Translations under genes and position numbers: made by a program
The notes under the pieces: model-generated
Told to the model about the DNA's origin: nothing
Seen by the model: only the letters and a program-made list of their open reading frames with translations
The model's database searches: none
In this document: positions 1-53,581 of the stretch, one piece after another
Layout of the letters: every line of letters begins with the position of its first letter
How positions within the stretch are numbered: the stretch's first letter is position 1
DNA from: an uncultured Pirellulaceae bacterium
GTDB taxonomy: Bacteria > Planctomycetota > Planctomycetia > Pirellulales > Pirellulaceae
Direction of reading: 5' to 3'
Length of the DNA: 53,581 nt
Assembly: GCA_938091115.1 (NCBI GenBank)
Contig: CALKNI010000034.1
Span: 1 to 53,581 of the forward strand

Positions 1-207
1 CCCGGCGATGCAATTTTTTTTCATGGCAATACGCTCCACCGGTCAGATCAAAATAAAAGTCAACATTCACGTTGGTCTTTGATTTGTTGTTACAACACGA
101 AACACAATGATCCTTATTTTGAAAGTAAACATCCAAGTTACAAGCCATTGGAAATCTGGAAAGATCAAGACGTTGCAAAGCATCTAGAATCTCACCTTTC
201 AGATTAG
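1..207 (+). CDS. Phytanoyl-CoA dioxygenase (PhyH) family protein, C-terminal part
   Basis: Only the last 68 codons are inside the window; the gene begins upstream of base 1 and ends at a TAG at 205-207. Reading from base 1 gives a segment starting [16 protein letters not shown]. This matches the C-terminal core of PhyH-type Fe(II)/2-oxoglutarate oxygenases: the His in LHRS is the distal iron ligand, and the Arg about 12 residues later (in SRWS) is where this family binds the 2-oxoglutarate carboxylate. The substrate cannot be judged from this fragment. PhyH genes often sit beside Gfo/Idh/MocA oxidoreductases in planctomycetes, and one follows here 109 bp downstream on the same strand, so the two may be co-transcribed. 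Family confidence is good; function is unknown. Confidence 0.8.
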
Positions 208-316
208 CGGCGTTAGGATTTAACCTTGGGATTCACAGTGGTCTCGCCCAGAAGTAGTAATCCGATTAAGTACTGAGCCACTGAGTCGGTAACCTATCCC
301 TCAAGCGGAGAAGAAA

Positions 317-1504
317 ATGCGAGTTTGTTTGTTAGGTGCGGGACTAATCGGCATGTTTTACACAATGTCGCTGCACGGAAAACGGGGGCGAGATCGAGTA
401 TCGGTGGTTTACTCAAGGACTCAAAAGTCAGCCGACCAATTTGCCAAGCAGTGGGAAATACCAGTGGCAACGAACGATATGTTGGCAGCCATTGAACGCG
501 ATGATATAGATGTCGTGATTGTCGCTTTACCTAATCATCTTCACAAATCAGCGGTTATGGCTGCGGCAGCAGCTGGTAAGCCAGTGCTGTGTACTAAACC
601 ACTCGGCCGCACGGCACCCGAAGCACAGGAGATGATGGAAGCGGTTGAAGCGGCAGGCGTTTTTGCTGGATATCTGGAGGACTTGGTTTATACCCCCAAG
701 ACTCTCAAGGCGTTAAAGTCTGTCCGTGGCGGAGCGATCGGAGATGTGCTGTGGGTGCGATCGCGAGAGACCCATCCCGGTCCGCATAGCGATTGGTTTT
801 GGAATCAGGAAATGTCGGGCGGTGGAGCGATTATTGACATGGGGTGCCACTGCATTGAAATAGCCCGTAATTTTATTGGAAAAGATATTCGTCCCGTGGA
901 AGTAGTTTGCTGGGCAGACACACAAGTTCACCCGATCGAAACAGAAGATCATGCCATCGGCATGGTTCGCTATGAAAACGGAGCAATCGGCCAATTTGAA
1001 GTTAGCTGGGCGTTTCGCGGAGGAATGGACCTTCGAGACGAAGTTGCAGGTACGGAAGGTACGATTTGGTTAAATCATTGGTTGCGAACAGGAATGGAAA
1101 TGTTTTCCGCCGGGGGAGAGGCAGATTACGTAGCAGAGAAAGCCGAATCTTCTAAGGGATGGCTTTTTCCAGTCGGAGACGAACCGAGTGCGTTGGGCTA
1201 TGTCGATATGTTTACCGACGTACTTGATGCGCTGGAGCAAGGCAGGGAGCCAGCGGAAACTTTTTACGATGGCTATGTCGTCAATGCGATCATGGATGCT
1301 GCCTATCAATCGGTTAAGTCAAAACGATGGGAGTCGATTGAGTTACCGGTTTGGCGAGGTAAGGAACAGTCCGATCATATTTTAGTGACTCGAGATTTTG
1401 ATGATGAACATCATCTAGTAAAGCAAGAACGAATGCCCGATGGCTCCACAAAAGTTATTTTGAAAAATAAAAAAACAGGCGAAATTATTCAGAAAATTAT
1501 CTAA
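317..1504 (+). CDS. Gfo/Idh/MocA family NAD(P)-dependent oxidoreductase
   Basis: Probable NAD(P)-dependent sugar or polyol dehydrogenase of 395 residues, the usual length for the family. The N-terminal Rossmann fold shows the dinucleotide motif GAGLIG at residues 7-12. The family's EKP motif appears as TKPLG near residue 95, keeping the catalytic Lys. The second domain carries DMGCHCIE near residue 174, matching the conserved Asp-x-Gly-x-His active-site segment. There is no signal peptide, so it is cytoplasmic. The ATG at 317 is preceded by a GGAG ribosome binding site at about 307-310. It follows the PhyH-type gene on the same strand. The 25-bp gap to the convergent hydrolase gene contains an inverted repeat (1501-1507 with 1519-1525) but no T run. 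The exact substrate is not predictable. Confidence 0.9.
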
Positions 1505-1529
1505 CGACTTTTAGTCCTTCGTTAGTGGT

Positions 1530-2300
1530 TTATTGCAATTCCAATAGCTCGCTAACGTTGTAACGACTTGCCACGTGTACTGGAAAATCATCTCCCAAAA
1601 TTTCCCGGTGGATCTTTCGAGCACGCGCTGGCTCATTATTTTCTTCGGAAAGATGGCAGAGACAGGCCCATTGAAGACGGTCAGTTTTTGTTTGCTTTAA
1701 CAACTTCGCTGAGTCTTCGTTGGAAAGATGCCCCCCATCTCCGCTAATTCTTAATTTTAAATGCTCGGGATACGGCCCATTTTCAAGCATCTCGGCATCG
1801 TAATTACTCTCGATGATTACAGCGTCCAGTGATTTTAGAACATCTCGCAATCCGTCAAATGCATGTCCTAAATCAGTCAAGATACCAACGCGATGTTTCT
1901 GATCCTCGACAACAAACGCGACGCCATCGACACTGTCGTGTGGCGTAGGAATCGAGTGAACCGTGACAGGCCCGAAGGATTGAGAATTGCCGGCAGTAAA
2001 TAGGCGAATTCGATCAAGTTTTCCAATTTTTTGATGACGTTGAACCGCTTCGAGCGTCCGGCGGGTAATGTAAACGGGCATTCCAAATTTTCGCTGAAAA
2101 ACGCCAACTGCCCGAGTATGGTCACTATGATCGTGAGAAATAAACAGTGCATCGACGTCGCGAATGTCCCGATTATGGTGAGCGAGCCTTATTTCAGCTT
2201 GTTTCCCGCTGATACCTGCGTCAAACAAGAGCTTGATGTCCCCCGATTCGACGTAAAAACAATTTCCGTTACTTCCGGATTGAAGAGATACTATTTTCAT
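1530..2300 (-). CDS. Metallo-beta-lactamase fold hydrolase, YycJ/WalJ-like
   Basis: A 256-residue MBL-fold metal-dependent hydrolase. From the chosen ATG it starts MKIVSLQSGSNGNC, characteristic of the YycJ/WalJ group, whose members are suggested to be exonucleases acting in DNA repair. The metal-binding motif HDHSDH is at residues 56-61. Further conserved segments are LTDLGHAFDG, with the bridging Asp, and ESNYD and CHLSEENN toward the C-terminus. An in-frame TTG at 2309 would add three residues. I prefer the ATG at 2300 because family members begin at MKI, but neither start has a strong ribosome binding site. It converges on the oxidoreductase and is divergent from the glycosyltransferase, with a 245-bp gap between. 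Fold confidence is high; the biochemical role is inferred from family. Confidence 0.88.
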   Translation of the reverse strand: MKIVSLQSGSNGNCFYVESGDIKLLFDAGISGKQAEIRLAHHNRDIRDVDALFISHDHSDHTRAVGVFQRKFGMPVYITRRTLEAVQRHQKIGKLDRIRLFTAGNSQSFGPVTVHSIPTPHDSVDGVAFVVEDQKHRVGILTDLGHAFDGLRDVLKSLDAVIIESNYDAEMLENGPYPEHLKLRISGDGGHLSNEDSAKLLKQTKTDRLQWACLCHLSEENNEPARARKIHREILGDDFPVHVASRYNVSELLELQ

Positions 2301-2545
2301 AGAACTCAATTTTATGGCGACAATCTGGTTTGACTAGACGACGGCATGGGAAACTTTCCGCGCGTGAAGTAATCGACGGACTTAAACCAAAATCGCATTA
2401 AAATGGCTAAAGGACTCTCAGGCATCGGCCTATTTTTTAAAAACAGGTGAATAAGCAAAGCGAATAAAGCTAAACTAGATCGGCTAAATAAATTCACTCC
2501 CTTTGTGATGCGAGTGATAAATATAATTCGCAGACTGAGGGCCAG

Positions 2546-3352
2546 TTGACCATTAAAACTGAAAGTAATCCAAATCCAGAACCACCAGAACACCAATGCG
2601 AAGCGGTTGATCCTCAGATTGTCGTGTCCATTGTTATTCCATTCTTCAATGAATCTCAAACACTTGAGACCTTAGTAAATCGCGTTCTCGATAATCCTTT
2701 TTCGAAGGAGATCGTTCTGGTGGACGATGGCAGTACTGACGACTCACTTGCCATTGCCCGTCGCCTTTTGGCCCAGCACTCGAACTGCGCCGATGGTTTT
2801 ACCAACCGGTTAGTCGTCAAAGAGCATGAAAAAAACATTGGAAAGGGTGCCGCGCTGAAGACAGGCCTGTTAACTGTTAGTGGGGAGCTGGTTGTTCTAC
2901 AGGATGCAGATTTGGAATATCACCCCGAAGAAATTTTGCAACTAATTCGACCGATCCTTGATGGTAATTCGGATGTGGTATACGGAAGTCGATTTATTTA
3001 CAAGGTTTCAAGTAAATCACGTAAGCAATCATTTGGCTATCGATCTAACTACATCGCCAACCAGGTCATCACTCGTTTCTCAAATTTGTTAACCGGTTTA
3101 ACCCTGACCGATATCGAAACTGGTTACAAAGCATTCACTCGAGATGTTGCCCAAAACCTTGCTCCTGCATTAGTAAGTCGAAGTTTTGCGATCGAGCCAG
3201 AAATTACAGCGAGGATAGCAAAACAAAAAGTACGAGTGGTAGAAGTGCCGATCAGCTATTCCAGTCGAACCTATCAAGAGGGAAAGAAGATCGGTTGGTG
3301 GGACGGAATCAAAGCGATGATTGCAATTCTTCGTTTTGCAGTGTCAGCTTAG
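2546..3352 (+). CDS. Family 2 glycosyltransferase, DPM1/DPG synthase-like
   Basis: A 268-residue GT-A glycosyltransferase of family 2. It has the nucleotide-sugar motif VDDGSTDDS around residues 59-67 and the metal-binding DADLEYHPEE from residue 120. The acceptor-side segment TGYKAFTRDV resembles dolichyl- or polyprenyl-phosphate glycosyltransferases. The C-terminus has no obvious transmembrane segments, so it resembles the soluble or monotopic DPM1 type that moves a hexose from a nucleotide sugar to a polyprenyl phosphate. The start is TTG at 2546, supported by TGAGGG at 2535-2540 five bases upstream; no in-frame ATG lies before the conserved domain. Its stop overlaps the stop of the opposite-strand tandem P-protein gene by four bases (3349-3352). 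Confidence 0.88.
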   Translation: MTIKTESNPNPEPPEHQCEAVDPQIVVSIVIPFFNESQTLETLVNRVLDNPFSKEIVLVDDGSTDDSLAIARRLLAQHSNCADGFTNRLVVKEHEKNIGKGAALKTGLLTVSGELVVLQDADLEYHPEEILQLIRPILDGNSDVVYGSRFIYKVSSKSRKQSFGYRSNYIANQVITRFSNLLTGLTLTDIETGYKAFTRDVAQNLAPALVSRSFAIEPEITARIAKQKVRVVEVPISYSSRTYQEGKKIGWWDGIKAMIAILRFAVSA

Positions 3353-5577
3353 AGAACTCTCTGGCTTGCCGGAAAACTTCCTAAAACGGTTAGGTTCTTA
3401 CAGTGGGCGCGAGCCTCGCCTATGATTTGAGCGATGGTTGAATTCTCGCGGTGCCCCTCGATATCAATGAAAAAAGTGTAATCCCAGTTTTCTTCTCGAC
3501 TGGGTCGTTTTTCCAGATGGGTGAGGTTGATTGAATTGCGTTTGAAAACTTCCAGCACATCCATCAAAGCTCCCGATCGATCGGTTGTAGTGAACATGAT
3601 AGAAGTTTTGTCTTTCCCAGAGATCAATGTCTTGCTTTTCGATAAAATCAAAAACCGGGTCATATTGCTTTGCCGATCTTCAATCGCCTCAAACAGTGGA
3701 CGAAGGCCGTAAATTTCACCAGCCAGCGAAGACCCAATTGCCGCGACTCCACAATCGGGATCTTTGTCGATTTCGGCTTTTGCTTTCATGGTTGCCAGCG
3801 CGGTACTCTCGGTTGGTACGCGCATCGCCTGTGGATACTGAGTGCTTAGCCAATTACGACATTGCTCAAAGACATCCGGCTTTGAATAGATTTTTTTTAC
3901 TTGTTCTGGTTTGCAATTGGCAAGAAGACAGAATCGGATCTGAAATTTGACCTCACCATAAATATTGAGTTGATCGTGAAGGTCAATAAATGAGTCGAGT
4001 GTTTCATTAATTCCACCAACGGAACTGTTCTCAACAGGCACCAGGCCGTAATCGATCTTTCCGTTTACAACTTGTTGAAAAACGGTTCGGATTTCACGTG
4101 CGGGAATAAAATTTACGCTTGAGCCAAAATGACGCACAGCAGCAAGGTGTGAAAATTCTCCTTCGGGACCTAAGAAACCAATACTAAGCGGTTTTTCGAT
4201 TGCAAAACTACCACTCATTAATTCGCGGTAGATCGATTCAAACGTTGTATCAGTTAACGGGCCGCTATTTAGAGATTTTATTTTATTGAGAACGGCATGT
4301 TCGCGATGCGGTGCATAAATTGGAACGTCAGATTTCCTTTTGAATTCGCCAACCTTAACAACCAAATTAGCCCGTTCATTAATCAAATCGACAACCTGCT
4401 GATCCATTGTCTCAATAGTAGGTCCTAATTCTGTCAGTGAAGAATAGCGGTTCGAGATGATTTCCTTTTGGTAACGGTAATTTTCGTCATAAACTGGAAA
4501 GCTCCCAAGGACATGGAGGCTTTTACAATGTGCTCGAACTTCACCGAGGATTTCAGCAATTTTTCCGTCATTGGCATGTCCAAGAATATCAACAAAAAAA
4601 GTGTAGTCGCTCCCGACTTCGCGACCGGGTCTTTTTTCGATATGACTTAGGTTAATACTGTATCGTTTGAAAACCGAAAGAATATCTACCAAAGAACCCG
4701 GTCGGTCGGAGCAAGTAAACATCAAGGATGCTTTGTCTTTCCCGGTAATTTCAGTTTCGCGTTTTGATAAAATCAGGAATCGAGTGATGTTGTTGTTGCA
4801 ATCTTCGATGCCATCAAAAAGCGAATTCAATCCGTAGAGTTCCCCGGCTTTGCTCGATCCAACGGCGACAACTCCATCTGAAGGACTGGCGAGGTATGCG
4901 ATCTCTGCGGCGCTGGCGGTGCTCTGTGCGGGGATTTGCTGAGCGTCCGGGTACTTTTGGGTGAGCCACTGTCGGCACTGTGCTAACGCCTCCCCTTTCG
5001 AGTAAATAATTTGGACGTTGTCAGGATCACATTTTCCTAACAGAGAGAATTGAATCGCCAATCTAATTTCGCCGTATATTGTCAACCGACCATGGTAGTC
5101 AGAAAACGAATCAAGGGTTTCAATAATTGCACCACCGGTGCTGTTTTCGATCGGAACAAGTCCATAATCGACATGTCCTCGAGCGACTTCTTCAAATACA
5201 CCTTCGAGCGCACGAAGATTTTCATAATCTACTGTTGGCCCAAAAAACTTAGAGGCAGCAAGGTGGCTGAAGGTTCCCTGAGGTCCAAGGTAACCGACTC
5301 TTGTTGGCCGCCCCAGAACGAAGGCGCCATTGAGAATTTCTCGGTAGGCACCTTCCAGTGCCGAATTTGGAATCGGACCCTGGTTTTTGGATAACACATT
5401 GCGAATCGCTTCTATTTCAGACTGCTGATCAGTTCCGCGGGAGCCCGTTTCAGCTCGAAAGATCCGCGCCCGTTCAACTGCCAATTTTGATCGATCGTTA
5501 ATTGCCTGAACGAGTCGCTGATCAACTTCGTCGATGGCGGTTCGCAACTGTAGTAATGTTTGATCGGTTGCAGGCAT
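3349..5577 (-). CDS. pheA: Tandem-duplicated chorismate mutase/prephenate dehydratase (double P-protein)
   Basis: A 742-residue protein, about twice the length of a normal P-protein, with the order CM-PDT-ACT-CM-PDT-ACT. Unit 1 spans residues about 1-365 and unit 2 about 378-740. The role is chorismate to prephenate to phenylpyruvate in phenylalanine synthesis. Both PDT domains keep the TRF motif (T265-R266-F267 and T640-R641-F642) and ENS (144-146, 516-518). The GTFS segment of unit 1 (101-104) is GEFS in unit 2 (473-476). Both ACT domains are present, with EKRP where ESRP is usual. The mutase domains have diverged in a complementary way by E. coli CM numbering: unit 1 keeps R11 (R12) and R28 (R29) but has F at K39, S at R51, A at S84 and G at Q88. 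Unit 2 keeps R28 (R402), K39 (K413), R51 (R425), E52 (E426) and S84 (S457) but has G385 at R11. The start is ATG at 5577 with no clear ribosome binding site. The duplication is seen directly; the split of activities is inferred. Confidence 0.93.
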   Translation of the reverse strand: MPATDQTLLQLRTAIDEVDQRLVQAINDRSKLAVERARIFRAETGSRGTDQQSEIEAIRNVLSKNQGPIPNSALEGAYREILNGAFVLGRPTRVGYLGPQGTFSHLAASKFFGPTVDYENLRALEGVFEEVARGHVDYGLVPIENSTGGAIIETLDSFSDYHGRLTIYGEIRLAIQFSLLGKCDPDNVQIIYSKGEALAQCRQWLTQKYPDAQQIPAQSTASAAEIAYLASPSDGVVAVGSSKAGELYGLNSLFDGIEDCNNNITRFLILSKRETEITGKDKASLMFTCSDRPGSLVDILSVFKRYSINLSHIEKRPGREVGSDYTFFVDILGHANDGKIAEILGEVRAHCKSLHVLGSFPVYDENYRYQKEIISNRYSSLTELGPTIETMDQQVVDLINERANLVVKVGEFKRKSDVPIYAPHREHAVLNKIKSLNSGPLTDTTFESIYRELMSGSFAIEKPLSIGFLGPEGEFSHLAAVRHFGSSVNFIPAREIRTVFQQVVNGKIDYGLVPVENSSVGGINETLDSFIDLHDQLNIYGEVKFQIRFCLLANCKPEQVKKIYSKPDVFEQCRNWLSTQYPQAMRVPTESTALATMKAKAEIDKDPDCGVAAIGSSLAGEIYGLRPLFEAIEDRQSNMTRFLILSKSKTLISGKDKTSIMFTTTDRSGALMDVLEVFKRNSINLTHLEKRPSREENWDYTFFIDIEGHRENSTIAQIIGEARAHCKNLTVLGSFPASQRVL

Positions 5578-5656
5578 AAATTTATGGATAGTACTGAATC
5601 GTCTTTGGAGATGAAGTAACCCTCTATTCTAATGTGGATTGCGGGCTGAACCAATC

Positions 5657-5766
5657 CAGATCGAATCTTGCGAATTTGTTATTTCAGTCTCTTCGATTGA
5701 CGAGATCGCCCTCGTAAACGCGATTTCGAACTTAGTCTGATCAAATCTTGCCTGATCAAACCTTGC
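5657..5766. repeat. Three copies of a 15-bp direct repeat upstream of the double P-protein gene
   Basis: Two copies lie head to tail, CTGATCAAATCTTGC at 5737-5751 and CTGATCAAACCTTGC at 5752-5766, differing at one base. A looser third copy, CAGATCGAATCTTGC, is at 5657-5671. They fall in the 230-bp gap between the end of the ammonium transporter gene and the start of the double P-protein gene (both minus strand), 80-190 bp upstream of the latter. They could be binding sites for a regulator of aromatic amino acid synthesis, or simple duplication debris. No promoter can be fixed here. Confidence 0.55.
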
Positions 5767-5807
5767 CCGACTCTCTAGTTGACTACCAGCAGAGCCGGGG
5801 TGAGGTT

Positions 5808-7250
5808 TTAGAGAAAAATATAGCCTTCTTCGCCATGCTGCGAAACGTCGAGGCCGCGTTGCTCTTCTTCGGGAGTCACTCGTAGTCCGATCGTTATATT
5901 TAAAAGGGTTAAGAGGATGATTGAACCGACGACAGCGAGGCCGGCAGCAGCCAAAATACTGACAAGCTGATTGATCAACTGGGTGTAGTTCGTAAAGCCA
6001 CTTTCAATCAATCCCATTCGCCCTCCCTCCAGTTCGCCGGTGATTGAGCGACTGGCAAACACGCCGGTCAAAATTGCTCCGATGCCCCCTCCTACACCGT
6101 GAACCCCGAAAGCGTCGAGCGCGTCATCATATTGAAATCTTTTCTTGAGCGAAGTGCAGGCAAAGAAACAAACAATACCAGCGACGAAGCCAAGGATAAT
6201 ACCTCCCATCGCGGTGACAGATCCGCAGGCTGGTGTGATGCAAACCAATCCAGCTACGGCACCAGAGCAGGCTCCGAGGACGGTCGCTTTGCCTCGTAAA
6301 AGCCACTCGGCACCTGCCCATGCAATCACTCCGGCAGCTGCGGCGAAATGGGTTGAGACAAACGCGTTTACTGCACCAGTGCCGGCCGAAAGTGAACTAC
6401 CGGCATTGAACCCAAACCAACCAACCCAGAGAAGTGCTGTGCCAATGCATGTGTAGGTCAAATTATGAGGTGGCATCTGGTCTTTTCTAAATCCAATTCG
6501 TGAGCCGACAAAAATAGCGCAGACAAGCGCAGAAACGCCGGAACTAATATGGACAACGGTTCCTCCCGCAAAATCGAGAGCTGGAAATTTTGCCTCTGAA
6601 TTCCACTCGCACAACCATCCAGCGTCACTCCACACCCAGTGGCAGATTGGGCAGTAAATTAACAAACCCCACAAAGACATAAAAATGCACATGGCTGAAA
6701 ATTTTAGGCGCTCGGCAAAAGCTCCGCAGATCAGCGCTGGAGTAATGATGAAAAACATTCCTTGGAAACACATGAAAACAGATGTCGGCAGCGTGCCCGT
6801 GGCAGGCGTGACGATCTTTCCCTCAACAAAGGAAGGTGTGACACCGGCTAAAAAAACATGGTCGAAGTTGCCGAAATAAGGATTTGTCCCACCGAACGCC
6901 AGGCTGTACCCAACAACCGCCCATAAGATCGACATTAATCCCATTAAGAAAATACACTGCATCATCACGCTCAGGATGTTTTTCTTACGAACAAGTCCAC
7001 CATAAAATAGTGCCAAGCCCGGTGCGGTCATCATTAAAACCAAAGCAGAGCAAACCAGCATCCAAGCAATGTCAGCGGAAACGAACTCGATCGGTGCTTC
7101 AGTATCGACCGACTCTTCACTGGGGCCATCAATTAGGCTAATTGGATTGTCTGTAATCGCCGCTGATTCTTGAGCCGTCAGGACGTGACAACTTTGTGCT
7201 CCAATGACCAAGGCTACCAGCACTGTAATTGAGCGAATGATAACGCTCAT
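5808..7250 (-). CDS. amt: Ammonium transporter Amt/MEP/Rh family
   Basis: A 480-residue inner-membrane ammonium channel. A signal-peptide-like N-terminus (residues 1-26) is followed by an acidic periplasmic stretch of about 35 residues, then 11 hydrophobic helices. Pore features are visible: the two pore histidines in GTVVHISSG and FGVHGVGGG, the gating Phe region in CFQGMFFIITPALI, and FAERLKF after it. The C-terminal tail LRVTPEEEQRGLDVSQHGE matches the conserved cytoplasmic regulatory region that couples the subunits of the trimer and contacts GlnK. The ATG at 7250 has a GAGGAG ribosome binding site eight bases upstream. No glnK is adjacent, although amt and glnK are usually paired in bacteria. 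A second amt lies at 49327-50850. Confidence 0.96.
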   Translation of the reverse strand: MSVIIRSITVLVALVIGAQSCHVLTAQESAAITDNPISLIDGPSEESVDTEAPIEFVSADIAWMLVCSALVLMMTAPGLALFYGGLVRKKNILSVMMQCIFLMGLMSILWAVVGYSLAFGGTNPYFGNFDHVFLAGVTPSFVEGKIVTPATGTLPTSVFMCFQGMFFIITPALICGAFAERLKFSAMCIFMSLWGLLIYCPICHWVWSDAGWLCEWNSEAKFPALDFAGGTVVHISSGVSALVCAIFVGSRIGFRKDQMPPHNLTYTCIGTALLWVGWFGFNAGSSLSAGTGAVNAFVSTHFAAAAGVIAWAGAEWLLRGKATVLGACSGAVAGLVCITPACGSVTAMGGIILGFVAGIVCFFACTSLKKRFQYDDALDAFGVHGVGGGIGAILTGVFASRSITGELEGGRMGLIESGFTNYTQLINQLVSILAAAGLAVVGSIILLTLLNITIGLRVTPEEEQRGLDVSQHGEEGYIFL

Positions 7251-7335
7251 AGCACAACTCCTCTAAGAATTTTCATGCGGACAGCCACGAACTGTGCTGA
7301 GGCTGTCGAGCTTGTGTCTAATGATAATTGTTAAA

Positions 7336-7355
7336 GATTTAGTTGAATCTAAATC
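7336..7355. promoter_or_regulatory. Inverted repeat upstream of the first amt gene
   Basis: GATTTAG (7336-7342) is followed after six bases by its exact reverse complement CTAAATC (7349-7355). It lies about 90-105 bp upstream of the amt start codon, in AT-rich intergenic DNA. It could be an operator for a nitrogen regulator, but it is short and I cannot assign a regulator. No convincing sigma-54 -24/-12 element was seen nearby. Confidence 0.35.
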
Positions 7356-7498
7356 CAACCAACATCTAACCTTGGGACGCCTGGAATGTCAACTCGCTTA
7401 AGCTATTGATATTGAGAGTAGCGGGGCATTTCTTATCAATAGCTTCGAAAATTAAAATGAGCGTGCAAATAGCAACCCGCAACCGGCGTTAATGGTGT

Positions 7499-8023
7499 TC
7501 ACTTGCGGGCGAGAAAAAATTCAACCGCGCGGCGATTAGATTCAAACGCAAATCGATCAAGAATTTCCAGCGATGGTCGACTAAAGTGAAATGACTCAAC
7601 TTCGCCCGGTTGTGCTGTCAATGGCTCAAATGACTCTACTCTGCATTCAAAAAAAACGTCTAACACGTCAATCGTAATTCCTCGGTAAGTGTATTGGTTG
7701 GGAAACGAACAAAGATAATCGGCGTCGGTTACACGGAGTGATGTTTCTTCCATCACCTCCCGAATTAGAGATTTTTCGAGAGGTTCGCCCGGATCCACAA
7801 ACCCCCCCGGCAAGCCAAATTTTCCTTTTCCTGGATCTCTGCCGCGCACCAAAAATAGCAGTTCGTTATTTGAGTTAACAACAAGCCCGCCAACGGCAGC
7901 GACAGGGCTAAAATAAAAAACGAAACCACACTTTTTGCAACGGAAAGGAGAAGATCCAGTCTTTTGATTTCCCACGCTACATTTAGGGCAAAAATGGAAT
8001 GTGTCGACGATGTGTTGAGTCAT
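7499..8023 (-). CDS. Nudix hydrolase with N-terminal zinc ribbon
   Basis: A 174-residue cytoplasmic hydrolase of nucleoside-diphosphate-linked compounds. A zinc ribbon with two CxxC pairs (C12/C15 and C29/C32) precedes a Nudix domain. The Nudix box starts at G74 and contains REVMEE at residues 88-93, fitting GX5EX7REUXEEXGU except that the final Gly is Ser. The zinc-ribbon-plus-Nudix arrangement is shared with NudC-like NADH pyrophosphatases, but the protein is much shorter than NudC and lacks a clear SQPWPFPxS motif, so the substrate is open. The ATG at 8023 has only a weak upstream purine stretch. It follows the thioredoxin-domain lipoprotein gene by 37 bp on the same strand, so the two are probably co-transcribed. 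Confidence 0.88.
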   Translation of the reverse strand: MTQHIVDTFHFCPKCSVGNQKTGSSPFRCKKCGFVFYFSPVAAVGGLVVNSNNELLFLVRGRDPGKGKFGLPGGFVDPGEPLEKSLIREVMEETSLRVTDADYLCSFPNQYTYRGITIDVLDVFFECRVESFEPLTAQPGEVESFHFSRPSLEILDRFAFESNRRAVEFFLARK

Positions 8024-8060
8024 TGTGTAAGGCGTCTCTTACTCGAAATGAAGAACGGCA

Positions 8061-10115
8061 TCACTCAACAAACCTGGAGGCGGTTATTACCAATCGCGGA
8101 ACCGCATGAGGAGCGCGGGTTAAGATTGCAGAGGCCGCTAAAACGGTTTGCTTTGATTGTTTGAGATAAGCACTTTGTTTGAGTGTTGTTCCAAGATAGT
8201 ACAAATTGGCTGCGGAGACACTGTTACCGCCGGGCATCGCTCCATCGCTGGCACGTTTGCTACGGGCAATGAGTTGCTCGTGGTCTTTTGAGGTATAGAA
8301 GTACCCTCCTTTTTCATCCCAAAACAAATTGTCCTGAATTTTTTGCAGTCGGTCGGCTGCGTCAAGCCACGTCTGATCGCCGTTAGCGCGATGAAGTGAA
8401 ATTAATCCGTCGATAACGCAGGCGTAGTCAATAAGGTAGGCGTTAAGTCGAGCCTGCCCATCGGTGTAAGTTCGATACAGCCGCCCTTCATCAGAGACCA
8501 TATTTTCTAAAATAAAATTGGCAGCGACTTCAGCTTTTTCGATGTGATCCGAATTCTTAAAAATTCGCCCCGCATCTGCATACCCCCGAATCATTAATCC
8601 GTTCCACGCTGCTAATATCTTTGTGTCCAGCAAAGGTCGCTCACGTTTTGCACGAACATCAAATAATTTTTTCCGAATCGGTGTTAACAGAGATTCCAAT
8701 TCAATAAGAGTCAATTCTCGAGCGGCCGCATGTTCACTCATCAGCAATTTCAATTGCGGAGCATAAAACTCTTCTTCAAAATTTGGAGGCTCATCAAGTC
8801 GATACAGTTTTGAAAATAGCTGATACTCCTGTTCCGTCAGTGCAGTTTCAATTTCCTCGAGATCCCAGCGGTAAAACTTTCCCTCGATACCTTCGGACTC
8901 TGCATCGAGGGAAGCATAGAATCCACCGCTAGGAGCGCCCAGTTCCCGACTAACAAATTTCAAGATACCGTTGGCTACATTTTTGAATTCTTCTTGACCG
9001 GTAAGCTGAAACGCTTCTGCGTAGACGGTAGCGAGTTGACCATTGTCATATAACATTTTTTCGAAGTGGGGAATGTGCCAAAATCGGTCGACACTGTAGC
9101 GATGAAAACCTCCCCCAAGGTGATCATAAATGCCCCCTTTGAGCATTCCTTCGCAAGTTTTGATTAACAGCTTGGATGCCTGCTCGCGAGATTCTTCAGT
9201 GGCATTGGGGTTTTGCTGCAAGTAATCCAACAAGAAAAACAGATTAGAAGGCTCCGGGAATTTCGGACGATTTGGGTTGAGGGCGTTGTATCCAAATCCT
9301 CCAAATCGATCGTCAAAACTTGCGTTTAAATTTTCAATCGTGTTTGCCGGCCACACCGACTGTATGGGCAACCCAGCGGCAGGCTCCAGTCCAGCCAACA
9401 ATCCCCGCGTTCTCTCGGAGACCATTTCTGCGTCCTGGAGAATTGCTTCTCGATTGTCTCGATAAGCATCCATGACTTTTTGAATAATTGTGAGAAAACC
9501 CATGGATGCACCTCGATCTCCATCTCGAGCTGGCCAGTAAGTACCTCCAAAAAATGGTTTTGCCTCCGGGGTCATGAACATTGACAACGGCCACCCGCCC
9601 CCGCCAGACCGAATGACCTGCAGGGCGTTCATGTAAATTTCGTCGACGTCTGGTCGTTCTTCTCGATCTACTTTGATGCAGATGAAATTTTCGTTTAGGA
9701 AATCAGCGATTTCCTGGTCAAGAAAAGACTCTCGCTCCATCACATGACACCAGTGACAACTTGAATAGCCGATAGATAGAAAAATCGGCTTGCCGGATTT
9801 CTTAGCCAGTTCAAGCGTCTCGTCATTCCAACCATACCAGTTCACAGGATTGTGAGCGTGCATTAACAAGTAAGGACTGGTTTCTTTAGAGAGTGCGTTT
9901 TCGTGTAACGGTGTTTGTGGACTAGATGGATTGGTTGCAGGAGGGGAGGAAGTCTCTAGCGGATCAATGGTAGACTGGGTTACTCCTTCGATTGTTGATA
10001 CAACATCCTGCGCTTCCGGCTTGGAAGTTGGTTTTGAAACGGATGGATTAGAATCACAGGCGGGCAGAAAGATCAGACAGCACAACCAAATGAAGTAACG
10101 ACCGTATTGAAACAT
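8061..10115 (-). CDS. Thioredoxin-like (DUF255) / six-hairpin glycosidase-like lipoprotein, YyaL/SPATA20 type
   Basis: A 684-residue protein of the DUF255 family (bacterial YyaL, animal SPATA20). From the ATG at 10115 the N-terminus is a lipoprotein signal ending in lipobox LPAC with Cys 20, so it is probably anchored in a membrane facing the periplasm. A low-complexity Ser/Thr/Pro linker follows. The thioredoxin-like domain carries SYSSCHWCHVM-type sequence with the CxxC pair at about C120/C123, then VDREERPDVDEIYM. The remainder resembles the alpha/alpha barrel of N-acylglucosamine 2-epimerase-like proteins (segments HFEKMLYDN, SGGFYASLDAESEG, DGAMPGGNS). The function of the family is not settled. 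An in-frame TTG at 10127 would add four residues, but the ATG has GGGA eight bases upstream and gives a better signal peptide. Lipidation is unusual, since many homologues lack a signal. Confidence 0.9.
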   Translation of the reverse strand: MFQYGRYFIWLCCLIFLPACDSNPSVSKPTSKPEAQDVVSTIEGVTQSTIDPLETSSPPATNPSSPQTPLHENALSKETSPYLLMHAHNPVNWYGWNDETLELAKKSGKPIFLSIGYSSCHWCHVMERESFLDQEIADFLNENFICIKVDREERPDVDEIYMNALQVIRSGGGGWPLSMFMTPEAKPFFGGTYWPARDGDRGASMGFLTIIQKVMDAYRDNREAILQDAEMVSERTRGLLAGLEPAAGLPIQSVWPANTIENLNASFDDRFGGFGYNALNPNRPKFPEPSNLFFLLDYLQQNPNATEESREQASKLLIKTCEGMLKGGIYDHLGGGFHRYSVDRFWHIPHFEKMLYDNGQLATVYAEAFQLTGQEEFKNVANGILKFVSRELGAPSGGFYASLDAESEGIEGKFYRWDLEEIETALTEQEYQLFSKLYRLDEPPNFEEEFYAPQLKLLMSEHAAARELTLIELESLLTPIRKKLFDVRAKRERPLLDTKILAAWNGLMIRGYADAGRIFKNSDHIEKAEVAANFILENMVSDEGRLYRTYTDGQARLNAYLIDYACVIDGLISLHRANGDQTWLDAADRLQKIQDNLFWDEKGGYFYTSKDHEQLIARSKRASDGAMPGGNSVSAANLYYLGTTLKQSAYLKQSKQTVLAASAILTRAPHAVPRLVITASRFVE

Positions 10116-10240
10116 GCGACGTCCCAAGGGTTAAGCCAAATAAAAATGGAGATTTAAATGTGATTCGGTGTCAGAGTCTAACAACATAGTTCAGTGAGAA
10201 ATTAATTGGCATTAAGGTCAGTTTTTCCGAGCGAAGTATT

Positions 10241-11434
10241 CTACCTAGGCATTTTTAATTCGATGAGTTGATTGCCGTTTTGGTTTGTTTTTAACTCGTG
10301 AGTAAATATTGTTTCTCCTTGAGAGATTCGAAGCCGGTAGGTTTTGCCGGGTGCTAAGCGAAATGAAAGCATGTCATTCATATCCGCGGTTCCCGCTTTC
10401 GTTATTCCGGATTCGAGCACAGAAACGCTTTTTTGATTGAGTACTTCAACTTTTGTAATTTCTCGTTTGGACTTATCACTGTTCCAAACTCTCACCATGA
10501 CGTCGACGGCTTTGCTGGTCGGCGTGGTTGTTTTCGGAATGTAGCGGTAAGTTACATTTTCGGCAAAAACACGTTTTTCAGGTGACCAAACCATAGGAAA
10601 AGCTGTTTCAGTTCTTTGAAAACTTGCTGCGTAGATAGAGTGTAATTTTGAATTTGGATCGGCGAGTGCGGCATCTCCCTGAAACCAAGTTCGGTTAAGG
10701 CCTTGCGGATTAGGTTCAGCTGCGCCGGTAAATTGCCAGCCATCGTCCCAGACTTCGACCCAAGTGTGATTGCCTTTTTTATTTTTCCAACTGGGAATTC
10801 CCGCTAAGCGCGCCGGCACACCGACGCTTCGGCAGGCGTCGGCCAGCAAAATAGAGAGTCCGGTGCAGGACGCCAGCCCTTGTTCAATACTTTCTTTAGG
10901 GCTTTGGTTTGCGCGTTTTCTGGCGGTTGAATATTTGACAGACAACTGACCAAAAAGGGTGGCGTTAATTTTTTGAGCCGCTTCGCCGGGGGTTTTGCAA
11001 TTGGCAATAATGGGTTGGCAAAGCGCGAAGAACTCCTTTCGCCACGGATCCCGTGGTTCATCGATATTGGCATAAGGCAGGACATCATTGAAAAACAGTT
11101 GATCGGAAATGTTCCACGGTGCAGCTTCCCGCGCTTGATAAGCAAGCCGAATGTTGTTTAGCAGAAATTCCGCTGTGAGATTTTTTAAATCATAATCCGG
11201 CATGTTGATTAGCAAAAACTCAAGTGCTTGCCGGTGTTCCGATGGAACGGTCTTAATTGCTTTTTGCAATTCATTTTGATTATCTCCCGCCTGCTTAATT
11301 CTCATTTTTATTAAGTTTGCTTTGTCGATCGACTTCTCACTCAACTTCTGTTTCTGTGCGAACGATGTCGAGACGAAAAGCACAAGAGTCAACGCTAAGA
11401 AGCAACTAGATTTGATAATCGATGCAGTCTTCAT
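10241..11434 (-). CDS. Secreted transglutaminase-like protein
   Basis: A 397-residue protein with a signal peptide (about residues 1-26, ending SFA-Q). The transglutaminase-like (papain fold) core is at residues 180-245: the nucleophile Cys 190 in LASCTGLS, then a HTWVEVWDDGW segment with His 223. The acidic partner is probably in the TGAAEPNP stretch. The C-terminal 100 residues look like a beta-sandwich, possibly an Ig-like or carboxypeptidase-regulatory-like domain. The role is probably cleavage or crosslinking of peptides at the cell surface; bacterial members are usually proteases or amidases rather than true transglutaminases. Start ATG at 11434. It is divergent from the enolase-superfamily gene, with a 230-bp gap containing a 15-bp palindrome. 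Confidence 0.86.
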   Translation of the reverse strand: MKTASIIKSSCFLALTLVLFVSTSFAQKQKLSEKSIDKANLIKMRIKQAGDNQNELQKAIKTVPSEHRQALEFLLINMPDYDLKNLTAEFLLNNIRLAYQAREAAPWNISDQLFFNDVLPYANIDEPRDPWRKEFFALCQPIIANCKTPGEAAQKINATLFGQLSVKYSTARKRANQSPKESIEQGLASCTGLSILLADACRSVGVPARLAGIPSWKNKKGNHTWVEVWDDGWQFTGAAEPNPQGLNRTWFQGDAALADPNSKLHSIYAASFQRTETAFPMVWSPEKRVFAENVTYRYIPKTTTPTSKAVDVMVRVWNSDKSKREITKVEVLNQKSVSVLESGITKAGTADMNDMLSFRLAPGKTYRLRISQGETIFTHELKTNQNGNQLIELKMPR

Positions 11435-11533
11435 AAGAATTCCGGTAACTAAGTTTTCTCAAAACAGGCTTGGCAGTTTTGCGATTCCATCGGATTCGCT
11501 TCCTTCAAGGTTAACAGGTTTCACGTCATAGAA

Positions 11534-11548
11534 ACATTGTGACAATGT
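11534..11548. promoter_or_regulatory. Perfect 15-bp palindrome ACATTGT-G-ACAATGT
   Basis: Seven-base arms flank a single central base. The site lies in the 230-bp gap between the divergent transglutaminase gene (start 11434) and the enolase-superfamily gene (start 11665), about 120 bp upstream of the latter. The form TTGTnACAA is like operators of GntR-type regulators that control sugar-acid or hydroxyproline catabolism, but no regulator gene is adjacent, so this is inference from shape only. Confidence 0.45.
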
Positions 11549-11664
11549 CTTATCAATGCTGATTCCGGGAATTACAAATCACAACGGTGTGCATGATTAC
11601 TTATAAACCAAATATGGGTTATGATTACTCGCCGATTCACACACGTTTATACACCGGAAATACA

Positions 11665-12768
11665 ATGAAAATCGCCCGCATTTCTGCATATCAAGTCGAT
11701 CTTCCTTTAAAAGAGGGAAGCTATAAGTGGTCCGGCGGTAAGTCGGTTGATGTTTTCGACAGCACTGTTGTTGAAGTTGAGACGGATACTGGACTCATCG
11801 GCTATGGAGAAGTCTGTCCGCTAGGGCCATTTTATTTACCAGCCTATGGGCCGGGAGTAAGAGCGGGGATCCTAGAACTGGCGCCGCACCTAATCGGAAT
11901 GAACGCGACCGACCTAGGGCCGCTCAATCGAATGATGGACGCCGCCTTGAAAGAACATGCGTATGTCAAATCGGGCATCGACATGGCATGCTGGGATCTT
12001 CTTGGAAAATCGACTGGCAGAAGCGTTTGTGACTTAATGGGTGGTAAATACAGTGCAGATTTTGTGCTCTATCGGGCTATTTCCCAACAGGCTCCCGAAG
12101 CGATGGCCGCTAACGTTGCCGGTTATCGAGCCGAAGGTTATCGCCGCTTTCAATTAAAAGTAGGCGGTGATCCAGATGTTGATATTGAGCGCATCAAACA
12201 AGTGTCAGCGGAAATGCAATCGGGAGAAAAATTGGTCGCCGATGCCAACACTGGGTGGTTGATGCATGAGGCGGCGCGAGTGGTTCGAGCTGTTCGAGAT
12301 TTAGATGTCTATATTGAACAGCCTTGTTTGTCTTACGAAGAGTGTTTATCGATTCGAAAGCGGACAGACCATCCGTTCGTGATGGACGAGTCGATTCACG
12401 GAATGCCAGAACTGCTGCGAGCCAGTCATGATCAAGCAATGGATGTGGTGAATATTAAAATTAGTAAGTTCGGCGGACTAACAAAAGCAAAACTTGCTCG
12501 AGATTTGTGTATTTCACTGGGCGTCGCAATGACGCTTGAAGACAGTTGGGGAGGAGATATTATTACCGCGGCTATTGCCTCGATTGCCCACAGTACACCT
12601 ACTGATTTATTGTTCTCGTCCACGGATTTCAATAGCTATGGAACGGTCAGTATTGCCGACGGAGCGCCACAACGCGATAACGGTCGACTCTCCGCGTCCG
12701 ACGCGCCCGGACTTGGTGTCCAGCCACGAATGCAGGTTCTTGGAGATAAGGTTCTGGAAGTTTCTTAA
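11665..12768 (+). CDS. Mandelate racemase/muconate lactonizing enzyme family protein (hydroxyproline-betaine epimerase / cis-3-hydroxyproline dehydratase-like)
   Basis: A 367-residue enolase-superfamily enzyme. From the ATG at 11665 (GGAA six bases upstream) it starts MKIARI, as family members do; the longer in-frame GTG at 11587 would add an unconserved 26-residue leader. Catalytic features: K165 in FQLKVGGD; metal ligands D193 (VADAN), E218 (YIEQP) and D241 (VMDES); and second base K265 in NIKISKFGG, followed by LEDSWGGD. This matches enzymes that abstract the alpha-proton of proline derivatives, such as 4-hydroxyproline betaine 2-epimerase and cis-3-hydroxy-L-proline dehydratase. Those assignments rest on overall look, and the genome context gives no other hydroxyproline genes. 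It converges on the MtfA-like gene with a 23-bp gap. Confidence 0.88.
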
Positions 12769-12791
12769 CTGAGAAGGAATCGAAATATAAG

Positions 12792-13559
12792 TTAGCGTTC
12801 GAATAGCACAGGATCGATGTCGAAGTATTCACGAAGCAGATCGTAAACGTCGGGTAAGTTTTTTTTGAGGCGACTCGGTGAGTCGAAAAAGTTTTCACCA
12901 CTAACTGCAAAGAGTTCCGCCAAGCTTGTTGCGGCATAGGCGTCAATTCGTGGCTCCCGTCCGCAATCAAGATCTTCATTCAGTTCATTAAATCGTTGAT
13001 GAAATATAGCGTCCCAGCGATGCCGAAGAGATTTAGATGAGATGATCGGCATGCCTCCCATTTCGCCATCGAGTCCGTCGATATGGTGAATAAACTCGTG
13101 AATGATTACATTCCGTCCATCTCCGGGTCGGCTTGCCCCTCTAAGGGCATCTCGCCACGAAAAGACAAGCGGCCCACCTTGCCATGCCAAGCCTGAATAA
13201 TAGGCGGTTTCGTGACTTACGAGTCGCCCTTGTTGAACGGCTCGATTTTCAATGAGATCTGGATGCACCAAAATGGTCGAGACACGATCAAAATAAAATG
13301 GTTCACTCAAACCTAGAGTCAAGAGAGCGGCGGTTGCAGCAATCGTTAGTTTTATTTCGTCATTTACTTCGAATCCTTTGACTGCCTCCCAGGATTTTTC
13401 GGCCACAATGACAGCTGAAGATTGGAGTACTCTTTGTTGCTGAGCCGGAGGCAAGGAAGAATATTGCCACACATTTTTTGTAATGATTTTTTCCCAGGAA
13501 CTTGGAAAAGGCCGATTGAGCAATTTCTGCCTTCTACGGTTTTTAAAAAAAGAAAACAA
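12792..13559 (-). CDS. Zinc-dependent peptidase, MtfA/DgsA family (M90)
   Basis: A protein of about 255 residues related to MtfA, a zinc aminopeptidase-like protein that in enterobacteria binds the glucose repressor Mlc. The metallopeptidase motif HEFIHH lies near residue 155, in the context NVIIHEFIHHIDGLDG. A downstream glutamate in SLAELFAVSGENFF is the likely third zinc ligand. The N-terminus is basic (KNRRRQK). The start is uncertain: there are two in-frame TTG codons at 13565 and 13559 and no ATG in front of the conserved region. I prefer 13559 because a GGA sits seven bases upstream. No Mlc or PTS genes are nearby, so a sugar-regulation role cannot be assumed here. Confidence 0.85.
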   Translation of the reverse strand: MFSFFKNRRRQKLLNRPFPSSWEKIITKNVWQYSSLPPAQQQRVLQSSAVIVAEKSWEAVKGFEVNDEIKLTIAATAALLTLGLSEPFYFDRVSTILVHPDLIENRAVQQGRLVSHETAYYSGLAWQGGPLVFSWRDALRGASRPGDGRNVIIHEFIHHIDGLDGEMGGMPIISSKSLRHRWDAIFHQRFNELNEDLDCGREPRIDAYAATSLAELFAVSGENFFDSPSRLKKNLPDVYDLLREYFDIDPVLFER

Positions 13560-13827
13560 AAACAAGTCCAGAAAAACAAGAAGTTAGAAGTCAATGAAAA
13601 TAGAGGCTTGTACAGCGATGCCTTGGAGGTTTAAGAAGTTGGCATTCATCAGGATTATTATAGGAGACAAAGCTTCGCAGCGGATTATTGTCAGCCAATA
13701 TTGAGTTTTTGTCGAATCACAGTGCGTCACTGCAAATAACCAGGTCAATTAGGTTGAAAAACTGGCAACCCTCGGGTGAATCAAGTAGCCTTAAACCAGC
13801 ACAACGCAACCAAACAGAAATAGTAAA

Positions 13828-14505
13828 ATGAAATCATCAATTATCTTGCCACCGCGGCGTCAGTTCATTCAGCGATCGGTGGTCGGAGCTGGTGCTCTCG
13901 CCGGAACCCTGTTGTTTAGCAAACCAGGATTGTTCGCCGACCTGTTGTTAACGCCACCAATGACCGAAGGTCCTTTTTATCCAAATCCGTTGCCGCTTGA
14001 TACCGACAACGATCTACTAATCCTCAACGACTCAATAACGCCAGCGGTAGGTCGGGTTACGCACTTATCGGGTACGGTAATGGATCGGAAAGGCAGTCCG
14101 ATTCCGAACGCCCGTGTAGAAATTTGGCAGGTAGACGGGAAAGGAGTTTATCTTCACCCCAAAGGTGGCGATCGGAATTTGCAGGATAAGAATTTTCAGG
14201 GCTTTGGGCGTTTCATCACTAACCTAAAAGGTCAGTATTATTTTCGGACGGTGAAGCCTGTATCGTATCCTGGCCGTACACCTCACATCCACGTAGCTGT
14301 CTACGTTAAAAACAAAAGGGTGCTGACGACTCAGTGTCTCATCAAGGGTCATCCGCAAAATCAAAAAGACGGCTTGTTCAAACGAGTGAAGAGCGCGGAG
14401 CTTCGAAATAAGCTATTGGTAAATTTCCAGCCTCTCCAAGGATCAAAAATTGGGGAATTAACCGCAACCTTCGATATCGTTGTTGGTTTAACACCAGCAG
14501 ACTAA
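13828..14505 (+). CDS. Exported intradiol ring-cleavage dioxygenase-like protein
   Basis: A 225-residue protein of the protocatechuate 3,4-dioxygenase/catechol 1,2-dioxygenase beta-sandwich family. The N-terminus has a twin-arginine motif (RRQFIQRS, residues 10-17) and a hydrophobic stretch ending near FA-D at residue 38, so it is probably exported folded by Tat. The non-haem iron ligands are all visible: Y108 (GVYLH), Y137 or Y138 (GQYYFRTVKP), H153 and H155 (PHIHVAV). Typical intradiol enzymes are cytoplasmic; exported homologues occur in planctomycetes and others and may act on aromatic compounds outside the cytoplasm. It is an isolated gene, with no ring-cleavage pathway partners next to it, so the substrate is unknown. 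Confidence 0.88.
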   Translation: MKSSIILPPRRQFIQRSVVGAGALAGTLLFSKPGLFADLLLTPPMTEGPFYPNPLPLDTDNDLLILNDSITPAVGRVTHLSGTVMDRKGSPIPNARVEIWQVDGKGVYLHPKGGDRNLQDKNFQGFGRFITNLKGQYYFRTVKPVSYPGRTPHIHVAVYVKNKRVLTTQCLIKGHPQNQKDGLFKRVKSAELRNKLLVNFQPLQGSKIGELTATFDIVVGLTPAD

Positions 14506-14625
14506 GGGTGAGAGTCGTAAATCCAGCAAAAAACTATTTAAATGTTTGTCCTCAATTCTGTTCTGTGACGTGTTTTATTTAGAGCAGAGCGTTTTGGGCA
14601 TATAGAAAGAAATGAGAGAAGAACA

Positions 14626-15273
14626 ATGAAGAATACAAAAATGATGGTATTTGCAGTCGCGATGACAATGTGCTTGGCAGCAACCGTGATGGCTCAGCCT
14701 CCCGGTGGTCAACGCGGCGGTGAGCGCGGCGGTGAGCGCGGCGGACCTGGTGGGCAACGTGGTGGAGGTGACATGGGCCGAATGATGCAGATGATGCCGG
14801 TTCTTGCCGCCCTAGATGCTGATAAGGATGGAGTAATCTCTAAAAGTGAAATCAATAATGCTGCTGCAGCTTTACGAAAACTTGATAAAAACGGAGACGG
14901 TGAATTAGATGCAGAAGAGATGCGACCTACTCGTTCTGAAGGTGGACGCAGTCGCGGTGGTGCTCCCGAGGGCGGACCTGGCGGTGAGCGAGGTGGTCGT
15001 TCAGCAGGTTCCGGTGGCATGATGGATCGCATCATGAGCCAGGATAAAAACCAAGACGGTAAACTAAGCAAGGACGAAGTTGACGAGCGAATGTTGCCGA
15101 TGTTTGACCGTTTGGACGCAAACAGTGATGGCTCGATTGATAAATCGGAAATTGAAGCGGCAGCCGCACGAATGGGTGGTAGTCGTGGCGGTCGCGGTGG
15201 ACCTGGCGGACCCGGCGGTAATCAGGGTGGAGGCCAGCGGCCACAACGTCCTTCGTTCGACGGTGGCAACTAA
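14626..15273 (+). CDS. Secreted EF-hand protein with Gly/Arg-rich linkers
   Basis: A 215-residue protein with a signal peptide (about residues 1-23, ending VMA-Q). It holds two EF-hand pairs. Canonical 12-residue loops are at 64-75 (DADKDGVISKSE), 87-98 (DKNGDGELDAEE), 140-151 (DKNQDGKLSKDE) and 164-175 (DANSDGSIDKSE), each with acidic positions 1 and 12 and Gly at 6. The pairs are separated and flanked by repeats rich in GGER, GGQR and GGRGG (residues 26-49, 104-131, 184-206). Such proteins are common in planctomycetes, where they may bind calcium in the periplasm or surface matrix; no activity is known. The ATG has GAGAAG upstream. A strong terminator follows at 15307. Confidence 0.9.
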   Translation: MKNTKMMVFAVAMTMCLAATVMAQPPGGQRGGERGGERGGPGGQRGGGDMGRMMQMMPVLAALDADKDGVISKSEINNAAAALRKLDKNGDGELDAEEMRPTRSEGGRSRGGAPEGGPGGERGGRSAGSGGMMDRIMSQDKNQDGKLSKDEVDERMLPMFDRLDANSDGSIDKSEIEAAAARMGGSRGGRGGPGGPGGNQGGGQRPQRPSFDGGN

Positions 15274-15306
15274 ACCACTAATTCGTCAATGATTGGTACC
15301 AATTAG

Positions 15307-15334
15307 CGCGCCGGTAATAGCCGGCGCGTTTTTT
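15307..15334 (+). terminator. Rho-independent terminator after the EF-hand gene
   Basis: A perfect 8-bp stem CGCGCCGG / CCGGCGCG with a 6-base loop is followed by six T residues at 15329-15334. It lies 34 bp after the EF-hand stop codon. Confidence 0.93.
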
Positions 15335-15466
15335 ATGCGCTTAGTTTTAAGCCAATAAATCGGAGGCATTTTATTTCCACATTATTCTGTTTGGTTCGTT
15401 AGAATAAAAGGCTTCGATAATCGTGGATTTTTCGATTAATTTTTTTGCCTGGCCTGGGGAGACATT

Positions 15467-17242
15467 ATGTTGCGGGATTCCATTCGTTTATCTATCTATC
15501 TTCCACTGTATTTGGTTTTGCTAGTCAATTTAGGAACCGAACTGGCTGTTGCGAGGCAGGTGGATCGCCGAGTGCCGCTGGAGAAAATTTCAACTGACTT
15601 TGAAATGGCAGATGGGCCGGCCTGGGATGGCTATTCACTAATTATTCCCGATGTAAAAGGGGAAAAATTATTTCGCTATCTACCTGCCAAAAAACAAATG
15701 CAAACACTCTTGCCTGAATCAGGGCGGATCAGCGCTAGTTTCTATAATCATGGCCGCTTTTATTTATCGGATAATCCGGGTGGCAAAATCGTCTTTCTTG
15801 ATGGAAAGAAAAAAGCGGAGGTTGCATCTTTCGAGGACGTAAGGCAGGAAAAAGAAAAGCCCTATCGGCCGAACGATCTTGTGGTTGATCAGCACGGAGG
15901 AATTTATGTAACGTTCACTCCCCAAAACAAGGTCATGTACATACATCCTGATGGAAAGGTCTCCGTTGCAGTAGCGGGGATTGCAACTCCCAATGGAATT
16001 ACAATGTCGCCAGACGAAAAGACCCTTTATGTTTCCTCGTTTGTTCCAAAAAAGATTTGGGCCTATGACATTGTCACTCCTGGAAAAACTGACCGCGGAC
16101 GTATGATTGCAGGGATGGACGAAGGGCCTGATCGAGGTGCTGATGGAATGACAATCGATCGCGCTGGCAACATCTATTGCGCGGGGCCAACGGATATTTG
16201 GATTTGGAGTCCAGATGGAAAATTACTCGATAAAATCGCATGTCCAACCAAACCAATCAACTGCACATTTGGTGATCAGGACATGCAATCGTTGTATATC
16301 ACTGGGCCGGGAGGGTTGTTTCGGCAACGCATGTTAATTTGTGGCCGATCGCCGGAGCCAGCGGCGATTTCTCTAAAACCTCCAGCACAATTTCCGCGAA
16401 AGAAAAATTCAGCCCAACCATTGACTTCAATTCCTGAAAATGTTGTCGCACATCGGAATGTTGTGTTCGCTCAATATGATCAACGAAAAGTATTGGTGGA
16501 TATTTTTGTACCGTCAGAGGCAACGGCAAGCGAGCCAAAACCGGCCTTGGTCGTTGTTCACGGTGGTGGTTGGCGTAAAGGTGACAAAACCAAGTTCCGG
16601 GCGCTTGCAATAAAATTGGCTAGTCATGGTTATGTAACGGCCGCGATTGAATATCGGCTTGCTGACGAAGCCGCTTTTCCCGCAGCAATGCATGATTGCA
16701 CTGCTGCCGTTCGATTTCTGCGAGCCAATGCGTCGGTTTACCACCTCGATCCAAAAAAAATTGGAGCTGTGGGAGGCTCAGCGGGAGGGCATTTAACAGG
16801 ATTGATGGCGTCGGGTGGGGGCAACCCAAAATTGCAGGGGGAGGGCGGTAACCCCGGGCAATCTTCACGAATCCAGGCATCCATTGTCATGGCTGGCCCA
16901 TTGGAGATGCTAACCGGATCGGTCGCGGAACGATCTCGGCAACCAGATTCTGGATCCAATTCGAATGTTTGGCTTCGGAGTACTGTTGATGAAAATCCAG
17001 AACTGTATGGCCTTGCCGATGCTTGTGCCCAGATTGACGGATCTACGTGCCCAATTCTCTTTATGGTCGGTGAACAGGATAATCCAGCGCGCAATCAACC
17101 CGCCCGCGATAAATTAAAATTGTTTGGAGTTGAAACTGATTTAATTACCTATCCCAATGCCAAGCACGGATGTTGGAATCGACAACCTTGGTTTGAAGAA
17201 ATGGCAGGTGACATGATCAAATTTTTCAATCAACATCTTTAA
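15467..17242 (+). CDS. Fusion of SMP-30/gluconolactonase-like propeller and alpha/beta hydrolase (esterase)
   Basis: A 591-residue exported protein with an N-terminal signal sequence (about residues 1-29). Residues 35-290 form an SMP-30/gluconolaconase-like beta-propeller, with RPNDLVVDQHGGIYVTF, PNGITMSPDEKTLYVS and GADGMTIDRAGNIYCAG. After a short linker, residues 325-591 form an alpha/beta hydrolase. It has the HGGGW oxyanion segment (365-369), nucleophile S438 in GGSAGG, and a late His in NAKHGCW, typical of the BD-FAE/carboxylesterase group. The propeller could open a sugar lactone and the hydrolase remove an ester, so joint action on one esterified sugar substrate is possible; this is inference. 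GGGGAGA precedes the ATG. It is monocistronic by spacing. Confidence 0.9.
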   Translation: MLRDSIRLSIYLPLYLVLLVNLGTELAVARQVDRRVPLEKISTDFEMADGPAWDGYSLIIPDVKGEKLFRYLPAKKQMQTLLPESGRISASFYNHGRFYLSDNPGGKIVFLDGKKKAEVASFEDVRQEKEKPYRPNDLVVDQHGGIYVTFTPQNKVMYIHPDGKVSVAVAGIATPNGITMSPDEKTLYVSSFVPKKIWAYDIVTPGKTDRGRMIAGMDEGPDRGADGMTIDRAGNIYCAGPTDIWIWSPDGKLLDKIACPTKPINCTFGDQDMQSLYITGPGGLFRQRMLICGRSPEPAAISLKPPAQFPRKKNSAQPLTSIPENVVAHRNVVFAQYDQRKVLVDIFVPSEATASEPKPALVVVHGGGWRKGDKTKFRALAIKLASHGYVTAAIEYRLADEAAFPAAMHDCTAAVRFLRANASVYHLDPKKIGAVGGSAGGHLTGLMASGGGNPKLQGEGGNPGQSSRIQASIVMAGPLEMLTGSVAERSRQPDSGSNSNVWLRSTVDENPELYGLADACAQIDGSTCPILFMVGEQDNPARNQPARDKLKLFGVETDLITYPNAKHGCWNRQPWFEEMAGDMIKFFNQHL

Positions 17243-17492
17243 GAAACGGAATGGGTTAAATATCTCGTAAGTTAACCTATCTGTGCTGCGATGCATCTGA
17301 AGCCGCGCGAATGCTGTAAACAAAGCACAGGGCAAATGAGCGAGTTTTGTTTGTGAAGAAATCTTTCATGATTCTTCACGATCAATAAACCTTATCTTAC
17401 AAATTTCTTCAAATACAGCGATTATCCTATCCGCCAGAAATACGGAATTGTTCTGTATGTAATTGGTAATTTTGCGATAGGACCTAGTAGAA

Positions 17493-18623
17493 ATGAGCAC
17501 ACGAAAAAAGGGTTTTACACTTGTGGAACTTCTTGTTGTTATTTCCATCATCGGAATTTTGATGGCATTGTTGTTCCCGGCATTCGCAGCTGTTCGCGGG
17601 GCAGCTCGGTCGACCCAGTGTAAAAGTAACTTGCGAAATCTTGCACTTTGCCTGCTGGCCAAGGCAAGTAATTCGCCTAACGGTGCCTACTGCTCTGGTG
17701 CCTTTGATGGTAAACGGGATGGTGCGTTTGATCAGTACTCATGGGTATCAGACTGTGTTGCTCAAGATGTAATTCCGGGCGATATGCTTTGTCCAAGCTC
17801 AAAATGCATTGCTTCGGAAAAGTGGAATGCGGCTAGTTCTAACGGAGCCTCCGCTCCTCCAGCTCGGCAGGGCGTTCCTTTGAAGCAGTCTCTCCAAGCT
17901 ACAGCGGAGATTGGCTTCAATACAAACTACGCGACGAGTTGGCACTTAGTTCGATCAGCGCCAGTGTTCACAGGGACAGGCGGCACTCAAGTCACCAAAC
18001 CTGGTGGCTTGAAAGACTGGTACAAATCAAATGGACAGCGACAGTGCGTGGGTCCTCTGACCATGCGAGCGATGGATACTAGCGATATTCCTGCAAGTGC
18101 TTTAGCGATCATGGGCTGCGGCGGGCAAGGCGATGTCGCATTGCCTTATGACGGTAACGAAGATGGAATTCTAACGGAAACAGTATCGGAATCACGCGGA
18201 CTCATTGCAGGAATCCCACTAGCAGAGAGTTTTAATGATGGTCCGGCTTATGTAGCAAGCGGCAATCGAGCTGCTGTCGTCTTACAGCCCGACGGCACAT
18301 CGCGAGCGGCTTTCGAAGCACCGGCGGCCGGTTATCCAACGCTTGGCCAAGTCGGTGTGACAAATACATTCTTGCAGGATACCAGAGACTTTTTCGCTTG
18401 GCACCAAAAGACGGTTAACATTGCCTTTGCTGATGGAAGCGTTCGAGCGATCGAAGACGCTAATGGCGACGGCTATATCAATCCCGGATTTGGAGTTGAT
18501 CCGTCAGTGGCTACTTTCGAGAACACTGGTTACACATCGGCAGAATGTGAAGTTAACCCCTGGGAAATGTTCCCGGGTGTCCTGCTCAATGGTTCTTTCC
18601 CTGTCAAGAAATTTGAGCAGTAA
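17493..18623 (+). CDS. Type IV pseudopilin-like protein (DUF1559 type) with calcium-loop-like motifs
   Basis: A 376-residue protein beginning with a class III prepilin leader. The basic MSTRKKG is followed by [19 protein letters not shown], so prepilin peptidase would cut before Phe 8, leaving Glu 12 at mature position 5. This resembles the DUF1559 pseudopilins abundant in planctomycetes; the late segment [13 protein letters not shown] is the family's conserved FADGSV motif. The gene has two EF-loop-like stretches not usual for the family: [10 protein letters not shown] at residues 220-229 and DANGDGYIN at 322-330. Several Cys pairs (C43, C53, C67, C88, C100, C105) suggest disulphides. A terminator follows at 18666. 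The gene product is probably part of a secretion- or pilus-like surface structure; the exact role is unknown. Confidence 0.9.
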
Positions 18624-18665
18624 AGTGCTTTAGTTTTGAAAGCGAAGTTCGCACCTTTGAATGAA

Positions 18666-18701
18666 TCCTGTTTTGACTAAAAGTCAAAACAGGAATTTTT
18701 T
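18666..18701 (+). terminator. Rho-independent terminator after the first pseudopilin gene
   Basis: A perfect 13-bp stem, TCCTGTTTTGACT (18666-18678) with AGTCAAAACAGGA (18682-18694), has a 3-base loop and a following T run at 18696-18701. It starts 43 bp after the pseudopilin stop codon and separates the gene from the next pseudopilin. Confidence 0.93.
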
Positions 18702-18748
18702 CATAGTGTGAGTCTCTTTGTTTAATTTTGTTGAGTTTGGAACATCGA

Positions 18749-19726
18749 ATGAAACATCGAATTTTTTCTAACGAATCTCAGAATTTAGACCGTTCGAAAT
18801 CGGGAATTCGATCTGCCTTTACACTCGTCGAACTATTGGTTTGCATTTCAGTAATTGGGATCTTACTTGCTTTATCGTTTCCAGCTGCACAAGCGGTTCG
18901 ACAGGCAGCGCGTCGGGCAACCTGCCTTTCAAACTTGCGACAAGTAATGATGGCTGCCTTGAGCTACGAGTCGAAAAACCAGGCCTTCCCCCCCGGCGAC
19001 AATGGTGACGGGATAGGATTTCTCGGGCCATTATTGCCATTGATAGAAGAAGAGGCACTTTGGGATAAACTAAGATCGAAACCAATGGCTGGGCAGAGCT
19101 ATCAAAACCTTTGGCATCAGGCATCGGAGACAGAGATCCCGTTGTTGCTGTGCGCTGCATCGGGTCCGGACGAGAAAATCGCTTCGTTAACAGGCTCAAA
19201 TCAATACACGACGCATTATTACGGCGTGTGCGGGCCATCTGGTTCGGCAACCGATTTTGCTAGTTCGAAAACTTATAATTACCGCACGATTGCTTCCAAC
19301 GTTTACGGCGACATTGGCTTGCAAGGCTTGTTTTCGCCCAAAAAAGACGGACGTTTTCGATCAAAACAGTTACGAGATGTGGTCGATGGCGTGTCCAACA
19401 CGTTTGCGATTGGAGAAATCTCAGCATTCAATACCAGCGAAGATTTTCCAATTCCGCAACGATCGGCTTGGGCATTGGGTGTGAAGTACAATTCGTTCAA
19501 ACAAGTGAATCAAATTTTTACCATTAAATCGACTGCTCAGTCGATCAATTCGGTGAGCAAAAATTTGAATCATGTACCGTTCGCAAGTAATCACCCTGGC
19601 GGTACGCATTTTGCTTTAGTTGATGGATCAACTCATTATATTGATCAGAATATTTCTCTCGATGTGTTAAAAATATATTCAAGCATCAATAGAAAAGAAA
19701 GTGAGATCGGTGACCCTCCATTTTAA
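18749..19726 (+). CDS. DUF1559-type pseudopilin
   Basis: A 325-residue protein with a long basic leader followed by the prepilin motif [22 protein letters not shown], and then the DUF1559 pattern: RRATCLSNLRQ, NQAFPPGDNGDG, PLLPLIEEEALWD, and the C-terminal HPGGTHFALVDGSTHYID. It is the canonical form of the family and closer to consensus than the gene before it. The ATG at 18749 has GGA seven bases upstream; an in-frame TTG at 18728 would add seven residues. Because a strong terminator lies between the two pilin genes, this one probably has its own promoter. Function is unknown beyond a pilin- or secretin-linked surface role. Confidence 0.92.
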   Translation: MKHRIFSNESQNLDRSKSGIRSAFTLVELLVCISVIGILLALSFPAAQAVRQAARRATCLSNLRQVMMAALSYESKNQAFPPGDNGDGIGFLGPLLPLIEEEALWDKLRSKPMAGQSYQNLWHQASETEIPLLLCAASGPDEKIASLTGSNQYTTHYYGVCGPSGSATDFASSKTYNYRTIASNVYGDIGLQGLFSPKKDGRFRSKQLRDVVDGVSNTFAIGEISAFNTSEDFPIPQRSAWALGVKYNSFKQVNQIFTIKSTAQSINSVSKNLNHVPFASNHPGGTHFALVDGSTHYIDQNISLDVLKIYSSINRKESEIGDPPF

Positions 19727-19884
19727 AGTTTTAAACAGGTTTACTCGTGAAGGCTAAAAACAGTGTTCGATTCGTTTAAGACGGCAGGCTACATCATTTT
19801 TACAACCTCACGTGTATAATCGGACTTGTTCCGCTTTCCACCACCTTGAGCGGTTAGGCTGACTGAAAAGAGGCGATTGCTTAA

Positions 19885-20619
19885 ATGGACTTTGAGCAAA
19901 TGGAGATTTCATTTCGGCAACAGTTAATTGTTGCGATGAGTCAAACAAATTTAAACGATTGGCAATCGCCTCTCGACGTACCCAATTTGGATCGTCCACA
20001 AAGGCGTCCGGCTCATCTACCTGGTGATGGCAAGACGGCCGCTGTGCTTGCTTTGTTTTGTGGCCAAAGGAACTCCGGTAAACCTGACGGCCTGACGATC
20101 AAATCAGATATTTTAAAACCTGAGTTTTTGAAACCTGATCTTTTATTAACGCAGCGGACGATTAACCTGTCGAGTCATGCTGGGCAAATTAGTTTTCCCG
20201 GCGGCCGACTTGAGGCAGGCGAATCAACAGAGCAGGCAGCGCTCCGTGAAACAGAAGAAGAAATTGGCATTCAAGCGTCACAAATTGAGATATTTGGACA
20301 GTTGAAAAGTATCTACATCCCGCCAAGTGATTTTACAGTGACTCCCTATGTGGGTTTGATTCGTGGCTTACCAAAATTTAAACGCTGTCCGCGCGAGGTA
20401 GAACGAATCATTTGGGCCCCTTTGCATCATTTGCTGGACCCACAAGCTTTGACCTCAGGTACGGTTACACGCTCAAACGGCACCACCCACAAAGTGCCCT
20501 GTTACCTAATTGGATCTCACCAGATTTGGGGAGCAACCGCAATCATGGTCGGGGAATTGGTGGAACGTTTAAGACGCGCAAAGGAAGCGCTGACGGGATT
20601 GGCGAGTCAGAAAAAGTGA
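19885..20619 (+). CDS. CoA pyrophosphatase-like Nudix hydrolase
   Basis: A 244-residue Nudix hydrolase. The segment SSHAGQISFPGGRLEAGES is the UPF0035-type motif that marks CoA pyrophosphatases (NudL, and yeast Pcd1), running directly into the Nudix box GGRLEAGE...RETEEEIGI with all catalytic Glu residues. Such enzymes cut CoA or its oxidised forms to 4'-phosphopantetheine and 3',5'-ADP. It has an N-terminal extension of about 60 residues with no assigned domain. The ATG at 19885 follows a GAGGCG that is rather far (about 10 bases) upstream. It converges on the CPXCG protein gene with a 33-bp gap. The zinc-ribbon Nudix gene at 7499 is a different subfamily. Confidence 0.9.
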   Translation: MDFEQMEISFRQQLIVAMSQTNLNDWQSPLDVPNLDRPQRRPAHLPGDGKTAAVLALFCGQRNSGKPDGLTIKSDILKPEFLKPDLLLTQRTINLSSHAGQISFPGGRLEAGESTEQAALRETEEEIGIQASQIEIFGQLKSIYIPPSDFTVTPYVGLIRGLPKFKRCPREVERIIWAPLHHLLDPQALTSGTVTRSNGTTHKVPCYLIGSHQIWGATAIMVGELVERLRRAKEALTGLASQKK

Positions 20620-20652
20620 GGTCTTGAAGTGTTCTTTTTGTTTTTGCAGACG

Positions 20653-20889
20653 CTATTCGCCACGACTCCACACATCCGCTTCACCTTCGGTGTTGAATTC
20701 GACGAAGATAATGTTTGGGTTACAGCAGACGGGGCAATCTTCTACATATTCCTGAGATAAACCCTCTGAGAAATCAAGCGGAACGATGATTTCCTCTCCG
20801 CAAGAATTGCAGGTGTACCCAGCTTCCTCATGAATGGCGGTGTGGTTTTCAGAGGGTTCGCTTTCACTCTCTTCAAAAAAATAATCCAC
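20653..20889 (-). CDS. CPXCG-motif cysteine-rich small protein
   Basis: A small zinc-ribbon-like protein of about 78 residues with YTCNSCGEE near the middle and VEDCPVCCNPN later, giving two CxxC pairs about 36 residues apart. The segment QEYVEDCPVCC is the recognisable core of the CPXCG family of uncharacterised bacterial proteins. The start is uncertain. An ATG at 20988 would give 111 residues but overlaps the upstream phosphatase gene by 53 bp and has no ribosome binding site. I chose the GTG at 20889 because it avoids the overlap, gives a family-like length, and has AGG six bases upstream. It is probably translated with, or just after, the upstream gene. Confidence 0.72.
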   Translation of the reverse strand: MDYFFEESESEPSENHTAIHEEAGYTCNSCGEEIIVPLDFSEGLSQEYVEDCPVCCNPNIIFVEFNTEGEADVWSRGE

Positions 20890-20935
20890 GGCATGCCTGT
20901 TTTCTAAAAATGTTTTTGAGTGCTGCAGTAACCGT

Positions 20936-23722
20936 TCATTCTTCAAGCTGAATAACTTTAGATTCTGATCGAGCTCCGTCAAAGGCATTGACGATTACGA
21001 GCGTGCCGGGTGAAATGTCAATTAGTCCAGTGATAGCGATTTCACCCTGATCGTTGCTGCGAGTGCCTCGAATAGGCCGCCCATTGGTGCTGTAAAAATG
21101 GATGTCAGCATTGGGAAGTACGCGCATTGCAGGAATTTTTGCAGTGGGCGTTCGTCCCGTGCGAGCCGCAGTGGTTTCTAAGTTTCCCCCGCCGCGAGGT
21201 GTTTCATCGGGAGAGTCAACCAGGTTTCGGATGCGGAGCTGGATCTCCGGATCTTGCTGGGAGGGGTCAAACTCCATCTCCAGAAAATTCCAGTAAAACG
21301 GGTCATGGCTGGCGTGTGGTTCCTGGTCTGGGTTCGCAAAATCTTTATGGTAGAGCGCGTGGACTTGGATTACCCGACCGTCGACGTCTTTCATTTGCTG
21401 GCCGAACCCCGGGATTAATGCTCGTCCCCCACTTCGTCCTATTGGCCCAAAACTGCATTCGATCAGTCCATGGTCAAGATTCTTCATAATGCATCCATTG
21501 TGGACATCACCATAGACCGAAACGACTCCATCTCGTTGCCCCAGCAATTCAATGACTCGATCAGAGCCGGCTTTCACCCAGCCCGCGTAGTCAGCGGTAA
21601 CACGATCTCGTTGCGAAAATTTTTGAGGGTGGTTCTTACTTGCAGAGTCACCGTTTTTTGCGCCAGCCCAAATCGTATGCAACCCATTGATTCCCGTCAG
21701 GCAGATAAGCGGAGAAGAATCCGTTGTCAGCAGGGACTGTAACCATCCAAATTGCTCTTCCCCTAATAGACTACGAGTTGGATCGGTTCGATCGTAAAGG
21801 CTTTTGAATTCACTCCATCCCTGGTCATCCCAAATGTCGACATCTTGACTACTTCTCCAAAGTCGTGAATCGAGAATAACGAATGTAAAATCCCGGTTTG
21901 GCATCTTCCATGCCCGCCATTTTTTTGGATTTTCATAGGGGTCTACATGTTCGGCGCCAGTTGTCAAATGGTGCACGATTTGAAAATTTCGTCGCATGTA
22001 GGCTGGGTCTTGTCCAAGACCTTCCGTTTTCCGAATCAATATTTGTTCGGGACCTTTTACATCGTCCATGCCATAGTCGTGATCGCCCGGATTGATGACG
22101 TTCCAGTGGCGCATCATTTGCCATCGACTTGTTGGCCCGCAAATTGAGAGCGCTACAATTTTGTAGGCGTCATCGGTACTCGGCGGGTACATCAGTAATT
22201 CCATATACCAGACATCATCTTCCCAAACCATGATTTGAAAGTTGTAATCATCAAGGTGCTGGTAAGCTTCGACGGTTGGCTGGTCTCGGACGCCCCAAAT
22301 ATCTCGTTGCCCCGAAATAGTCCAGCCTTTGTCTTTGCGTTCTTGCAATCCAGAATTGATTGCATGGCAACTGAGGCCACATAATTTGTAGGGCGCCTTC
22401 AGTTGTGGTAGTCGACCAACATAGTTTCCCCCTCCGGGTACTTCTCCTACCAGTCCCATTCCTGGACCGCAGGAATCGGTCCCGACCCTTCCATCAGAAG
22501 TGACATTCTTGCCGTCTTTCCAAACAGTGTAATAGAGAGTTTTTTCAGAAGGGTTAACTGGTAGCGTTACATCAATCACTGCAGTGTTGCGGCGCCATTG
22601 GTTGTCGATAATTCGTCCTACACCGGCAACCTCTACTCGTTCCCATCCACCCTGGGGCACGGGTGAATCCGCAACTCGAATTTCGATTTTTTTACCATCT
22701 GATGCAAACATTCCTACAAACCGGACATGCCAATTTTCGCCTTTCAAAGCCAGCGTATCCCCTAATGGGTAACAGACGAGGCAATCAGCATGACCAATTT
22801 TTAGAGGTTTGTTTTGGTAGGGCTGAACTTTGAAACGAGTTACATCGAAGTCGATGAGCCCACGTGATAAAACCCCGACAAATCCTTCCGTTTTTTGAAT
22901 TGGTAAAGAGTGAGTAAGTGACACCGTATTACTATTGGCGGAAAAAGTTACTCGGATTTGGCATTGATTGTCTTCCGATGGCTGGACGTGCACGATAAAT
23001 CGACACCGGTCTCCCGGTTTCAATTGCATCGCATCAGTGGATTTCAGTATAGAATCGTTCGCCGCCGAAAGCCCGGCTTGGGAGAATTTTTTGGCGGTCT
23101 TGGCCGGCCCCATGATGACCAATTGCTGCTTGTCGTTCCAGCCAATGCGAATGAGTTGACCAAGCCGATTGTAGCTTTGAAACACAGACTTTGATCCAAT
23201 TGCGATCCCCATCAAGCCGTAGCCATCCTGATGCATTTTCCAATCGGACTGATCTCCTTTTGGCACCGCAGGTCGATCAGCGTGGTAGGTGAATTCAGTT
23301 TCTAATTGATATTCCCCAGAGAGTTTCCACTGAGGGGCGTAAATGATTCCGCAATCTAAAGAGGGGTCGTAATCTGTTTTGTATTCAAAGCTGTGGGTTT
23401 CCGCGTGAAAAGGAAAACCTGTGCGACGAGCGCGATCTCCGTAATTTTGCAATCGTCGACGGAGGGCGCCATTTTCAATTTTCCAGAAACCGGGATTTAG
23501 CGTTTGCCATTGGTGTCCATGATAATTCGAGTTAGATCGGTCGAATAGAAACTCGGACTCCAAGCTTTGTGTCGAGTTGAGAGGTGGCGATGAAATTGGG
23601 TGCTGTGGAATTGCCGACGCAGCCAACGCCGCCCCAGTCGCTCCCGCTGCACCTTCCAAAAATGCCCGACGATCTAAATTTGTGGTAGCATCCCGGGCTG
23701 GCTTGGGTCGGTTAGGATTCAT
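20936..23722 (-). CDS. Tat-exported PhoD-like metallophosphatase family protein
   Basis: A 928-residue protein with a twin-arginine signal (DRRAFLEGAAGATGAAL, from residue 17), so it is probably exported folded. The first 300 residues look like a beta-rich jelly-roll/lectin-like domain (a glycan-binding or DUF1080-like fold is possible). The C-terminal half resembles alkaline phosphatase D/PhoD-type metallophosphoesterases: NPGDHDYGMDD, LLGEEQFGWLQSLL (PhoD consensus LGxxQxxWL) and SVYGDVHNG, with His/Asp metal ligands. The end (residues 830-928) is a short beta-sandwich. The substrate is unknown; a role in releasing phosphate from organic phosphate esters is the family expectation. Start ATG at 23722. 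A possible hairpin lies upstream at 23843. Confidence 0.8.
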   Translation of the reverse strand: MNPNRPKPARDATTNLDRRAFLEGAAGATGAALAASAIPQHPISSPPLNSTQSLESEFLFDRSNSNYHGHQWQTLNPGFWKIENGALRRRLQNYGDRARRTGFPFHAETHSFEYKTDYDPSLDCGIIYAPQWKLSGEYQLETEFTYHADRPAVPKGDQSDWKMHQDGYGLMGIAIGSKSVFQSYNRLGQLIRIGWNDKQQLVIMGPAKTAKKFSQAGLSAANDSILKSTDAMQLKPGDRCRFIVHVQPSEDNQCQIRVTFSANSNTVSLTHSLPIQKTEGFVGVLSRGLIDFDVTRFKVQPYQNKPLKIGHADCLVCYPLGDTLALKGENWHVRFVGMFASDGKKIEIRVADSPVPQGGWERVEVAGVGRIIDNQWRRNTAVIDVTLPVNPSEKTLYYTVWKDGKNVTSDGRVGTDSCGPGMGLVGEVPGGGNYVGRLPQLKAPYKLCGLSCHAINSGLQERKDKGWTISGQRDIWGVRDQPTVEAYQHLDDYNFQIMVWEDDVWYMELLMYPPSTDDAYKIVALSICGPTSRWQMMRHWNVINPGDHDYGMDDVKGPEQILIRKTEGLGQDPAYMRRNFQIVHHLTTGAEHVDPYENPKKWRAWKMPNRDFTFVILDSRLWRSSQDVDIWDDQGWSEFKSLYDRTDPTRSLLGEEQFGWLQSLLTTDSSPLICLTGINGLHTIWAGAKNGDSASKNHPQKFSQRDRVTADYAGWVKAGSDRVIELLGQRDGVVSVYGDVHNGCIMKNLDHGLIECSFGPIGRSGGRALIPGFGQQMKDVDGRVIQVHALYHKDFANPDQEPHASHDPFYWNFLEMEFDPSQQDPEIQLRIRNLVDSPDETPRGGGNLETTAARTGRTPTAKIPAMRVLPNADIHFYSTNGRPIRGTRSNDQGEIAITGLIDISPGTLVIVNAFDGARSESKVIQLEE

Positions 23723-23842
23723 GGTGTTTACACCGTTGGTGATGAATAAATTTTATAGGCTTTCGACAGCTCCATTAGAGCAAACCCAGGTTGCCCCAAG
23801 CTTGCTTCGATTAAATCTATCATAACCGGCACGAATGCGTTG

Positions 23843-23864
23843 CGGTCGCCAAGCGTTGCGACCG
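23843..23864. promoter_or_regulatory. Stem-loop CGGTCGC / GCGACCG between divergent genes
   Basis: A perfect 7-bp stem with an 8-base loop. It sits in the 277-bp gap between the minus-strand phosphatase (start 23722) and the plus-strand small secreted protein (start 24000). No T run follows on either strand, so it is not a terminator. It may be an operator or a 5' leader structure. Confidence 0.35.
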
Positions 23865-23999
23865 GATCAGGGGGTTGCCAAAGTGTATGGAAATCTAATT
23901 TTATAATTCACGCGGATCTTTAACGGAGTGTATTTAAATGTGCTGCAGGGGTTCAAGGATCCAACTGAAACAAGATGCTTTTACAAACAAGGTATAACC

Positions 24000-24293
24000 A
24001 TGAAATATTGTAAATTAACTATTTTGTATGTACCTTGTTGTTTCATTTTTGCATTATTCGGACAGGCTTGGGTGCCGGCAGTTTCTCAGGCGCAGGAGCC
24101 AGAATGGTATCCTTATGTGTTAGCACGAGGTAACGATCGTGCGGTAATTAAGAACACTCATATTAATGATCGCCCCTATCGCCCTCTTCATTTTTATGGA
24201 AATGCGGTCCGGCGTAGCCATTACCGCGGCAACCCGGCGCCAATGCCAAAAGACCTGGTTCGTGCTTCTACGGCAAGATTGCGGCGCCGTTAA
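24000..24293 (+). CDS. Small secreted planctomycete protein of unknown function
   Basis: A 97-residue protein with a signal peptide (about residues 1-31, ending SQA-Q). The mature part is about 65 residues, very basic, with the segments WYPYVLARGNDR, NDRPYRPLHFYGN and RRSHYRGNPAPMP. I recall related short basic proteins in planctomycete genomes but know no function. The ATG at 24000 has AAGG eight bases upstream; the longer in-frame GTG at 23928 would give a leader without a good signal peptide. A terminator follows at 24324, so this is a monocistronic gene. The high Arg/Tyr/Pro content suggests a surface- or polyanion-binding role, which is only a guess. Confidence 0.78.
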   Translation: MKYCKLTILYVPCCFIFALFGQAWVPAVSQAQEPEWYPYVLARGNDRAVIKNTHINDRPYRPLHFYGNAVRRSHYRGNPAPMPKDLVRASTARLRRR

Positions 24294-24680
24294 TAGGCGG
24301 TCAAAACGGCTAAAGTGCGAACAAGAATGGTGGGCTTTCCCTGCCGTTCTTTTTTGCAGGTTTCACCAGGGCAAGAAATGAAAATTGAACTGGAACTAGG
24401 AACCAATTTAAGGAATCTTTTAATCACGCGTCGCGCTCATAACTTATGAGAGTGGCTTTCTTATTGGTGCCAAAAACTACTTATCTTTGGTTTTTTTTAA
24501 ATCAAAGCCTCTTTTGCTGTTTTTTGTTGGCGGTCAAGAACTCAGCGGTTTAAAAATGTTATAGCGAGTTGAGTGGGCGACTTTGATTTAAATAATTCGC
24601 GCAGTTCAACCATCAATTTTAAGGTAGACCATCGAGTATCCATTGTTCACGATTCCATCCTTCGACGATTTTGATTTGAT
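24294..24680. other. Intergenic region before the sulfatase operon
   Basis: 387 bp with no credible gene. It holds the terminator of the small secreted protein gene at 24324-24355. The rest is AT-rich and should contain the promoter of the four-sulfatase operon. I could not pick a single -35/-10 pair with confidence. Confidence 0.7.
24324..24355 (+). terminator. Rho-independent terminator after the small secreted protein gene
   Basis: The arms around 24324-24334 and 24338-24350 (AGAATGGTGGG with CCCTGCCGTTCT) pair with two G-T wobbles and one bulged T, with a 4-base loop, followed by a T run at 24350-24355. It starts 30 bp after the small gene's stop. Confidence 0.8.
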
Positions 24681-26510
24681 ATGAAAAAACTTTTCGCAAT
24701 CCTCTTTGTTCTGTTTGCTGGAACGGCGTTGGCAGAGGAACAACCAAATATCTTATGGCTAACCTGCGAGGATAATAATATTAACTGGGTTGGGTGCTAT
24801 GGAAATCCGTATGCGGATACACCTAACATCGATCGTCTCGCCAGCGAAGGGTTTCAGTACATGCATTGTTACGCCAATGCCCCGGTTTGTGCTCCAATGC
24901 GAAGTACTTGGATCACGGGTGTCCATGCACTTTCGATGGGAACACATCCGATGCGCAGTCGATATCCAATCCCTCATGAGACGATAAAATACTATCCTGA
25001 CCTTTTAAAGAAGGCCGGTTATTTTGTCGGCAATGCCCGCAAGACAGATTACAACATTGGGGGCCGTAACGATCAAAGTCCGTGGGATACGAACAAGGTC
25101 GATTGGGAAGTTCTTAAAAGCAACCAACCATTTTTTATGGTGATTAACAGCACTAAATCGCATGAGTCAAAAGCCTTTGGCGATGTAAATAATACAACTC
25201 ACGATCCGAATGATGTGCGACTTGCTAAATACCATCCAGACATTCCGGAGATCCGAAAAAATTACGCCCACTACCATGACCAGATGAAAAAGATGGACGC
25301 CGACATCGGAACGGCACTCGCCAATTTAGAGAAAAGCGGAATGGCGGATAATACGATCGTCATTCACAATTCGGACCATGGCGGTGTTTTGGCCCGTAGT
25401 AAGCGATTCTTATTTAACAGTGGAACGCATTGCCCTTTGATCATTCGTATTCCCGAAAAGTATAAGCACCTGCGACCCACTGACCCAGGAAGCAAGGTTG
25501 ATGAAATCGTTAGCTTTGTAGATATGACAAAGACTTGGCTAAATATTTGCAGTGCGGAGACGCCAGATTACTTGCAAGGAAAAGTTTTTCTCGGTCCGGA
25601 TGCCGAATCCCGTGAGTATCACGTGAGCTTCCGTGGTCGCATGGATGAGCGTTGTGACAATGTCAGAGCAATCCGCGATGAAAAACTGCTATACATCAGG
25701 AACTATATGCCCTATGCGCCCTGGGGGCAGAAGCTGAATTACCTTTGGCGTATGAAAGCAACGCAGGCCTGGGATCAATACCATCGAGAAGGGAAAACCA
25801 ATGCTGTGACGGGGCGGTTTTTTGGAACCAAGCCGATGGAAGAGCTCTACGACACCACCGTTGACCCCGATAATGTCGTTAATTTGATTGATGATCCGAA
25901 GTATGCCAGCGACGTAAAGCGGTTAAGTAAAGCGTTGGATCAATGGCAGGTAGAAAAGTTCGATTCCGGCTTAATTCCGGAAAGTGAAGTTGTAAAACGG
26001 TCGGAAGATTGCGGAAAGACTATTTACGAAATGGTACGAGACCCTTCCTTGTACGATCTTCGTGCTTACCAAGCCGCTGCTGCGATTGCGCTGGGAAAGG
26101 ATCCCAAAAACCTACCTGTGTTTTATGAAAGTCTAAATTCAGATGATTCTGGTGTCCGCTATTGGGCGGTCGTTGGTTGCTTTAATCTGCAGGAAAATAA
26201 TTCTATCGATTTGGCTAAAATGAAATCCTGCTTAAATGATAAGTCGCATCACGTTCAGGCGATGGCCGCGTGGATTTTATATCGAGCGGGAGATCAAGAG
26301 TCTGCACAAGCGTGTTGGAACCGACTGCTTGCCGGTAGTTCGTACGCATCTCTCAAGGTGCTAAATATTATCGATTGGATCGGCGATGGCGCAGAACCTT
26401 ATCTAGAGGCAATGAAAAAATGCGAGTTTAGTCATCAAGGTTATGTGCCCAATATGAAAGAAAATCTTGGCGTCGTTGTTTCAAAACCAAAAAAGAAACT
26501 TGCCCCGTAG
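24681..26510 (+). CDS. Secreted sulfatase with C-terminal HEAT-like region (sulfatase 1)
   Basis: A 609-residue arylsulfatase-superfamily enzyme with a signal peptide ending TALA-E (residue 18). The formylglycine site is C70 in VCAPMRSTW, fitting CxPxR. Early metal-binding acidic residues are in LTCEDNNINWVGCYGNP, and the late metal site is NSDHGG. The usual GKWHL segment, with the catalytic Lys and His, is replaced by NARKTDYNIGG. This variant occurs in some N-sulfoglucosamine-like sulfatases, so the specificity differs from its neighbours. Residues about 440-590 form a helical HEAT-like region (RDPSLYDLRAYQAAAAI, DSGVRYWAVVGCF, HHVQAMAAWILY) appended to the catalytic domain. It is the first gene of a probable four-sulfatase operon with 58-69 bp gaps. 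It needs a formylglycine-generating enzyme, which is not in the window. Confidence 0.93.
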   Translation: MKKLFAILFVLFAGTALAEEQPNILWLTCEDNNINWVGCYGNPYADTPNIDRLASEGFQYMHCYANAPVCAPMRSTWITGVHALSMGTHPMRSRYPIPHETIKYYPDLLKKAGYFVGNARKTDYNIGGRNDQSPWDTNKVDWEVLKSNQPFFMVINSTKSHESKAFGDVNNTTHDPNDVRLAKYHPDIPEIRKNYAHYHDQMKKMDADIGTALANLEKSGMADNTIVIHNSDHGGVLARSKRFLFNSGTHCPLIIRIPEKYKHLRPTDPGSKVDEIVSFVDMTKTWLNICSAETPDYLQGKVFLGPDAESREYHVSFRGRMDERCDNVRAIRDEKLLYIRNYMPYAPWGQKLNYLWRMKATQAWDQYHREGKTNAVTGRFFGTKPMEELYDTTVDPDNVVNLIDDPKYASDVKRLSKALDQWQVEKFDSGLIPESEVVKRSEDCGKTIYEMVRDPSLYDLRAYQAAAAIALGKDPKNLPVFYESLNSDDSGVRYWAVVGCFNLQENNSIDLAKMKSCLNDKSHHVQAMAAWILYRAGDQESAQACWNRLLAGSSYASLKVLNIIDWIGDGAEPYLEAMKKCEFSHQGYVPNMKENLGVVVSKPKKKLAP

Positions 26511-26568
26511 ATCGACATTCACTTATTGGGATTTTTCGACTTCGCTTACTTTCATGCTGCATTTCAAT

Positions 26569-27996
26569 ATGAAAAAAACACTTGTTTTCCTTTGTCTGTT
26601 GTTTGCGGTCCCGTGGAGTATCGAGGCGGTCGAGCGACCCAACGTACTGATCATCATGGCAGATGATTGCACATTTTCAGACTTACCCATGTACGGGGGT
26701 AAAAACGCAAAGACTCCAAACCTTGAAACACTCTCTAAAGAGAGCCTAGTATTTAATCGCGCGTATTTATCATCAGCGATGTGCCAACCATGTCGCGCAG
26801 AACTCTACACGGGACAATACCCAATGAGAAATGGCTGTGCGTGGAATCACTCAGCCAGTCGACCGAGTACAAAAAGTATACCGCACTATCTGCGGAAGTT
26901 AAATTACCGCGTGGGATTGGCCGGGAAAGTACACGTGCTTCCAAAGAATGCCTTTCCGTTTGAATCGATAGCCGGGTTTGATAGAAATTGTGTCCGGAAT
27001 CCAACCTCGGCCCATGACTTAAGTGCAACAAAAGAATTTTTTTCCCGAGATACTGAACAGCCATTCTGTCTGGTCGTGGCCTTGGTGGAACCGCACGTAC
27101 CATGGGTCATGGGAGACGCTTCGGTTTATCCGCCAGCGGACTTGGATCTCCCGCCAAATATTGCTGACACGCCGAGAACACGGGAAGATTTTGCGAAATA
27201 TCTCGCCGAGATTAGTTATATGGACGGCCAGGTAGGCGAAATTCTCGAGGTGCTTGAGGATTCGGGCGAGGCGAATAATACGCTAGTTCTATTTACATCA
27301 GAACAAGGAGCGCAATTTCCCGGTTGCAAATGGACGAACTGGGATACGGGTGTCCATTCAGCGCTGATGGCTCGATGGCCAGGGAAAATCAGAGGAGGAT
27401 TGCGTACCGATGCATTGGTGCAGTATGCAGATATTTTACCGACAATTCTGGAACTCTGCGGCGGCAATTGTCAGGGGAAGCCCTTTGATGGAACTAGTTT
27501 TTTATCAGTTCTTTTGCAGCCAGTCAGTCGGCATCGGGAATTTGTATTCGGAATGCACAACAATGTTCCGGAAGGGCCAGCTTATCCGATTCGCTCGGTA
27601 TGCGATGGCGAGTTTCACTATATTCGCAATCTTTCGCCGGCCGAAACCTACATTGAAAAACATTTGATGGGAGTTAAAGGGGAGGGGGTTCTTAACAATC
27701 CGTACTGGGGCACTTGGATTTGGGATTCGACAACAAACGAACGAACCTACGGATTGGTAAAACGTTACATGCATCGTCCTGCAGAGCAGTTATACCGTTT
27801 GACCAGCGATGCCTATGAGATGAATAACCTTGCACTCGATCCAGAGTATAGGGCAACGGTCGAAAAAATGAGCGCAGAACTCGATCGTTGGATGCGAGAT
27901 CAAGGTGATCCCGGGCTTGAGCAAGATACACGAACAAGTCATCAAGCGGCAAAAAAAGGTCAACATCGATTCATGCCTCCTGCAAAGACGGAATAG
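26569..27996 (+). CDS. Secreted sulfatase (sulfatase 2)
   Basis: A 475-residue sulfatase. From the ATG at 26569 it has a clear signal peptide (residues 1-20, ending IEA-V); longer in-frame starts run back into the previous gene and put the signal inside the chain. The formylglycine Cys is C72 in MCQPCRAEL, still CxPxR, but with an extra Cys at position 75. LAGKVHVL replaces GKWHL and keeps the Lys and His. The late metal motif usually reading DHG or DNG is SEQGAQFPG, so Asp is replaced by Glu and His/Asn by Gln. That pattern marks one of the more distant sulfatase subfamilies. The natural substrate is unknown but is probably a sulfated marine polysaccharide. Confidence 0.92.
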   Translation: MKKTLVFLCLLFAVPWSIEAVERPNVLIIMADDCTFSDLPMYGGKNAKTPNLETLSKESLVFNRAYLSSAMCQPCRAELYTGQYPMRNGCAWNHSASRPSTKSIPHYLRKLNYRVGLAGKVHVLPKNAFPFESIAGFDRNCVRNPTSAHDLSATKEFFSRDTEQPFCLVVALVEPHVPWVMGDASVYPPADLDLPPNIADTPRTREDFAKYLAEISYMDGQVGEILEVLEDSGEANNTLVLFTSEQGAQFPGCKWTNWDTGVHSALMARWPGKIRGGLRTDALVQYADILPTILELCGGNCQGKPFDGTSFLSVLLQPVSRHREFVFGMHNNVPEGPAYPIRSVCDGEFHYIRNLSPAETYIEKHLMGVKGEGVLNNPYWGTWIWDSTTNERTYGLVKRYMHRPAEQLYRLTSDAYEMNNLALDPEYRATVEKMSAELDRWMRDQGDPGLEQDTRTSHQAAKKGQHRFMPPAKTE

Positions 27997-28060
27997 GGTC
28001 TGTCAAATAGGCGTTGAATAAAGTGTTGTTTCAAACACTCAGTAGTTCTTTGAGGAGCCC

Positions 28061-29566
28061 ATGAAAACTAAACTCTCGTCCGTATTGTTGGCAGCTTATT
28101 TGCTGTACGGGGGCGCTCTCCTTGAAGGAGCTGTCGCACAGGAAGCGGATTCTCCATACAACGTCTTGTTTATTATTTCAGATGATCTGACTTCGACAGC
28201 CCTTTCGTGTTACGGAAATCCTCGCTGTCAAACGCCCAACATTGATGCCCTGGCTGATCGTGGAACACGCTTCACGCGGGCTTATTGTCAGGGGACTTAC
28301 TGTGGTCCTTCGCGGGCATCATTTATGTCGGGCTACTATCCACATGCGACCGGAGTCCTTGGTTATGACAGCCCCCGGCCTAAGATTGGCGACCGAGCGA
28401 CGTGGCCACAGCTTTTTAAAAATAACGGATATTACACTGCGCGAGTTAGTAAGCTCTATCATATGGGAGTTCCAGGCGGCATCGAAGTTGGTTTTGGTAT
28501 CGAGGATCATTTGGGGTCAGATGGTTCCGATGATCCCGCTTCCTGGACGGAGCGGTTTAATTGTCCAGGGCCGGAATGGAAGGCCCCCGGAGATATTGAA
28601 CTGCTTGAAGGGAATCCGGATGGTAAAAAGCCACCTAAAGGCGGCAATAATTTTATTGTTGTTGAAGCTGATGGAGGAGATGAAGTTCACTCAGACGGAC
28701 TTGCCGCAAAGAAGGCAGTCGAACTTATCGAAGCCCATAAAGATGAACCTTTCTGGCTAGGTGTCGGGTTCGTTCGTCCGCACGTACCGTTTGTTGCTCC
28801 GCGCAGTTATTTTCCGCCTTTTCTTCCGTATTCGAATATCGAATTACCAGAAAAAATCGCGGGAGATCGAGATGATACGCCACGCGCAGGGGTTAATTAC
28901 AAGACCAGTGAAAATATGAAAATGGATCTTCGGCGGCAAAAAAAAGCGGTGGGAGGATACCTTGCCTCGGTTGCCTTTATGGATGCTCAAGTTGGAAAAG
29001 TAATGGACGCACTCGACCGTGCCGGGTTACGCGACAAAACTATTGTGATTTTTACAAGTGATCACGGATACCATCTTGGGGAACATGATTTTTGGGCCAA
29101 AGTGAGCCTTCGCGAAGAATCGGCAGCGGTTCCTTTAATTATTTGTGTGCCGAATCAGCCGCCGGGAGTTTGCAATAGCCTTGTCGAACTTTTGGATCTT
29201 TATCCGACAGTTGCTGATCTTTGTGGGCTTGAGGTCCCGCAAAGACTGCAAGGTAAAAATATAAAATCGATGTTGAGTAATCCTGAGGCAACAGTGCGGG
29301 AATCTGCCTTCAGTGTCGCACCAATGCGCAAGGGATTTTTACTGCGAGAAGACAATTGGGCCTATATCCAATACGGTGAGGATGCAGCGAATGGCGTCGA
29401 GCTGTACGACATGAATTTAGATCCCAAGCAATATAATAATTTGGCGGGAAATCCAGATCAGGCGCAGTTAATCAGTCGCTTCAAAGCAAAAATGAAATTA
29501 AAAATGACGGAAGTCAGAACCAACGATCTACCAGCTTCAACAAAACCGACGAGGCGAAAAAAGTAA
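28061..29566 (+). CDS. Secreted iduronate-2-sulfatase-like sulfatase (sulfatase 3)
   Basis: A 501-residue sulfatase with a signal peptide ending AVA-Q (residue 26). The formylglycine site is C81 in YCGPSRASF (CxPSR). The FWLGVGFVRPHVPFVAPRSYF-like segment and DHGYHLGEHDFWAK at the metal site match the iduronate-2-sulfatase/choline-sulfatase-like group. The ATG at 28061 has a strong GAGGAG (28052-28057). It lies 64 bp after sulfatase 2. The similarity suggests activity on a 2-O-sulfated uronic acid, but carrageenan, ulvan or fucoidan are equally possible substrates in this organism. Confidence 0.93.
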   Translation: MKTKLSSVLLAAYLLYGGALLEGAVAQEADSPYNVLFIISDDLTSTALSCYGNPRCQTPNIDALADRGTRFTRAYCQGTYCGPSRASFMSGYYPHATGVLGYDSPRPKIGDRATWPQLFKNNGYYTARVSKLYHMGVPGGIEVGFGIEDHLGSDGSDDPASWTERFNCPGPEWKAPGDIELLEGNPDGKKPPKGGNNFIVVEADGGDEVHSDGLAAKKAVELIEAHKDEPFWLGVGFVRPHVPFVAPRSYFPPFLPYSNIELPEKIAGDRDDTPRAGVNYKTSENMKMDLRRQKKAVGGYLASVAFMDAQVGKVMDALDRAGLRDKTIVIFTSDHGYHLGEHDFWAKVSLREESAAVPLIICVPNQPPGVCNSLVELLDLYPTVADLCGLEVPQRLQGKNIKSMLSNPEATVRESAFSVAPMRKGFLLREDNWAYIQYGEDAANGVELYDMNLDPKQYNNLAGNPDQAQLISRFKAKMKLKMTEVRTNDLPASTKPTRRKK

Positions 29567-29635
29567 CCTAAACAGTAGACTTTGATTCGACCCCTTATTA
29601 TTTGCAACGCAATCATGACTTGCGGAGGAGGAATC

Positions 29636-31528
29636 ATGAGAAATTTTTTCGTTTTGATTAGTTTATATTTTTCCATTTGGACGCCGGGAGCATTGCTAAG
29701 TGAGGAGCCGCCAAATGTGGTTGTGTTTCTTACCGATGATCAGGGCTGGGGCGACCTGGGCTGCTATGGGCATCCGAGAATTCAAAGTCCTCATCTGGAT
29801 CAGTTTGCTGCTGAAGGCTTGCGGTTAACCCAGTGCTATGCCGGCTGTAGCGTGTGCTCTCCCTCTCGGTCGGCTATTTTGACCGGTCGAACACCTTATC
29901 GAAATGGTGTTTGGCGGTGGATTCCGCCGGGAAGCCAGTACCACCTCCGAGCGAGTGAAATTACGATAGCGGAGCTACTAAAAGAACGAGGCTACGATAC
30001 TTGCCACGTAGGAAAATGGCATTTGAACGGAAAATTCAATAGTGCCCAACAGCCTCAGCCAAATGATCACGGATACGACCATTGGCTGGCAACGCAAAAC
30101 AATGCCGCACCGAACCACATGAACCCGGAAAATTTTGTCCGCAATGGAAATCCGATTGGCAAGGCTACCGGGCCGAGTTCCATGATTTGCGCGGAGGAGG
30201 CAATTGACTGGCTTGAGTCCCGAGAAAATTCAAGCCGCCCGTTTTTCCTGACCGTCTGGACCCACGAGCCTCATTTGCCAATCGAATCGGCAGAAAAGTA
30301 CATGCGCCACTACGCGGATATTGAAGACGAAGGTATTCGGCAGCATCACGGTAACATTACTCAACTTGACGATGCGTTTGGGACTTTAATGGCAGGGCTG
30401 GATCGCATGGGGCATCGAAACGATACGCTCGTAATTTATACCTCGGACAATGGCCCTGAGGGAAAGGGTACGTCGGGAAGAACGCGAGGATCCACCGGAG
30501 GACTGCGTGGGCGGAAGCGAGCATCTCATGAGGGTGGAATTCGAGTGCCTGGAATTATTCGTTGGCCAGGCCATGTTACGGCGGGATCACAAAGTGGGAT
30601 TCCGGTAATTGGCTCAGATATCTTTTCCACAATTTGCGCTATTGTAAAAATTCCGCTTCCTAAAGATCGAACAATTGACGGAGCAAGCATATTACCAGTT
30701 TTTGAAAATAAACCGGTCGTTCGAGAGCAACCGCTATATTGGCGAAATCATTTGGCACCAGAGAAATCACGTGTGGCGATGCGAGTTGGCGATTGGAAAA
30801 TATTGGCATCGGAAAATTTAACTCAGTTTGAGTTGTATAATATCCGGGAGGATTGGCAAGAAACAGATGATTTACAATCGAAGCATCCTGTCAAATTTGA
30901 ATCACTTAAAAAGCAACTAATCCAAATGGATGCTGCGGTATTAGCTGAGGGGCCGGACTGGTGGAAAGAAGATAAATCCCGTTCTCGGAAACCAACCAAG
31001 ACTGCTAAACTACCTCCGGGCACGGACAACACGGGTCGATTTAAACAAGTCAAGGGTGTCAATGTGACTGCTTGTGATTTGGGATATCGATTGAAAGCTA
31101 ACGGTGAAGGGCTGGCTCTGCAAAAGCTAGATTCACCCATTGTGGGTCGGGCCGTTTTGACCGCAACTTATCGAAGTAACCAAAAGCAAGGTAAGACGCG
31201 CAATGCGGCGATTGTATTCGGATCCGATTCCAGCAATCAGGAAACATTGAAAATTGGCACAGCCATCGGAATGGATCAACATGTAGCGTTCCGTGGTGGC
31301 TGGCAGAATGTCGGCGAACTTGCCAAGGTCGACGCCAATTTTGAGCCTCTGGATACATTTCATGTCCAGATTGAAATCGACTTAAATCGTCATTTGGCAA
31401 TCGCCAAAATCAATGGCAAAACAGTGGAGGCAGCTTTGCCGCCGGCATGGAAAGAAATCTCTTGGGTAGGATTTTATGTGAAGGCGACAGAAACTGATTT
31501 CGCCGATTTCAAAATTGAATTGAAATGA
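29636..31528 (+). CDS. Secreted arylsulfatase with C-terminal lectin-like domain (sulfatase 4)
   Basis: A 630-residue protein. The signal peptide spans about residues 1-22, and the catalytic domain is canonical: LTDDQGWGDLGCYG, formylglycine site C74 in VCSPSRSAI, VGKWHLNG, and TSDNGPEGKG at the metal site. Residues about 460-630 form a beta-rich domain (DLGYRLKANGEGLALQ, AAIVFGSDSS, WVGFYVKATETDFADF) resembling DUF1080/concanavalin-like glycan-binding modules. The start is ATG at 29636 with an excellent GGAGGAGG at 29624-29631; an earlier in-frame TTG (29582) is rejected because it displaces the signal peptide. It ends the sulfatase operon and converges on the cupin gene. Confidence 0.93.
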   Translation: MRNFFVLISLYFSIWTPGALLSEEPPNVVVFLTDDQGWGDLGCYGHPRIQSPHLDQFAAEGLRLTQCYAGCSVCSPSRSAILTGRTPYRNGVWRWIPPGSQYHLRASEITIAELLKERGYDTCHVGKWHLNGKFNSAQQPQPNDHGYDHWLATQNNAAPNHMNPENFVRNGNPIGKATGPSSMICAEEAIDWLESRENSSRPFFLTVWTHEPHLPIESAEKYMRHYADIEDEGIRQHHGNITQLDDAFGTLMAGLDRMGHRNDTLVIYTSDNGPEGKGTSGRTRGSTGGLRGRKRASHEGGIRVPGIIRWPGHVTAGSQSGIPVIGSDIFSTICAIVKIPLPKDRTIDGASILPVFENKPVVREQPLYWRNHLAPEKSRVAMRVGDWKILASENLTQFELYNIREDWQETDDLQSKHPVKFESLKKQLIQMDAAVLAEGPDWWKEDKSRSRKPTKTAKLPPGTDNTGRFKQVKGVNVTACDLGYRLKANGEGLALQKLDSPIVGRAVLTATYRSNQKQGKTRNAAIVFGSDSSNQETLKIGTAIGMDQHVAFRGGWQNVGELAKVDANFEPLDTFHVQIEIDLNRHLAIAKINGKTVEAALPPAWKEISWVGFYVKATETDFADFKIELK

Positions 31529-31553
31529 TCAATTCACAGCAATTCCAATGACA

Positions 31554-31919
31554 CTACGATTCAATCAAAACGGTATCATCGTCTTCATACGGTGGGCTAC
31601 AGCAGCAGAGTAATCGCAATACGACGTTGCCGTCATTTGTAATTTGATGGATTTGGCCGGGAGGTATCGAGACGGCATCGCCAGCGCCAACATTCTGCAT
31701 CTGGCCTTCGATCGTCATGATTCCCTGACCATCGGTAATGTAATAGATTTCTTCTGCTTTGATGTGATAGTGTGGAATCGTTTGTCCACCGACTGGAACA
31801 CGAGCCTCGGCGAGACTTTGATTGCGGATGGAAGAATTTCGATAAGAAAGCAATTCTCGAATTTCGGAGGAGTCCTTCGTGGTGAACGAAGGAACAACGT
31901 TAAGGTTTTTAACATCCAC
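31554..31919 (-). CDS. Single-domain cupin protein
   Basis: A 121-residue cupin_2 protein. It has HYHIKAEEIYYITDGQG (cupin motif 1: two His and a Glu) and IPPGQIHQITN (motif 2), so a bound metal is likely. The C-terminus has three consecutive Cys residues (LLCCCSPPY). The chosen start is GTG at 31919, because GAGGA lies eight bases upstream; the in-frame TTG at 31934 has no such site. The gene lies between sulfatase 4 and the BNR-repeat gene and is transcribed away from the sulfatases. Function is unknown; a sugar isomerase or sensing role would fit the context. Confidence 0.85.
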   Translation of the reverse strand: MDVKNLNVVPSFTTKDSSEIRELLSYRNSSIRNQSLAEARVPVGGQTIPHYHIKAEEIYYITDGQGIMTIEGQMQNVGAGDAVSIPPGQIHQITNDGNVVLRLLCCCSPPYEDDDTVLIES

Positions 31920-31964
31920 GGTTGAAGTCCTCAAATTGTATGAAGTGACTGATGAACTGAGTTA

Positions 31965-33068
31965 TTATTTGTTGCTCGGCGATTGCCAAAGCCCAATGCG
32001 ACCATTGCTTCCCGAAGCCCATCCGTGGTTTCCATTTGGTGAAAATTGTATTGAATGAAAACCCGTTTCGGAAATGCGTTGCCAAGTCTGGCCAAGGTCA
32101 AAAGAAATATCAGTTCCGCTAGGTCCTACGGTGATTGCACAGGGGGCGCCGCGGTGTTGAGCATGAGTTACGCAACTACGAAAACCAGAGGGAGGCTTTG
32201 CGTCTTGGGGAACTTTCCATGTCATTCCCCCATCCGAAGAAACAGCGTAATTGTGAGTTTTGTCATCGGCTAATGTATAGTTGCCACCAACGACTACTCC
32301 GCATTTCTGATTGAAGAAGCAAACTGAAAAAATTCCTGAAGAAGGGTCTCTTGGAATGGGCACGTTTGCCATTTTCCACTGTTTTCCGGCATCTCGAGAA
32401 ATTGCGATACGGCTCGTTTCACTGGCTTCGCCCTTCAGGGCACTACCTAACGCAATAAAGATATTTGACCCAGACGTAGTGATCATGTTGGTCCCACTGG
32501 CGGCGAAGCCTGCCTCTCCAGGTCGAGTGGCGGGTGAGTTGTTTGCTGGTTTCCAAGACACACCTCCGTCGGAAGTGGTTAAGAGGAATATTTTTCCGTC
32601 AATTGGATCGCCCATAATGATTCCGTTTTCCTGATCTAAAAAAGAGAGTGCGTCAAGAAATACTTTCTCATCTTTGTTTTCATACACTCGTTGCCAGTCG
32701 CTCCCCCCGTTGGTGCTGCGGTAAATACAGGCAGGCGTTCCCGATGTAATGGCGACGATGGTTTGCGAGTCGATGGCGTGAATGTCTCGAAAATCAAGAT
32801 TCTCTGCCCCCGGAACAATACAAATGTTCCAAGTTTTGCCCCCGTTAACAGAGCGGGCAATCGTTCCGCCGGTTCCACTAGCCCAAATGGTCGAATCCGA
32901 AAAAACGTGTAGCCCGCGAAGACTAGCCTTCGTGTCGAGTTGAATTACTTGCCAAGGATCAGCTATGCGATTTTCTCCATCTGCTCGTTCGTCGCCTTGT
33001 GCAAAACCGCAGAAAAAGCTCGAAATTGTGATTATCAAAAGTAATTTATCGACTGGTTTTGTTTTCAT
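31965..33068 (-). CDS. Secreted BNR/YCF48-like beta-propeller protein
   Basis: A 367-residue protein with a signal peptide (residues 1-25). It holds a repeating pattern in which a Ser-rich turn of the form S-x-D/N-x-G-x-T/D-W recurs: SVNGGKTW, STNGGSDW, TSDGGVSW, SRDAGKQW, SSDGGMTW and SFDLGQTW. These Asp-box/BNR-type repeats mark a six- or seven-bladed propeller, with the closest resemblance to YCF48/photosystem II assembly-like and oligoxyloglucan reducing-end cellobiohydrolase-like proteins. There is no cytochrome or catalytic motif. The position next to sulfatases suggests a role in binding glycans at the surface, but that is inferred. It may be co-transcribed with the cupin gene (45-bp gap). 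Confidence 0.82.
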   Translation of the reverse strand: MKTKPVDKLLLIITISSFFCGFAQGDERADGENRIADPWQVIQLDTKASLRGLHVFSDSTIWASGTGGTIARSVNGGKTWNICIVPGAENLDFRDIHAIDSQTIVAITSGTPACIYRSTNGGSDWQRVYENKDEKVFLDALSFLDQENGIIMGDPIDGKIFLLTTSDGGVSWKPANNSPATRPGEAGFAASGTNMITTSGSNIFIALGSALKGEASETSRIAISRDAGKQWKMANVPIPRDPSSGIFSVCFFNQKCGVVVGGNYTLADDKTHNYAVSSDGGMTWKVPQDAKPPSGFRSCVTHAQHRGAPCAITVGPSGTDISFDLGQTWQRISETGFHSIQFSPNGNHGWASGSNGRIGLWQSPSNK

Positions 33069-33328
33069 TTGAGTCCTTAGCTGATTTTTAAAGAGTTACA
33101 TCAACTCCGCAACATCGACCTGCGAAAAAACGAGTGAACCAGGTTTGTATTATACATTCTCAATTTTTATACAAGCATGCGGCGGTTCTACAAGCCAAAC
33201 AACATGATCTGAGATATGATTAGTGATTAGAAGCAGGATTGATTTGGGATAGAAGTTACTGGGTTGCAAATTGAAATGCATGAAAATGGAAGTACCGATT
33301 TACACCACACAATCGCTGGAAAACTGGA

Positions 33329-36184
33329 ATGATCAAGCCTAATTTAACTTATCAGATTTGCCTTGGCGTTATCTTCTTTCTCAATTTAGTGTCGCACATT
33401 GGATTTGGACAGGATCAGGCAAAGATTAGTTTTGCAGATCAGGTAAGGCCTGTTTTTAAAAAGCACTGTTATTCCTGCCATGGACCTGCGACTCAAGAGA
33501 GTGAATATCGGTTAGATGTCAAAAGTGCCGCGATGGGTATTGGTGATCGCGGTGATCAGCCAATCGAAGTAGGCGATCGAAAACACAGCCCATTGTTCAC
33601 GTTGGTCAGCGGTGCGGTGGACGGTGAGCGAATGCCTCCCGCGGGTTCTGGCAAATCTCTTAGTCAGAAAGAGATTGAGATTATTGGCCAATGGATAGAC
33701 GAAGGTGCAAGTTGGCCGGACGAATTTGCGAATGAATCAGCAATCGGTTCAGGCCGGCAACCAATAGAAACCGATCACTGGTCATTTCAGTCGGCAGTCG
33801 ATCACATTCCTCCGAAGGTCCAGTGGCCGTTGTCGGTGAATTTTCCCATTCGGGGGCCGATAGATCAGTTTGTTAGCCGGAAGCTTCAAGAAAACAGGCT
33901 TCGTCCATCATCACCGACTGATCGCACTACGCTAATTCGTCGGTTGTATCTAAATATGCTCGGTCTTTATCCAACGCCTGAACAGGTTCAGACATTTGTT
34001 GCCGATCAATCCAAAGATGCGTATGCGAACTTAATCGAAAGAGTTTTAGCAAGTCCTCATTACGGTGAACGTTGGGCGCGTCATTGGCTGGACGTTGTCC
34101 GTTTTGGTGAATCAACAGGCTACGAAGTAAATCGAGATCGGGCGAATGCTTATTATTATCGTGACTATGTGATTGACTCATTTAACAACGACAAGTCCTA
34201 TCAGGATTTTATTCTTGAACAACTCGCTGGGGATGCCGTCGGAGTGGATGTTGGAACCGGTTTTCTCGTAGGAGGTGCCTATGATATTGTAAAAAGCCCG
34301 GACAAAAACTTGACGCTCATGCAGCGGGAAGATGAATTAGCTGATTATGTAAACACTACCAGCACGACGTTTTTAGGTTTAACAGTTGGATGCGCGCGAT
34401 GTCACAATCATAAATTTGATCCCATTCTGCAATCGGATTACTACTCTCTTCAAGCGGTGTTTGCCGGAGTTCAACACGGGGAGCGAAGGCTCAAAGAACA
34501 TTTGGATCCGTCTGTTCGAATTGCAATGGATACGCTCGAAAAGGAGCGGATAACTTATCAGAAGAACATCGCCGATTTGAAAAAAAAGCTTCTCCCACTC
34601 GACGCTGCTGGAATTGATTTGCCTGCGGTTAACGCCAAAAAGAATGTCGATAATTTTCTACCCACGAAAGCAAAATATATTCGATTTGAAATTTTTCGAA
34701 CGAACGGTGCAGAGCCTTGTATCGATGAACTGGAAGTGTTCTCGCATCAGGATCACAAAAATATTGCCTTGGCCTCGAACGGGTGCAAAGTGCGGTCATC
34801 CGGTGATTACCAGAACAATCCAAAACATCAATTGAAACATCTTAACGACGGTAAGTATGGAAATGATTTCAGTTGGATATCCAATCAGAAGGGAGCGGGT
34901 TGGGTAGAAATTGAATTGCCAAATTTGACAACCATTGATCAAGTCGTCTGGGGGCGAGAGAGGAATGGTGCTTACGCTGACCGTTTACCTGTCGGTTACA
35001 TCATTGAGGTTTCCGCCGATGGGAAAAACTATCAGCGAGTTTCCGGTTCGTCGAGACGGCCATCGAATGTAGCGGGTTCATCTATGTTAGATCTGGATGC
35101 GATTCGACTCTTTTCTCAGGCCGATGCTGCGAAAGCGAAAGAATTGTTGACACTGTTGGAACAAACAGAATCCAGGCTTACCAAATTGACTCAGTCGATC
35201 CCGACTGCCTATGTGGGTAAATTTTCTCAACCGCCGGTCATCAAACGTCTGTACCGTGGTGATCCGCTTTCTCCCCGAGAGGAAGTTTATCCAGACGCTT
35301 TGGCGGTTATGGGGACATTGGGAATGACTTCCGACGAACCCGAGCAAGGTCGGCGACTCAAGTTAGCGAAATGGATCGCTTCTGAGGATAATCCGTTAAC
35401 CGCCCGGGTGATGGTTAATCGAGTGTGGCATTATCACTTTGGTCGAGGATTAGTCGCAACGCCCAGTGATTTGGGAAAAAATGGAGCTGCTCCCAGTCAC
35501 CCAGAGCTTCTGGATTGGTTAGCAATTCGATTTATTGAAAACGACTGGTCGCTAAAATGGCTTCACCGCGAAATTTTATTATCAAGCACTTTTCAGCAGT
35601 CCAGCCAACCCCAACCGGAGGCACTTGCCAAAGATGCTGATTGCAAACTGTTGTGGCGCTTTCCATTGAAACGGCTTGAAGCCGAAGCGATTCGAGATTG
35701 TATATTGCAGCTGACGGGAAAATTAAACCTCCAGGCGGGGGGGCCGGGGTTTTTACTGTTCAAGATCGATCGTGAAAACGTCCATCATTATTTTCCTTTA
35801 GAGAATTTTGGTCCTGAGCATTTCAGGCGGATGATTTACATGACCAAAATTCGTCAAGAACAAGATGAAGTGTTCGGTGTATTTGATTGCCCAGACGGAG
35901 GGCAGACCATTCCGAATCGAAACCAGTCGACAACGGCGTTGCAGTCGCTAAACATGCTCAATAGCAAATTCATGATAGAGCAAGCTAAATTTTTATCCGA
36001 ACGTTTGCGACGCGAAGCAGAAAGCAGTGTGGACGAACAGATTAACCATGCCTTTGACTTAGCTTTTGCAAGAAACCCTACTGCAGCAGAGCTGGAAGAT
36101 GCAAAAGCATTGATACAGGAATTTGGCTTGGCATCTTTTTGCCGCGCAATCTTAAATTCAAATGAGTTTTTATTTATAAGGTAA
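33329..36184 (+). CDS. PSCyt1 / DUF1549 / F5-8 type C / DUF1553 protein
   Basis: A 951-residue exported protein with the multidomain layout known only from planctomycetes and relatives. After the signal peptide (residues 1-28), a cytochrome-like domain carries a CxxCH haem site (C47-Y-S-C50-H51). The DUF1549 region (about 160-380) contains RWARHWLDVVRFGES and a second CxxCH-like motif in GCARCHNHKFDP. An inserted discoidin/F5-8 type C domain (about 435-580: KYIRFEIFRTNGAEPCIDELEVFS, WVEIELP) is followed by DUF1553 (about 640-930: PLTARVMVNRVWHYHFGRGLV). The DUF1501 gene begins three bases after its stop, so the two are translationally linked. Proposed roles are in electron transfer and polysaccharide processing; this is not established. 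Confidence 0.92.
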   Translation: MIKPNLTYQICLGVIFFLNLVSHIGFGQDQAKISFADQVRPVFKKHCYSCHGPATQESEYRLDVKSAAMGIGDRGDQPIEVGDRKHSPLFTLVSGAVDGERMPPAGSGKSLSQKEIEIIGQWIDEGASWPDEFANESAIGSGRQPIETDHWSFQSAVDHIPPKVQWPLSVNFPIRGPIDQFVSRKLQENRLRPSSPTDRTTLIRRLYLNMLGLYPTPEQVQTFVADQSKDAYANLIERVLASPHYGERWARHWLDVVRFGESTGYEVNRDRANAYYYRDYVIDSFNNDKSYQDFILEQLAGDAVGVDVGTGFLVGGAYDIVKSPDKNLTLMQREDELADYVNTTSTTFLGLTVGCARCHNHKFDPILQSDYYSLQAVFAGVQHGERRLKEHLDPSVRIAMDTLEKERITYQKNIADLKKKLLPLDAAGIDLPAVNAKKNVDNFLPTKAKYIRFEIFRTNGAEPCIDELEVFSHQDHKNIALASNGCKVRSSGDYQNNPKHQLKHLNDGKYGNDFSWISNQKGAGWVEIELPNLTTIDQVVWGRERNGAYADRLPVGYIIEVSADGKNYQRVSGSSRRPSNVAGSSMLDLDAIRLFSQADAAKAKELLTLLEQTESRLTKLTQSIPTAYVGKFSQPPVIKRLYRGDPLSPREEVYPDALAVMGTLGMTSDEPEQGRRLKLAKWIASEDNPLTARVMVNRVWHYHFGRGLVATPSDLGKNGAAPSHPELLDWLAIRFIENDWSLKWLHREILLSSTFQQSSQPQPEALAKDADCKLLWRFPLKRLEAEAIRDCILQLTGKLNLQAGGPGFLLFKIDRENVHHYFPLENFGPEHFRRMIYMTKIRQEQDEVFGVFDCPDGGQTIPNRNQSTTALQSLNMLNSKFMIEQAKFLSERLRREAESSVDEQINHAFDLAFARNPTAAELEDAKALIQEFGLASFCRAILNSNEFLFIR

Positions 36185-36187
36185 GCT

Positions 36188-37678
36188 GTGAGACCCAAAT
36201 TAATACCGTCCCACTTGTTAAACCGCCGTTCGTTTCTAGCCAACACGATGACTGGCTTAAGCGGCATTGCGTTAACCCAACTGCTCGCTTCTGAACAATT
36301 ACTTGCGAAGGTTGATGATAAAAAATCTCCGATTCGTCCGGCTATTTTGCCGGAACAACCGTCGCTGGCACGGAAACCACATTTTCCTGCTGCCGCCAAA
36401 AATGTGATCATGATTTTTTGTGCCGGTGCGTGTAGCCAAATAGATACCTTTGATTACAAGCCCGAATTGATACGCATGCACGGTCAGGCGATGCCGGGAG
36501 AAAAAGTTGTCACGTTTCAGGGAGGGCAGGGGAGTTTGCAAAAAAGTCCGTGGGAGTTTAAACCTCGCGGCGAAAGCGGCAAGATGGTTTCGACGTTAGT
36601 CGATAACATAGGTGAGATGGCAGACGATATTTGTTTTCTTCACTCGTTGACAGGAAAAACAAATACCCATGGTCCGGGTGAAAATTTTATGTCCACCGGT
36701 TTCACGCTTGATGGTTTCCCTAGCATTGGCGCCTGGGCGACCTATGCCCTTGGGAGTGAAAATAATGAACTGCCAGCATTTGTCGCGATTCCGGATCCGC
36801 GCGGCACGCCTCAGTCCAGTGTCAACAATTGGGGGCCCGGTTTTTTGCCCGCTGTATTTCAGGGTACTGATTTTAACGCGGCCAATCCAATTCGAAATCT
36901 TGCTCGTCCGGGTGGAATCTCTAATCGCGAAGATGTTGCGACCCGCGCCTTTTTGAAGCGTTTGAATGAGCGGCATTTAATCCAATTTCCAGGAGACACT
37001 GAATTAGCGGCTCGGATTGCGAGTTACGAATTAGCGGCAAAAATGCAATTGAGTGTTCCAGAGATTAGCGATTTATCGACCGAGCCTGAACATGTTTTAT
37101 CTCTGTATGGTGCGAACGATTCAACCAATGAACTGAAATCCAGTTTTGCAAAAAATTGTATTTTGGCGCGGCGTTTGGTTGAAAAAGGTGTTCGCTTTGT
37201 ACAGTTGTTTAACGGTGCTTACCAAACCGGTGGTGAGGGAACCAGTAACTGGGACGGCCATAAATTTCTCGAGAAACAATATGCTGTTCACGGCCAGATA
37301 CTCGATCAACCTGTCGCTGGGCTTCTTAAAGATCTAAAGCAAAGAGGTTTGCTTGAAGATACTTTAGTCGTCTGGTGTACCGAATTTGGTCGAATGCCGA
37401 CCTTTCAAGCGGGAGCCAGCGGCCGAGATCACAATCCATCAGGCTTCACTGCCTGGTTAGCCGGTGCGGGAGTCAAAAAAGGTTTCAGTTTTGGTGCGAC
37501 TGATGAGTTTAGTTACAAAGCGGTGGAAGATGTCGTTTCTGTTTATGATTTCCATGCCACAATACTCCACCTCTTGGGTCTCGATCATGAGCGGTTGAGT
37601 TTTTATCACGATGGAATTGAACGCAGGCTGACCGACGTGCACGGCAACGTTATCAAGCAGATTTTGAACCGTGTCTGA
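36188..37678 (+). CDS. DUF1501 family protein with Tat-like signal
   Basis: A 496-residue protein of the DUF1501 family, which has an alkaline-phosphatase/sulfatase-like fold. It starts at GTG 36188, three bases after the stop of the DUF1553 gene, and the AAGG at 36178-36181 is inside that gene's last codons, indicating translational coupling. The N-terminus has an RR signal ([20 protein letters not shown]). Conserved segments include [40 protein letters not shown] and GRDHNPSGF, with Asp/His residues placed like metal ligands. DUF1501 and DUF1553 genes are a standard planctomycete pair, and a shared export or complex is likely. Confidence 0.93.
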
Positions 37679-37723
37679 GATAAAAGTTATAATTTAAACG
37701 ACACTAGCTCTTATTTTCAAGCG

Positions 37724-39184
37724 CTACTTGCTTGGAATCTGCCGCAGTGTGGCGACCAAATAGTCCCAGTATTTTTTTACACTTGCAATCTCACACTTTT
37801 CGTCGGGAGAATGTGGATTCTTAATCGTTGGTCCAAATGAGATCATATCCAATCCTGGATACACGCTTCCGATAATTCCACATTCAAGTCCGGCATGAAC
37901 TGCATTGACAGTTGGTTCAACGCCGAACAGATCCGAATAAATTTGAGTCATTTGGCGGAGAATTTCTGAATCGGCGTTGGGCTTCCAGCCCGGATAGCCA
38001 CCGGTATGCTCGACATCGGCAGCGGCAAGTTGGAATGCTGATTCGATCGTCCTCGCAAGGTCATCGCGTGCGGTTTCGACACTGCTTCGCGTTAGAAACT
38101 GAACTAGCACCGTACCTGACTCAATCAGCACCCTGGCAAGACTGGTTGATGTTTCAACAAGCCCAGGCATTTCGTCACTCATTCGGGCAACGCCACAGGG
38201 GGCGGCATAGATTGCCCGAATTAGATTTTCCTGTGAGTTTGAGTCCATTACCGTTTCCACCGGGGAAGCTGGTTCGATCGACGCCATTAGGTCAGGTTCG
38301 GTTCGAATGAGCTCGGTTTGAATGACCCCGATCGTTTCTGCAATGTGTTGCTTGAAATGATCGACTTGATCTGAATCGACGACGACAATTGCAAAAGACT
38401 CACGAGGAATAGCGTTTCTTAAACTGCCACCGTTGAGAGAGGCGATTCTCAGTCCAAAATTCTTTGAGCCTTCCCAGAGAAGCCGGTTCATGATTTTATT
38501 GGCATTTCCGCGGCCGAGATGAATTTCACATCCAGAATGACCACCACGCAAACCTTTGACCGAAACTTTGAACGCGGCTCCTTCACCGGCGGGAATTTGT
38601 TCGTAGTCCGTTTTGATGTTTGTGTCGATTCCACCGGCGCATCCGATGCACAATTCTCCCTCGTCTTCGGTGTCGGTATTCAAGAGTATGGAGCCAGTCA
38701 GGATTCCAGGTTGGAGTTTAAAGGCACCAGTCATTCCGGTTTCTTCATCGATTGTAAATAGTGCTTCGACTTGTCCGTGTTCGATATCGGTTGCAGACAG
38801 AACCGCCATAATCGAAGCGACTCCCATCCCATTGTCTGCACCGAGAGTGGTTCCTTCTGCAGTTAGCCATCCATCCTCTGTGATGACAGATCGAATTCCC
38901 TCGGTTTCGAAATCGAAAACGGTTTCGGCATTCTTTTGATGAACCATGTCGAGATGCCCCTGAAGAATCACACCTTGGCGATCTTCCATTCCGGGAGTTG
39001 CAGGCTTGCGAATAATCACATTACCAATTTCATCTACGATGGTCTCAAGGTTTAAACCCTCTCCGAACTGTTTCATGAATTCGATGACGCGCCCCTCTTT
39101 TTTCGAGGGTCTTGGGACGGCGTTTAGTTCTTCGAAGTGAGTCCAGACAGCATTAGGTTGGAGGCGGGTTGCGGCTTCGTTCAT
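37724..39184 (-). CDS. pepD: Aminoacyl-histidine dipeptidase (beta-alanyl-histidine dipeptidase type, M20)
   Basis: A 486-residue cytoplasmic zinc exopeptidase. The M20 metal and catalytic residues are visible: H77 in QGHLDMVHQ, D117 in LGADNGMGV, and E147-E148 in FTIDEETGMTGAF; His near the end in NPHSPDE is the usual last zinc ligand. The central lid domain lies between (LRGGHSGCEIHLGRGNA). The length and motif spacing fit PepD/PepV-like Xaa-His dipeptidases, which split carnosine-type dipeptides. Start ATG at 39184. It is convergent with DUF1501 and divergent from the EamA transporter gene. The symbol is assigned by family resemblance and should be confirmed. Confidence 0.92.
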   Translation of the reverse strand: MNEAATRLQPNAVWTHFEELNAVPRPSKKEGRVIEFMKQFGEGLNLETIVDEIGNVIIRKPATPGMEDRQGVILQGHLDMVHQKNAETVFDFETEGIRSVITEDGWLTAEGTTLGADNGMGVASIMAVLSATDIEHGQVEALFTIDEETGMTGAFKLQPGILTGSILLNTDTEDEGELCIGCAGGIDTNIKTDYEQIPAGEGAAFKVSVKGLRGGHSGCEIHLGRGNANKIMNRLLWEGSKNFGLRIASLNGGSLRNAIPRESFAIVVVDSDQVDHFKQHIAETIGVIQTELIRTEPDLMASIEPASPVETVMDSNSQENLIRAIYAAPCGVARMSDEMPGLVETSTSLARVLIESGTVLVQFLTRSSVETARDDLARTIESAFQLAAADVEHTGGYPGWKPNADSEILRQMTQIYSDLFGVEPTVNAVHAGLECGIIGSVYPGLDMISFGPTIKNPHSPDEKCEIASVKKYWDYLVATLRQIPSK

Positions 39185-39413
39185 GATTTAGTGCTACGAA
39201 TATTGGACAGTGGACATTTCAAGTTATTGTAGGAATTCGAGGTTTGAATACTACTACTTTGAACGCTTTTGGAGTGATTGGAGGATGTTTTAATTTTGCT
39301 CGATCTTGTTTTTGATTTAAATCGTGTTGCCGGTCGACGTTTTTCAATGAGTCGTTTAGGCTGAGCATCGATTTTTGAGGAATTTTCACCGCGTGATTTA
39401 ATTCTCCAGTTCT

Positions 39414-40274
39414 ATGATTTACCTGATATTACAAATTCTATTTGCTTCGGCATTTACGCTATTTATAAAATGGGCGCAAATTCGAAGACAGGAAAATGTT
39501 ATTGCGATTGGGGCAATCAACTATATTGTTGCCGCAGTTTCAATCATTCCCGTGTTTGTTTTTTCAAATTGTTCACCTGTTTCCTTTGGTGCTCTTTGGA
39601 CGGGTGGCTCAATGGGCGCCGTTTATTTCATAGCTTTCTTTTTTGCGATTTACTCAATCCGTAAAGTGGGGGCGTCGACGACGACTGTCGTCAGTGTTCT
39701 CTCGATTTTGATGCCAATTGGGTTTGCCGCCTTTATTTGGCGAGAAAAACCAGACCTGGTTCAGTCCATTGGTATTGGAATGGCGCTGTTGGCATTGACG
39801 TTAATTGGTGCTCAAAAGAACCCTCATCCAAGCGATTTTGAAACAAAGTCTCGTTGGATGGTGCCGTTAGTCTTATTTTCGTTTTTTCTTCTGTGTGGTT
39901 TCAGTCGCCTTTCGCAAGAGGCTTTCAAGCACGTTAGCTCTCCTGAGCATCGTCCAACCTTTATTTTGGCTGCGTTTACAATCGCAGCGATTCCATCCCT
40001 AATTGTGTTGATTTACGGGAGGCGTATGCCAACGTCCATGGAGTGGCTCATTGGGTTTTTGATGGGAATTTCTAATAATTTACAAACCTATTTTGTGTTA
40101 TTGGCGCTCAATGAATTTGAGGGTTTTATCGTTTTCCCCGTCACCAGCGCAGGAGGAATTGTTTTGACAACACTCGTTGCAACGAGTTTGTTAAAAGAAC
40201 AGCTAAATAAACGCACGTACGTTGGAATCGCGATCGCAGTTGTGTCGCTATTCCTTTTGTATTGGATGCCTTAG
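39414..40274 (+). CDS. EamA/DMT superfamily transporter
   Basis: A 286-residue inner-membrane protein with about ten hydrophobic helices in two repeats, typical of drug/metabolite transporters. The second half ends in ATSLLKEQLNKRTYVGIAIAVVSLFLLYWM, which is the EamA repeat signature. A basic and acidic loop (AQKNPHPSDFETKSR) separates the halves around residues 131-148. Substrates in this family are metabolites, amino acids or sugars, and none can be assigned here. Start ATG at 39414. It converges on the SDR gene with only eight bases between stops. Confidence 0.85.
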   Translation: MIYLILQILFASAFTLFIKWAQIRRQENVIAIGAINYIVAAVSIIPVFVFSNCSPVSFGALWTGGSMGAVYFIAFFFAIYSIRKVGASTTTVVSVLSILMPIGFAAFIWREKPDLVQSIGIGMALLALTLIGAQKNPHPSDFETKSRWMVPLVLFSFFLLCGFSRLSQEAFKHVSSPEHRPTFILAAFTIAAIPSLIVLIYGRRMPTSMEWLIGFLMGISNNLQTYFVLLALNEFEGFIVFPVTSAGGIVLTTLVATSLLKEQLNKRTYVGIAIAVVSLFLLYWMP

Positions 40275-40282
40275 AGCAAGCG

Positions 40283-41071
40283 CTACAGTGATTTGGTGCG
40301 ACCACCATCAACTGGCAAGTTGACGCCGTTGATGTAAGACGCCAAGTCGGACGCCAGAAATGCGATGGCGGCAGCGACTTCACGAGGTTCAGCAAAACGC
40401 TTTGCTGGGACAGAATTCTTCATGGCTTCGCTGATAGTATCGATTGACTTGCCAGTTTTTTCGGCCTTGTTAACGATGATAGAGCTCAGGCGTTCGGTAG
40501 CTGTTGCCCCGGGAAGAACATTGTTGACTGTAATGCCGAAGGAGCCGAGTTCGTTGGCCAGCGTTTTTGACCAACTGGCAACCGCTCCTCGGATGGTGTT
40601 AGAGACTCCCAATCCATCAAGGGGTTGTTTTACAGACGTTGAAATTACGTTAATGATTCGCCCAAAGCCTGCCGCCTTCATCCCAGGCACAACGGCTTGG
40701 GCGAGCAAATGATTGCATTTAAGATGCTGAGTAAATGCACTTTCAAATTCATCCAACGATGCTTCAAAGATATCGCCTCCAGGCGGTCCGCCGGTATTGT
40801 TGACCAAAATGTGGAAGGCTGTTGAGCTGTTCAGTCGATTATGGACCGTTTTTGCAAGTGCGTCTGGGCTTTGAAAGTCAGCAACCAAAAACTGGTGAGT
40901 CTGGTCATCCAAATTGGGTAATTCTTCTTTTACTTGCATTAACCGCTGTTCGTTTCGGGCAACGAGGGTTACATTCGCGCCACATTGAGCCAGAGCAAGA
41001 GCCGCTGCCTTCCCAATTCCCTGAGTGCTGCCGCAGACGAGTGCATTCTTGTTTTTCAAGTCGATTTGCAT
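40283..41071 (-). CDS. Atypical SDR oxidoreductase lacking the catalytic Tyr
   Basis: A 262-residue short-chain dehydrogenase/reductase. The NAD(P)-binding motif is present as CGSTQGIGKA (glycines 14, 18 and 20), and NNTGGPPGGD replaces the usual NNAG. The active-site serine is in NVISTS, but the canonical YxxxK is replaced by SNTIRGAV, with Asn and Arg in place of Tyr and Lys. This is the known atypical subgroup sometimes annotated as a FabG-like oxidoreductase. It ends DLASYINGVNLPVDGGRTKSL, a standard SDR C-terminus. It is divergent from the ACMSD-like gene with an 82-bp gap, so the two could share a control region. Confidence 0.9.
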   Translation of the reverse strand: MQIDLKNKNALVCGSTQGIGKAAALALAQCGANVTLVARNEQRLMQVKEELPNLDDQTHQFLVADFQSPDALAKTVHNRLNSSTAFHILVNNTGGPPGGDIFEASLDEFESAFTQHLKCNHLLAQAVVPGMKAAGFGRIINVISTSVKQPLDGLGVSNTIRGAVASWSKTLANELGSFGITVNNVLPGATATERLSSIIVNKAEKTGKSIDTISEAMKNSVPAKRFAEPREVAAAIAFLASDLASYINGVNLPVDGGRTKSL

Positions 41072-41152
41072 TCAGATTCCTTTTTATTGGTATATTTCAT
41101 TGTACTGCATTTTCTGATTCGCGTTCGAAACGAAAGATAATCTGTAACCCCA

Positions 41153-42238
41153 ATGGATCGTAAACTTCGTATTAACGGGCATTCGCATCTGCTTCCTTAT
41201 CCGGAAGAAATCCCACAATTCTTAAAAGATAATGAAATCTTTTGGGTCGATCAGGATAAGAAGTACATGTTGCAAAAAGGCTGGAAGCGACCGGTAACGG
41301 ATTCTAGTTTTTTTCTCGATGAAAAATTAGAGTGGATGGAACGTTATAAAATTGACCACGCAGTCGTCCTGAATCTATCGCAGTTGTACGGTAATGGCTT
41401 GCGCTTGGAAACCATGAAGAAAGCGTTGCGGTTTCAGAATGATTTCAATGCGAGAATACAGCGAGAGAACCCATCTAAATTTACTTGCGGGTTTGTCGTT
41501 CATCCTGGATATGTCAATGGAGCATTGTGGGAAATACAACGGTGTGTTGAAGAGCTTGGGTTGCGGCTACTTTGTTTGCCGACCCACTACATGGATACGA
41601 TAGGTTCGTGGCAGTGCATTTTTGATGAAGAAAATGAAAAAATATTTGAATTATGCAGTCGGTATAATTTAGCAGTGGAAGTCCATCCTTATGATGGAGA
41701 GAAATTTGTAAAGCTTGAAAATCGTGCTTGGCGATTTCATTTAATTTGGATGTTAGCCCAGTGTGCGGATGCCTATCATTTTTTAACGTTAAACGGATAC
41801 CAGGATAAGTTTCCGGATATGCGCGTTTGTTTCGCTCACGGTGGACAACTTGCTCAAATCAACTTGGGTCGGAGGATTCAAGGGTTTGATGGCCGGCCAG
41901 ATTTATTTGAAGGAATGCAGCATCCACGCAAAGCGGTCGGTCATAAAAATATCTTTTTCGATACCTTAGTTCACGATACCGGCTCGCTAAAACTCTTAAT
42001 TGAGAATCAAGGCACCAATCAAGTAATTTTAGGACTCGACGATCCCTATCCGCTTGGAGAAATGGAGTCAGAGCCTCAATCTTCCTACCCTGGCAAGATA
42101 CTCGATCTCGCTATTGAGAGAGAAATTATTAACGAATCGGAGTATGACTCCATTTGGTCTCAAAATGTTATTCAGTGGCTGTGTGGCGACGACCAATCTG
42201 AAAAAAAGCGACTCATCGACCGAATTTTGTCTGTTTGA
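41153..42238 (+). CDS. ACMSD-like amidohydrolase
   Basis: A 361-residue amidohydrolase-superfamily protein resembling aminocarboxymuconate semialdehyde decarboxylase (ACMSD), which decarboxylates the ring-opened product of 3-hydroxyanthranilate. Metal-site features are NGHSHLLP (first His pair), VEVHPYD (third His), FAHGGQ (catalytic His), and GLDDPYPLGEME, matching the ACMSD Asp segment SDYPFPLGEE. An ACMSD-type EL-rich N-terminal segment carries an insertion of about 20 residues (residues 30-60). The surrounding genes, an AMSDH-like aldehyde dehydrogenase and a 2-aminomuconate deaminase-like RidA protein 1.2 kb downstream, support the ACMSD assignment. No 3-hydroxyanthranilate dioxygenase is in the window. 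It begins with ATG at 41153; the next gene, radC, is 103 bp downstream on the same strand. Confidence 0.82.
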   Translation: MDRKLRINGHSHLLPYPEEIPQFLKDNEIFWVDQDKKYMLQKGWKRPVTDSSFFLDEKLEWMERYKIDHAVVLNLSQLYGNGLRLETMKKALRFQNDFNARIQRENPSKFTCGFVVHPGYVNGALWEIQRCVEELGLRLLCLPTHYMDTIGSWQCIFDEENEKIFELCSRYNLAVEVHPYDGEKFVKLENRAWRFHLIWMLAQCADAYHFLTLNGYQDKFPDMRVCFAHGGQLAQINLGRRIQGFDGRPDLFEGMQHPRKAVGHKNIFFDTLVHDTGSLKLLIENQGTNQVILGLDDPYPLGEMESEPQSSYPGKILDLAIEREIINESEYDSIWSQNVIQWLCGDDQSEKKRLIDRILSV

Positions 42239-42341
42239 TTGATAAGCCCAATCTTAATTATTTTTCTGTTGGCCGCTCTGTAGCTTGCCTGCGTTTGATT
42301 TTTGCCAGAAAATCAACTGTCGTGATAGGAGCGAGTGAACG

Positions 42342-43370
42342 ATGAAACGATCCAGTAATTCAGTTTCAAGAACAGTCGCCAGCGATTCAGATGGCGATTC
42401 TGAGTTAAGGCTTCCGGGGAAGCTTGCGGAGCGTTCAGGTGCTAAACGATACGCGCGTTATAAATCGGTGATCGATTGCATTTGTCGACGCGATCGTTTT
42501 TTACTCTCCGAGATTAAAACATCGTGTTATCCTGAGCAACCCGGATTCGTGACACGGCTCGTCAACGACCTAGTGAATACCGGGTGGGTGATTCGAGAAA
42601 CAGAGGGCGGTAAAAATTACCACTGGAATCCAAGTAGAACTTTTTCGGCTACCCGTTGGATAGATGAAAAAATATTTGGCTCGCAAATTAAAGTATCGCC
42701 ATTGGCAGGTCGACCACGTGAACGCTTGCTCGATCTGGGCGCTGAGCTGCTGTCGAATTCAGAGTTGCTCGCCATTCTTATTCGTAGCGGTCGACCTGGA
42801 GAATCAGCGGTGACTGCAGGACAAAAAATTGCGAAGGAGTTCGAAGGCCGATTGGAAGCCTTGTCCGGCGCCGGCCGTGGCGAGCTAAAGTCAATCAGCT
42901 GTGCTGTTGAAAAGACCGCCTATTGTCAGGTCATGGCTGGTATCGAGTTGGGTCGACGGGTCGCTGCACTTTCGGATGAGAAAATATCGGTCCGAATCAA
43001 CTCGAGCTCCGAAGCGATCGCTTTTTGTGAGCGTTTCTTTCAACGCCTGGTTATCGACCGAAAACAGGAAGAGTTTCATATTATCACTTTAGATACAAAA
43101 AATCAGATAATTGACACTCATCAAATTACCGTGGGAACACTCGATGCGAGCCTTGTACATCCGCGGGAAGTTTTTCGCGCTGCTATCAAAGATGCGGCTT
43201 CGTCAATTATTTTGGTTCACAATCATCCCTCAGGCGATCCAACCCCTAGCAAACAAGACCTGACAGTTACGCGTCGAATAACCGAATCGGGGGAATTGAT
43301 TGGGGTCGAAGTTCTCGACCATATTGTTCTTGGCAAAAACGGATCGATAAGTATTCAAGAGGTCACTTAA
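42342..43370 (+). CDS. radC: RadC family protein with N-terminal winged-helix-like extension
   Basis: A 342-residue RadC-like protein, about 110 residues longer than typical RadC (220-230). The RadC part begins near residue 122: RPRERLLDLGAELLSNSELLAILIRSG, then a degenerate helix-hairpin-helix in which the usual GIG is SIS (KSISCAVEKTAYCQV), then ELGRR. The JAMM/MPN+ metalloprotease-like domain is intact, with H293 and H295 (VHNHPSGDPTPSKQD) and D306. The extension (residues 1-110) is basic and looks like a winged helix: RYKSVIDCICRRDRFLLSEIKTS, FVTRLVNDLVNTGWVIRETEGGKNYHW. RadC is implicated in DNA repair or processing, but its activity is unsettled. It starts with ATG at 42342. No ribosome binding site stands out; GGAGCGAGTG lies a few bases upstream. 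Confidence 0.9.
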   Translation: MKRSSNSVSRTVASDSDGDSELRLPGKLAERSGAKRYARYKSVIDCICRRDRFLLSEIKTSCYPEQPGFVTRLVNDLVNTGWVIRETEGGKNYHWNPSRTFSATRWIDEKIFGSQIKVSPLAGRPRERLLDLGAELLSNSELLAILIRSGRPGESAVTAGQKIAKEFEGRLEALSGAGRGELKSISCAVEKTAYCQVMAGIELGRRVAALSDEKISVRINSSSEAIAFCERFFQRLVIDRKQEEFHIITLDTKNQIIDTHQITVGTLDASLVHPREVFRAAIKDAASSIILVHNHPSGDPTPSKQDLTVTRRITESGELIGVEVLDHIVLGKNGSISIQEVT

Positions 43371-43409
43371 TCGACTTTGCCGAACAAGAAATACCTTGCG
43401 CAACGGCAA

Positions 43410-44873
43410 TTAATTTTCAAACGCGATGCAAATATTCTTTGGCTCGGTAAAAAATCGCAGTGCTTCAAGACCGCCTTCTCGTCCGACGCCGGAGTTTTTC
43501 ATTCCTCCAAAAGGAGTACGCAGATCACGCATCAACCAAGTGTTAATCCAGATAACACCGCATTCAATTTTCTTCGAAAGCCTCATTGTGCGATCTAAAT
43601 CCTTCGTCCAGATGGTCGCCGATAGGCCATACTTCACATCGTTTGCCATCGCAATTACTTCTTCTTCATTATCGAATGGCATGAGAGTGACCACTGGGCC
43701 AAATATTTCTTCCTGATTTAATCGACATTGGTTGTGTTGAACTTCGATCACAGTGGGTTCGATGTAAAAGCCTTGCGCGTGTCCCTCGACCGTCGCCGGT
43801 TTGCCCCCGCAGAGGATGGCAGCTTCGGTTGGTTCGATCTCGTCAAAATAAGAGAGAACTTTTCGATAATGGTCTCCTGATACCATCGCCCCAATTGTCG
43901 TTTCCGTTTTGGACGGATGGCCCACGGTGAGTTGGCTTGCGCGGGCAACAAGATCGGCTTTAAATTTCTCGTAGACACTGGACTCTACAAAGATGCGAGA
44001 TCCACACAGACAAATTTGTCCCTGATTTGCAAACGAAGAATGAATCGTTGTTTCTAAAGCGCGTTCGTAATTGCAATCGGCAAAGATGATGTTAGGGTTT
44101 TTACCACCTAGTTCGAGTGAGAGTTTTTTGAATTTTGGAGCGACAACTCGGGCAACGTGTTCACCAGTTGCTGTGCCCCCTGTAAACGAAATTGCTTTAA
44201 TTTTTTCATGTTCAAGTATTGCTTGTCCTGCTCCGGTTCCTGCCCCCTGAACAATATTAAGTACGCCCACCGGGAGACCTGCCCGATTGCATAAATCCCC
44301 AAGCATTGAAGCGGTTCGGGGAGTTAATTCACTCGGTTTGGCGATCACGCAGTTGCCGGCAGCCAATGCGGGAGCAATTTTCCAAGTGAATAAATAGAGA
44401 GGTAGATTCCAGGGAGAAATGCAACCTACCACGCCGAGAGGCTGTCGCAATGTAAAGTTGATCGCATTTTGCCCCACGCTCTCATGGGATTCACTCGAAA
44501 ATTGAGTGATCGCGTTTGCGAAAAAATGGAAATTACTTGCTGCTCGAGGAATTTCGATGGTGCGTGCTCTATCAATCGGTTTACCACTATCTTCGCTTTC
44601 GATGATGGCAAGCGATTCAAGATTTTTCTCAATTAAATCACCAATCTTGGTCAAGATTCGAGACCGTTGTTCTAGCGTTGATTCGCTCCAATTCGATTGT
44701 GCATTCGAAGCCGCAATGACTGCGTTTTCTACATCTTGTTCAGTTGAGTTGGCAATTCTGCCAAGCAGAGTGCCGTCAGCCGGGTTGATGTTCTCGAGCC
44801 AGTCGTCACCGACAGGATCGCAATACTTGCCGTTAATAAAATTAAGGGTGGTTGAAGAATTTACTCGGTTCAT
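43410..44873 (-). CDS. Aldehyde dehydrogenase, aminomuconate/hydroxymuconate semialdehyde dehydrogenase-like
   Basis: A 487-residue NAD-dependent aldehyde dehydrogenase. It shows SPWNLPLYLFTWK (oxyanion Asn and NAD-binding segment), FTGGTATGEHVAR, LELGGKNPNI with the general-base Glu, and the nucleophile Cys in NQGQICLCGSR. The C-terminal segment WINTWLMRDLRTPFGGMKNSGVGREGG is typical of the 2-hydroxymuconic and 2-aminomuconic semialdehyde dehydrogenases. It oxidises a muconic semialdehyde to the acid with NAD+. It is followed 17 bp downstream by nothing on the same strand; the RidA-like gene lies just upstream (44891-45307) and is separated by 17 bp, so the two form an operon running right to left. 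Together with the ACMSD-like gene this fits kynurenine/2-aminomuconate breakdown. Confidence 0.88.
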   Translation of the reverse strand: MNRVNSSTTLNFINGKYCDPVGDDWLENINPADGTLLGRIANSTEQDVENAVIAASNAQSNWSESTLEQRSRILTKIGDLIEKNLESLAIIESEDSGKPIDRARTIEIPRAASNFHFFANAITQFSSESHESVGQNAINFTLRQPLGVVGCISPWNLPLYLFTWKIAPALAAGNCVIAKPSELTPRTASMLGDLCNRAGLPVGVLNIVQGAGTGAGQAILEHEKIKAISFTGGTATGEHVARVVAPKFKKLSLELGGKNPNIIFADCNYERALETTIHSSFANQGQICLCGSRIFVESSVYEKFKADLVARASQLTVGHPSKTETTIGAMVSGDHYRKVLSYFDEIEPTEAAILCGGKPATVEGHAQGFYIEPTVIEVQHNQCRLNQEEIFGPVVTLMPFDNEEEVIAMANDVKYGLSATIWTKDLDRTMRLSKKIECGVIWINTWLMRDLRTPFGGMKNSGVGREGGLEALRFFTEPKNICIAFEN

Positions 44874-44890
44874 CGAAACGCCATTGAAAA

Positions 44891-45307
44891 TTAGTTTTGA
44901 GGGCAGTAGGCCATGGCTTTGATTTCAATTTTTAAATCTGGGTGAGGCAGTTGGTTCGCTGCAATGGTTGTCCTTGCGGGCCCAGAGGAGGCGGTAAAAA
45001 ACTCTCCATAGACCTCGTTATACCCCGGGAAGTCATCCATGTTGACGAGAAAGGTTGTCAGGTCGACAACATCTTCCAGTGTAGCGCCAATTTCTGCCAG
45101 ATAGTCTTGAATGTTTTCTAACACCGCGCGGGTTTGTTTGCGAATGTCGTATGTCTTTTCACCGTCGACGACCTCCATTCCTTCGATGGAGTTGTCTTTG
45201 CGACGAGAGCTGGTACCGGAAAGAAATACAAAATCCCCGGCACGCTTAAGGTGCGGATATGCTCCCAATGGCTTCGCTTTCCCTTCGAATGTTTTAGTGT
45301 TTTTCAT
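44891..45307 (-). CDS. 2-aminomuconate deaminase-like RidA family protein
   Basis: A 138-residue RidA/YjgF-fold protein. The segments [42 protein letters not shown] and [23 protein letters not shown] closely match my recollection of 2-aminomuconate deaminases (AmnD type) rather than generic RidA, which is shorter and lacks SGTSSRR. The reaction is 2-aminomuconate to 2-hydroxymuconate (4-oxalocrotonate enol form) and ammonia. It is the promoter-proximal gene of a two-gene operon with the aldehyde dehydrogenase, which supplies its substrate. A perfect 13-bp palindrome sits nine bases upstream of the ATG at 45307. Confidence 0.88.
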
Positions 45308-45315
45308 AGAACGAG

Positions 45316-45328
45316 CTTGATCATCAAG
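45316..45328. promoter_or_regulatory. Perfect 13-bp palindrome CTTGAT-C-ATCAAG next to the aminomuconate operon start
   Basis: Six-base arms flank one central base. Its near edge is nine bases from the ATG of the deaminase gene (45307), so it covers the ribosome-binding region. A repressor bound here could block expression of the deaminase and dehydrogenase genes. No regulator gene is adjacent. Confidence 0.45.
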
Positions 45329-45680
45329 ATTGGATAGGTTGAGATTGATTTCGGTAAGACTGGGGCAGTTAACAGAGTTTTGTAAAGGTGGTTCAAATAA
45401 TCGAAGTCGCTAAAGGGTAACTTCCCCAAAGGGACTAACTGAGAAGAGCCTTGAAATACGATTGGCTCTGCGCGCCATCAGTTTTAAACAATTCCCACTC
45501 TAATTGTAGCATTAGAAGACAAGTTCTAGCGAGTCGGCGGGTGAGCAAGAGAGGTGCGTGCTTGAATTTGTATCACTCAGGTATTGTCCAGAGGATGTTT
45601 GTGGAACGGTCGCGCGTTAAGTGATCAGCCAGCTTAGTAAATGCTTGGTGACGGAAATGCCGGGTAGTTGGTTGAAGCAG

Positions 45681-45704
45681 CCGGCCGGTTGAAAACCAGG
45701 CCGG
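45681..45704. other. Stem-loop after the S9 peptidase gene
   Basis: CCGGCCGGTT (45681-45690) pairs with AACCAGGCCGG, one bulged A, with a 3-base loop. It begins 18 bp past the stop of the minus-strand S9 peptidase gene. On the minus strand no T run follows, so it may be a weak terminator or a 3' stabilising hairpin. Confidence 0.5.
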
Positions 45705-45721
45705 TGGTTACACCATGAGGG

Positions 45722-48700
45722 CTACTTCGATTCTTTTTTAGGCTCAGCCTTTGGTTCCATCAGTTCCAGGCCAAACTTTTTGCCTTTATCGACACCGGGC
45801 ACCCCGTAAGCCATCCATTCTGGTTCGGGAGCATCCATCAGATAGAAATCAAAGAATTGTTGCATTCGAATAGCAAAGTCTTTTCGGTTGGCATCGCTCA
45901 TGACCCAGTGCGGATCGCCATTGTAGTTGAGCAACCAAGCGGGTTGTTCAAGGCGTCGCAAAGCAACAAACAGTTCGATCCCTTGATACCATGGAACTGC
46001 TCCATCTTTGTCGTTGTGTAAAATCAGCAGAGGCGTATTGATTTTGTCGGCAAAGAAAACGGGCGAGTTGGCGATGTATTTATCACGAGCCGACCAGAGA
46101 TCAGCTCCAATTCGGGACTGGGTTCGTTCGTATTGAAACATACGACTCATTCCGCTTGACCAACGAATCCCGCCGTAAGCACTGGTCATATTGCTAACCG
46201 GTGCTCCTGATTCTGCACAGGCAAACATGTCCGTCTGCGTGACCAGATAAGCGGTTTGGTAGCCGCCCCAACTATGTCCCTGCATGCCAATTTTTTTAGG
46301 ATTAATAAACCCTTGTTTAACAATCGACTTCACACCAGGAAGTATCGCGTTAGCGGCGCTAGGCCCTGGTTCACCAGTTTTGTAAGGGATATCTGGAATA
46401 AAAACGACATAGCCACGACTAACATAAAAGCTGTGGTTGATGATTGAGCGGCCAGCAGCGGGTGTGTAATACGCATGAAGATTGTCGGAGTTTCGCTCGT
46501 AGAAATAAACCATCATCGGATACTTCTTTTGTGAATCGAATCCATCAGGTTTGATCAGAATACCATCAAGCGGTTGCCCGTCAGTAGCATTCCAATGAAC
46601 TAGCTCGGCAGAGCCCCAGCGATAATTTTTCTGTTGTGGATTGATGTCGCTGATCCGATAGATTTTTTTGAATGCAGTTGTACTAGACCACAAATCCGGG
46701 CAACGTCGAAATGTACTGCGACTAAAAATCACATCATCCGTGTTTTTAGATTTGCTCAATCCGGAAACGCGCTCATCGAGCATCATAAGTCGCTTCAATT
46801 TTGGACTGGCCAATTCTCCGCTGGTTTTCGCTTTGTCATTAGAAGGTTCGCTAAGTGTTAATTGATAAAAGCCGCTGGCTTTGGTTTCGTCATCAAATGC
46901 CGAAAGGAGTATGGGCTGGTTCGTCGAGATCGAACGAAGCTCCCGATCGAGTCGCTGGTAGCGAAAACGGATTTTTTCTTCTCGTCCAAGGTTGTTGGTA
47001 ACACACACTGGCGAATCTTGGCCGGTCGGGTCAACCAGCCAGATGTCGTAACGATCATAAATAAACAACCCCTCATCATTTTCCAACCAACCGGCTGAGC
47101 CATACGCGCGGGCTAGCGAGGGAGTGTCGTGCAATTCGTTTTGAAGCGGGTGGGGAATACCCTTGCTAATCTCAACCGGGTTCCGATTTTTTCCAGTTGA
47201 GATGGAATACCATTTTCGAACTTCAGCGTCGAACCAAGTTACAAACTTTCCATCAGGCGAAAGCGTCCCACTGAACTTACTTTTTTCAATGACGGTTTCG
47301 ACAAAACCAGAATCCAAATTAATCAAATAGGTATCCTGAAAACCAGGTATATCCCAAGAAAGCATTTTCCGATAAGGCATATTAGACGATCCCACTGCCA
47401 AGCGAGACGGAGACCTCGGGTCGATACGAACATCGGGAACTTTGCGAGTCGCCAGTTGAATTAGATTTTTTGATTTAATATTGTAAACAGCGCGGTAGTT
47501 TCGCCGACGTTCGCGTTCGGCTTGAATTAGTTGTTGGGGTTGCAAAAGTGGGTCTTGCCAGTGCCATACGTCAAGTTTTGCTTTAGCTGGTTCCGGTTTA
47601 GCAGAATCACCAACTTTGGATTTTGTCAGTCCTTTCCGCTCTTTCAAAACAGCCTCTGGAATCGGGGCCGTATCAAAAAATAATCGTTGTCCATTTTCAC
47701 TGAACGTAGGATTGGTACCCGAAGAAACCCACCATCCAACTGGAAGGCCAATGCTAGACTCTGTCGCAACTTTGATAGCTGTTTTTTGACCTGACTTCCA
47801 ATGAAACAAAGCCCAGCGAGGGGTCTTTGATTTGTAGTCATCACGGTTAGAAAGGAAGGCGATTTGGTTTCCGGAGTCACTAAAAACGAGTTGTTTGTAC
47901 TCTCCTTGCCCCTGAAGCAAAATCTGAGATTCAAGCGATTTTAGATTGACAAGAAATAACCCATCGACAACTGGATTTATTTTGTTGCTGTTTTTCTCGG
48001 TTTTCGGTTGCGGGGGCTTCGATGAGCCGGCTGGTTCAACCGACGTGGAGTACGCTAACATCGTCCCTTTTTTATCGAACCGAAACTGCACGACATCAGG
48101 ATAAGTTTGTTGGGTGCCGGTTCGCAGATCATGAAGTACTAAAGTCGTACCCGGGTTTTTCTTTTTATTATTTTCAACTTCAGGTGTCTTCGGTTTTTTC
48201 GCCGCCGGTTTTTTTGCAGGTGCAGGTGCGGGTTTAGCTTTACTCGTTGCCGGCGGAGTAATCAAAGGGTCAGTTGGTCGTTTCTTGAGTACCTTCTTGC
48301 GAGTTGGTTTTTTTAAGCCGGTTCCGGTGACTTCATAGGTTTCGACAACCTTTGAATTCTGCTGCTTAACGAATTTTCGATCAATCGGCTTGTTGTGGAG
48401 ATAAGCAATCCAGTCGCCATTTTCTTCGGGTACCTTGAAGGATGACACGCGGTCAATGGATGTTCTTTTTCCGGAAGCCAAATTCATGATTTCAATAATG
48501 GTTCCTGGGATTTGATCTGCAGGAACCTTCGCTTTTTTGAGCGAGGCTATTTTTTCAGGGTCAGGCGTAATTCGATAAATGACAAATTTCGAGTCGAATG
48601 TGAACTGCGCTCCACTTCCCCGTGGGATAGAATATTCTTTTGTGGCCCGGTTCTGGCGAATGAAAAGTGTTGGCTGGGCATCGGATTTCCCGCTCTTCGT

Positions 48701-48895
48701 CGAAAACGAAATCCACTTGCCGTCGTTGGAAATTTGCTGGCTGGAAAGCGTTGTCCAAAGGTCGTAATCAGAATGATCGAGCGACCGCGACGTTTCAGTT
48801 TGGGCTTGGAGAGAAGCGGGTTCTGCGATAAACGCAGTACCGCTTAAAAGGCAACAAAAGAAAACAAAGCAGCGGAGTTGGTGAGTGGTGCGCAT
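45722..48895 (-). CDS. Secreted S9 family prolyl oligopeptidase-like peptidase
   Basis: A 1057-residue serine peptidase with a signal peptide (residues 1-31). The N-terminal two-thirds form a beta-propeller of WD40/TolB-like blades, and the last 300 residues an alpha/beta hydrolase with the triad S875 (GHSWGGY), D964 (NDKDGAVP) and H996 (GDPHWVM). It is larger than the usual S9 enzyme of about 700-800 residues. Part of the excess is a Lys/Pro/Ala-rich low-complexity stretch at residues 194-249 (segments PAPAPAKKPAAKKPK and ENNKKK). It is probably exported and cleaves short peptides. Start ATG at 48895. It stands alone between intergenic regions. Confidence 0.93.
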   Translation of the reverse strand: MRTTHQLRCFVFFCCLLSGTAFIAEPASLQAQTETSRSLDHSDYDLWTTLSSQQISNDGKWISFSTKSGKSDAQPTLFIRQNRATKEYSIPRGSGAQFTFDSKFVIYRITPDPEKIASLKKAKVPADQIPGTIIEIMNLASGKRTSIDRVSSFKVPEENGDWIAYLHNKPIDRKFVKQQNSKVVETYEVTGTGLKKPTRKKVLKKRPTDPLITPPATSKAKPAPAPAKKPAAKKPKTPEVENNKKKNPGTTLVLHDLRTGTQQTYPDVVQFRFDKKGTMLAYSTSVEPAGSSKPPQPKTEKNSNKINPVVDGLFLVNLKSLESQILLQGQGEYKQLVFSDSGNQIAFLSNRDDYKSKTPRWALFHWKSGQKTAIKVATESSIGLPVGWWVSSGTNPTFSENGQRLFFDTAPIPEAVLKERKGLTKSKVGDSAKPEPAKAKLDVWHWQDPLLQPQQLIQAERERRRNYRAVYNIKSKNLIQLATRKVPDVRIDPRSPSRLAVGSSNMPYRKMLSWDIPGFQDTYLINLDSGFVETVIEKSKFSGTLSPDGKFVTWFDAEVRKWYSISTGKNRNPVEISKGIPHPLQNELHDTPSLARAYGSAGWLENDEGLFIYDRYDIWLVDPTGQDSPVCVTNNLGREEKIRFRYQRLDRELRSISTNQPILLSAFDDETKASGFYQLTLSEPSNDKAKTSGELASPKLKRLMMLDERVSGLSKSKNTDDVIFSRSTFRRCPDLWSSTTAFKKIYRISDINPQQKNYRWGSAELVHWNATDGQPLDGILIKPDGFDSQKKYPMMVYFYERNSDNLHAYYTPAAGRSIINHSFYVSRGYVVFIPDIPYKTGEPGPSAANAILPGVKSIVKQGFINPKKIGMQGHSWGGYQTAYLVTQTDMFACAESGAPVSNMTSAYGGIRWSSGMSRMFQYERTQSRIGADLWSARDKYIANSPVFFADKINTPLLILHNDKDGAVPWYQGIELFVALRRLEQPAWLLNYNGDPHWVMSDANRKDFAIRMQQFFDFYLMDAPEPEWMAYGVPGVDKGKKFGLELMEPKAEPKKESK

Positions 48896-49326
48896 GGTGG
48901 TCTTAAAATAGAATTCGACATTGTAGTGTTAACGTAAAACGAGCCTGTATTAAGGTAGTTCGTGAATCATCCAAGGGAAAGCAAATGGACGAGTTGAAGA
49001 CGCTAGTCTTCGGCAATTGCGTATAGTTTTCCACCGAATTCCTATAATCGCACCCCAAAACCCCGATCAAGCTGGTTTTGCGGTGGAGACGATTTCAGCG
49101 CTGCGTTTACTTGAATGTTGCGTTGACTTGAAATGTGTATCTGAAAAAAGAAGATCGATTGCTGTTCGAGACCTAGAGAATAAAAAAACGTTCCATCCGA
49201 ATTGGATGGAACGCCCTTCCGAGGCCATGCTGGCGCACGACCAATTCTTATTGTGCAGATTTAGTGCATTTTGAAGAACTCAATGGGGGTTCGAGTTTTT
49301 CGCATGACTAAGAGACTTTATTGTCC
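48896..49326. other. Intergenic region between the S9 peptidase and the second amt gene
   Basis: 431 bp. It holds the terminator of the second amt gene at 49182-49213 and, to its left, presumably the promoter of the S9 peptidase gene. Short open frames here run across the terminator hairpin and show no coding signs. Confidence 0.7.
49182..49213 (-). terminator. Rho-independent terminator of the second amt gene
   Basis: On the minus strand, a perfect 10-bp stem CGTTCCATCC / GGATGGAACG with a 5-base loop is followed by seven T residues (A run 49182-49188 on the plus strand). It starts 114 bp after the amt stop codon. Confidence 0.93.
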
Positions 49327-50850
49327 TTACTCTGCACCGGCGAGTTTGGCCGGTGCCGGATTAGGTTCGGTTACGCGTGGAGCGATTGTTATCGGGGCTG
49401 CGCCCATCGTTCCTGGTAATTCAGACGGATAGGCACTCATGCCATGTTCGCTCATATCGAGCCCTTGCAGTTCTTCGGCTTCGGAGACCCGTAGAATTCC
49501 CACGAGCTTCAAGATACTGAACAAGGCGAGCATTGTCAGGAATGCCCAAGCGACAATGGAAACCGTCCCGATAACTTGAATCAGAAAAGTTGTTGCTCCG
49601 CTCTCGAGGTGAGCGTTGGGAATAAACCCAATTGCCAGGCATCCCCAGATGCCGCAAAGGCCGTGTACGGGCCAAGCGCCAACCGGATCATCTATTTTTA
49701 AACGGTCAAGGAGGCGTACGCCGGCAACAACAAGTGCACCGGCGCACGCTCCAATCACCATTGACCACCATGGTGTAAAACAGTCAGGACCAGCAGTGAT
49801 TCCAACCAAACCTCCCAAAGCTCCGTTCAAGCCGATGGAGATATCTGGTTTTCCAAGCCAAATCCAACTAATAAATGTAGCAACGATTGCACCGGCAGCG
49901 GCGGCAAGCGTTGTGGTTACTGCAATGTAAACCGTCGCGTCGATATCAGCGGCGGTTCCAAAGGCGAGCTGGCTTCCGGGATTAAATCCGTACCAACCAA
50001 CCCACAGAATAAATACTCCGAGTGCGGCGAAAGTCATGTTGTGGCCAGGCATTGGCTGAGGCTTTCCCTCTTTGGAAAAGCGGCCAATTCTTGGACCGAG
50101 AACGAGAGCGCCGGCAAGTCCAGCAAACCCTCCAACCGCATGCACAACAACTGAACCAGCGAAATCTTGAAATGCTAACGGATACGAGCCGTCGGCAGCC
50201 ACTTGTCCAAACTGAGTTAGCCAGCCGCCCCCCCATTTCCAATAACCGCTGATCGGATAAACCAGCGCAGTCAGGACGGCACTAAAGATCAGGTAGGATC
50301 CGAAGCGCATCCGACCGGCGACAGCACCCGAGACGATCGTTGCAGCGGTAGCAGCAAACACGGCCTGGAAAAACCAATCGGCGTAGGGAGATAATGAATC
50401 GGTTTCGGATGCTCCATAGATTCCAAAGCCACCAAACGAGAAGTACGCATTGGTAACTTCACCGTAGCAGCTCGGATACATCAGGGCGAAACCAACCGTG
50501 AAAAACAACAATGCTCCGACAGATAAATCCATCAGGTTTTTAAACAAGATGTTGACTACATTTTTCGAACTGTTGAGTCCAACCTCAACCATCGAAAAAC
50601 CAGCCTGCATGAACAAAACCAAAACCGCACAGATAAAAATAATTGCGTTATTAAAAACGTAAGAAAGCTCATCAGTCGTAACTGAATCACTCTCGGTCGA
50701 ATCAGCAATTACCTCGGTCGTACTAACGACTTCGACAATGTCTTCTTGAGCAAAAACAGAATTCGAGTGGTCTAGATTAAAACAGGAGAGAATCAGAATA
50801 ACACCGATTAGGATCGATATAGGTTTCAATAGGTTAGAAGATTTGCACAC
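49327..50850 (-). CDS. amt: Ammonium transporter Amt family (second copy)
   Basis: A 507-residue Amt-family channel, distinct from the copy at 5808. It has a signal-like hydrophobic N-terminus (to about FAQ, residue 34), an acidic stretch rich in Thr/Ser/Glu (residues 35-60), then 11 membrane helices. Pore histidines are in SVVVHAVGG and WPVHGLCG, and the gate region is FFQAVFAATAATIVSGAVAGRM. The C-terminal regulatory tail LRVSEAEELQGLDMSEHGMSAY is followed by a Pro/Ala-rich extension not seen in the first copy. The start is unsure: the longest reading from 50931 has an unconserved leader. The GTG at 50850, 10 bases after AAAGGA, gives a normal signal sequence and is preferred. A strong terminator follows at 49182-49213. 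No glnK is adjacent. Confidence 0.94.
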   Translation of the reverse strand: MCKSSNLLKPISILIGVILILSCFNLDHSNSVFAQEDIVEVVSTTEVIADSTESDSVTTDELSYVFNNAIIFICAVLVLFMQAGFSMVEVGLNSSKNVVNILFKNLMDLSVGALLFFTVGFALMYPSCYGEVTNAYFSFGGFGIYGASETDSLSPYADWFFQAVFAATAATIVSGAVAGRMRFGSYLIFSAVLTALVYPISGYWKWGGGWLTQFGQVAADGSYPLAFQDFAGSVVVHAVGGFAGLAGALVLGPRIGRFSKEGKPQPMPGHNMTFAALGVFILWVGWYGFNPGSQLAFGTAADIDATVYIAVTTTLAAAAGAIVATFISWIWLGKPDISIGLNGALGGLVGITAGPDCFTPWWSMVIGACAGALVVAGVRLLDRLKIDDPVGAWPVHGLCGIWGCLAIGFIPNAHLESGATTFLIQVIGTVSIVAWAFLTMLALFSILKLVGILRVSEAEELQGLDMSEHGMSAYPSELPGTMGAAPITIAPRVTEPNPAPAKLAGAE

Positions 50851-51124
50851 TGCATTGGGTTCCTTTTGGAGGTGGCAACGGATGTAGGCTCGGAAGGTAC
50901 CCCGCCGTCGGGGACAATTCTCCTTTCGCAAACTTCATACCAATTCGATTTAAGATTCCGTGCGCCGTGGCAATCGGTCGATTTCAGTCGGAAAAAACGC
51001 TATCGTTTTTTCTCTTTTTTTCTTTTCCAAAATTCAGCGGCCTCTGAACAACGATGTTGATCGCTTAAATCGAGTGCAGCCGAGATTCATTCCAAGGCAA
51101 CCAAATTTCCGAACCAACCTTGTA

Positions 51125-51160
51125 AAACCGAAAGGGTAGAATTTCTTCCCTTGACGGTTT
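51125..51160. promoter_or_regulatory. Imperfect hairpin in the amt-porin intergenic region
   Basis: AAACCG at 51125-51130 pairs with CGGTTT at 51155-51160, and AAGGG at 51132-51136 with CCCTT at 51148-51152. This makes an 11-bp stem with a small 1x2 internal loop and an 11-base apical loop. No T run follows on either strand, so a terminator is unlikely. It may be a leader RNA structure of the amt gene or an operator. Confidence 0.45.
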
Positions 51161-51345
51161 GGTTAGCAAATTATTTGGTGGTTAGTGGCGAGGAATTGCA
51201 CAAAAAATAATCAAATCTGGCTGTTTTACTGCTTTGTTTGGCAGATGGCTTGTTCAGATCCGAAAGAACGATGGGTGAGTGAAGCGAATGAAGAGGGGGC
51301 TCTTTTGAAACTTCAAATCTTGCGTTTCGGCGAGTTAGTTGAGCA

Positions 51346-51438
51346 TTGACAGCAGTCTTAATTACTGCCTGACGGAAGTCTTTTATTAACCGTTAAACCT
51401 TGACAGCGCTGACGGGATGGATCGTTTTAACCGTTAAA
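51346..51438. repeat. Two-unit repeat of TTGACAGC / TGACGG / TTAACCGTTAAA upstream of the porin gene
   Basis: Unit 1 is TTGACAGC at 51346-51353, TGACGG at 51370-51375 and TTAACCGTTAAA at 51386-51397. Unit 2 is TTGACAGC at 51400-51407, TGACGG at 51410-51415 and TTAACCGTTAAA at 51427-51438. The TTAACCGTTAAA boxes are near-palindromes (TTAAC-C-GTTAA) and start 41 bp apart, about four helical turns. The TGACGG boxes start 40 bp apart. The elements lie 183-275 bp upstream of the porin start codon. They look like an operator pair for a dimeric regulator. Confidence 0.6.
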
Positions 51439-51620
51439 GTTACGCAGCTTTGATGCTTCCAGATCCGTAATTACAGAAAATAGTTGAATTTGGAATAGTC
51501 GCTACGGGCGTCAAAACCGATTCAACAGATGTCGTGAAGCGCAAGCTCAGCCAGCATCGTGTTGGGTTTGATGACCAACGGAAAACAAATAACGATGTTA
51601 GTACAACACAGGGTGGTGAC

Positions 51621-52844
51621 ATGAAACGAGGAAAGTCAGGATGGATGTTTGTCGTAGGGCTTATTGGATCGGGAGCTTTGGGGCTCTCTGGTGTTCAGGG
51701 ACAAACAATTAACAATGTAGGAACACCCGCAACGGCTGTTTCTTTTCAAGATGATGCAGCAACCCCCGCACCAGTTGCGGAAGAGGCTGCTGGCTGTGAT
51801 TCAGGGCTCAGCGAGCCTTGGACATTATTTGGTAACGGATGTTCAGATTCCTGCTTGAATATCGGTGGTTGGTTTGCCATGGGTATTCACACCGACTCGA
51901 ATGATCTTTTCAATTCGAATCCAGATTCTTTTGACCTTAGCCAGGGGTGGTTGTTCGTTGAAAAGGAAGCGAACTCAGAGAACGGTGAACTAGCATTTGG
52001 TTTCCGTTTTGATGGCATGTACGGTGTCGATGGTCCTGACACTCAGTCTTTCGGTAATCCAGGCACAGAGTGGGATATGGATCCTGCTTATACACGTGGC
52101 GGTAACTACGGCTGGGCGATACCTCAGCTTTACGGTGAAGTTGCCTTGGGAGATCTCAGCGTCAAGATCGGACACTTTTACACTTTAGCAGGTTACGAGG
52201 TTGTTGGCTCTCCTGATAACTTTTTCTATTCTCATGCAATCTCGATGTACAACAGTGAGCCATTTACTCACACAGGTGCTGTTGCAACGTATGAGATGAA
52301 TGATTGCACCACCCTGTACGGTGGCTGGACTGCTGGATGGGACACTGGCTTTGCTCAGTTTGGCGAAGGCAGTTCGTTCTTGGGTGGCTTCTCTCGTACA
52401 CTCAATGACGATGCATCGTTCACCTATATTACCACATTCGGTAATCTTGGTGCACGTGGCGACGATGCGTACGGACACAGCATGGTTCTTGACATGCAGA
52501 TGACAGAGAACATGCAATGGGTTATCCAGAGCGACTTGCTTCGAGTAAGCAGTACTGGCGAAGACAACTTTTCGCTTATTCACAACATGTTCTACACTCT
52601 TTCAGATCGCTTGACCTTCGGCAGGCGTACTGAGTGGTGGAAAGGTGATAATGTCACTGGGTACGCTCCGCACGGTGGAGATCTTCCTTCAACTGGATCT
52701 CACTCGCACTACGCAAACACCGCCGGATTCAACTACAAGGCGACTTCGAACCTAACAGTTCGTCCAGAGTACCGATACAACTGGTCTCCTGCGGCGGGCT
52801 ACAAAGAAAGTATCTTCGGAGTTGATTTCGTTATGACTTTCTAA
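51621..52844 (+). CDS. Outer-membrane beta-barrel porin-like protein
   Basis: A 407-residue protein of the planctomycete beta-barrel type (BBP2/porin-like). From the ATG at 51621, preceded by GGGTGG, it has a signal peptide (about residues 1-26, ending VQG-Q). A Pro/Ala/Glu-rich stretch follows, then a Cys cluster (residues about 51-74) and alternating aromatic strands: GWFAMGIHTDSND, LAFGFRFDGMYGVDG, LYGEVALGDLSVKIGHF, LYGGWTAGWDTGF, TVRPEYRYNWSP. The final residue is Phe (VDFVMTF), the outer-membrane assembly signal. A 29-residue longer reading from 51534 is rejected because it puts the signal inside the chain. It may let in small solutes. Upstream is the repeated regulatory module, downstream a terminator. 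Confidence 0.87.
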   Translation: MKRGKSGWMFVVGLIGSGALGLSGVQGQTINNVGTPATAVSFQDDAATPAPVAEEAAGCDSGLSEPWTLFGNGCSDSCLNIGGWFAMGIHTDSNDLFNSNPDSFDLSQGWLFVEKEANSENGELAFGFRFDGMYGVDGPDTQSFGNPGTEWDMDPAYTRGGNYGWAIPQLYGEVALGDLSVKIGHFYTLAGYEVVGSPDNFFYSHAISMYNSEPFTHTGAVATYEMNDCTTLYGGWTAGWDTGFAQFGEGSSFLGGFSRTLNDDASFTYITTFGNLGARGDDAYGHSMVLDMQMTENMQWVIQSDLLRVSSTGEDNFSLIHNMFYTLSDRLTFGRRTEWWKGDNVTGYAPHGGDLPSTGSHSHYANTAGFNYKATSNLTVRPEYRYNWSPAAGYKESIFGVDFVMTF

Positions 52845-52875
52845 GTAAACGACTGAGCCGAACGCTTAAAAAATA

Positions 52876-52908
52876 AACTCTCCGCGGCATTTCTGCGGAG
52901 AGTTTTTT
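52876..52908 (+). terminator. Rho-independent terminator after the porin gene
   Basis: A perfect stem ACTCTCCGC / GCGGAGAGT with a 9-base loop, plus an A-T extension, is followed by a T run at 52903-52908. It begins 32 bp after the porin stop. Confidence 0.92.
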
Positions 52909-53103
52909 ATGCGCGCTCAAGTCCTATTGGAGTTCGAAATTGCTGGCTCGAATTTTAAGTTACCTTTTCAATGCTTCCACCGCAATGAATTAAGGTAGCC
53001 CAAACGCAAGGTGAATCTGCAAAAATAAGACCAATCCAGTTTGACGTTCTTGTCTCAGTTTTGGACAATGGCCACAGTTTCCAAATTTCAGGGCAAGACA
53101 AAA

Positions 53104-53581
53104 ATGAATCAAATCAGAGTAAACAAGCGTTTTCGTTTTCGAATAGAAGTAGGTGTTAGCTGCCTCGTATTGGTCCTAATTGGGCTGGCAAGCAGCAATC
53201 CCTTGATGGGACAAAATAAGGGAAAGGAGCAGGCTCCAGTTTTCGGTCCGAAATTTAAAAATTTGGAATCAATGGCGACAGGCCAGTGGTGGAAAGTGAA
53301 ACCGAATCAGCGTCGGTCCATGAATCTGAATGTTCCACGCAATGAGGTCGTTGGATTTGCCGTTTACACTCACGACCACGGCGTCCTTAAGCTGTCTGCC
53401 CAACTTTTTCCTCTCAAACCGGATGAAGCGAGACTGGTTCGGTTAGAGCTAAAACAGCCTTCTGGAGAATGGCAAGAGGTAGCCAAAGAAAAGGTCATCG
53501 ATCTCGGATGGAGTGCTCATTTTAGGATAGAAGACTGGGACAACACAAAAGACGTTGCTTATCGTGTTCGGCACGGTGCCG
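53104..53581 (+). CDS. Start of a secreted metallophosphoesterase-like protein (partial)
   Basis: The 5' end of a gene running off the window, with 159 codons visible and no stop. It starts with ATG at 53104. The N-terminus is a signal peptide with a basic head (NQIRVNKRFRFRIE) and a hydrophobic core ending near LMG-Q (residue 36). The mature part contains VPRNEVVGFAVYTHDHGVLKLSAQLFPL and WDNTKDVAYRVRHG. I associate WDNTKDVAYRVRHG with the N-terminal domain of planctomycete PhoD-like metallophosphatases, but no metal motif lies within the visible part, so the assignment is tentative. It is unrelated in sequence to the phosphatase at 20936. Confidence 0.65.
   Translation, partial: MNQIRVNKRFRFRIEVGVSCLVLVLIGLASSNPLMGQNKGKEQAPVFGPKFKNLESMATGQWWKVKPNQRRSMNLNVPRNEVVGFAVYTHDHGVLKLSAQLFPLKPDEARLVRLELKQPSGEWQEVAKEKVIDLGWSAHFRIEDWDNTKDVAYRVRHGA

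Follow-up and report, generated by a model that had tools for sequence, protein, structure and literature searches.

The window, i.e. the whole stretch of 53,581 nucleotides analysed here, belongs to a Mariniblastus-type planctomycete, whose named relatives are Mariniblastus and other metagenome assemblies of the Pirellulaceae. The region under study sits between two divergent genes, one encoding an ammonium transporter (amt) and the other a BBP2 beta-barrel porin. The TTG start of the listed amt open reading frame is probably placed too far upstream. The features are as follows.

49327 to 50931, minus strand: divergent ammonium transporter gene amt (Pfam match, PF00909)
50927 to 50942, minus strand: sigma-54-like site TGGTATGAAGTTTGCG, pointing towards amt; its core recurs in 9/9 aligned regions, including that of the distant L009
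51346 to 51353, plus strand: unit 1 box TTGACAGC; the relatives have CTGATAGC or GTGATAGC
51347 to 51354, plus strand: TGAYAGCA, a short conserved box amid variable sequence (7 of 8 columns the same in all eight sequences)
51369 to 51412, no strand: switch of phylogenetic signal; on its upstream side the window clusters with L008, and on its downstream side the window falls outside all seven relatives
51370 to 51375, plus strand: unit 1 TGACGG, exact in the window genome only
51386 to 51397, plus strand: first TTAACCGTTAAA, exact in 4/8 regions; left half TTAACCG in 7/8 (GTAACCG in L007)
51400 to 51407, plus strand: unit 2 TTGACAGC, exact in 4/8; resembles a -35 box, with no -10
51410 to 51415, plus strand: unit 2 TGACGG, in the window genome only
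51427 to 51438, plus strand: second TTAACCGTTAAA; the relatives have TTCAATCGTCAAA or similar
51439 to 51620, plus strand: porin leader, about 180 nt long and reaching the ATG; conserved, single copy, in the eight orthologues only
51621 to 52844, plus strand: BBP2 beta-barrel porin gene (Pfam match, PF07642)

A first-pass annotation of this DNA described a duplicated three-box module with phased palindromes in front of the porin gene. As a description of the window it is accurate: the six boxes lie at 51346 and 51400 (TTGACAGC), 51370 and 51410 (TGACGG) and 51386 and 51427 (TTAACCGTTAAA), the spacings from unit to unit are 54, 40 and 41 bp, respectively, and the distance from TTGACAGC to TGACGG differs between the units by the 14 bp reported (24 vs. 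10). The perfect symmetry, TTTAAC-C-GTTAAA, is complete in the second palindrome only, the first copy being ATTAACCGTTAAA. By itself the palindrome pair is unremarkable, since among 200 dinucleotide-shuffled versions of the window 28% had an exact 12-mer directly repeated within 100 bp. The full colinear pattern of a 12-mer, an 8-mer and a 6-mer was met in 0/200 shuffles, with a statistic that was defined after the pattern had been seen.

A homologue of the porin was found in 39 of the 40 genomes searched, and the divergent arrangement of amt and porin with an alignable intergenic region was found for eight porin regions (L001-L008, window included). Box conservation was counted in an alignment of these orthologous regions (A1, the window plus seven relatives). 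The module is not kept before the orthologues: the duplication of three boxes is absent in all seven relatives, though the regions can be aligned throughout, and four of the six box copies, namely the unit 1 TTGACAGC, both copies of TGACGG and the second palindrome, are exact in the window genome only. At the position of the unit 1 TTGACAGC every relative has TGATAGC, preceded by C or G, and in A1 neither the unit 1 nor the unit 2 TGACGG was found in any of the seven. The second palindrome, exact in 0/7, typically reads TTCAATCGTCAAA in the relatives, while the first palindrome is exact in three (L002, L003 and L008), as is the unit 2 TTGACAGC in the same three. Upstream of 13 more distant porin loci (L009-L020 and L025) these boxes were not seen by eye, and a plasmid collection searched for the porin yielded distant porins only. 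One further porin relative, L024, has several stops within the match and is apparently a decayed copy.

The two sides of the window's intergenic region have discordant histories. Upstream of 51346 the intergenic tree makes the window the sister of L008 (support 99/99), and the window amt protein is closest to that of L008 (95% identity), with the amt protein tree leaving this fork open. The porin protein tree, for which L009 and L011 served as outgroups, places the window outside all seven relatives (98/96). Sites that the window shares with L008 and no other relative number 20 in 51100-51399 and 2 in 51400-51699 (per 300 columns). The last before the switch are at 51365 and 51369; beyond it, 51468 stands by itself, and 51698 and 51752 are also shared. 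At four-fold degenerate sites, identity between the window and L008 reaches 0.80 for amt but 0.63 for the porin, compared with 0.73 to 0.79 between the porins of L008 and other relatives (5 pairs). These trees and site patterns are most simply explained if the window acquired a divergent allele, leader plus porin, through recombination that broke within the reported module. Replacement of an outer-membrane porin allele is probable in the window; the alternative is faster change on one branch in place of recombination. The unit 1 states at 51346, 51350 and 51372 are unique to the window, in a part where it otherwise groups with L008, and these changes look derived in the window lineage whether recombination or faster change was at work. 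The states of unit 2 are not polarisable, because there the window is the outgroup to the other seven.

Part of the phased arrangement stands and part of it does not. The 41-bp offset between the palindrome positions is constant in 8/8 regions, in each of which the two boxes have 9 to 12 of 14 bases in common, and columns within the palindrome boxes are more often invariant than their neighbours (17/24 vs. 23/55, Fisher p = 0.016), a modest sign that the box positions may matter singly; the perfect copies themselves are lost, the first being kept in 4/8 regions and the second in 1/8. One might take these data to indicate a true tandem operator, in which a dimeric regulator bound to TTNAAYCGTYAAA-type sites spaced by four helical turns would control the porin, with the window carrying the best-matching sites. 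In favour of such an operator, this porin is the one gene preceded by the 41-bp pair (up to 3 mismatches), which was seen in 4 of 28 genus genomes, with no matches for the control. Against it, most relatives do not keep the exact symmetry, the constant spacing tells little because the stretch is nearly free of indels, and shuffling the L008 sequence produced, in 52 of 100 trials, two 14-base segments that agree at 11 positions or more, so that in the relatives the 41-bp pair is a loose resemblance, at a level often reached by single shuffled sequences. Genome-wide, the sites are rare. When up to one mismatch is allowed, TTTAACCGTTAAA matches the window genome 8 times and its reversed control 33 times. 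The reported boxes account for three of these 8 matches, with one box counted on either strand. Of five other exact or near-matching sites examined in this genome, three fall within open reading frames of 100 aa or longer and two do not. In 27 of the 28 genus genomes the exact 11-mer TTAACCGTTAA occurs less often than its reversed control, the exception being G011 (4 vs. 1), and enrichment of the palindrome site was not found in these 28 genomes. A regulon of the palindrome site was thus rejected, none emerging from single sites (window genome and 28 genus genomes) or from 41-bp pairs (28 genomes). On balance we regard a tandem operator as fairly unlikely. The palindrome string also occurs in one paper on Corynebacterium production strains.

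From about 51380 to the porin ATG, a part that includes both palindrome positions, the sequence is strongly constrained: 128 of 176 leader columns are invariant, compared with 8 of 46 columns at the alignment's upstream edge, and leader identity equals or exceeds that of the four-fold degenerate sites of the porin in 28/28 pairs (L004-L005 being equal at two decimals). A DNA search of the 28 genus genomes with the leader gave matches in nine, comprising the eight porin orthologues and one 23-base match inside long open reading frames, and a covariance model of the leader found the same eight of 28, and in the order 1 of 146 genomes, the window itself. A leader peptide was rejected by eye, as single-base indels break the leader alignment. 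The leader might instead act as an RNA, with GUCGUCAC pairing with GUGGUGAC just before the ATG and masking the ribosome-binding site, in which case the boxes would be its promoter-side edge. The constraint is in keeping with such an element, the start-masking pairing is proposed by RNAalifold, and a TC to CT change in the window preserves both pairs (columns 185-186). Yet the fold energy of the alignment was reached by 13/200 column shuffles, covariation did not rise above shuffles (the score was reached by 74/500 and the double changes by 126/500, with few variable pairs), the minimum-energy folds of individual sequences disagree with one another, and Rfam gave no match at the gathering score, only sub-threshold ones. 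A structured RNA is not claimed here, because fold energy and covariation are not convincingly above their controls and the single-sequence folds differ; we consider a functional leader RNA of this kind unlikely. Another conserved leader, AAAGSRTGTGCT...GCACC, was observed upstream of another group of porins in the genus (L012, L013, L015, L016 and L017), where it has a possible long closing stem; the fold energy of its alignment was reached by 12/200 shuffles, and it has no Rfam match.

On the amt side, the site TGGTATGAAGTTTGCG, which resembles the sigma-54 consensus, suggests nitrogen-controlled transcription of amt. A conserved block, ACAACGATGTTGATCGCTTAA, was noticed by eye at about 51047-51083, some 110-150 bp upstream of this site, and is a plausible place for an enhancer. 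On the plus strand, the porin-proximal part contains no sigma-54 core (GG-N10-GC) scoring 8 or more. The most elaborate of the readings considered would make the leader a new cis-acting RNA that hides the ribosome-binding site, preceded by a promoter with a phased operator pair in a region shared with a sigma-54-driven amt; we think this decidedly unlikely, and if it were true, porin and nitrogen uptake would be co-regulated. It is highly improbable that the two TTGACA copies serve as the -35 elements of sigma-70 promoters in tandem: the unit 2 hexamer is TTGACA in 5/8 regions (TTTACA in 2, TTAACA in 1), but the unit 1 TTGACA is present in the window genome only, no -10 hexamer follows at 16-18 nt, and a sigma-70-like promoter scan of 50900-51640 found 0 where 0.6 were expected, in agreement with the earlier remark that no good -10 is present.

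The reading we prefer, at a probability of roughly 0.6, is an ordinary porin promoter and leader region in which lineage-specific substitutions have made a striking, probably fortuitous repeat. The stretch would then be the proximal regulatory region of the porin gene facing the ammonium transporter gene, containing a few single conserved sequences (TGAYAGCA and, offset from each other by 41 bp, the TAACCG and TTNAANCGTNAA positions) that are most likely contacts for RNA polymerase or a putative porin regulator, followed by the constrained leader of about 180 nt, which may act on porin expression. On this reading the three-box look is not an inherited duplication; it arose from a handful of point substitutions in the window lineage and, as a second source, from the divergent leader and porin allele with its boundary within the module. 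Counted against a fortuitous repeat are the absence of the full pattern from the 200 shuffles, the excess of invariant columns within the boxes, and the three bases at which the second palindrome differs from the form common in the relatives (T for C, C for T and T for C); all three of these changes raise its symmetry and its likeness to unit 1 and hint at selection or conversion.

Tandem operators for regulators are known upstream of bacterial porins, e.g. the OmpR sites at ompF and ompC. In the window, too, short sites recur ahead of a porin gene at spacings close to whole helical turns; it differs from these operators in that its repetition is not conserved and belongs to no genome-wide set of sites, and in that its regulator is putative. 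Conserved 5' leaders of bacterial porin mRNAs also exist. Like them, the leader in the window is long and constrained and runs to the start codon; unlike them, it has no Rfam family match, is restricted to one clade and has a predicted structure that covariation does not support.

The locus offers a caution, in that an eye-catching repeat in one genome dissolves when it is set beside seven orthologous regions. To our knowledge few promoters have been mapped in this group of planctomycetes, which is known here from metagenome assemblies, and a strongly constrained leader before a porin gene that adjoins an ammonium transporter gene may serve as a modest lead for the study of porin regulation in the group.
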